From Solobacterium sp. (lineage in GTDB: Bacteria; Bacillota_I; Bacilli_A; Erysipelotrichales; Erysipelotrichaceae): a stretch of DNA of 34,916 nt. Below the pieces are notes generated by a model. That model was given only the letters and a program-made list of their open reading frames with translations, was not told where the DNA came from and searched no databases. Of the stretch, positions 1 through 34,916 are shown piece after piece. The position numbers were made by a program, and so were the translations under genes. The stretch is taken from contig JAILGV010000071.1 of assembly GCA_024696355.1 (NCBI GenBank), positions 1 to 34,916 of the forward strand, read 5' to 3'. Every line of letters begins with the position of its first letter. Position 1 is the stretch's first letter.

Positions 1-1037
1 TTAACGTTGGAGAAGTACTTGATTGTACGAACCATCTGTGATGTATAGGAGTTTTCGTTGTCATACCAGGAAACTACCTGTACTTCGAATGTGTCGTCAT
101 CAATCTTAGCTACCATTGTCTGTGTAGCATCGAACAGGGAACCGAACTTCATTCCGACGATGTCAGAGGATACGAGCGGTTCTTCTGTGTAGCCATAGGA
201 CTCATTGGCAGCAGCCTTCATAGCAGCGTTGATGCCTTCCTTTGTCAGGCCGGCCTTCTTGACAACAGCTGTCAGAATTGTTGTGGATCCTGTAGGAACA
301 GGAACACGCTGTGCGGAGCCGATGAGCTTGCCGTTCAGTTCAGGAATAACAAGGCCGATAGCCTTTGCAGCACCTGTGCTGTTCGGAACGATATTTGTTG
401 CAGCAGCTCTTGCACGTCTCAGATCGCCTTTTCTGTGCGGTCCGTCAAGAACCATCTGGTCGCCTGTATAAGCGTGAACAGTAACCATGATACCGGACTG
501 AATCGGTGCATAGTCGTTCAGAGCCTTTGCCATCGGAGCGAGGCAGTTTGTTGTGCAGGATGCAGCGGAGATGACCTGATCGTCAGCCTTGAGGATTTCG
601 TGGTTAACATTGTAAACGATTGTCGGCAGATCGTTTCCTGCAGGAGCGGAAATAACTACCTTACGGGCACCGGCGTTGATGTGAGCCATTGCCTTTGCCT
701 TGCTTGTGTAGAAGCCTGTGCATTCCAGAACTACGTCAACCTTCAGTTCACCCCAAGGGAGATTGTTTGCATCCGGTTCCTTGTAGATCTGCAGTGTCTT
801 TCCATCAACAGTGATTGTATTAGCTTCATCATCACTTGTAACTGTGTGGAGGTTTTCACCGAATACTCCGGCATATCCGCCCTGTGCTGTGTCATACTTC
901 AGCAGGTGAGCGAGCATGGAAGGCTTAGTCAGGTCGTTGATAGCAACTACTTCATATCCTTCAGCACCAAACATCTGTCTGAATGCGAGACGGCCGATAC
1001 GGCCAAAACCATTAATAGCAACTCTTACATTTGTCAT
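1..1037 (-). CDS. gap: Glyceraldehyde-3-phosphate dehydrogenase, type I (C-terminus cut by window edge)
   Basis: Cytosolic glycolytic enzyme that oxidises glyceraldehyde-3-phosphate to 1,3-bisphosphoglycerate with NAD+. The N-terminal Rossmann fold shows the NGFGRIGR motif at residues 9-16 and an Asp at residue 35 (AINDL), as expected for NAD preference. The catalytic Cys is residue 161 in SCTTNC, and the [10 protein letters not shown] motif follows. The last readable residues are KYFSNV; the frame is still open at base 1, so perhaps only one or a few residues plus the stop codon are missing. The start is fixed by a GAGGAGGT ribosome binding site about 10 nt before the ATG and by the family N-terminus. 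It stands alone behind its own strong promoter and downstream of a terminator, so it is probably monocistronic at its 5' side and highly expressed. Identification is secure. Confidence 0.97.
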
Positions 1038-1069
1038 TATCTTTATGACCTCCTCTTTGTTGCAAGAAA

Positions 1070-1098
1070 ATTATACGTTTTAACGATTTCATAGTCAA
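1070..1098 (-). promoter_or_regulatory. Sigma-A-type promoter of gap
   Basis: Read on the minus strand, a -35 TTGACT (1093-1098) is followed by a 17-nt spacer and a perfect -10 TATAAT (1070-1075). Transcription would start near 1063, giving a leader of about 26 nt that contains the GAGGAGGT site. This is the best promoter match in the window and fits an abundant glycolytic transcript. Confidence 0.85.
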
Positions 1099-1169
1099 TT
1101 CAGTACCCGCATGTAAAACAAGAAAAACCAAAAATTTCACGAATGTGACATCTTCTCTGCGGAACGAAA

Positions 1170-1195
1170 ACAACAAAAGCCGGATCTCATCCGGC
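1170..1195 (-). terminator. Intrinsic terminator of the rapZ-GNAT operon
   Basis: On the minus strand a 7-bp stem GCCGGAT/ATCCGGC with a 3-nt loop (1179-1195) is followed by TTTTGTTG. It lies 32 nt past the stop of the GNAT gene and just upstream of the gap promoter, separating the two transcription units. Confidence 0.8.
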
Positions 1196-1226
1196 CCGGT
1201 GCCCGCTTTCATGCATGCAGATACGT

Positions 1227-2141
1227 TCAGTATCTTTCCCTCATCGTCAGCGGCCTCTGCGAAATTTCCGCAAGATCACGCAGACTCTCCACTTTCTGCG
1301 AGAACAGACGGGAGAACAGCTCCGCATCATTCAGCCTGACCATAACACCTGCATAATCTTTTCTTACCGCGTCAGGGAACAGTCTGGACAGTCCCTCCGC
1401 AGACGATACCTGCAGATGGACAAGCGGTCTTTCCTGAAGCGCCGCATTGATCAGCTTGTTCAGCGCAACGCTGCCCAGATAAACGCATTCCTCCATCACT
1501 GCCTCTCTTCCGGCAATCAGAATTGATGCATAGCCCTGGATCTGATTCTTTGAATCATAGTATGCCACGATCTTGCCGCCCCTGGCATTGACCTCTTTTT
1601 TGAAATTAACAAAATATTCAAGGTCTCTGGCATAATACCCGTTGAATCTCCTGATAAAGGAACTGTATACCTTGAGCATATCGATGGGGCTGGGCTCATA
1701 GGCACATCCGTAGTTTGTTATGCGCTTCACTTCATCCCTGCTCAGGGTGTAGTCGCTTCTGTAATAAAGCGGTTCAAATCCGTATCCCCTCAGAAGCTCC
1801 TCTTCGGAAGCCGGTGCCAGGGTAATAAGTTCCCTGTGGCTGCAGGCATCCACTGCAGTTTCAATCAGCCTGTGCATCCTGCCCTGATTCCGGTAGTCAG
1901 GCGCCGTGCATACGCCGGAAATCATGCTCGCATGAAGCACTCTTCCGTTGAACATTACGGCATGGGGAACCACGCAGAGGGCGGCCGCAATCTCGCTGTC
2001 CTCATCATCAACGTACATGTATTCCGGCTTGTAGATATTTCGGAAAAAGTATTCGATATACCGCGGATCCTCCATGGTAAAACATTTTTTCCAGCATTCT
2101 TTGATTTTTGCATCCATGGATGCTTCCGCTCTTTTGATCAT
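1227..2141 (-). CDS. GNAT-family N-acetyltransferase (Eis-like N-terminal domain)
   Basis: Probable acetyl-CoA-dependent N-acetyltransferase of 304 residues; the substrate cannot be read from sequence. The acetyl-CoA binding motif A is visible as VCTAPDYRNQGRMHRLI around residues 97-113 (RNQGRM in place of the R/Q-x-x-G-x-G/A consensus), followed by LITLAPASEEELLRGYGF, the usual final strand of the fold. The overall pattern (a GNAT domain then about 150 residues of a second, weaker domain) resembles the Eis/PF13527 group. The ATG has an AAAGGATG site upstream and overlaps the stop of the small membrane-protein gene by 4 nt (ATGA). It is the last gene of the rapZ-yvcK-whiA operon and is followed by a terminator. 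Family assignment is fairly sure, function unknown. Confidence 0.8.
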   Translation of the reverse strand: MIKRAEASMDAKIKECWKKCFTMEDPRYIEYFFRNIYKPEYMYVDDEDSEIAAALCVVPHAVMFNGRVLHASMISGVCTAPDYRNQGRMHRLIETAVDACSHRELITLAPASEEELLRGYGFEPLYYRSDYTLSRDEVKRITNYGCAYEPSPIDMLKVYSSFIRRFNGYYARDLEYFVNFKKEVNARGGKIVAYYDSKNQIQGYASILIAGREAVMEECVYLGSVALNKLINAALQERPLVHLQVSSAEGLSRLFPDAVRKDYAGVMVRLNDAELFSRLFSQKVESLRDLAEISQRPLTMRERY

Positions 2142-2437
2142 AATTTCATCCTTTCCGATTCAGGCTCTTTTCTGGTAAATTCCACGTCGATAATATCACT
2201 CTCAGGCACAGACTGCGCTCTGTCCGAGGGTACCTGCCGCAGTACACTTTCCTGCTCTTCCTCATAATAAGTCCGCAGCTGTTTTTCGGCCTTCTTTGTC
2301 TGATATTTCATATACAGCATAAAGCCGATGCCGGCTGCCGCAAGTATGACCAGCAGCGGCCAGAACAGCCACAGAAGCAGCACTGTTACGAAAACCGCCG
2401 CCAGTGATCTGATTAACACAGTCAGTCTGCTGTTCAT
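2138..2437 (-). CDS. Small membrane protein of unknown function, downstream of whiA
   Basis: A 99-residue protein I do not recognise. Residues about 8-42 form one long or two closely spaced hydrophobic segments (LAAVFVTVLLLWLFWPLLV, then an Ala/Gly/Met-rich stretch), followed by KYQTKKAEK and a charged, probably cytosolic tail rich in Glu, Gln and Arg. No signal peptidase site or catalytic motif is apparent. Both ends overlap neighbours by 4 nt (ATGA): the start sits in the whiA stop and the stop sits in the GNAT start. Translation is therefore probably coupled to whiA. The position where Bacillus carries crh is occupied by this gene instead. Confidence 0.75.
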   Translation of the reverse strand: MNSRLTVLIRSLAAVFVTVLLLWLFWPLLVILAAAGIGFMLYMKYQTKKAEKQLRTYYEEEQESVLRQVPSDRAQSVPESDIIDVEFTRKEPESERMKL

Positions 2438-3372
2438 CTGTTCCTCGCTTTCTCCGCCATTTCATGAATTCTGACAAAGCGGTGCTTCATGCCGGACTTG
2501 GAAACCACGGAGCCTGTTTTGATGCGGTACAGTTCCGACAGTTCGTTCAGCGTTGCCTCGGGATTCTCTTTTCTCAGTTCCACGATATCCCTCAGCTTCT
2601 CATCCAGGTTCCTGATCATATCATATTCTTCCAGCACGGCAATATCCTCAAGCTGTTTGCCGGCCGCTTTCATGGACTTCACCTCGTTTGCAACATCCAC
2701 ATTGTTCAGACGCTGTACATTATTGGCAAAATCCCTTGAGATTCTTTCGTTCTCGAACTCCATCAGACACTGCACGGCACCGATGCATCTGAGAAAATCA
2801 CCGATCTTCTCGGCAGCCTTGATGTAGACTACATGCTTGCCGCGGCGTTCGATCTGTCTTGCCGGAATATAGAATCTGCCCATCAGATCAATGATGAATT
2901 CCGCAAATTCAGCGGTCGTGCATTTGATTTCAAGGTGATAGCTGCTGGTCTGGGGACTGTTTACACTGCCGTCTGCCATAAACGCACCGGCCAGATATGC
3001 CCGTGCACAGGAATCTTTCGCGACAATCTTCTGCAGCGGCCTGTCCCGCAGGCCGCGGGACGAATATAAACCGAGATCCTCCAGTATTTCCCTGACCGGT
3101 CCGTAGATTTTCATGCTGTAGATCAGGTTCTTGTTGAGGTTCATCCTTCTGCGCACGCTCGGTTCGATATCTACGGAATACAGATCCTTCATCAGCCGGT
3201 AAACAGCTCTGGAAACAGGACCGTTTTCCGTTTCCACGGCCAGTGCCATGCCTCTTGATGAAATGGAAATAGATGAGGTCATTTTGATCAGTGCGGACAG
3301 TTCTGCACGGGCCTCATCATTTTCCGGTTTATTCAGTGAAACTTCCTGTTTTACATCAGAGGTAAAGGACAT
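2434..3372 (-). CDS. whiA: DNA-binding regulator WhiA
   Basis: WhiA proteins combine an N-terminal domain related to LAGLIDADG homing endonucleases, without nuclease activity, with a C-terminal helix-turn-helix. They act in cell division, chromosome segregation and, in actinomycetes, sporulation control. Here (312 residues) the region from about 95 to 200 includes the LAGAFMADGSVNSP loop typical of the LAGLIDADG fold, and the C-terminus carries the family signature ATLNELSELYRIKTGSVVSKSG followed by MKHRF. The ATG at 3372 shares one base with the yvcK stop (TGATG); a TTG one codon earlier is possible but unnecessary. Third gene of the operon rapZ-yvcK-whiA, an order conserved in Firmicutes. 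Identification is secure. Confidence 0.95.
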   Translation of the reverse strand: MSFTSDVKQEVSLNKPENDEARAELSALIKMTSSISISSRGMALAVETENGPVSRAVYRLMKDLYSVDIEPSVRRRMNLNKNLIYSMKIYGPVREILEDLGLYSSRGLRDRPLQKIVAKDSCARAYLAGAFMADGSVNSPQTSSYHLEIKCTTAEFAEFIIDLMGRFYIPARQIERRGKHVVYIKAAEKIGDFLRCIGAVQCLMEFENERISRDFANNVQRLNNVDVANEVKSMKAAGKQLEDIAVLEEYDMIRNLDEKLRDIVELRKENPEATLNELSELYRIKTGSVVSKSGMKHRFVRIHEMAEKARNR

Positions 3373-4334
3373 CAATCTCTCTTTTCTTCTTCAAGATACT
3401 CAACTGCTCTTCTGATCTTGACCGGATCATGACGGATCAGGTCCGAATCAAACGTAAGCAGGGAACGGCTGATGATACGGTAGGGATGTTCCTGTTTTGT
3501 GACTGTGACAGGCGTACTCCCCTGTCTGGCATATTTCTTCACAACAGCCGGCGGAAGGCTGTCATTCGCGGCAAGCACTGCGTCAACAGGTGCCCCGTGA
3601 TCCAGAAGCGCCTGAACGTGGTCCTCCACATTATAGCCGTCCGTCTCACCGGGCTGGGTCATGGCATTGCAGAAATAAACACGCAGGGCTCCCGTCTGCT
3701 CAAGTGCCTCGCGGATTTCCGGAATGATAATATTCGGAAGGATGCTGGTATAGACGGAGCCGATCCCGTATATGATCAGATCAGCCTCCAGGATTGCCTG
3801 TACGGCTTCGGGAACTGCTTTTACGGTATTCTGATAGAACACCTTGCGTATGTGGTTGCATACGTCGGGAATATTCGCTTCGCCTTTGACAATAACACCG
3901 TCATCCATCAGCGCATACAGGGAAATGACCTCCGTCGTTGCGGGAATGATATTGCCGCGCACATTCAGGACCTTTCCGATCGTCTGGATCGCTTCCATAA
4001 AGGAACCTGTCTGCTGTGTCAGCGCCGTCAGAATCAGGTTTCCCAGATTGTGGCCCTGAACATCCGCCTCGCTGCCGTCCGGGTCCTCAAAGCGGTAATC
4101 CATCAGATTTCCCAGCAGCGTTTCGGAAGGGGAAAGTGCAATCATAACATTGCGGATATCTCCCATAGCGGGAATATGGAACTTTCTTCTGAGTCTTCCG
4201 GTGCTGCCTCCGTCATCCGCCACCGTGACAATTGCTGTTATATCTACGTCTTCAATGTTTTTGATGCCGCGGCAGATCGCTGACTGCCCGTGCCCGCCGC
4301 CGATTACTACAATCTTTTTTCTGGCCTCACTCAT
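3372..4334 (-). CDS. yvcK: YvcK / gluconeogenesis factor (UPF0052, CofD-like)
   Basis: Member of the YvcK/CofD-like family, known in Bacillus to be needed for growth on gluconeogenic carbon sources and for normal cell-wall synthesis; it binds UDP-sugars. At 320 residues the length is typical. Visible motifs are the nucleotide-binding VVIGGGHGQS near residue 10 and TVADDGGSTGRLR near residue 40, followed by PAMGDIRN and the GNLMDYRF block. The start was taken at the ATG at 4334, which has an AGGAG site 8 nt upstream and overlaps the rapZ stop as ATGA; a GTG three codons upstream lies inside that ribosome binding site and is unlikely. Sits between rapZ and whiA. Confidence 0.95.
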   Translation of the reverse strand: MSEARKKIVVIGGGHGQSAICRGIKNIEDVDITAIVTVADDGGSTGRLRRKFHIPAMGDIRNVMIALSPSETLLGNLMDYRFEDPDGSEADVQGHNLGNLILTALTQQTGSFMEAIQTIGKVLNVRGNIIPATTEVISLYALMDDGVIVKGEANIPDVCNHIRKVFYQNTVKAVPEAVQAILEADLIIYGIGSVYTSILPNIIIPEIREALEQTGALRVYFCNAMTQPGETDGYNVEDHVQALLDHGAPVDAVLAANDSLPPAVVKKYARQGSTPVTVTKQEHPYRIISRSLLTFDSDLIRHDPVKIRRAVEYLEEEKRD

Positions 4335-5194
4335 CTGATCCACTCCTTTTCGTCCCTGTGATGTTTATAGGAACGATAGCGGTCCTTGTAATGGTCATAC
4401 AGGAAGTTGGTTATTGTAACAGAACGGTGCTGTCCGCCCGTGCATCCGATCGCAACCGTGAAGTGATTCTTTCCCTCCTTCACGTATTCTTCAAATGCAT
4501 AATCCGTAAAGGCAAGCAGGCGTTTTATAAATTCCCTGGTCTGATCATTGTTCATGACAAAGTCATATACGTCCTGATCATTTCCCGAATGTGTCCTGAG
4601 ATTAATGTCCCAGAACGGGTTCGGCAGAAAACGCACATCAATCATCAGGTCCGCATCCAGAGGAACTCCGTATTTATACCCGAAGGAAATAAATGATATG
4701 GAGAATGAAGGTACCGTGCTCTTGGCAAAATACTGGTTCAGCGTTGCCTTCATTTCCTTTTCCGTCATAAAGGATGTATCAAGCGACAGGAAAGAATCAT
4801 CAATTGTTCTGGAAAGCATCTGCCTTTCCACGGCAATCGCTTCCTCAAGGGTATTCGCTGTATTGGACAGCAGCAGAGGATGGCTTCTTCTTGTGCTCTT
4901 GTATCTGGAAATCAGAGTACTGTCGCCGGCATCGAGAAACAGGACACGCACATCAATGCCTTCACCTTTGATTCTTCTCAGGAATTCCCTGAAATCCTCG
5001 GCGGAAGTCGACAGTGCGATATAGCTGTATCTGGGATCCGTGCTGTTTTCAATAATGTCCACAAGCAGAGAAAGAAGCTGAACAGGATAATTATCAATAA
5101 TGTGGTAACCCATATCTTCAAGTATGCGTGTTGCCGTACTTTTTCCCGCACCGCTCATTCCGCTGACAAGTATGACCTTCTTAATCTTTTCCAT
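4331..5194 (-). CDS. rapZ: RapZ/YvcJ family nucleotide-binding protein
   Basis: P-loop protein of the RapZ family; the Enterobacteria member is an RNase E adapter for GlmZ small RNA decay, while the Bacillus homologue YvcJ is a GTP/ATP-hydrolysing protein with a less clear role. Walker A is SGMSGAGKST near the N-terminus and the C-terminal signature GCTGGQHRSV is intact. A longer frame begins at 5224, but that ATG has no ribosome binding site; the ATG at 5194 is preceded by GAGGATGAGG and gives MEKIKKVILVSG, the family N-terminus, so I chose it (287 residues). First gene of a tightly overlapping five-gene operon. I find no convincing promoter immediately upstream. Confidence 0.93.
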   Translation of the reverse strand: MEKIKKVILVSGMSGAGKSTATRILEDMGYHIIDNYPVQLLSLLVDIIENSTDPRYSYIALSTSAEDFREFLRRIKGEGIDVRVLFLDAGDSTLISRYKSTRRSHPLLLSNTANTLEEAIAVERQMLSRTIDDSFLSLDTSFMTEKEMKATLNQYFAKSTVPSFSISFISFGYKYGVPLDADLMIDVRFLPNPFWDINLRTHSGNDQDVYDFVMNNDQTREFIKRLLAFTDYAFEEYVKEGKNHFTVAIGCTGGQHRSVTITNFLYDHYKDRYRSYKHHRDEKEWIR

Positions 5195-5436
5195 AGCCTC
5201 ATCCTCTGCGTAATATTTTATCATAGGCTTTGTTGTGAAGTGATATATGATGCGAAAACAACGCTGCTGTTTTTCCGTTCACATAATTTCACACAGGAAT
5301 TCAATATTTCTGATACAAAATACAGATATATTAATAGTGCGGACAGAAATAGCACTGTCCGGGGTGTGAAGATCGGTTTCCCCCTTTCTCCGGTCTGACA
5401 AACACACAATTCCCTATCCCCCTATAATTGAGAAGT

Positions 5437-5469
5437 ATAAGAAAAGATCCGGAAGGATCTTTTTCTTAT
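5437..5469 (-). terminator. Intrinsic terminator downstream of the AAA ATPase gene
   Basis: GATCC/GGATC core stem with a 4-nt loop, extended by A-rich and T-rich arms (5437-5450 pairing with 5455-5469, one mismatch or bulge). On the minus strand the stem is followed by TTTTCTTAT. The A/T symmetry would let it work in both directions, but only minus-strand genes flank it. Confidence 0.75.
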
Positions 5470-5487
5470 GTCTTTTCTCCGTTGGAA

Positions 5488-5507
5488 AAGGCAGGAGACC
5501 CTGCCTT
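5488..5507 (-). terminator. Proximal hairpin after the AAA ATPase stop codon
   Basis: An 8-bp perfect stem AAGGCAGG/CCTGCCTT with a 4-nt loop, 6 nt beyond the stop codon at 5514. The tail on the minus strand is only TTCC after the stem, so it may be a weak terminator or a 3'-end protective hairpin backed up by the stronger terminator 20-50 nt further on. Confidence 0.6.
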
Positions 5508-5513
5508 CACTGT

Positions 5514-7631
5514 TTAAAACATATCGTCATCTTCGGGAGGCTGTACCTTGACCGTCAGATCGAAGTCATCCAGTCTCAGCTCATCCAGTTTGCCGCCGGG
5601 ATTCTTCACCAGTCTCTGCGACTGTCTCAGAATTGCATCTTCGACTACATTTCTGGCAAGACGGCCGTTGCCGGCTTCCGCCGCATTGATGGACTGTACA
5701 TCTTCGAAGTATGCCTCCAGTTCCCTGATGGCTCCCTCGTCAATGTAGTAGCCCTTTGACTTCGCCTGGATCTCGGCGATTTTGCGCAGTTCCTCTCCGG
5801 TATAGTCCGGGAAATGAATCAGATTCGGGAAACGGGACTTCAGACCGGAATTGGATTCCAGGAAGCCCTTCATTTCCTTTTCATAGCCGGCAAGAATAAC
5901 AATCAGTGAATCTCTGTTGTCTTCCATTGCCTTGACAATCGTGTCAATGCACTCCAGACCGAAGGAATCGTCTTTTCCCCTGTAAAGGGAATATGCTTCG
6001 TCAATGAACAGCACGCCGCCGATTGCACTCTTGATTACCGACATGGTCAGCGGAGCTGTCTGACCGACATACTGGGCAACCAGATCTGCTCTTGTCACTT
6101 CCACAAGCTGACCCTGTGAAAGAGCACCGATTGCCTTCATATATCTGGAAATCAGACGGGCAATCGTTGTCTTTCCGGTACCGGGATTTCCGGTGAAGAT
6201 CATATGCTTTGAAATCTCGCTGGTCTTCATGCCCTGCTGCTTGCGGATCTCCTGCATCTGAATATGTGACTGCAGGGAACGGATATAATCCTTGACCATG
6301 TCCAGACCGACAATTGCATCAAGATCTCTGTTGACCGCCTCTATTTCATCACTGCTGGTCTTCGAACGGGAAAGCTTCACGGAACGGTCCATATATACCG
6401 CTACAGGTTCATCGTCCCTTACGGTAAATTCAACTTCGGTGTTCTCCGGAATCATTTCCGTCAGAGCTTCCTGGCTCAGGGAAATATAGAAATCGTTATA
6501 CAGCTGGGTAAGAGAATCGGAGCCGTTTGTCTTGTCATAATGTGTCTTGACCCAGTCTTTCACATCACTGTCGACAGTGACATCAAGCTTCAGGTTCTTC
6601 TTTGCTTTTTCAATCAGGGCTGCAGATTTAATTTCGTTGTATTCATCCGCATCACGTTCCGTCATTCTCTTCAGCGTAACGGTATCAAGCACATGGTACA
6701 GGAAATCCGCACCGAAGGCATCCTGTACTGCGGAAGTTCCCTTCGTTGTGATAAAGACAAGATACTTTCCTTCTGCGTCCAGGGAATCAACGGCATTCTT
6801 TACCAGACCTGTCTGATTTTCCACAAGAACACCCTTGTTCAGTACATAACGCTTGCTTAATGTGACTTTTCCGGTGCAGACAAGGGAATCAAGCATTCTC
6901 AGGAAGGACGGGAAGCCCACTTCAAAATTTTCAAAGCAGATAATCGATCCTTTTCCGGAAAGATCCTTGTAGAGGTCCTGCAGGAAAATCTGTTCCTGTG
7001 CACCGCTCTGGTAAAGACTCATGTCAATCGTATAAACTTCATCACTGGCAATTGCCCTGTGCGCATAAAGGCTGGAAGCCATCTGCGTAATGCAGGCATG
7101 TCTTCCGCTGCCCTTGGGACCCGTGACAATAATCACGTTCTTTGCGCGGCCTTTTTCCTCGCCCATGACATACGGTCTGCGGAAAGCAACGCAGAACTGC
7201 TTCAGTGCTTCCTCCTGCCCTACGATTTTTTCATCAAGTTCCTGCAGTATTTCAGTGAACATTTTGGCACTGTCAATATTTTTGACAGGTGTCTGCACTC
7301 TGGAATCTTCTTCCGTGATGCCGTAGTCTTTCTCAATCTCTTTCTGCATGCGCTCCATATCTTTCTGATTGAAGCCGTTGTCCTTTGACATCTTTTCCAG
7401 ATCTTTCTGCTGCTTTTCAAGAATTTTGCGCAGCTCCGCAAAAGAGTCATTGGCATTTTTGAGAAGACTGCTGGTTGCTTCGGAAATGCTGTTTAAAGCA
7501 GAAGAGCCCGTCGATTCGGTCTTTTTTGCCGGATCGGTTGTCAGCGTAATCTTCTGATCCTGGGATGTACGGTTCTTGCCGTACAGAATTTCGCGCATCA
7601 GCTTTTCTTTTTCTTCATCTTTTCTGCTCAT
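5514..7631 (-). CDS. Two-module AAA ATPase: degenerate Clp-like module plus CbbX/SpoVK-like module
   Basis: A 705-residue cytosolic protein. Residues 1-110 are charged and Ser/Thr-rich with a probable coiled coil at 63-102. A first AAA module follows, introduced by the Clp-like KIVGQEEALKQF (135-146). Its Walker A reads GPKGSGRH (171-178), Lys being replaced by Arg, and the Walker B position reads IICFENFE (230-237), lacking the usual DE; it is probably a structural, inactive module. The second module starts with LDAIVGLDMVKDYI and has a full Walker A GNPGTGKT (481-488, K487), Walker B VLFIDEA (D544, E545), a YVGQTA loop, sensor VILAGYE and SGLKSRFPN arginine finger, as in CbbX/SpoVK AAA proteins. 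It lies 3 nt downstream of an XpaC-like membrane-protein gene, with GGGTGG 8 nt before its ATG, so the two are almost certainly co-translated. Function is unknown; membrane-linked remodelling is an inference from the partner. Confidence 0.85.
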   Translation of the reverse strand: MSRKDEEKEKLMREILYGKNRTSQDQKITLTTDPAKKTESTGSSALNSISEATSSLLKNANDSFAELRKILEKQQKDLEKMSKDNGFNQKDMERMQKEIEKDYGITEEDSRVQTPVKNIDSAKMFTEILQELDEKIVGQEEALKQFCVAFRRPYVMGEEKGRAKNVIIVTGPKGSGRHACITQMASSLYAHRAIASDEVYTIDMSLYQSGAQEQIFLQDLYKDLSGKGSIICFENFEVGFPSFLRMLDSLVCTGKVTLSKRYVLNKGVLVENQTGLVKNAVDSLDAEGKYLVFITTKGTSAVQDAFGADFLYHVLDTVTLKRMTERDADEYNEIKSAALIEKAKKNLKLDVTVDSDVKDWVKTHYDKTNGSDSLTQLYNDFYISLSQEALTEMIPENTEVEFTVRDDEPVAVYMDRSVKLSRSKTSSDEIEAVNRDLDAIVGLDMVKDYIRSLQSHIQMQEIRKQQGMKTSEISKHMIFTGNPGTGKTTIARLISRYMKAIGALSQGQLVEVTRADLVAQYVGQTAPLTMSVIKSAIGGVLFIDEAYSLYRGKDDSFGLECIDTIVKAMEDNRDSLIVILAGYEKEMKGFLESNSGLKSRFPNLIHFPDYTGEELRKIAEIQAKSKGYYIDEGAIRELEAYFEDVQSINAAEAGNGRLARNVVEDAILRQSQRLVKNPGGKLDELRLDDFDLTVKVQPPEDDDMF

Positions 7632-7634
7632 ATG

Positions 7635-8669
7635 CTATTCCACCCTTCCCTGCTTCTTTCTCAGGGATGCCATAATATCACCTTCGTCAGAATATCCGTC
7701 TTTTCTCAGCATGGCGTCCAGTGTAGACATGTCTGCCTGCAGATTGATGGAATCACTTTCCGACATGCTCGGAATGATTCTGTCGCGCATGGCAGAATTA
7801 ATATGACTGATCGTCTTTTTCAGACTTTCAACATTTTCCTGGTAATTTGCGTCCGTCTGTACATTCTGCATCTTGGTATACTGCTTCAGAATTCCGCACA
7901 GATACGGCAGATAATTTCTGTAAAGCTTGGTAAGCTTGCTCTTCTGTGACGGGAAATGCTTTTCCAGATCACCCAGCTGCTTGAGAAGTCCTGTCGTTTC
8001 ATAAAGACCGTTGGAAATCTCTTCATCGGGAATGCCGTCATTCAGACTGTTGATCTGTTCACGGAACCTGTATGCCTCCGGTTCCTGTTCACTTTCTTTC
8101 GCACTGTTTCCCGCAGGCTTCTTCGCTTCTTTCTTTTCCTCGAATTCATCGCCCTTGGCGACATATTCCGCGTCAATAATCGTTCCGGGTTTTACCGCCA
8201 CGTCATTCTGCGCCATTGTCAGCAGGGAATCAAACAGAGAATCATAAATGCCTCCGTACTGATCACGGAAAGACGCCATGGTATTAAAGTAATGTCCGTC
8301 GCAGGTTACCTCCAGAGAATCCAGGCTTGTATATTTTTCTGTTTTCTTGGTCAGTACGATGCTGTGCCCGGCTGCGGTCATGGAGATTGAATTTGCCCCG
8401 CTGCGGAAACGCTTCATCAGATATGTGTTGACTCTCGCCTTCTGATCCGCAGTGTGCTTTGTGTCTGTATATCCCCTGCGCCTGATTGTGGAGCGCCTGC
8501 TGGACGACTGCGCATTTGTATATTGATTTGTTTTGGATGATCCGATTGCCTTGGACATCAGATAACCTACAATGCCGAATATTAAAACCATGGGCAGTAA
8601 AGTTTCTCCAAACCCCAGTACAAAGAACAATAAGAAGAACATCCATAATCCGTTTGGTCTTCGATACAT
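7635..8669 (-). CDS. XpaC-like membrane protein (5-bromo-4-chloroindolyl phosphate hydrolysis family, probable)
   Basis: A 344-residue protein with an N-terminal hydrophobic hairpin at about 9-43 (LWMFFLLFFVLGFGE, then LLPMVLIFGIVGYLM), a Ser/Arg/Thr-rich linker, a middle domain (about 75-190) I do not recognise, a Lys/Glu-rich linker, and a helical C-terminal domain (about 215-335). That last part shows the spacing of XpaC/PF10112 proteins: a conserved KLYRNYLPYL segment, two amphipathic helices, and the ending INLQADMSTLDAMLRKDGYS. In Bacillus, xpaC precedes a telA-like toxic-anion-resistance gene; here the downstream partner is an AAA ATPase. The ATG is preceded by GAGGTGA only 4 nt away, an unusually short spacing. 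A dedicated extended -10 promoter lies just upstream. The XpaC assignment rests on pattern recognition and needs a profile search. Confidence 0.7.
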   Translation of the reverse strand: MYRRPNGLWMFFLLFFVLGFGETLLPMVLIFGIVGYLMSKAIGSSKTNQYTNAQSSSRRSTIRRRGYTDTKHTADQKARVNTYLMKRFRSGANSISMTAAGHSIVLTKKTEKYTSLDSLEVTCDGHYFNTMASFRDQYGGIYDSLFDSLLTMAQNDVAVKPGTIIDAEYVAKGDEFEEKKEAKKPAGNSAKESEQEPEAYRFREQINSLNDGIPDEEISNGLYETTGLLKQLGDLEKHFPSQKSKLTKLYRNYLPYLCGILKQYTKMQNVQTDANYQENVESLKKTISHINSAMRDRIIPSMSESDSINLQADMSTLDAMLRKDGYSDEGDIMASLRKKQGRVE

Positions 8670-8692
8670 GCAATCACCTCGTTATAAATCTG

Positions 8693-8701
8693 ATTATATC
8701 A
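8693..8701 (-). promoter_or_regulatory. Extended -10 promoter of the XpaC-like/AAA operon
   Basis: On the minus strand TGATATAAT combines the TG of an extended -10 with a perfect TATAAT. No good -35 is present at 16-18 nt, as is allowed with an extended -10. Transcription would start about 16 nt before the ATG at 8669. Confidence 0.6.
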
Positions 8702-8731
8702 GAAAACAGTACTTCTGCCTGATTACAACAT

Positions 8732-8758
8732 AAAAAGAATGCCGTCTGTCCGACGGCA
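8732..8758 (-). terminator. Intrinsic terminator of the 273-residue unknown gene
   Basis: A 7-bp stem TGCCGTC/GACGGCA with a 5-nt loop (8740-8758), followed on the minus strand by TTCTTTTTA. It separates the unknown gene from the XpaC-like/AAA operon. Confidence 0.8.
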
Positions 8759-8765
8759 CGTTCAG

Positions 8766-9587
8766 TTATTCCTCTGCGGGTACTCCTGTGGTTCTCCACA
8801 TCTCGCTGTAGCTCATGAATGCTACTTCATCCGCATTCAGCTTTGCCTGATTTCTCTGCTTTTTGATGTTTCCTTCATGCACGCCGTTCAGGATATTCTT
8901 GTTGACCATGTACTGAACATAAAGAACTTTCTTAAGCAGGAACCAGTTGATTACATATCTGACAATATACGGAGCTCTGTCAGCTGCCGCAGGAAGAATC
9001 CGGAGTGCTTCCTCCTTCTGCTCTTCCGCAGCCCTGATTGCAGTGGCTTTCAGTTCGTCGTAGTTTTTGAAATGCTCTCTGTCGATTGATCTCTGCAGAG
9101 CGCCGGCCTTCATTGTGAACAGCTTGTTCCACGCATCCGCAATCTCGTCTGCGCTGTCGGAACTGATGCCGACAATTTCGTTCTTGCAGTCAATGAATCT
9201 GCTGCCGGGTTCAGTCATGCAGTAATAGTAGCCCTTCGCATAAATAAAGCTGCAGCTGCTGTACGGCACAACAAGGAGAGCTCTGTCTCCCGCCTCTTTG
9301 TTTTCATACAGAATATACGGATATTCAAGTGCCCTGCCGGTCAGCTTGAATACATCTTTATATCGGATAATCTGATTGCTGATTGCATCTTTGTTGATTT
9401 CGCTCTTTAAGCATGTGCAGATCTTTACCCCGGAATCACCTTCCACAATTTTTGCAAACGCCTCTCTGAGGACAGGATCAAGATTTTCTTCAAGACTGAG
9501 ATAGTCTTCCAGATAGCCGTTAAATCTGCAGTCTTCTCCGCCGCGGCGGCTGTCGAGTTCCTGATCAAGAATCATACTTATTGCCAT
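8766..9587 (-). CDS. Unknown protein, 273 residues
   Basis: I do not recognise this protein. It has no signal peptide and no clear membrane segment; the most hydrophobic parts (RALLVVPYSSCSFIYAKGYYYC near 103-124, and YIVRYVINWFLL near 207-218) look like buried strands or helices. The C-terminal third is helical with a basic patch (EGNIKKQRNQAKLN). Aromatic residues, especially Tyr, are frequent, and Cys is scattered without a metal motif. The start is well supported: GGAGG 7 nt before the ATG, and a promoter with matching leader upstream. It has its own promoter and terminator, so it is a single-gene unit placed directly upstream of the XpaC-like/AAA pair; any functional link to them is conjecture. 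Confidence 0.75.
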   Translation of the reverse strand: MAISMILDQELDSRRGGEDCRFNGYLEDYLSLEENLDPVLREAFAKIVEGDSGVKICTCLKSEINKDAISNQIIRYKDVFKLTGRALEYPYILYENKEAGDRALLVVPYSSCSFIYAKGYYYCMTEPGSRFIDCKNEIVGISSDSADEIADAWNKLFTMKAGALQRSIDREHFKNYDELKATAIRAAEEQKEEALRILPAAADRAPYIVRYVINWFLLKKVLYVQYMVNKNILNGVHEGNIKKQRNQAKLNADEVAFMSYSEMWRTTGVPAEE

Positions 9588-9629
9588 AGGTCATCCTCCA
9601 AAGGTTTGATAAAACTCACCATATGGATT

Positions 9630-9659
9630 ATTATATGCATAATTTTCAAAAATTAACAA
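9630..9659 (-). promoter_or_regulatory. Promoter of the 273-residue unknown gene
   Basis: Minus-strand -35 TTGTTA (9654-9659), 18-nt spacer, perfect -10 TATAAT (9630-9635). The predicted start near 9623 leaves a leader of about 36 nt carrying the GGAGG site. Confidence 0.65.
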
Positions 9660-9707
9660 ACTTTTAGTCTCAGATCGGGCTATTATTTGCACCATTGTTC
9701 GATTTTT

Positions 9708-9736
9708 TTGAAAACATGCAGGTTTTCTTTCATAAT
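9708..9736 (+). promoter_or_regulatory. Possible upstream promoter of addBA
   Basis: Plus-strand -35 TTGAAA (9708-9713), 17-nt spacer, -10 CATAAT (9731-9736). If used, it would give addB a leader of roughly 47 nt, which contains no Shine-Dalgarno sequence near the ATG. It competes with the downstream extended -10 as the main addB promoter. Confidence 0.45.
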
Positions 9737-9774
9737 AATCTGCGGCAGTTTAAAAGGTTCAAATTCCCCCGATA

Positions 9775-9783
9775 TGCTATGAT
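9775..9783 (+). promoter_or_regulatory. Extended -10 placed for a leaderless addB transcript
   Basis: TGCTATGAT (TG, one base, TATGAT) ends exactly 6 nt before the addB ATG at 9790, so transcription would begin on or next to the A of the start codon. No Shine-Dalgarno sequence precedes that ATG. The -35 region (GGTTCA at 9756-9761) is weak, which fits an extended -10. The same geometry occurs at tmk. Confidence 0.5.
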
Positions 9784-9789
9784 TTATGC

Positions 9790-12387
9790 ATGCCAAAAAT
9801 ACTGATCAGCCAGGGCCGCAGGGAAGAAATTTTTCACCGGCTTGCCCTGAAGAACAAAAATAATACTGTATCGGGAGTCTCGCTGATTACAACTGACGGA
9901 CTTCTGAAAACGGATCAGAAAGAGAACCGCACAGCGTCGGTTGTTTTCTGTATGAGACTGCTGGATGAGATCAGCGAAAGATGCCCCGTATACCGGGGCA
10001 TGTTCCGCTATCCTGCATTTGTCAGTGAAATCCTTTCCTTTGCCAGGGAACTCTGCCTCTATCAGATCAGCCCGGATGCCCTTCCGGAAGGCACCGTATC
10101 TGAAAAAGAACTGAAGATGATCCTCAGGCACGTCATGACAATGGACCTGGAGGAAAAAGCCGTCGCCGGAAACAGGGAACAGCTGATCAGAGATGCTGTA
10201 TCGGACGGGCTGACCGTTTCCGACACTTTCGAAACTGTTCCGTTCCGTTACCGCTTCATTCAGGACCTCATCCGCAGCGGCGCGCAGGTACAGAAGGACG
10301 AAAGGCACGATGCGCCGGCACGGCTGATGTATGCACTGAACGTCCGCCAGGAGATTGAATCCATTGCCCAGCAGATCTGCCGCACGCAGAAATCATGCAA
10401 CGTCATTCTCACCTCTTATACCGCACAGTATCCTGTTCTGAAACAGGTATTCATGCGCTACGGAATTCCGTACAGCACGACTCACGAAGAAATCACTGTC
10501 CGCATTCCTTCCGTGTTTGCCTCCCTGCTTATGCTTGCGGCAGACAAAGACAGCGCATCGCTGACGGAATGTCTGCGCATCAATGCATTCAGCCGTCCCT
10601 GTCCCGACAGGATTTATCCTTTCCTGAAGGAAACCCTGCAGGACACAAAAGCTCCGGAAGGCATTGCGGAGCGCTTTGAAAACAGCTCCATGAAGAATGA
10701 AGCCGGTTATTACAGACAGATGGAAGATGATGCACGGGAATATTTCGCAGTGATCGGCGATGAAATCGACCTGCTTGTTCATTCCGGAGATGCTGTGCAG
10801 ATGATCATGAATGCATATCAGGTCATGTCGGGCTCACCGCTGCTGGAAAACAGGGAAGAGCTGGCAGCCGCATTGAAAATCAGAAGCCTTCTGACAGACA
10901 TCCTGCCCGGAATCCGCAAGGAGGAAATCCCGTTTGCCGCTGACCTGATCAGCAGCCTGCAGGGATCATTCTCCCGTTATGATTCCTCCTTCTGCAGCGT
11001 CACGGATCTGACTCATCCTGTTTCTGCGAAGAAGATCACATACATTGCCGGATGCACGGGAAAGAATTTCCCCGGCTTTCCTGCCAGAAAAGGTCTGTTT
11101 GACGAGGCATATGTCAGCCGCATTGAAGGCTATCCCGCTATGTCAGAACGCTTTCAGATATACACAGAGCAGCTGAAATGGATTGATGCCTGTGCAGAAG
11201 ATGAAACGATCTATTCTTATTACACCAACGATTATCAGGGCAGGCAGATTCAGCCGGCGTTTGAACTGGACCGCAGATTTAAAAATTCCGCAAAACCGTG
11301 GCAGCCGGTGAAGGTTCCGCCCGCACGGAAAAAGGACCATGCACTCTCTGCCGCAGGCGCAGAAGCGCTGTTTCAGAAAGACGGCAGGATCACAGGCTCC
11401 ATCAGCACGATTGAGCGCTGGTTCTCCTGTCCCTACGCATACTTTATTCAAAGCGGTCTGCATATCCGGAAAGCCGATCTTTCTGCGATGCAGGCAAATA
11501 CCATCGGCAACATACAGCACAGTCTGATGGAGCATGCCGTCACGGAAAAGCATAAACAATATGCGGAAATCACCCGCGAAGAAGTCCGTGACTTCCTGCA
11601 GGAATCCTTTGATGTGCTCAAATGTGCACATCCCAACGAAGCTTATCTTTATGACCTGACATGCGGGCGCATGCTGGACGGTCTGATGGTTTCCCTTGAA
11701 TTCCTGAATGACATGGAAAAATACACTGCCTTCGCACCTGCCGAAGCGGAAAAAGAATTCCGTGATGAGATTGCGGAAGGTGTCATGCTGAGAGGGATTA
11801 TCGACAGAATCGATACTGCATACAATCTGGTAAGGATCATTGACTACAAGAGTTCTGCCAAAAGTCTGTCCGAAACCAAGGTCAAAGCAGGACTGCAGCT
11901 TCAGCTTCTGTCCTATCTGATCATTGCGGAAAAGCTTACCGGAAAAACACCGGCAGGTTCCTTCTATTTTTCCATGAAAGCGGAAAATATCAGGCAGGAA
12001 GCCGGAACCTACGGATTTAAAAACGGTGTTCAGCAGACTGACATACAGGCAGATATCTTTAAACAGTTCATTAAAGCCAGAAGACTGTGCGGATGGTCAT
12101 TTACCGAACGCAAAACAGAAACCGATGAAAACGGAGACCATATCGTCGGACTGGGCTCAACCTTCGATTTTGATGCAGTCAGACAGTGCATTACCGAACT
12201 CTATCAGTATTTCCGCAGCAGCCTGCTTGAGGGGAACATTGCGCTTTCCCCTGTCGAAGGTGCCTGCACGTTCTGCGATTACCGCAGCATCTGCCGCTTC
12301 TCTTCGGATTACCGGAAAGTCAGAGCACTTGCCGGTGAAAATCTTCCCTTTAAAACCGCCAAATCAAAAGGAGGCCGGAAAAAATGA
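9790..12387 (+). CDS. addB: ATP-dependent nuclease subunit B, RexB-like (AddB)
   Basis: Subunit of the AddAB/RexAB helicase-nuclease that resects double-strand breaks for RecA loading. At 865 residues it is clearly shorter than Bacillus AddB (about 1,160), and the N-terminus (PKILISQGRREEIFHRL) lacks a Walker A motif, as in RexB. The C-terminal PD-(D/E)XK nuclease is visible: GIIDRID with D672, then RIIDYKS with D685 and K687, then the QLQLLSY helix. The iron-sulfur signature is complete: C547 (FSCPYAYF) and C826-x2-C829-x5-C835. addA follows with a 4-nt overlap. There is no ribosome binding site at the start, and no in-frame alternative upstream; see the promoter entry at 9775. Identification is strong from the cluster and these motifs. 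Confidence 0.9.
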   Translation: MPKILISQGRREEIFHRLALKNKNNTVSGVSLITTDGLLKTDQKENRTASVVFCMRLLDEISERCPVYRGMFRYPAFVSEILSFARELCLYQISPDALPEGTVSEKELKMILRHVMTMDLEEKAVAGNREQLIRDAVSDGLTVSDTFETVPFRYRFIQDLIRSGAQVQKDERHDAPARLMYALNVRQEIESIAQQICRTQKSCNVILTSYTAQYPVLKQVFMRYGIPYSTTHEEITVRIPSVFASLLMLAADKDSASLTECLRINAFSRPCPDRIYPFLKETLQDTKAPEGIAERFENSSMKNEAGYYRQMEDDAREYFAVIGDEIDLLVHSGDAVQMIMNAYQVMSGSPLLENREELAAALKIRSLLTDILPGIRKEEIPFAADLISSLQGSFSRYDSSFCSVTDLTHPVSAKKITYIAGCTGKNFPGFPARKGLFDEAYVSRIEGYPAMSERFQIYTEQLKWIDACAEDETIYSYYTNDYQGRQIQPAFELDRRFKNSAKPWQPVKVPPARKKDHALSAAGAEALFQKDGRITGSISTIERWFSCPYAYFIQSGLHIRKADLSAMQANTIGNIQHSLMEHAVTEKHKQYAEITREEVRDFLQESFDVLKCAHPNEAYLYDLTCGRMLDGLMVSLEFLNDMEKYTAFAPAEAEKEFRDEIAEGVMLRGIIDRIDTAYNLVRIIDYKSSAKSLSETKVKAGLQLQLLSYLIIAEKLTGKTPAGSFYFSMKAENIRQEAGTYGFKNGVQQTDIQADIFKQFIKARRLCGWSFTERKTETDENGDHIVGLGSTFDFDAVRQCITELYQYFRSSLLEGNIALSPVEGACTFCDYRSICRFSSDYRKVRALAGENLPFKTAKSKGGRKK

Positions 12388-15300
12388 ATTTTGACAGTGA
12401 ACAGACCAGAGCCATTCAGACTGTCGGAACAAACATTCTGGTTTCCGCCTCTGCCGGTGCCGGAAAAACGGGTGTTCTTGTCGCCAGGCTCGTAAAAAGA
12501 TGCGTGGAGGACAGGGTTCCGCTGAACCGGATTCTTGCCATGACATTTACCGCTGCCGCTGCCGGGGAAATGAAAAACAGGCTGGCGGCACAGCTTCACG
12601 AAAAAGCCGCATCCTGCGGTGACACTGAACTTCTTGAATACCTTAATGAACAGCTGCTTGCCCTGGAAACGGCACAGATTACAACCATAGACAGCTGGTG
12701 CCTGAGCATCATTGAAAAATACTGCAATGTCATCGGACTTGATCCTGCCACGGCAGAAAATATTCTTTCCGAGGGAATGAAGCGGTCGTATTCCGGACAG
12801 GGATTCCGCAGTGCCCTGAAGCAGTTTGACGCGTCGGACCATGAAGGCCTGCTGAAGCTTCTGGAATATTTCAGTGTCAGGAGTGAAGACTATGACACTC
12901 TTTACGATCTGACAGAAAGCATAAGCGCCCACGCCGAAGCCTCCGCAGACCCGGATGAATGGTATGAAAAGGCAAAGGAATCCTATGCGCCTGTCAGGCA
13001 CTTTTCAGATTTTGATCCGTATGTCAGACAGTGCTTTTTCCTGAGTCTGCGCAGTGATCTGCTGCGCCTGAAGGAAGCGCTCGATGCAATGATTTCCTTT
13101 GTTTATGAATCGGAAAAACTGTCCGAAGAACCGCTAAAGGTCATGCAGGGTGCTCTGCAGAACTGTCTGAACGAACTGGACAGCGGCAGCTACAACGGCT
13201 TCCGCCTCCGCTTTTTCCATCTCGCTTCCCTGTCCACACCGTCTGACGGGAAAGCTGAAAAATACACAAAAGCCCGCAATCAGATGAAGGACTGCTTCAC
13301 CCGTCTGGCAAAGAAGACCTATGACGAGGAACAGTTTGTAAAGGACCACAACGATCTCAGTGTTCTGTGCAGGAACCTTGTCACTCTGGCACAGATGAGC
13401 AGGAACTGCTTCCGCCGTCTGAAACTGGAAAACACCTGCATGGACTACTCCGATATGGAGCGGTATGCCCTTGATATCCTCTGTAGGAACAACGGTGAAG
13501 TCGCAGCCCTGCTGAGAGATGCCTATGATGAAATCATGATTGATGAATTCCAGGACACCAGCCTGCTTCAGCATACGATCATTGAAAAGATTGCCCGGGG
13601 AAACAATGTTTTCCGTGTCGGTGATGTCAAACAGTCCATATACCGCTTCCGGCAGGCAAAGCCCTCCCTGATGCGGGGCCTGATGAACGATCCCGGCAGT
13701 CTGTGCATTACGCTGCGGCATAATTACCGGTCGCGGCAGTCAATCGTCGGGTTTACAAATATGCTGTTTGAAAAGCTGATGAATGTGGACGGGTGTCTGG
13801 ACACCTACGGTGAAGAAGACCATGTGTCCATCGGCAGCGCGCGCCAGCAGGAGTCCGCGGTTCCGGTGATCCTTGCCCTTCTTCCGAAACCGGACAGGAA
13901 CCAGGAGGACAGCGGTGAAGATAACGGCGATGATGAACCGGCTGATGCCAAGCAGGAAAAAGCCGGCTGGATCGCAGATGAAATGGTGCGCATCCTGAAC
14001 AGCACGCCTTCTGTCTCCTTCCGTGATTTTGCGGTTCTTGTCAAAAGCCATGCCGACAAGCTGTATCTCAGGAAGGCATTTGAATATGCCGGCATTCCGT
14101 ATGACATTGATGCAAGGGAAGGCTTCTACAGGTCTGATCTCTGTCAGACTGCCGCTGCCATGTGCCGCCTGATGCTGGATGAAACAGACCAGATCTCACT
14201 GATGGCTGTCCTGACTTCACCATGGTACGACATGGATGATGAGACAATTGCGTCTCTGAAAATCAGATACGGTTCACTGCGCAGGGGCATTCTCAGTGAA
14301 TATCCTGATTTCTACACAGAAATGAGAGAGCTGCGGGAAATTGCCGCAAAATCAGGGCTGCCGGAAATGCTCAGCCAGATTGCCCTGCGTCATGATTTCT
14401 TCAACCGCATCCCTGATTCCCAGAAAGCGAATTTCGACTATCTCTTTGAATTATGTACATCACAGAAATACCTTTCCCTGCGGGAGTTCACTGAATATCT
14501 TGATGTCAGTGAAGACGAAAAATCATCCGAAGCCATGTCAAAGGGAAAGGATGATGACCTCGTTACCGTAACAACTATTCATCATTCCAAGGGACTTCAG
14601 TACAAATATGTGTTCCTCTGGGGAACGGGAAAGAATCAGAACAGGGATATTATGTCCTCCGTTCTGGCTGATGATGACCTTTATATCGGCCTCAGCCATC
14701 TTGATCAGCCGTACCGTGTCCAGCGTCCCACATTAAGGCGCTATGCCATTGAACATAAGATCAATCTTGAGGATCTCGAGGAATTCACCCGCGTCCTTTA
14801 TGTAGCCCTGACAAGAGCCGAAGAGCACCTGTATATCGTAGATACCGATATGCCCGATGAAGCCGGGGACGTTACTCTGGCATGGCTGAATGCACGCAAA
14901 GGCATGACTGGACTGATCAAAAGAGCCCTTAAGCCTTCCCCTCTGTTTCAGATTATTCATGCCGGTACGGAAAAACTGAAAACCGACCGGAAGCTTCCTG
15001 ATTCCGTAACATCTGTTCTTCCGCATTACAGCGGACCTGATGAAAAACTGCCGGCGCTCTTTACGCCGAGTTCCTCCGAAGTGAATTTCCTTCCTCCGCT
15101 GGATCCGGACGGACACAGATCAGGCACTGCCTACGGTACGCATATGCATGAAGTGCTTGAAGCACTTCCGGCACATATGTGGACCGATGAAGACCTTGCC
15201 GGTTTTGATCTGTCCGCAGGTGACAGGAAAAAGATCCTGGACTTCGGACAGAGTGAACTGTATGCAAAAGCACTGACCATGCAGATTTATCATGAGTATC

Positions 15301-15551
15301 CCTTCTATGTGGAAACATCCGAAATGCGCATGCACGGAATCATCGACTTTGCGGCATTCGGAAAGGATGAAGTCCTGCTGATTGACTACAAAACCGACCG
15401 CGCATCGCCTGAGGAAATACGCCGCCGCTACACTGTGCAGCTGAATTCCTACCGGAATGCCGTGCAGCTGATGGAACCCGGGAAAAAGGTATCAGTCTAT
15501 GCATGGAGCTTTCACAGCAGCCTGCCTGTTCTGATAAAGGAGGACATATGA
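12384..15551 (+). CDS. addA: ATP-dependent helicase/nuclease subunit A (AddA)
   Basis: UvrD-type superfamily 1 helicase fused to a RecB-type nuclease, the motor subunit of AddAB. The 1,055 residues are shorter than Bacillus AddA (about 1,230). Helicase motif I is SASAGAGKT (21-29), motif Ia TFTAAAAGEMKNRL, motif II DEFQD (387-391), motif III GDVKQSIYRFRQA, motif V TTIHHSKGLQYKYVFL, and motif VI LYVALTRAEEHLYI. The C-terminal nuclease has GIIDF with D988 and LLIDYKTDR with D1001 and K1003, followed by QLNSY. The start overlaps the addB stop as ATGA behind AGGAGG, and its own stop overlaps the next gene in the same way, so the three genes form one coupled operon. Confidence 0.95.
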   Translation: MNFDSEQTRAIQTVGTNILVSASAGAGKTGVLVARLVKRCVEDRVPLNRILAMTFTAAAAGEMKNRLAAQLHEKAASCGDTELLEYLNEQLLALETAQITTIDSWCLSIIEKYCNVIGLDPATAENILSEGMKRSYSGQGFRSALKQFDASDHEGLLKLLEYFSVRSEDYDTLYDLTESISAHAEASADPDEWYEKAKESYAPVRHFSDFDPYVRQCFFLSLRSDLLRLKEALDAMISFVYESEKLSEEPLKVMQGALQNCLNELDSGSYNGFRLRFFHLASLSTPSDGKAEKYTKARNQMKDCFTRLAKKTYDEEQFVKDHNDLSVLCRNLVTLAQMSRNCFRRLKLENTCMDYSDMERYALDILCRNNGEVAALLRDAYDEIMIDEFQDTSLLQHTIIEKIARGNNVFRVGDVKQSIYRFRQAKPSLMRGLMNDPGSLCITLRHNYRSRQSIVGFTNMLFEKLMNVDGCLDTYGEEDHVSIGSARQQESAVPVILALLPKPDRNQEDSGEDNGDDEPADAKQEKAGWIADEMVRILNSTPSVSFRDFAVLVKSHADKLYLRKAFEYAGIPYDIDAREGFYRSDLCQTAAAMCRLMLDETDQISLMAVLTSPWYDMDDETIASLKIRYGSLRRGILSEYPDFYTEMRELREIAAKSGLPEMLSQIALRHDFFNRIPDSQKANFDYLFELCTSQKYLSLREFTEYLDVSEDEKSSEAMSKGKDDDLVTVTTIHHSKGLQYKYVFLWGTGKNQNRDIMSSVLADDDLYIGLSHLDQPYRVQRPTLRRYAIEHKINLEDLEEFTRVLYVALTRAEEHLYIVDTDMPDEAGDVTLAWLNARKGMTGLIKRALKPSPLFQIIHAGTEKLKTDRKLPDSVTSVLPHYSGPDEKLPALFTPSSSEVNFLPPLDPDGHRSGTAYGTHMHEVLEALPAHMWTDEDLAGFDLSAGDRKKILDFGQSELYAKALTMQIYHEYPFYVETSEMRMHGIIDFAAFGKDEVLLIDYKTDRASPEEIRRRYTVQLNSYRNAVQLMEPGKKVSVYAWSFHSSLPVLIKEDI

Positions 15552-15958
15552 TCCGTCCGATTATGAAGGATCCTCTGTTCCTGGCAGGAAAATCCCGGGA
15601 TGCCGTAATGACCGATCTTCCCATAGCCATGGATCTGAAGGATACACTGCATGCTAACAGAGATATCTGTGCCGGCATGGCCGCAAACATGATCGGCTTC
15701 CGGGTCAGAATCATCTGCATCACTGCCGGTCCTTCGGAAATCCTGATGCTGAATCCGGTGATTATCAGCAGGAAAAAGCCGTATGAAACCGAAGAAGGCT
15801 GTCTCAGTCTGAGCGGCATGCGGAAAACAATACGGTATGAAACAATTACGGTCCGGTATCAGGACACCGGTTTCAGACAGAAAACCGGCACTTACAGCGG
15901 ATTTGCCGCACAGGTCATCCAGCATGAGATTGACCACTGCAGCGGAATTCTGATATGA
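15548..15958 (+). CDS. Peptide deformylase-like protein with altered motif 1
   Basis: Deformylases remove the formyl group from the initiator Met of new proteins using a metal held by Cys-His-His. This 136-residue protein keeps motif 2 as EEGCLS (Cys 85) and motif 3 as QHEIDH (126-130). Motif 1, normally GxGLAAxQ, reads GMAANMIG (43-50), so Met 48 sits where the catalytic Gln belongs. It is also short compared with the 160-190 residues of standard enzymes. I recall a subgroup of Firmicute deformylase-like proteins with this GMAAN motif, so it is probably a second, specialised deformylase-like protein. The frame extends upstream to 15503, but AAGGAGG 4 nt before the ATG at 15548, which overlaps the addA stop as ATGA, fixes the start. 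Last gene of the addBA operon. Confidence 0.8.
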   Translation: MIRPIMKDPLFLAGKSRDAVMTDLPIAMDLKDTLHANRDICAGMAANMIGFRVRIICITAGPSEILMLNPVIISRKKPYETEEGCLSLSGMRKTIRYETITVRYQDTGFRQKTGTYSGFAAQVIQHEIDHCSGILI

Positions 15959-15987
15959 AAACACCCGTCAGGGAAAGATGGGTGTTT
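15959..15987 (+). terminator. Hairpin directly after the deformylase-like stop
   Basis: An 8-bp stem AAACACCC/GGGTGTTT with a 13-nt loop, starting right after the stop codon and followed by AATATT. The U-tract is short, so termination may be partial. Confidence 0.5.
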
Positions 15988-16008
15988 AATATTATCCGGA
16001 CAAAAGCA

Positions 16009-16041
16009 AACCGCCCGGCGGATGTTAAGGCCCGGGCGGTT
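16009..16041. terminator. Bidirectional terminator between converging operons
   Basis: A 10-bp perfect stem AACCGCCCGG/CCGGGCGGTT with a 13-nt loop. The plus-strand tail is CGTTTTATA and the minus-strand tail is TGCTTTTG, so it can end both the addBA transcript and the M16 protease transcript arriving from the right. Confidence 0.75.
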
Positions 16042-16065
16042 CGTTTTATACTTTGCTTTTTCCGT

Positions 16066-18960
16066 TTATTCTCCGGACAGTTTATATACTGTCAGGCCTT
16101 CGGCAGAATCCATCGCCTCCTGGTTTCCGACAATTACAACCGCTCCTTCATCAAGGGTCTGCTTCATGACGGAATACAGGTTCTTCAGGTCTTCCGGTGT
16201 CGTCGACAGAATCTGGCTGCGTGTTTTCTTCCTGTCTTCATAGCCGATGCCGAGGAAGTATCTGCCGTCTGCGGCACGGACTTTCTGGCCCGGTGTCATA
16301 AGCGGTTCCGCTTTGGCAATTGTTCCGATAATGTACGAAGTAAGGTCGGAAGTGCTTTCAGCCAGTTCCTTTATAAATTCCGCGCACTGCCTGTCGGTCT
16401 GAATCGTCCTGCCCGGTGTCGGGTCACGGTAGGAATAGCAGGAGATGCTGCCGTTGGGACTCGCGCTGAAGCCTGTACCGTATGCCCCGCCTTTGACGCG
16501 GACTTCATTCCAGAGATATCCGTAAGTCAGAATCTGTCCGGCAACGCGCAGCGAGCCGCTGTAATCCCCGCCGTACATGCGGAGATTTCCCGTCAGCGCA
16601 CTGTAGCTTACCTGGGAGGGGATCAGGATTCCCTCCTTTTTGTTTTCGAGCAGCGGATAACGCACCGCGCCTCTTTCAAAGACGCCTGTTTCCAGTCTGT
16701 CAATCAGATCAGTCATCTTTTCGAGATGCTTCTCATCCGTGAAGCTCATCGTCAGCCTCGATGAAGCAGACAGCACTTCCTGATATGTCAGGGCATCATC
16801 AATAAACTGCTCAATGCGGCTGTCATAGTTATTTTTGAAATCAGTCACCCATCTGGCAGCTTCATAACCGATCATGTATTCTCTTGCCAGACTCTCGGCG
16901 CTGAAATGCGCTCCGGCACGTACTGCGGCGGCGGAGTGTCCGGCATTGATAAGCATCTGTCTGCTTGATTCGACATGCTGCTGGACAACCGGCAGAATCG
17001 TTTCTTTTTCAAACACCGTCTCCTGCAGGATCTCAAGAATCAGTTCCACTGCCGTATCAATATTCTGTTCAAGAACGGAACAGTATGCCGACAGAACCGG
17101 AATGCATGCTTCATTTCTGCTGTCGGCGCTGTAGGCATCGGTTCCGAACACCAGTGTTCCGAGATTTGCCTTGATCAGCTCCTGAAGCTTGGGAAGCGTA
17201 TGCTTCTTTGTGCGCAGCCTTGTCAGAAGATCAGCGTAAAGAGACACTGACGGCAGTCTGTCCCTGGTAAGTCCGGCAAGGTTGAAATACAGGTTGATAT
17301 AAACGATGCCGGTTCCGGATGCCGGATATACCAGAACGGGAACACCGTGTATATTCCTTACTTCAGGTTCAAACGGTCTGGGCTCCCTGCTGACATCGCT
17401 CAGCTGCAGAACAGGCAGGGACGCCTTCTGCTCGGGAGTATCCTCCTCCGCCTGCCAGATATCAAGTTTTCTGTTGAGTTCTATGTAATCACTGACGCTG
17501 TCCTTCCAGGATTCCCTGGCCGCTTTCAGTTTCGCAGCCTCTTTTTCCCTGCGCTTTGCCGCAAGCTCACGGGAAGGCTTCATTGTCAGCACATTCATGT
17601 ATTCTTCGTCAAGAAGTCCTTCTTTCAGAAGATTCTCAAAGTATCCTTCGTCTGCCTTCTGCCTCAGCCTGCTGAATTCTTCGCCGCAGCTGAGATACAG
17701 TGCCGGATCTCCATCATAAAGCCATGACCGGTATGCAATCATCGCCATCATGACGCCTGCCGGTTCTTTCTGTTCCCTGTAATGGAATTCCATCTGATTC
17801 AGAGAAGCTTTCAGTTCATCGTGATTCAGTCCGTTTTCCACCAGATTCCTCACAGTATCCCTGATCGTCTTCAGAATTTCGTCCTTCTTTTCCGGCTCGG
17901 TATTTCTGACAATACACAGCAGATACGGCTGCTGGATCTCATCCATGACAGCCAGCTCCACATCCTGTCCGAGTCCCTTCTCAAGAATTGCCTTCTTCAG
18001 CGGCGATTCATTGGTTCCCGTAAGCACGCCGGAAAGCGCCTGCCACGCCATGATTGTCCCGGGATCCTTCCATGTACATTCAATCCTGGCCATGACAACA
18101 TATGCCTTGTCCTTCAGATCCTCATCTTCACCGATCTCATAGAACGCTTCCCGCTCCTGTGCCGCAGCCGGTTCCTGCATGGGTATCACGAAATTCATCT
18201 CTTCCTTTTCATAGGCGGAGAAGTATTCGTCATTGATCTTTTTCAGCACGGCATCGATATCCATATCCCCGTCCAGGAATACTCTGGAGTTGCTGGGATG
18301 GTAATAAGTGCTGTGTGCTTTCCTGAACATCTCATACGTCAGGTCCGTGATCTTGTCCGGATCACCGCCCGACACATACTTATAGCAGTTGTCCGGGAAC
18401 AGAATCCGGTTAACCTCATTCAGGATGCATTCATCCACAGAGCCGAAGGCGCCCTTCATCTCGTTGAAAACGACACCCTTGTACACAGGGTCATCTTTTT
18501 CATCTCTGATCTCATAATGCCATCCCTCCTGATAGAAGATATTGGGATTTGTATAGATCAGCGGATGCAGCACGGCATCAAGATATACATCCATCAGGTT
18601 CATGAAGTCCTTGTCGTTCCTGCTGGACACCGGATAGATTGTTTTGTCCGGGAATGTCATTGCATTCAGAAATGTCTGCAGTGATGATTTCAGAAGGTCC
18701 ACAAACGGTTCCCTTACCGGATATTTCCGTGATCCGTTCAGCACCGAATGCTCACAGATATGAAATACGCCGGTATCATCTTCCGGAGTTGTCTTGAAGC
18801 CGATGCAGAATGTCTTGTTCTCTTCATCGCGCTTCAGCCAGACAAGCTCTGCGCCTGTCTGTTCATGGACCATTTCATACATGATCCCCTTTACATCAGT
18901 AAGCGTGCGGATATTCGTTACACGGAATCCGTGTACTGTCTGATTTACTGTAAGCTCCAT
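16066..18960 (-). CDS. M16C zinc metallopeptidase, PreP-like (insulinase family)
   Basis: A 964-residue member of the M16C branch (presequence protease, falcilysin), enzymes that enclose and degrade unstructured peptides in a chamber formed by two homologous halves. The inverted zinc motif is HICEH at 67-71, and the distal Glu ligand is E167 in NEMKGAFG; the 96-residue separation matches PreP rather than classical insulinase. FVDLLKSSLQTFLNAMTFPDKT and the C-terminal KGGAYG block are also typical. No signal peptide, so cytoplasmic peptide turnover is likely. The start at ATG 18960 has TGAGGTG 7 nt upstream; a GTG three codons earlier falls within that ribosome binding site and was rejected. 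The site overlaps the stop of the upstream PNPOx-fold gene, implying coupling. Confidence 0.92.
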   Translation of the reverse strand: MELTVNQTVHGFRVTNIRTLTDVKGIMYEMVHEQTGAELVWLKRDEENKTFCIGFKTTPEDDTGVFHICEHSVLNGSRKYPVREPFVDLLKSSLQTFLNAMTFPDKTIYPVSSRNDKDFMNLMDVYLDAVLHPLIYTNPNIFYQEGWHYEIRDEKDDPVYKGVVFNEMKGAFGSVDECILNEVNRILFPDNCYKYVSGGDPDKITDLTYEMFRKAHSTYYHPSNSRVFLDGDMDIDAVLKKINDEYFSAYEKEEMNFVIPMQEPAAAQEREAFYEIGEDEDLKDKAYVVMARIECTWKDPGTIMAWQALSGVLTGTNESPLKKAILEKGLGQDVELAVMDEIQQPYLLCIVRNTEPEKKDEILKTIRDTVRNLVENGLNHDELKASLNQMEFHYREQKEPAGVMMAMIAYRSWLYDGDPALYLSCGEEFSRLRQKADEGYFENLLKEGLLDEEYMNVLTMKPSRELAAKRREKEAAKLKAARESWKDSVSDYIELNRKLDIWQAEEDTPEQKASLPVLQLSDVSREPRPFEPEVRNIHGVPVLVYPASGTGIVYINLYFNLAGLTRDRLPSVSLYADLLTRLRTKKHTLPKLQELIKANLGTLVFGTDAYSADSRNEACIPVLSAYCSVLEQNIDTAVELILEILQETVFEKETILPVVQQHVESSRQMLINAGHSAAAVRAGAHFSAESLAREYMIGYEAARWVTDFKNNYDSRIEQFIDDALTYQEVLSASSRLTMSFTDEKHLEKMTDLIDRLETGVFERGAVRYPLLENKKEGILIPSQVSYSALTGNLRMYGGDYSGSLRVAGQILTYGYLWNEVRVKGGAYGTGFSASPNGSISCYSYRDPTPGRTIQTDRQCAEFIKELAESTSDLTSYIIGTIAKAEPLMTPGQKVRAADGRYFLGIGYEDRKKTRSQILSTTPEDLKNLYSVMKQTLDEGAVVIVGNQEAMDSAEGLTVYKLSGE

Positions 18961-18970
18961 CCGCGGCACC

Positions 18971-19378
18971 TCAGAATTTCAGAAGCTCCGGCTCCTTTAC
19001 AAAGGACGCAATCACTGCCTCTCCGCCGGCAATATAGTACACTGCCGTGTTTCCGTCACCGGGCTGATAGAGTCCCTTCAGAGAAGGATACGCATTCAGC
19101 ATGGAAATCTGTGCTTCAATTCTTTCATCAAGAACAAGAGTTCCCGAAACACGGATCCATGAAGAACCGTCTTTTGCCATTGCGCAGATTTCCACATTGG
19201 GGTTTAATGCGATCTGGCGTGCAACATTCTTTTTCAGTCCTGTCTGAATGTACAGTCTGTCTTCAAACAGATGTATTGTGCCGAACGGGCGCACCCTTGC
19301 CTGGTTCCCGTCAACAGTTGCCAGATAATAAGTGCCGGCTTCTTTCAGATAATCGTATACTCTTGCAATATCACTCAT
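18971..19378 (-). CDS. Pyridoxamine 5'-phosphate oxidase-fold flavoprotein
   Basis: A 135-residue single-domain protein with the split beta-barrel FMN-binding pattern: TYYLATVDGNQARVRPFG near 17-34, LYIQTGLKKNVARQIALNPN in the middle (the QTGLKKNVARQI segment is the usual phosphate-contact region) and EICAM. It lacks the extra C-terminal region of true PdxH, so it is more likely a general flavin reductase or F420/FMN-binding relative than the vitamin B6 enzyme. AGGAG lies about 10 nt before the ATG. It stands 10 nt upstream of the M16 protease gene on the same strand. Confidence 0.85.
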   Translation of the reverse strand: MSDIARVYDYLKEAGTYYLATVDGNQARVRPFGTIHLFEDRLYIQTGLKKNVARQIALNPNVEICAMAKDGSSWIRVSGTLVLDERIEAQISMLNAYPSLKGLYQPGDGNTAVYYIAGGEAVIASFVKEPELLKF

Positions 19379-19430
19379 GATAATCAGTCTCCTTGTTATC
19401 TATAAGTGTATCACAGTCATGTGCCTGCTC

Positions 19431-19691
19431 TCAGTTCTTCGCACCGGTAAAAAACACCCTTGCGTATTTCGGCTCCGCCGCATCTCTCAGCCGTATGCTG
19501 AGTCTGACATTGTCCTGCCCGATCTCCGCAATCTCAACCGCTTCGGCATCAAGATTCATAGACTTCAGATAGCTGACAATCAGCTGCGGGTCTTCAAGCG
19601 CGGTCTGCCGGAAAGTATCCGGAGATATTTCCCCGAGATTCTTCATTTTCTGATAAATCAGATCATGCAGCCTGTTTTTTTCGTTTTCCAT
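19431..19691 (-). CDS. Small conserved-looking protein of unknown function, 86 residues
   Basis: I do not recognise this protein. It begins with a charged amphipathic helix (ENEKNRLHDLIYQKMKNLG), continues with a helical DTFRQTALEDPQLIVSYLKS segment and ends in a probable beta pair (EAVEIAEIGQDNVRLSIRLR, then YARVFFTG). No Cys pair, membrane segment or catalytic motif is visible. GGAGG precedes the ATG by about 9 nt, so it is very likely translated. No terminator separates it from the PNPOx-fold gene 52 nt downstream, so the three minus-strand genes to 16066 may form one transcript. Confidence 0.65.
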   Translation of the reverse strand: MENEKNRLHDLIYQKMKNLGEISPDTFRQTALEDPQLIVSYLKSMNLDAEAVEIAEIGQDNVRLSIRLRDAAEPKYARVFFTGAKN

Positions 19692-19802
19692 AATTACTGC
19701 CTCCTGTATATCTGTTAGCCGAAAAATCAGCCGGCCCCTTTTTAAATTTCAAAAAGTCCTGTATTCTTTGATCATCAGAGACACTGTACCGGGAGGATCA
19801 TT

Positions 19803-21263
19803 ATGGCAAAGAAAAATATAACGCTCCTTCATTCCAATGACCTGCACGGGGACTTTCTTCCAAAAGAAACCGACAACGTGGAAACCGGCGGTCTTGCACG
19901 GCTGGCAGGTTATGTTTCGAAAGTCAGACTGACTGAAAAAAACGTCATTTATGCAATGGCGGGAGACATGTTCAGAGGTTCCATTATTGACAGTGAATAC
20001 ATGGGCCTTTCAACGATCGATCTGGTCAATCTGCTTTCGCCTGATATTGCGACTGTCGGCAATCATGAAGTGGACTACGGGCTGGCGCATCTGCTCTTTC
20101 TCGAAAAATGCGCACAGTTCCCCATCATAAATGCCAATCTTTTCATTACCTTCAATAACACAAGGCTGTTCACCCCTTATATGAATCTGACCGTTGACGG
20201 CATACGGATCCTGTTTATCGGCATCCTCACGGACGAAGTCATTGCCTCAACAAAATCAGAAAAAGTCATCGGTGCTTTTGTGGATGTGGAGGAAGCTGCC
20301 CGTGAAGTGGGAATCATCTGCGACAATTACAGAACAAAAGACACGGACATCACTGTCCTTCTGACACACATCGGCATTGAAGAAGACAGAAAGCTCGCGT
20401 CGCTGCTGAGTCCGGATTACGGAGTTGATATCATTATCGGCGGACACTCCCATACATTTATGGAACGTCCGGAAGTGATAAACGGCATCCCCATCGTTCA
20501 GGCAGGCTGCGGATCCTCTGTCATCGGAAGACTTGACATTGAATATGATACATGGAAGAAAAAAATCACTGACCTGAGCTGGATCTGTGTCGATATCAAT
20601 GAGTTTACCGCTCCGAATGATGAAGTTATGATCGAACTGCTGGACAGATACAGAAATGAAACCGACGCCAAATACAAGCGTGTTGTCACCAGATTTGCCA
20701 GGAAACTGACACACCCGGAAAGAAATCAGGAAACCGAACTGGGCAACCTCTACGCTGACCTGATGCAGGACGAAAGCAGTTTTGACCTGATGTTCTTCGC
20801 TTCCGGTTCCATCCGCAAAAAGGAACTCGGTCCGATCGTTGAATACCAGCAGATGCTTGAAAACACGCCTTTTGATGATCAGATCTGGATGCTGAAAGTG
20901 ACCGGCGCACAGCTGCGCAGAATTATGCTGCATCTGTTCAGAGACGACGCATGGACCGGGCATACCGAATTCTATCAGGTATCAAAGGCGCTGCACTGCG
21001 TATACAGGAAGAGCACGCACGAACTCGAAGAGCTTACAATGTACGGAAAAGAAGTGAAAGACACCGATTCTTATCTGATTGCCGTTCAGGATTATCATTA
21101 CCTCAGCTTCAATGACTTCTTCGGCATTCCGCTTGAGGAAGTGTCGGAAAACATGAAGCCGCGCGTGATTGCGACAAAGATCAATAATATTATTGAAGAG
21201 TACTTTACTGTCCATCAGGGGCTGGATGCCCATGTGGAGGGAAGACTGACTGTCCTGGAATAA
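19803..21263 (+). CDS. 5'-nucleotidase-family metallophosphoesterase, cytoplasmic
   Basis: Dimetal phosphoesterase of the UshA/5'-nucleotidase superfamily, 486 residues. Metal-binding motifs are SNDLHGD (11-17), AGDMFRGS (53-60), GNHEVDYG (86-93), a THIG His at 189, and GGHSHTF (213-219). The C-terminal substrate domain is present, with ELGNLYADLMQ, FFASGSIRKKELGP and TGAQLRRIM. Unlike most relatives it has no signal peptide or wall anchor: it starts MAKKNITLLHSNDLHG, so it should act inside the cell, perhaps on nucleotides or sugar-nucleotide by-products. GGGAGG lies 7-8 nt before the ATG. The FAD dehydrogenase gene begins 4 nt after the stop. Confidence 0.9.
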   Translation: MAKKNITLLHSNDLHGDFLPKETDNVETGGLARLAGYVSKVRLTEKNVIYAMAGDMFRGSIIDSEYMGLSTIDLVNLLSPDIATVGNHEVDYGLAHLLFLEKCAQFPIINANLFITFNNTRLFTPYMNLTVDGIRILFIGILTDEVIASTKSEKVIGAFVDVEEAAREVGIICDNYRTKDTDITVLLTHIGIEEDRKLASLLSPDYGVDIIIGGHSHTFMERPEVINGIPIVQAGCGSSVIGRLDIEYDTWKKKITDLSWICVDINEFTAPNDEVMIELLDRYRNETDAKYKRVVTRFARKLTHPERNQETELGNLYADLMQDESSFDLMFFASGSIRKKELGPIVEYQQMLENTPFDDQIWMLKVTGAQLRRIMLHLFRDDAWTGHTEFYQVSKALHCVYRKSTHELEELTMYGKEVKDTDSYLIAVQDYHYLSFNDFFGIPLEEVSENMKPRVIATKINNIIEEYFTVHQGLDAHVEGRLTVLE

Positions 21264-21267
21264 AACT

Positions 21268-22845
21268 ATGTTAAGAACTGAAATCAGCATTGCCGTCGGT
21301 TCGGATGCATCACCGGTCGATAAGGCATTAAAACAATACAGAATCAATCCGCAGGATGTGCTTTCCCGGAAGATTGTTCACCGGTCCCTTGATGCGCGGG
21401 CCGGCAGACCAGCTGTTTATGTATACCAGATTGATCTGGAGGTAAAGCACGAGGAATCCTATGCCCAAAAGCTGAAGAACAGGGTCCGCGTCGTACAGCC
21501 CTATCGCTATCAGGCTCCCGTTCAGGGAGATGAACTTCTGAAGCACAGGCCCGTGATCGCAGGCTTCGGTCCGGCGGGCATGGCAGCCGCCCTGTATCTT
21601 GCCCTGAAAGGATACCGTCCCATCGTTCTCGAACGCGGTCCGGCAATTGACGAAAGAAAAAAAGCAGTCAGTGACTACTGGAAGACCGGCGTGCTTGATC
21701 CGGAAAAAAACGTTCAGTTCGGAGAAGGCGGAGCCGGAGCTTTCTCGGACGGCAAGCTCACTACCCGCATCAAGGATCCCAGGGTGTCTGTCATTCTTGA
21801 GCAGCTGATCAGAGCCGGAGCCGATCCGTCCGTGGCATGGATGAATCATCCGCATATCGGTACCGAAAGACTGTGTGATATTGACATCAGAATCCGGAAA
21901 ACGATCGAATCCTGCGGCGGGGAAGTCCGCTTCAACACCTGTCTGAAGGACATCCGCATTTCCGGCGGAAAAATCTGTGAAGCTGTAACGGAAACCGAAA
22001 ACATTCCCTGTTCCGTCCTCATACTGGCAGTCGGCCACAGTGCACGTGATACATTCCGGATGCTGGACAAAAACGGTATCTTTATGGAACCCAAAGCATT
22101 TGCGGTGGGTGTCCGTGTGGAACATCTGCAGGAGTTCATCAATGCAAGGCAATACAGGAATATTCAGGATTATTCCTGTCTGCCGGCGGCAGAATACCAT
22201 CTCAGCCATACTTCCTCACTCGGAAGAGGCGTGTACAGCTTCTGCATGTGTCCGGGCGGTTATGTTGTAGCAAGCGCCAGCGAAAAAGAAACGGTTGTCA
22301 CCAACGGAATGTCCTACGCCGCCCGTGACGGAATCAATGCCAACAGCGCAATTCTTGTGCAGACCGGAAAAGGCGACTTCGGCAATGACCTGTTTGCCGG
22401 CGTCCGCTATCAGGAAAAGCTCGAACGCCTCGCATATCAGATGGGAAGCGGAAAAGCTCCCGCCCAGCTGATCAGCGATTATCTGTACGGCACCGGCAAT
22501 ACACTGTCGCAGGTGAAGCCTACATATTCGCACGGAGTGCAGCTCTGCGATCTTCACGGACTGTTCAGCAGTGCAGTCAATCAGTCCCTTGAAGAGATGT
22601 TCCGGCACACCGAGGATATCTTCCCCGGCTTTACCGGCGGCGGCGCACTGATGACGGGTGTCGAAACCCGTTCCAGTTCCCCGGTCCGCATTTCCAGAAA
22701 TTTTGACACCTGGCAGACAGAAGTCAGAGGCATTTATCCTGTCGGAGAAGGTGCCGGCTATGCCGGAGGAATTATGTCGAGTGCCGTCGACGGCATGAAA
22801 GCGGCAGAAAAGATTATCGGGCAGTATCAGCCTGATTATGAATAA
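21268..22845 (+). CDS. FAD-dependent dehydrogenase of the COG2509 type
   Basis: A 525-residue flavoprotein. The first 90 residues form a small ferredoxin-like domain (MLRTEISIAVGSDASPVDKA onward) typical of this family. The FAD-binding Rossmann motif GFGPAGMAAA is at 99-108, followed by VLERG, the family signature FGEGGAGAFSDGKLTTR near 150-166, and a C-terminal FAD motif GIYPVGEGAGYAGGI. The family is widespread in Firmicutes but its substrate is not established to my knowledge. The gap to the upstream nucleotidase is 4 nt and the ribosome binding site is weak (GGA), suggesting coupled translation. The 71-residue CxxC protein gene follows after 12 nt. Confidence 0.9.
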   Translation: MLRTEISIAVGSDASPVDKALKQYRINPQDVLSRKIVHRSLDARAGRPAVYVYQIDLEVKHEESYAQKLKNRVRVVQPYRYQAPVQGDELLKHRPVIAGFGPAGMAAALYLALKGYRPIVLERGPAIDERKKAVSDYWKTGVLDPEKNVQFGEGGAGAFSDGKLTTRIKDPRVSVILEQLIRAGADPSVAWMNHPHIGTERLCDIDIRIRKTIESCGGEVRFNTCLKDIRISGGKICEAVTETENIPCSVLILAVGHSARDTFRMLDKNGIFMEPKAFAVGVRVEHLQEFINARQYRNIQDYSCLPAAEYHLSHTSSLGRGVYSFCMCPGGYVVASASEKETVVTNGMSYAARDGINANSAILVQTGKGDFGNDLFAGVRYQEKLERLAYQMGSGKAPAQLISDYLYGTGNTLSQVKPTYSHGVQLCDLHGLFSSAVNQSLEEMFRHTEDIFPGFTGGGALMTGVETRSSSPVRISRNFDTWQTEVRGIYPVGEGAGYAGGIMSSAVDGMKAAEKIIGQYQPDYE

Positions 22846-22857
22846 AGGAGAATTCAT

Positions 22858-23073
22858 ATGCTGTTTCGGAAGAAGAAAACGGAAAAGAAGACCTACGACA
22901 GGGAAAATCTGAAGCCGGTGCTGCGGTGCAGCATCTGCACGGGTGAACAGACAGCAGGTTTCAAAAACATCCATACCGGCAGATTTCAGGAGGTTTCCCT
23001 GATCAGGGACAACGACGATCTTGACGCCTTCATGAAGCTTTACGGAATCGACCATATTGACAGAGAGTACTGA
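22858..23073 (+). CDS. Small CxxC protein of unknown function, 71 residues
   Basis: A short protein with a very basic start (LFRKKKTEKKTYDRENLKP), then VLRCSICTGEQTAGFKN with Cys 24 and Cys 27, and an acidic C-terminal half (IRDNDDLDAFMKLYG). One CxxC pair could bind metal as a dimer or be redox active. I recall similar small proteins in Firmicutes, sometimes misnamed as dehydrogenases, but know no function. AAAGGAG lies 8 nt before the ATG. It directly follows the FAD dehydrogenase in the same operon and its stop codon is built into the terminator stem. Confidence 0.75.
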   Translation: MLFRKKKTEKKTYDRENLKPVLRCSICTGEQTAGFKNIHTGRFQEVSLIRDNDDLDAFMKLYGIDHIDREY

Positions 23074-23091
23074 CAGCCTCTGTCATTTTTT
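23071..23091 (+). terminator. Intrinsic terminator overlapping the stop codon
   Basis: TGACAG/CTGTCA, 6-bp stem with a 3-nt loop, followed by six T. The first three stem bases are the stop codon of the 71-residue protein gene. It ends the nucleotidase-FAD dehydrogenase-CxxC operon. Confidence 0.8.
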
Positions 23092-23202
23092 ATACATGTT
23101 TTACTTAAATGACTATATAATTGATGTTAGTTACCAACGGCATAAAAATCATCATTTACTGGCCGTCTTCCTTCAGGAGATAAAAAAAGGAGAAGCAAAT
23201 CT

Positions 23203-24480
23203 ATGTTTAAAGATCTGACCAAACAGGAACGCGCATGGGTTCTTTATGATGTCGGCAATTCGGCATTTACCATGCTTGCCTGCTCCCTCATACCGATCTG
23301 GTTCAAGGATCTTGCCATCGGCACAGCTCCCGGACAGATCACCGGTGACCAGGCTACCGCCTACTATTCCATAGCCATTTCCGTTGTTACCGTTATTGTT
23401 GCGGTACTCGGCCCTGTATGCGGTGCCTTCGCCGATCACAAGGACACCAAGAAGATCTTCTTCCAGACAGCAGTCACACTCGGCGTCATCGGATGCATTA
23501 TCAACGGTTTTGCATCAAGCTGGGTTCTGTTCATTGTTATCTATGTTCTTTCCAAGATCGCATATTCCGTATCACTGACGTTCTATGACTCAATGCTGAA
23601 TGACGTTACCACGGATGAACGCATGGACCGCGTTTCCTCCTACGGATATGCATGGGGTTATATCGGTTCCTGTCTGCCGTTCATTCTTGCCATGATTGCA
23701 TATATTCTGGGCGGCGGCTTAAGTGAAAACCTGATGCTGTTCTCCCCGAAGACGGCACGCATCATCGGATTCGGCATCACCGGTGTCTGGTGGTACATCG
23801 TCACCATGCCGCTTCTGAGAGATTACAAGCAGATCAATTATGTTGAAACCGAGAAGCATGCGGTCTACAAAGTCTTTGCCCAGATCGGAAACACGCTGAA
23901 GAAGATTGCAACAAAAGACAAGAAGGTCCTCTTCTTCCTGATTGCCTTCTTCCTGTATATCGATGGTGTCGGAACAATTATCGACAACTGCATCAACATC
24001 GGCACCGACCTCGGCCTGCCTACAGTCGGCCAGGTTGTATTCCTGCTGGCAACACAGGTGGTCGCTTTCGGCGGTTCCCTGGTATTTGCAAGATTATCGA
24101 AGAAATATGATACTGTTCCGCTGATCCTGGTATGCATCGTCGGCTACTTCGCAGTCTGCCTGTATGCCCTGACTCTGCATACTCTGCTTGACTTCGGCAT
24201 TCTTGCCTTCGGTGTAGGATGCTTCCAGGGTTCCATCCAGTCCCTTTCCAGAAGCTATTTCTCCAAGATTATTCCTGCGGAGAACTCCGGTGAATACTTC
24301 GGTATTTATGATATTTTCTCAAAGGGTGCCTCCTTCCTCGGCTCGGCAGTTATCGCCTGGGTCAAGCTGGCAGGCGGAACCATCAATATCGCTGTTGCCT
24401 CCCTGGCAGTCTTCTTTGCCCTCGGCTTTATCTTCCTGAAGATCTCCGACAAACAGCCGCTCAGTGATGCAGCCAAATAA
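23203..24480 (+). CDS. MFS transporter, UMF1/Atg22-like
   Basis: A 425-residue major facilitator superfamily protein with about 12 hydrophobic segments. The N-terminus ERAWVLYDVGNSAFTMLACS is characteristic of the UMF1 family related to yeast vacuolar amino-acid effluxer Atg22. The loop GAFADHKDTKKIFF between helices 2 and 3 is the MFS D-x-x-x-R/K-K type motif, and the QGSIQSLSRSYFSKIIP motif follows helix 10, also typical of the family. Substrate unknown; amino-acid or small-metabolite efflux is inferred from Atg22. AAAGGAG lies about 9 nt before the ATG. It has its own transcription unit, bounded by the terminators at 23071 and 24503. The 129-nt leader contains TATAAT and TTGATG elements but no convincing paired promoter. 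Confidence 0.88.
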   Translation: MFKDLTKQERAWVLYDVGNSAFTMLACSLIPIWFKDLAIGTAPGQITGDQATAYYSIAISVVTVIVAVLGPVCGAFADHKDTKKIFFQTAVTLGVIGCIINGFASSWVLFIVIYVLSKIAYSVSLTFYDSMLNDVTTDERMDRVSSYGYAWGYIGSCLPFILAMIAYILGGGLSENLMLFSPKTARIIGFGITGVWWYIVTMPLLRDYKQINYVETEKHAVYKVFAQIGNTLKKIATKDKKVLFFLIAFFLYIDGVGTIIDNCINIGTDLGLPTVGQVVFLLATQVVAFGGSLVFARLSKKYDTVPLILVCIVGYFAVCLYALTLHTLLDFGILAFGVGCFQGSIQSLSRSYFSKIIPAENSGEYFGIYDIFSKGASFLGSAVIAWVKLAGGTINIAVASLAVFFALGFIFLKISDKQPLSDAAK

Positions 24481-24502
24481 GCATATTTCAGTCTGAATCT
24501 TA

Positions 24503-24528
24503 AAAACCGGAGGCACGCCTCCGGTTTT
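24503..24528. terminator. Bidirectional terminator between converging genes
   Basis: An 11-bp perfect stem AAAACCGGAGG/CCTCCGGTTTT with a 4-nt loop; the plus-strand tail continues CTTTTAC and the minus-strand tail TTAAG. It ends the MFS transporter from the left and the radical SAM gene from the right. Confidence 0.85.
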
Positions 24529-24531
24529 CTT

Positions 24532-25407
24532 TTACAGATCGAACATGCTGATCTGATCATATTGCGAAGGAAATTCCTGCATGTACGCAAAGCATTCCTG
24601 CGGCGTGCAGAGAATCTGATTCTTCCGGCAGATATCCTTAAGCAGCTTCATCAGCCCTGCCGCATCCGGACTGTTCACCTCATAGGAGTTTCCGTACCGT
24701 GCAATATATTTCTCCTTCATTCCCGGGAAATATCTGTCAAGGGCAGCGTAATAATACTCCCTGTTTCCTTCACGCAGTGTCATCCCCATACCGAAGCAGA
24801 CGATCCCCTTCACTCCCGTGCGCACGCAGGCTTCGGCGATGCCTCTGATATTTTCCTCAGTGTCATTGATGAACGGCAGAACCGGCGTCAGCCAGACTAT
24901 GCAGGGAATTCCCCGCTTCTGCATTTCCGCCAGCACTTCTATTCTTCTGCCTGTCGGACAGACACCCGGTTCAATGATCCGGCACAGCCTGTCGTCATAT
25001 GTCGTAAGTGTCATCTGTACGACGCATCTGGTCTTCCGGTTGATCTCGTCCAGCAGATCGATATCCTCCAGAATCCGGTCTGATTTTGTCAGTACGGATG
25101 CTCCGAAACCGTATTTCAGAATGATCTGAAGACTTTTTCTTGTCAGACGCAGTTCTTCCTCACAGTGCATATACGGATCTGACATGGACCCGGTTCCGAT
25201 CATGCACTTTTTCCGTTTTGATTTCAGTGCCGTTTCCAGCAGCTGAGGCGCGTTGATCTTTACCTCTATATCCTCAAAGGGATGTTTGAACTGATAGCAG
25301 AGGCTTCTGCTGTCGCAGTAGATGCATCCGTGCGAACAGCCCCGGTAGATATTCATTCCGTTACCGCCGCTGCTTGTCAGTATTCCTTTTGCCTGTACAA
25401 AATGCAT
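24532..25407 (-). CDS. Radical SAM protein, SPL (spore photoproduct lyase-related) family
   Basis: A 291-residue radical SAM enzyme. The [4Fe-4S] motif is C24-x3-C28-x2-C31 (GCSHGCIYC), preceded by GMNIYRGC. The segments IGTGSMSDPYMHCEEE and VLTKSDRILED, and PGVCPTGRRIEVLAEMQKRGIPCIVWLTPVLPFINDTEENI, are typical of the Rv2578c/SPL-like group rather than of true spore photoproduct lyase, which is longer and has a catalytic Cys near its C-terminus. Substrate unknown. AGGA lies upstream of the ATG and the Gfo/Idh/MocA gene ends 13 nt before it, so the two are co-transcribed. It is the last gene of the long minus-strand block. Confidence 0.88.
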   Translation of the reverse strand: MHFVQAKGILTSSGGNGMNIYRGCSHGCIYCDSRSLCYQFKHPFEDIEVKINAPQLLETALKSKRKKCMIGTGSMSDPYMHCEEELRLTRKSLQIILKYGFGASVLTKSDRILEDIDLLDEINRKTRCVVQMTLTTYDDRLCRIIEPGVCPTGRRIEVLAEMQKRGIPCIVWLTPVLPFINDTEENIRGIAEACVRTGVKGIVCFGMGMTLREGNREYYYAALDRYFPGMKEKYIARYGNSYEVNSPDAAGLMKLLKDICRKNQILCTPQECFAYMQEFPSQYDQISMFDL

Positions 25408-25420
25408 GTTTTTTCCTGTC

Positions 25421-26389
25421 TCAGTTTCCGGTCATTCCGCTTTGAATTACATCAAGAATCTCTGCTGTCCTTACGGATGCCTCAGGTGTCATTTTTTCAT
25501 TGGAAGTTCTGCCGTTTTTCAGACTGTCCGCAAATGCACTGATCTCCCCGTAAAAATCATCGACTTCATACGGAATTTCATAGTATTCCGTCTTTTGCCC
25601 GCTGATCTGCACTTCAAATTTCACCGGCCTGTGCAGTTCATGAACAATGATTGTTCCCCTGCTTCCTCTCAGTACGGCGTTCCTTTCTTTTTTCCTGTCA
25701 AACGCACATTCAAGCCGCGCACTGACGGAACCGAACTGAAGCAGTGCGTCCGTATAGTAATTTACACCGTTTCTGAATACACTCTGCACGTCTTTCAGTT
25801 CCGGCCTTCCGCTGCAGAACTGTTCCAGCCATGATGCGCAGTAGCATCCGCAGTCCAGAAGAACACCGCCCTGCGCCGGGTCCGTATGATATGTGCCGGA
25901 TGTTCCGGTGCCGTTAAACGGCATCTCATTGCATAAAGAAGTGCTGATTTCCCTGATTTCCCCGATTCGTTCCGCATGGAAAAGGATCTTTTCCATCGCC
26001 GGAACAAACCGCGGCTTCATCGCTTCCATGAACAGGATATTTCTTTCAGAAGATACTTCTGCGATTTCCCGCATCTCCTGTGCATTCATGGCTGCCGGCT
26101 TCTCACACAGCACCGCTTTTCCTGCATTCATTGCCCTGACTGCCCATTCCCTGTGCATGCCGTGCGGCAGTGCCAGATAGACAGCGTCAATGTCTCTGTC
26201 GGCGAGCAGCGCATCATGCCCGACATATCTTCTTCCGACATGAAATTCATCCGCAAAACGGCTGATCTTTTCCGGATTCCTTCCGCTGGCCGCAGTCAGC
26301 ACACAGTCACCGGAGGCAGACAGGCTTTTTGCAAAACGATATGCAATTTTTCCTGCACCCAGAACCGCAAACCTGATTTTCTTCTCCAT
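25421..26389 (-). CDS. Gfo/Idh/MocA family oxidoreductase
   Basis: NAD(P)-dependent sugar or polyol dehydrogenase-like protein of 322 residues. The Rossmann motif is VLGAGKIAYRFA (9-20), the classic CEKPAA motif is at 95-100 with the catalytic-site Lys 97, and the middle YHTDPAQGGVLLDCGCY block contains the usual G-G-x-L-x-D-x-G substrate loop (final H replaced by C-Y). The C-terminal beta-sheet domain follows. Related proteins include trans-1,2-dihydrobenzene-1,2-diol dehydrogenase-like enzymes. The substrate cannot be told. GGGAGAACAGT precedes the ATG. It lies 71 nt downstream of the esterase gene. Confidence 0.88.
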   Translation of the reverse strand: MEKKIRFAVLGAGKIAYRFAKSLSASGDCVLTAASGRNPEKISRFADEFHVGRRYVGHDALLADRDIDAVYLALPHGMHREWAVRAMNAGKAVLCEKPAAMNAQEMREIAEVSSERNILFMEAMKPRFVPAMEKILFHAERIGEIREISTSLCNEMPFNGTGTSGTYHTDPAQGGVLLDCGCYCASWLEQFCSGRPELKDVQSVFRNGVNYYTDALLQFGSVSARLECAFDRKKERNAVLRGSRGTIIVHELHRPVKFEVQISGQKTEYYEIPYEVDDFYGEISAFADSLKNGRTSNEKMTPEASVRTAEILDVIQSGMTGN

Positions 26390-26460
26390 ACTGTTCTCCC
26401 GGCGGACGAAGCTGTCCGCATATACAAAACAGGAACTCAGTCCTGTTTCTTTTTCTGTAC

Positions 26461-27234
26461 TCAGCTTTCCCAGAGAAAATGCATAAATGCCGGTATCTGT
26501 TTTTCCCAGTCTTCCTCGCAGTGCCTGCCGCCAACCTGGCAGTACAGCATCGGAAGCGCACCGTGTCTGTTCAGCTTGTTGAAAACCGCCTTGTTTCTGC
26601 GGTAGGTGTAACTGTTATGGTCATCTCCCTCGGGATCGATGATGCCTCTTGCCTCTATTGTTCCCCAGGAAAGAAATACTCTTGTATCCGGACTGATCTC
26701 TGACTCATCGAGGTCCTTCATGATTCCCGAAGGGCAGAACCCGATGGAAGAAGACAGACAGGCGGCTTTGGAGAACCATCTGTTGTATCTTGCGGCAGCG
26801 TATACGGACATCAGTCCGCCCATGCTGGAGCCGCCGATTCCCGTACATTCCCTGAAGGGCATTGTCCGGTAATTTGAATCAATGTACGGCTTGATGTCAT
26901 TGACGATCCACTGCATCGTCAGATCTCCCATCGGCGTAAATTTCTGTCTCCATGCACTGTGGGGCAGATATTCATCCATCCGTTCATGTCCCGTATGTGA
27001 GCATTCCATGCCGACAATAATCATTTTTTTCCACCACGAATCCAGATACGTCTTCAGCCCCCAGCTTCTGCCGTAGGTTGCATCTTCATCATAAAACAGA
27101 TTATGTCCGTCAAAGAAATACATGACCGGATACCGTTCGTCACTGTCGTCATAACCGTCGGGAAGATAAATATGAAGTCTGCGCACGCTTCCGCGCGGCG
27201 GATAGAAAAAGTCTGTTTTTACTATATATGACAT
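26461..27234 (-). CDS. Alpha/beta-hydrolase esterase (esterase D/PF00756 type)
   Basis: A 257-residue cytosolic esterase. It starts with the family pattern RRLHIYLPDGYDD and PVMYFFDGHNLF (18-47), has the nucleophile elbow G-S-S-M-G with Ser 137, and a C-terminal VGGRHCEEDWEKQIP with the probable catalytic His 238. The acidic residue is probably in the FLSWGTIEARGIIDPEGDDH segment. Close relatives include putative S-formylglutathione hydrolase-like and siderophore/xylan esterases, but no glutathione pathway is visible here. The ATG follows the PrsW stop by 3 nt without a Shine-Dalgarno sequence, so translation probably depends on coupling. Confidence 0.88.
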   Translation of the reverse strand: MSYIVKTDFFYPPRGSVRRLHIYLPDGYDDSDERYPVMYFFDGHNLFYDEDATYGRSWGLKTYLDSWWKKMIIVGMECSHTGHERMDEYLPHSAWRQKFTPMGDLTMQWIVNDIKPYIDSNYRTMPFRECTGIGGSSMGGLMSVYAAARYNRWFSKAACLSSSIGFCPSGIMKDLDESEISPDTRVFLSWGTIEARGIIDPEGDDHNSYTYRRNKAVFNKLNRHGALPMLYCQVGGRHCEEDWEKQIPAFMHFLWES

Positions 27235-27237
27235 AAT

Positions 27238-27963
27238 TTAAAATATCCGCTGATCTGTTATTGATTCATTCTGTATCAGTCTTGTCACGAGCCGGTACAT
27301 GACTGCCACAAATACCATAAACAGCAGGCTCGCTGCAAGCGAACCGATCATTGCACAGGCATCGTAGAACGCATGCAGGAAAACAGCTGTGCCGTAGGCC
27401 AACCGCATATTCTCCCTGCGCTTGTCATCCATCCCGTAGACATCACACATTTTTGCCCTGCCGTAAAAAGCTCCCATAAATACGGCAAATGCCATGTGTG
27501 CGGGAACAGCAAGCAGAGCCCTCTGCGCCGCAACACCAAGACCGTAGGCCATTACATAATGAATATTCTCATATGCCGCAAAACCGAGAGACACCGTAAC
27601 CGCATATACAATGCCGTCAAATCTGAAGTTGAAGTTCGGGTTGCGCCAGACAGCCTTATGAAGGAAAAACATCTTGCAGCCCTCTTCAATCAGACCGACT
27701 TCCAGGGCAACAAAGATGGCATAGAACACTTCACTTCTGATCCTCATAGCCGGAAGTATATAATTTTCCATCATCGACTCAAGAATCAGTGCGGGAAGCG
27801 TGGAAAAAACACCGAGAAAAACAAGTCTGATCAAAAGGCCGGCAGGCTCCTTGTCTGCTTTGTCCTTGCCGTAGATATATTTCATCAGAAATACTGCAGG
27901 CAGAACTGCCGCAGCAAGCAGGATGATTGTTTCAACAAGATTACTGTGAAATCCTTTGATCAT
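27238..27963 (-). CDS. PrsW-family intramembrane metalloprotease
   Basis: A 241-residue multi-pass membrane protein. Family motifs are present: EEGCK with E93, E94 and K97, FDGIVYA then GFAAYEN (127-133), PAHMAFAVFMGAFYG with His 156, and LHAFYDA with His 197 and Asp 201. In Bacillus subtilis PrsW makes the first cut in anti-sigma factor RsiW. No anti-sigma or ECF sigma gene is visible in this window, so the target is unknown; many PrsW homologues belong to the wider CPBP/PrsW clan and do other jobs. AAAGGA lies 10 nt before the ATG. The gene follows rsmI after 14 nt. Confidence 0.88.
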   Translation of the reverse strand: MIKGFHSNLVETIILLAAAVLPAVFLMKYIYGKDKADKEPAGLLIRLVFLGVFSTLPALILESMMENYILPAMRIRSEVFYAIFVALEVGLIEEGCKMFFLHKAVWRNPNFNFRFDGIVYAVTVSLGFAAYENIHYVMAYGLGVAAQRALLAVPAHMAFAVFMGAFYGRAKMCDVYGMDDKRRENMRLAYGTAVFLHAFYDACAMIGSLAASLLFMVFVAVMYRLVTRLIQNESITDQRIF

Positions 27964-27977
27964 AAACTGTTTCCTTT

Positions 27978-28832
27978 CTAACAGCTTCCCTGATGGACAA
28001 GTTCATAAATTCTGTTTTTGGAAATTCCTGTTTTTCTGGCAACTTCTTTGACCGCTTCGCTCTTGGACATGCCGAGCTCTACATTTTCATTGACCATGCT
28101 GATCAGAGTGCCGTAGTCAATATCCTTGGAGTAATCATCTCTGCAGCCATCCACCACAACGACAATTTCTCCCTTGAGGGTATCGGAGACTTCCAGAATT
28201 TCCTTCAGTGTTCCCCTGATAAATTCCTCATGAATTTTGGTGATTTCCCTGGCAAGGCAGCATCTTCTGTCACCCAGTATTTCAAGACAGTCCTTCAGCA
28301 TTCTGGAAATCCGGTGCGGGGCTTCATAAAAAACCATGGTCATCGGATAATTCCGGTATTCCTTCAGTTTTCTTTTTCTGTCTCCCTCCGACTGAGGCAG
28401 GAAACCGACAAAGATAAACGGCTGGGCAATCAGTCCGCTGGCAACCAGAGCATTCAGTACTGCCGAACAGCCCGAAAGCGGAACCACATTAAAACCCATC
28501 GCAGACGCCTCTGTGACAACACGCTGTCCCGGATCATTGATCAGCGGATATCCCGCATCACTGATCAGGGCAACATTCTGGCCCTGCGAAAGCAGATTGA
28601 CGATCCCCTTGGCGCTGCTGTCCTCATTAAAGTTCTGATAGGCAATCAGTCTTTTTTTGATGCCGAAATGCTTCAGCAGCTGTCCGCTTGTGCGTGTATC
28701 CTCGCACGCAATCACATCCACGGCATTCAGTACGTCCACGGCACGCTGTGTCATTTCCGAAAGATTCCCTATGGGCGTAGGCACAAGGTACAGGGTCGGT
28801 TTTTCATTTTCAAAGCTTTTCTGGCGGTTCAC
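27978..28832 (-). CDS. rsmI: 16S rRNA (cytidine(1402)-2'-O)-methyltransferase RsmI
   Basis: SAM-dependent tetrapyrrole-methylase-fold enzyme that methylates the ribose of C1402 in the 16S rRNA decoding centre. Length (284) is standard. Motifs: LYLVPTPIGNLSEMTQRA near 14-31, IACEDTRTSGQLLKHFGI, LISDAGYPLINDPGQ near 88-102, PLSGCSAVLNALVASGL and FVGFLPQ. The C-terminal helix-turn-helix-like end GISKNRIYELV is also typical. The start codon is GTG at 28832, overlapping the ricT stop as GTGA and preceded by GAGG 7 nt upstream. Its location downstream of tmk-holB-ricT is conserved in Firmicutes. Confidence 0.95.
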   Translation of the reverse strand: MNRQKSFENEKPTLYLVPTPIGNLSEMTQRAVDVLNAVDVIACEDTRTSGQLLKHFGIKKRLIAYQNFNEDSSAKGIVNLLSQGQNVALISDAGYPLINDPGQRVVTEASAMGFNVVPLSGCSAVLNALVASGLIAQPFIFVGFLPQSEGDRKRKLKEYRNYPMTMVFYEAPHRISRMLKDCLEILGDRRCCLAREITKIHEEFIRGTLKEILEVSDTLKGEIVVVVDGCRDDYSKDIDYGTLISMVNENVELGMSKSEAVKEVARKTGISKNRIYELVHQGSC

Positions 28833-30118
28833 TTCTTTTCCTCTTTCGCTTCCATTTCCCTGGTCTTCGACGACTTGAAGCTTCTGACCGTCACATTCGG
28901 ATTTTTGGTATCAATCTTGTTCGGTCTTCTTACATTCTGCCTGCGCCTGTCATCGTTTTTGACATTCTTTCTGCCGGCATCCTTATTCTGCGGACGGGAA
29001 GCAGCCGCTTCCTTCGGTTTGGGAGCCGGTGCTTCGGCAGGCTTCTTTGTAAAGTGCCTTGTTTCTGTCTTCGGTTTCTGAACAGGACGTTCCGTTCTCT
29101 GCGTTGTATCCTTGGACTCGGCAGAGATTCCTCTGGTCTTTTCCGAATCTGTTGCCCTGAAGTCCGCAGGTGCGCTGTCCGTCTTATGAATGCCGGGAGC
29201 GGTATTCTTCTGCGCTGTTCTGGGCTGCTTTTTGGCAATGGTTACACCTTTGCGGACAACGGCATTGTTCTTCAGTTCATCAATCGTGATAACCTGGAAT
29301 GTTTCACTGTTTTCAAGGCGCGCTTCATTGGTCATGACATTCATCGATGTCACACGGTAGAAGGCTCCGTCGTATTCAACGTGGGCTCCCATTTTGGGCA
29401 GGCCTTCCGTCAGTATCTTGTAATTGTCATTCTCATACTTCAGGCAGCACATCAGTTTTCCGCACATGCCCGACAGTTTTTCCGTATTCAGCGCAAGCAG
29501 CTGATTCTTTGCCATATTAATGGAAATTACATCCATATGTGTCTTGAATCTGGAACAGCAGCATTCCATTCCGCACATGCCGATGCCGCCGACCATCTTT
29601 GCCTTGTCGCGCTCACCGATCTGGCGCAGTTCAATCCGGCAGTGGAGCCTGGATCCGAGCCTTTTCAGCAGTTCACGGAAGTCTACGCGCTGTTCTGCCT
29701 GATAGACAAACAGCACCTTGGAACGGTCCAGCATATACTCTGCCGTCAGAAGATGCATTTCGAGCTGCAGTGCTGCGATCTCCTCCTGACATACCGCAAA
29801 TGCCTGTTTGGAGTATTCAAAATTCTCCTGATAATTCCTACGGTCGTTTTCATCCGCAATCCTGAGCACCGGCTTCAGCGGCAGATGCAGGGGATGCAGG
29901 GAAGAATCCGTACTTCCGACCTGACATATTCCGAGTTCCACACCCTGTGATGTTTCCACAACCACTGATTCACCCTGTTTGATATCCGGCATGAATGTGC
30001 CGAATGAGTAAGCCCGGTTTGAGTTATGAAACTTCACGCACACAGTGTACGGATAATGTATTTCCGGTTCCTGCTCTTCCTTTTTTTCAACTGTATCTTC
30101 ATTTAATACTTCAGTCAT
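28829..30118 (-). CDS. ricT: PSP1-domain protein RicT (YaaT), with long basic C-terminal tail
   Basis: RicT is part of the Y-complex (RicA-RicF-RicT), an iron-sulfur-containing factor that promotes RNase Y mRNA processing and, in spore formers, phosphorelay activity. The PSP1 domain covers about 22-290 of 429 residues, with the cluster cysteines C182, C186-C188 (MCGMECCCSR) and C219, C224, C225 (MCGKLMCC). Residues about 296-429 form an extra tail very rich in Lys, Arg, Pro, Thr and Ala (for example KKPAEAPAPKPKEAAASRP), absent from the about 275-residue Bacillus protein and probably disordered. An ATG four codons upstream lacks a ribosome binding site; the chosen ATG has GAGGAG about 4 nt away and overlaps the holB end by 8 nt. 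Confidence 0.92.
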   Translation of the reverse strand: MTEVLNEDTVEKKEEQEPEIHYPYTVCVKFHNSNRAYSFGTFMPDIKQGESVVVETSQGVELGICQVGSTDSSLHPLHLPLKPVLRIADENDRRNYQENFEYSKQAFAVCQEEIAALQLEMHLLTAEYMLDRSKVLFVYQAEQRVDFRELLKRLGSRLHCRIELRQIGERDKAKMVGGIGMCGMECCCSRFKTHMDVISINMAKNQLLALNTEKLSGMCGKLMCCLKYENDNYKILTEGLPKMGAHVEYDGAFYRVTSMNVMTNEARLENSETFQVITIDELKNNAVVRKGVTIAKKQPRTAQKNTAPGIHKTDSAPADFRATDSEKTRGISAESKDTTQRTERPVQKPKTETRHFTKKPAEAPAPKPKEAAASRPQNKDAGRKNVKNDDRRRQNVRRPNKIDTKNPNVTVRSFKSSKTREMEAKEEKK

Positions 30119-31268
30119 AAATCTCCTCAATTCTGAACAGAGCCTGTGCGAGCAGAAGCGTCAGGTCATTGTTTCTGTTTACAAGATCCCTTTCCTCTGC
30201 TGCAATTTTCAGTATCTGTCCGTATATTTCCCGGGAATTTTCCCGTTTTGATGCTGATAATACAGCATTATGATACCATGACGGACCCTGATCGTCACAT
30301 GTGATGACATCCCTGCAGAAGCCCATCAGAAGAGTGAAAAAAGCATTCAGAATGTCAAGATTGACATCTCTTGCCTCCGAAGCTTTAACACTTTCCGCAG
30401 ATTCCTCCTGCGCTCTTGATGCCCTGGCACGGTAGCGCACATCATAGTCCGTCAGAAGAAGCCTGCGGTCTTCGCCGATATCCAGGAACTGCTTCAGCAT
30501 CTTTTTCCCCGTCTGATACGGAATTGACGCCGCAGTATCTGCCATGGATCCGGACCCTGCCATCATTCCGGAAAGGAAATATGCATCCTCGCTGTCGATT
30601 CCCTCTGCCAGAGCACGCTCCATGAAAACATGCTTCGGGAGCGGTCTGAACGGAATCAGAACACAGCGTGAGCGGACCGTCGGAAGAATTCCCTCAAGAT
30701 TGTCTGCGGTCAGAATCGCGTATACTCCGTCCGCCGGTTCCTCAAGGAACTTCAGAAGGCTGTTCATCGCTGATTCGGAAGAATTTTCCGCGTGGTCAAT
30801 AATATAGACCCTGCGCCCGTTTCCCTCCAGAGCTGTTTTGGAAAAACGCGTCTGAATAAGATCGACTTCTTCTTTGAAAATCTGCTTCTTGCGGTATCCG
30901 TCAAGAAAGATCAGGTCGGCGTGCTCTCCGTCCGCGGTACGCTGTACGATTTTTTCATCCCGTCCGGACAGTCTGCTTTCATCAGCCAGACCGTCTGCTT
31001 CAAAACACAGAAGGCTCTCTGCCAGCAGAAACGCCATTTCCTTTTTCATGGAGTTTCTCGGACCGTGGAAAAGACAGGCATGGGATATTCTGCCTGTTTT
31101 TAATGCATGATCAAGCGCAGAAAAAGCAGTCGGCTGATATTCTTTCAGAAGCCGTCTGTCATTCAGGCGCTTTTCTTTTTTCAGCTGCCGGAGATGATCC
31201 AGTTTGTGATCTTCCTCGATCTGCTGTTTTTCTTTTGCGGTGAGCTTAAACTTTCTGCTTTCGGCCAT
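30111..31268 (-). CDS. holB: DNA polymerase III subunit delta' (HolB), divergent
   Basis: Clamp-loader subunit of 385 residues. The core pattern is clear: FSALDHALKTGRISHACLFHGP near 53-74, VDLIQTRFSKTALEGNGRRVYIIDHAENSSESAMNSLLKFLEEPADGVYAIL, and the TVRSRC motif of delta'/gamma proteins. Three features are unusual. A charged Lys/Glu/Arg-rich extension of roughly 50 residues precedes the core. The P-loop is replaced by GPRNSMKKE, so ATP binding is doubtful. Only one Cys remains where the zinc module normally has four. AAAGGA is 7 nt before the ATG, which lies inside the end of tmk (23-nt overlap). The tmk-holB-ricT order supports the identity. Confidence 0.88.
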   Translation of the reverse strand: MAESRKFKLTAKEKQQIEEDHKLDHLRQLKKEKRLNDRRLLKEYQPTAFSALDHALKTGRISHACLFHGPRNSMKKEMAFLLAESLLCFEADGLADESRLSGRDEKIVQRTADGEHADLIFLDGYRKKQIFKEEVDLIQTRFSKTALEGNGRRVYIIDHAENSSESAMNSLLKFLEEPADGVYAILTADNLEGILPTVRSRCVLIPFRPLPKHVFMERALAEGIDSEDAYFLSGMMAGSGSMADTAASIPYQTGKKMLKQFLDIGEDRRLLLTDYDVRYRARASRAQEESAESVKASEARDVNLDILNAFFTLLMGFCRDVITCDDQGPSWYHNAVLSASKRENSREIYGQILKIAAEERDLVNRNNDLTLLLAQALFRIEEIYD

Positions 31269-31890
31269 CCAGGAGTCCTTTCACTGCACGGTATGCATCT
31301 TCCGTCACATCTTCTTTCGGCCTGGAAGCGTCTATGATGATCATCCTGTCCCTGTACATTTCGATTACAGTTCTGTATCCGTTAAATACATCCTGATGGA
31401 AACTCAGCTTTTCCTGATCCAGCCTGTCCAGATATGTCCGGTTCGCGCTGATTCTGGAAAGTCCGGTTTCCGCATCAATATCCAGATAGATCGTTTTATC
31501 CGGCATATGTGATTCAATCGCAAACTGATTGATATCATATACTTCCTGTATGCCGATATGTCTTCCGCATCCCTGATATGCAAGCGAACTGTCTATGAAA
31601 CGGTCGGATATAACCGTCGTTCCGGCTTCGAGCGCAGGCAGTACGATTTCCGTGAGATGCTGGCGGCGGCTTGCCGCATACAGCAGTGCTTCCGTTCTGC
31701 TGTCCATTGCCGTATTCTCCGGGTTCAGAATAACACTGCGGATCTGTTCCGCAATTGCGCTTCCTCCGGGTTCTCTTGTATAGCGGACATTATAGCCCTC
31801 TTCCTGCAGTCTTCTGCATACAGCCGTGGATACGGTAGTCTTTCCGCTTCCGTCCGGTCCTTCAAATGTGATAAATAATCCTTTTTCCAT
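31246..31890 (-). CDS. tmk: Thymidylate kinase
   Basis: Phosphorylates dTMP to dTDP. At 214 residues the length is standard. The P-loop is FEGPDGSGKTT (9-19), followed by the TREPGGS motif (39-45), the DRFIDSSLAYQG motif near 93-104 and a lid segment with several Arg (RISANRTYLDRLDQE). An open frame extends 17 codons upstream, but those residues are outside the conserved domain and have no ribosome binding site; MEKGLFITFEGPDG is the family start. The chosen ATG also lacks a Shine-Dalgarno sequence: a TATAAT box ends 6 nt before it, which predicts a leaderless mRNA. First gene of the tmk-holB-ricT-rsmI operon. Confidence 0.93.
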   Translation of the reverse strand: MEKGLFITFEGPDGSGKTTVSTAVCRRLQEEGYNVRYTREPGGSAIAEQIRSVILNPENTAMDSRTEALLYAASRRQHLTEIVLPALEAGTTVISDRFIDSSLAYQGCGRHIGIQEVYDINQFAIESHMPDKTIYLDIDAETGLSRISANRTYLDRLDQEKLSFHQDVFNGYRTVIEMYRDRMIIIDASRPKEDVTEDAYRAVKGLLDGRKQKV

Positions 31891-31896
31891 ACGCGA

Positions 31897-31905
31897 ATTA
31901 TAGCA
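31897..31905 (-). promoter_or_regulatory. Extended -10 placed for a leaderless tmk transcript
   Basis: Minus-strand TGCTATAAT: TG, one base, then a perfect TATAAT (31897-31902). Exactly 6 nt (TCGCGT) separate it from the ATG at 31890, so the first transcribed base should be at or beside the start codon. No good -35 is needed with the extended -10. The arrangement matches that at addB. Confidence 0.6.
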
Positions 31906-31927
31906 CGTTAAGTAATATAAAGAACAA

Positions 31928-31957
31928 TTGACATACAGCATGCCGAAACCGCATATT
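31928..31957 (+). promoter_or_regulatory. Likely promoter of the plus-strand GNAT gene
   Basis: Consensus -35 TTGACA (31928-31933), 18-nt spacer, -10 CATATT (31952-31957). It would give a leader of about 78 nt before the ATG at 32042. It is divergent from the tmk promoter, whose -10 lies 25 nt away, so the two may interfere. Confidence 0.5.
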
Positions 31958-32041
31958 TATGATTTTGTACAGTCAAAACGCGTCAGATTATTTCTTTTTT
32001 TCATGTACGCATGTAATAATAAAGACGAGGAGGAGACATAT

Positions 32042-32500
32042 ATGCCGATTCTCATTAAACCTGAACTGATTGAACTGGATTACAGACGCAGACTGCACGG
32101 TCATCTGCCGACGATGAAATTCGCACACGGAACCGAAAACTTTCCGAACGAACAGTGGAAGCAGTTTTACAAAAACACCGTAAACGCTGATCCCGGGGAA
32201 ACTGTTTACCGGCTGGTTTTCTGCGAGGAATGTGCTGAATATGTAGGCGAGGCAGGCTATCATTTTGATCATTCCGAAAATAAGCATATGCTTGATCTTA
32301 TTATCGGTTTTGACAAAAGATCCGAAGGATACGGCAACGCTGCCCTGAAGCTGCTTGAAGATGAAGCAGTTTCCAATCATGTCAGCTGCCTGTATACAAG
32401 GATTCTGAAAGATAATCCGGCATATACATTTCTGACAAAACGGGGATTCACCGAAGTGTCGGAAACCGATGATGATCTTCTGTTAATGAAACAGCTCTAG
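32042..32500 (+). CDS. GNAT-family N-acetyltransferase, 152 residues
   Basis: Single-domain acetyltransferase. The acetyl-CoA site is seen in LIIGFDKRSEGYGNAALKLLEDEA near 93-116 (R-S-E-G-Y-G motif), and the last part TRILKDNPAYTFLTKRGFTEVSE is the usual N-P-A-x-x-x-F-x-x-x-G-F ending. The central strand EYVGEAGYHFDH also fits. Substrate unknown. The frame is open upstream to 31928, but GAGGAGGAG about 8 nt before the ATG at 32042 and the loss of similarity upstream fix the start. It is a single-gene unit with its own promoter and terminator. Confidence 0.85.
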   Translation: MPILIKPELIELDYRRRLHGHLPTMKFAHGTENFPNEQWKQFYKNTVNADPGETVYRLVFCEECAEYVGEAGYHFDHSENKHMLDLIIGFDKRSEGYGNAALKLLEDEAVSNHVSCLYTRILKDNPAYTFLTKRGFTEVSETDDDLLLMKQL

Positions 32501-32518
32501 GCCGCAAGGCCTTTTTTA
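32499..32518 (+). terminator. Intrinsic terminator overlapping the GNAT stop codon
   Basis: AGGCC/GGCCT 5-bp stem with a GCAA tetraloop, followed by TTTTTTATT. The first two stem bases belong to the TAG stop codon of the GNAT gene. Confidence 0.75.
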
Positions 32519-32540
32519 TTTATCTGTATCCTCTGCATAA

Positions 32541-32570
32541 TTTAAAAACCCGGAACGTATGTTTTCCGGG
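32541..32570 (-). terminator. Intrinsic terminator of the ADP-ribosylglycohydrolase gene
   Basis: On the minus strand a 7-bp stem CCCGGAA/TTCCGGG with an 8-nt loop (32549-32570) is followed by TTTTTAAA. Confidence 0.8.
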
Positions 32571-32593
32571 CTGTATTCATATTGTATGTTTTC

Positions 32594-33445
32594 TCAGAAC
32601 AGGCAGCTGCCGATCAGAGTCTTGTTGCGCAGGGTTCTGATATACTCCTTCGGGAATTCACTGAAATCGTAGAATATGCCGGCCAGGCCTCCTGCCACGG
32701 CACCCACCGTATCTGTATCTTTGCCCAGATTCACAGCCTTCAGCAGGCATTCTTCAAAACTCTCTGTTGTGACCAGGCACCAGACCGCAGCCTCAAGCGT
32801 ATCCACTACATAACCCGTCGATCTGATCTCGTCTCTGGAAAGTTCGGGAAGACGGCTGAGTCTTTCAAACGGAGCTTCGTATTTTTCTTCGTTAAGAAGT
32901 CTTTCGAAATACGCTTTCCTGTCTTCTTTCCTGTCCCACGGCTCTGCCAGCATCCTTCTTGCCAGATGCACATAAATGACACAGGCTTCCGTTGAAATCC
33001 GGTGACCGTGGGTAATCGCAGACACTTCCCGTATTTCATCATCCGTGCATTCCGTAAATGCCAGCGGAATGATCCGCATCAGAGAACCGTTGCCGTTGGA
33101 CATTACGTCCGTGCAGCCTTTCCTGTCGATAATAGCGTTCGCTGTCGTATTTCCCACATCAAATGTGCGCCCGTTGCAGTTGAATTCCTCTTTGTACAGC
33201 CATAATTCAAAATTATGTCTGATATCCGCAAGGTCAACCGCACCGTGATTGTCCTTCAGACTCTTCGCTGTTGCCAGGGCCATGGAGGTGTCATCCGACC
33301 ATGTTCCCTTCGGCTGATTATGTGTTCCGTGTCCTGCCATCCCCGTGCATACAAACGTGTCCCTTTCCATGAATTCATAGGGCACTCCCAGAGCATCTCC
33401 GATTGCCGTTCCGTATATTGCATCCCTCAGTTTTGTGTCAGTCAT
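32594..33445 (-). CDS. ADP-ribosylglycohydrolase family protein
   Basis: A 283-residue DraG-type hydrolase that removes ADP-ribose from proteins or small molecules with a dimetal centre. N-terminal GTAIGDALGVPYEF (12-25) and GTWSDDTSMALA (47-58, with D51, D52 and T53) match the family, as do SNGNGSLMRI (116-125) and the C-terminal GKDTDTVGAVAGGLAG (241-256), which provides D243 and D245. No partner ADP-ribosyltransferase such as DraT is next to it, so the target is open. AGGAGG precedes the ATG and a TATAAT box lies upstream. It converges on the GNAT gene, each with its own terminator. Confidence 0.93.
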   Translation of the reverse strand: MTDTKLRDAIYGTAIGDALGVPYEFMERDTFVCTGMAGHGTHNQPKGTWSDDTSMALATAKSLKDNHGAVDLADIRHNFELWLYKEEFNCNGRTFDVGNTTANAIIDRKGCTDVMSNGNGSLMRIIPLAFTECTDDEIREVSAITHGHRISTEACVIYVHLARRMLAEPWDRKEDRKAYFERLLNEEKYEAPFERLSRLPELSRDEIRSTGYVVDTLEAAVWCLVTTESFEECLLKAVNLGKDTDTVGAVAGGLAGIFYDFSEFPKEYIRTLRNKTLIGSCLF

Positions 33446-33468
33446 TTTCCCGTCCTCCTGTAATTCTA

Positions 33469-33474
33469 ATTATA
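33469..33474 (-). promoter_or_regulatory. Probable -10 element of the ADP-ribosylglycohydrolase gene
   Basis: Perfect minus-strand TATAAT; the -35 region is poor (T-rich, GGTTTT at 17 nt). Predicted start near 33462, leaving a leader of about 17 nt with AGGAGG. Confidence 0.4.
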
Positions 33475-33600
33475 TGCCCTCATACCGGCAAAAAACCTGC
33501 CAGTCATGGTCCTGCCCGGATCCGGAAATGAAAAGCGGGCTGAATTTTGTGATGTTCGCAATATTCTGCAATAATATAACATGCAGGGGGAGAACGACAT

Positions 33601-34916
33601 ATGAAAACACTATTTAAAAACGGAACAGTCATCGACGGAAGCGGCAGCGCACCGTTCCGGTCGGATGTCCTGATCGAAGACGACCGCATCAAAGCCGTTG
33701 CGGAGAACATCACGGAAGAAGCTGACAAAGTCATCGATATCAGCGGTCTTCAGATCTGTCCGGGTCTGATCGATGCCCACTCCCACAACGACTTCTTTTA
33801 TGACAGGAGCGATGCCGAAAAATTCTATAAGCCCTTCATCGAACAGGGCATCACGACACAGATCACGGGAAACTGCTCATTCTCGCCTTTCGGCATGAAG
33901 GAAGATACGCCATACAGAGATAAGATCGGCGGCGGACTCTTCGACTGTATCCATCCCGGTTCTTTCAAGGCCTTTAAGGACAGGGCGAAGGGAAATCTCT
34001 ATGTGAATATGGTTCCGCTGATCGGAAACGGTTCCGTACGTGCCGGCATGACCGGATACAGTTCCGCGCCTCTTACTTCTTCACAGATTGAAGAGATGAA
34101 GGAACATATCCGTGAAGCGATGGAGGGAGGCGCCTTCGGCGGATCCTTCGGCTTCATGTATGAACCGAACCGTTATTCGCAGAAGGACGAGCTTATCGCC
34201 TTTGCAAAGGAGATCGCCGCTTATGACGGCATCGTCACGATCCATCCGCGTGCATGTTCCGTCGTATCAGCCGATTATCCGCTCTTCACTAAGAAATCCC
34301 ATCTGGAGATAGGGCTCGATGAAGCCATAGACCTGATGAAAAAATCCGGCTGCCGCATGGAATACAGCCATCTGATTTTCACGGGACAGAGAAGCTGGAA
34401 GCTGCTGGATAAGATGCTGAACACCTTCCATAAGACAAAAGATGAAGGCTGGCCGATCGCATTTGACAACTATGCGTTCCACTACGGCGCTTCCGTCATC
34501 ACCGTGGTATTCCCGGAATGGTACGCAGCTTTATCCGCACAGGAAGCCGCAAAGCCGATAAACCGCCTCAGGCTTTCCCTGACGATACTGATGTACCGCA
34601 AGGTGCTGGGCATTGACTGGGAAGACATGGTCGTTGCATATATCTCCGATGAACACCCGGAATACGAAGGCCATAACGTACTGGAACTGGCGCAAAAGGA
34701 AGGCGTTAAGCCGATCGATATGTATCTCAAACTCGTCGGTCTTTCGAACCGTGCCGGCAGTATCTACCTCGGCAAGTACTATAACGACGCAATCGTTAAG
34801 CGGCTGATGGAAGATGATCTTTCCGTCTTCATGACCGATGCCTGGGTTGTGGACAAAGGCCTTCAGAACATCGCCGCCTTCCAGACATTCCCGCAGTTCT
34901 TTGTGCTCGCAAAGCG
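33601..34916 (+). CDS. D-aminoacylase / N-acyl-D-amino-acid deacylase family amidohydrolase (3' end outside window)
   Basis: Zinc amidohydrolase of the D-aminoacylase family, which splits N-acyl-D-amino acids; 438 residues are readable and the frame is open at the window end. It starts with LFKNGTVIDGSGSAPFRSDVLIEDDRI, the small beta domain. Zinc ligands expected for this family are visible: DAHSHND (two His), the Cys of TGNCSFSP (the ligand that distinguishes D-aminoacylase), the His of TIHPRA and the His of MEYSHLIF, and near the end the active-site Asp in FMTDAWVV. GGGGGAG precedes the ATG by about 8 nt. Codon choice uses ATA, CAA and TTA occasionally, not clearly different from neighbours. 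Substrate specificity cannot be read; dihydroorotase/hydantoinase relatives are less likely because of the Cys ligand. Confidence 0.88.
   Translation, partial: MKTLFKNGTVIDGSGSAPFRSDVLIEDDRIKAVAENITEEADKVIDISGLQICPGLIDAHSHNDFFYDRSDAEKFYKPFIEQGITTQITGNCSFSPFGMKEDTPYRDKIGGGLFDCIHPGSFKAFKDRAKGNLYVNMVPLIGNGSVRAGMTGYSSAPLTSSQIEEMKEHIREAMEGGAFGGSFGFMYEPNRYSQKDELIAFAKEIAAYDGIVTIHPRACSVVSADYPLFTKKSHLEIGLDEAIDLMKKSGCRMEYSHLIFTGQRSWKLLDKMLNTFHKTKDEGWPIAFDNYAFHYGASVITVVFPEWYAALSAQEAAKPINRLRLSLTILMYRKVLGIDWEDMVVAYISDEHPEYEGHNVLELAQKEGVKPIDMYLKLVGLSNRAGSIYLGKYYNDAIVKRLMEDDLSVFMTDAWVVDKGLQNIAAFQTFPQFFVLAK

Follow-up and report, generated by a model that had tools for sequence, protein, structure and literature searches.

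An XpaC-like membrane protein and a double-module AAA protein are encoded side by side in the window (the whole 34,916-nt stretch of Solobacterium sp. DNA analysed here), and on balance we favour, with modest confidence, the reading that this pair supplies the AAA-driven half of an enlarged XpaC–TelA module, in which the AAA protein would act as an ATP-driven remodelling partner at the membrane. Of the two AAA modules, the first is an inactivated Hsp100-type domain and the second, judged by its motifs, an intact CbbX-type ATPase, a division that is conserved across 87 relatives, while TelA is present in nearly every genome of the family that has the AAA gene and always lies on the same strand when the two share a contig. 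The first-pass annotation, which had the AAA protein taking the place of TelA as the partner of XpaC, was half right in its interpretation, as the AAA protein accompanies TelA rather than replacing it.

The two genes are both on the minus strand with a gap of 3 nt between them (Table 1), as originally described, and their transcription from one promoter is plausible. An extended −10 box (TGATATAAT) lies ~30 nt upstream of the xpaC-like start codon, −10-like boxes are found at comparable positions upstream of several xpaC-like orthologues, and terminator-like hairpins flank the pair. The single promoter put forward in the first-pass annotation retains this plausibility on the strength of box and hairpins that are matches to a consensus only, and the hairpin upstream of the xpaC-like gene (8739–8759) scores only modestly above shuffle expectation in the consensus scan.

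Table 1. Features of the xpaC-like/AAA locus, in window coordinates
Feature	Coordinates	Strand	Description
XpaC-like gene	7635..8669	−	344-aa membrane protein
Double-module AAA gene	5514..7631	−	705 aa
AAA module 1, residues ~120–415	6387..7274	−	Inactivated Hsp100 NBD2-like domain; profile and structure matches
AAA module 2, residues ~427–698	5538..6353	−	CbbX/SpoVK/EccA-type ATPase, by sequence motifs
Putative promoter region	8684..8705	−	Extended −10 TGATATAAT followed by RBS-like AGGTGAT; read from sequence
Terminator-like hairpin with T tail, between the upstream 273-aa gene and the xpaC-like gene	8739..8759	−	Consensus scan
Terminator-like hairpin 3′ of the AAA gene	5442..5463	−	Consensus scan
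Upstream 273-aa gene, no known family	8766..9587	−	Recurrent neighbour

The gene upstream of the pair recurs as a neighbour in several genera: in all 65 xpaC-linked places a gene of this 273-aa type is codirectional with xpaC, and in 58 of them it lies 21–312 nt upstream of the xpaC-like gene. Pfam and PDB searches with the 273-aa protein gave no convincing match and did not reveal a function. This gene probably forms a transcript of its own, separate from the pair; the intervening terminator-like hairpin and −10-like box in the window make a single operon with it unlikely, and similar features intervene upstream of some xpaC-like orthologues. Core genes flank the pair, with rapZ, yvcK and whiA on one side and addB and addA on the other. 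One genus has a PARG-like gene (PF10021; L160, 10106–10939, minus strand) inserted between the 273-aa-type and xpaC-like genes, and the window has an ADP-ribosylglycohydrolase gene (PF03747; 32594–33445, minus strand) far from the pair. Other genera carry a small gene (~150–190 aa, without a Pfam family, e.g. L081, 5463–5996, and L104, 5481–5993) between the xpaC-like and AAA genes, which is absent from the window genus.

On sequence grounds, calling the 344-aa protein XpaC-like has good support at the family level. Hydropathy and the AlphaFold2 model agree on two hydrophobic helices at its N-terminus (residues 7–19 and 24–43), and in the model this hairpin is followed by a confidently predicted small α/β domain (residues ~74–158), a disordered linker and a helical domain (residues ~198–323), bearing out the N-terminal membrane hairpin and helical C-terminus reported in the first pass. 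The XpaC similarity claimed at the same time holds for the orthologues and not for the window protein taken alone: a Pfam search with the latter matched neither PF10112 nor any other family, whereas 34 of 39 diverse orthologues match PF10112 at E < 0.1 (best E 1.2e-10), and several orthologues found outside the window genus score above the Pfam cut-off for this family in the genome searches. Furthermore, in G032, which belongs to another family of the same order, AAA, XpaC and TelA are encoded in direct series, and the protein between AAA and TelA is a clear XpaC (2.6e-16, above the Pfam cut-off) with the same plan of membrane hairpin and helical domain. The assignment is based on these orthologue matches and on the position of the G032 protein. 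A Foldseek search with the helical domain returned nothing at E ≤ 0.001, and a known fold for this domain was discarded, the VIA-align Z-scores of up to 12.5 being at the level expected of generic helical bundles. The AAA-linked proteins are longer than classical XpaC and have the α/β domain in addition, and the two forms coexist in some genomes. The window genome also encodes a short XpaC-like protein (165 aa; L032, G000 contig C95) that has no membrane hairpin and is located apart from the pair.

The adjacency of the xpaC-like and AAA genes is recurrent and extends far beyond one genome. In Erysipelotrichaceae the AAA gene is found in 101 of 171 genomes and 20 of 52 genera, and 93 of these 101 genomes, representing 20 genera, have an xpaC-like gene at most 1.2 kb from it; within the window genus the pair is nearly universal. 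Lactimicrobium massiliense (L082), which can be cultivated, is among the relatives with these genes. Two of the AAA-bearing genomes (G403 and G406) gave no XpaC-like match, and G363 and G438 are among those in which the AAA gene is not near an xpaC-like gene. Across a phylum-wide sample of 295 genomes, module 1 was detected in 15, nearly all of them in the window's family.

The presence of TelA closely follows that of the AAA gene. All but two of the 101 AAA-bearing genomes of the family have TelA (the two without it are G022 and G374), compared with 10 of the 70 that lack the AAA gene (Fisher 7e-33, ignoring shared ancestry). Counted per genus, TelA is present in 20/20 AAA-bearing genera versus 5/32 others (4e-10, again ignoring shared ancestry), and the phylum-wide sample, likewise uncorrected for ancestry, has TelA in 15/15 genomes with the AAA gene and 5/280 without it. 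This is the reverse of the absence of TelA from AAA-bearing genomes that the first-pass annotation had predicted. TelA shares a contig with the AAA gene in 48 of the 101 genomes, always on the same strand, and in several genera is located directly 3′ of it (L076/L162, L079/L148, L086/L149, L155 and L159); many of the window-genus genomes have some kilobases between the two. A point against the favoured reading is that TelA lies away from the pair in the window genome and in about half of the genomes. Part of the window genus has a gene for a secreted, membrane-anchored 5′-nucleotidase-like protein between AAA and TelA (L066, 7395–9257, and relatives).

We regard the AAA protein as an addition to XpaC–TelA because relatives such as G385 and G424 have XpaC–TelA without it and because the AAA gene and XpaC–TelA of G384 are at separate places; since some genomes of the order have XpaC–TelA but lack the AAA gene, it is not essential to the XpaC–TelA module. 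These cases, together with AAA genes that are not close to an xpaC-like gene (as in G363 and G438), weigh against the favoured reading. The N-terminal tails of TelA carry an [IV]xLTL-like motif (L001, 1462–2649; L182, 2035–3222), and the AAA N-termini of the window genus have a similar one, which may be a docking motif common to both tails. It was rejected as a marker specific to AAA–TelA pairing, as TelA of AAA-less genomes also has the motif.

The main rival to a shared XpaC–TelA machine, which we consider rather unlikely, is that the AAA protein works as a general remodeller, like CbbX or SpoVK, on a separate cytosolic client, with the XpaC-like protein as a mere membrane tether and the linkage to TelA as a matter of stress co-regulation. 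Such a division of labour would fit the tighter linkage of the AAA gene to xpaC (93/101) than to TelA (48/101 on one contig), and also the greater length and extra α/β domain of the AAA-linked XpaC-like proteins and the existence of genomes with both forms. However, the near-perfect co-occurrence with TelA and the exclusively codirectional linkage argue against it.

The AAA protein itself (AlphaFold2 model, mean pLDDT 79) combines two modules of different origin. Module 1 has both the fold and the sequence profile of an Hsp100 NBD2, with profile matches to ClpB/ClpC/Hsp104 (hmmsearch, best E 4.4e-17) and structure matches to the NBD2 of ClpA, ClpB and ClpC at Z 22–25 (for ClpA, Z 24.9 and rmsd 2.5 over 269 residues). 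In contrast to Hsp100 proteins, the module 1 family is without the catalytic residues and comes without an Hsp100 NBD1 or N-domain, and the segment that bears the GYVG pore loop in ClpB looks different in module 1, where this loop is apparently missing. The motifs of an active ATPase (Walker A GxxGxGK[ST], Walker B DE) are not present; as the first-pass annotation had recognised, the corresponding segments read GPKGSGRH (residues 171–178), with an arginine at the position of the Walker A lysine, and CFENFE (residues 232–237), in which alignment to ClpB puts a glutamate in place of the Walker B aspartate and an asparagine in place of the catalytic glutamate. Among the 87 relatives GxxGxG is largely retained, the Walker A lysine is replaced in 70 and retained in 17, and the Walker B aspartate is a glutamate in 85, while neither the Ser/Thr that follows the lysine position nor the catalytic glutamate (replaced by Asn, His or another residue) occurs in any of them. 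Because it is conserved across these relatives, the division into a dead and a live module characterises the family as a whole and does not stem from a sequencing error or a peculiarity of one genome.

It is conceivable that module 1 still binds nucleotide in a regulatory capacity rather than being a pure scaffold, as the lysine of the 17 relatives and the largely intact GxxGxG would suggest, but we deem this unlikely; the Walker A Ser/Thr and the catalytic glutamate are missing throughout the family, and the window protein has arginine in place of the lysine.

Module 2, in terms of its motifs, is an intact ATPase of the CbbX/SpoVK/EccA type. It has a Walker A (GNPGTGKT), a YVG pore loop, a Walker B (FIDEAY), GLKSRF and a sensor-2 (GNGRLARN), and the Walker A, Walker B, YVG, the arginine of SRF and sensor-2 are retained in essentially all of the 87 relatives. 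Together with the lid this is the full catalytic set of a CbbX-type protein on the corresponding fold (~40% identity to CbbX; structure Z 24.7 over 269 residues), so both the intact second module and the CbbX/SpoVK relationship first noted for the AAA protein are upheld. The assignment is at the superfamily level, as module 2 scores below all three curated equivalog cut-offs (CbbX TIGR02880, 233.5 versus 459 bits; SpoVK TIGR02881, 295 versus 423 bits; EccA TIGR03922, 236.6 versus 467 bits). Module 1 is not part of CbbX, SpoVK or EccA, and the surroundings of the pair showed no Rubisco or ESX context. Examples of AAA proteins in which one ring is inactive are NSF (D2) and Pex1/Pex6 (first rings), which likewise have one degenerate and one active module per chain; unlike in these, the modules of the window protein come from two different AAA families, one Hsp100-type and the other CbbX-type.

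A replacement of TelA by the AAA protein as the partner of XpaC, in an alternative two-protein system, would fit the window, which shows just the pair, and the 53 AAA-bearing genomes (of 101) whose AAA contig has no TelA. This is nevertheless highly improbable, as it is contradicted by both co-occurrence (99/101) and synteny, with TelA immediately adjacent in several genera, and by the window genome itself, which encodes two TelA homologues. One of them follows a two-component system on a different contig, and the second, a shorter paralogue of 314 aa, is on a third contig apart from the pair (L002, G000 contig C13). An anti-phage defence system is just as implausible, as the AAA modules match DolB and IetA only weakly in PADLOC (best E 1.4e-9), which reflects generic AAA similarity, neither the XpaC-like protein nor TelA gave a PADLOC match, leaving no model matched in both components, and the pair has core genes of the chromosome around it (rapZ, yvcK, whiA and addAB) and a near-universal presence in the window genus that is unlike the patchy spread of defence genes.

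Within the favoured reading of the pair as the AAA-driven half of an XpaC–TelA module we tentatively propose a more specific arrangement, in which XpaC–TelA is the client or partner of a dedicated, membrane-tethered AAA machine with two tiers, a pseudo-Hsp100 ring and, fused to it, a CbbX-type motor. The XpaC-like protein would anchor this machine at the inner face of the membrane via its N-terminal hairpin, and its α/β and helical domains would sit in the cytoplasm. The AAA protein would form a ring, as both homologous families suggest, with the inactive module 1 providing a scaffold or docking tier and module 2 binding and hydrolysing ATP and using its YVG pore loop to pull on a protein. As client or partner, the membrane-located XpaC–TelA assembly would be the most likely substrate; the AAA protein might contact it physically in a complex, and may remodel, disassemble or reset it during envelope stress.

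The envelope-stress role assigned here to the AAA pair is carried over from TelA and XpaC homologues in Listeria, Lactococcus and Enterococcus, and by this analogy a membrane-tied remodelling complex with such a role is plausible. The Lactococcus xpaC-telA genes (llmg_1115/1116) are members of the CesSR regulon, and without them growth is partly impaired when membrane proteins are overproduced (PMC3139573). In Listeria, xpaC-telA (lmo1966-1967) is a putative operon (PMC12791056), and that paper, citing Collins 2010, reports a contribution of TelA to resistance against nisin. In an Enterococcus faecium liaR mutant, xpaC rises (PMC10269926). Tolerance of agents that act on the envelope, nisin and lactococcin among them, has been linked to TelA and XpaC. 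Like the operons of Listeria and Lactococcus (PF10112 plus PF05816), in which an XpaC-family membrane protein is coupled to TelA, the window's relatives hold XpaC and TelA in one codirectional cluster. They differ in having a double-module AAA protein between or beside XpaC and TelA and a longer XpaC with an extra α/β domain, and the window genome differs further in encoding TelA elsewhere.

The component families are already known. In the literature searched, which leaves most subscription journals outside, no description was found of an AAA protein together with XpaC–TelA or of a fused dead-Hsp100/live-CbbX architecture, and within that scope both the combination and the architecture are apparently new. 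The tie between the AAA protein, the membrane protein and TelA in these gut bacteria of the Erysipelotrichaceae suggests an undescribed, ATP-powered version of the XpaC–TelA stress module. An inactivated Hsp100 domain conserved in fusion with a CbbX-type motor is an unusual AAA architecture, and a lineage in which TelA and XpaC almost always travel with an AAA motor suggests an assembly that needs active remodelling. For TelA and XpaC, which are widespread and mechanistically obscure, the motor offers a concrete biochemical entry point, and if the two-tier machine is real it would constitute an ATP-driven envelope-stress remodelling system of new composition and give a handle on how TelA and XpaC act.
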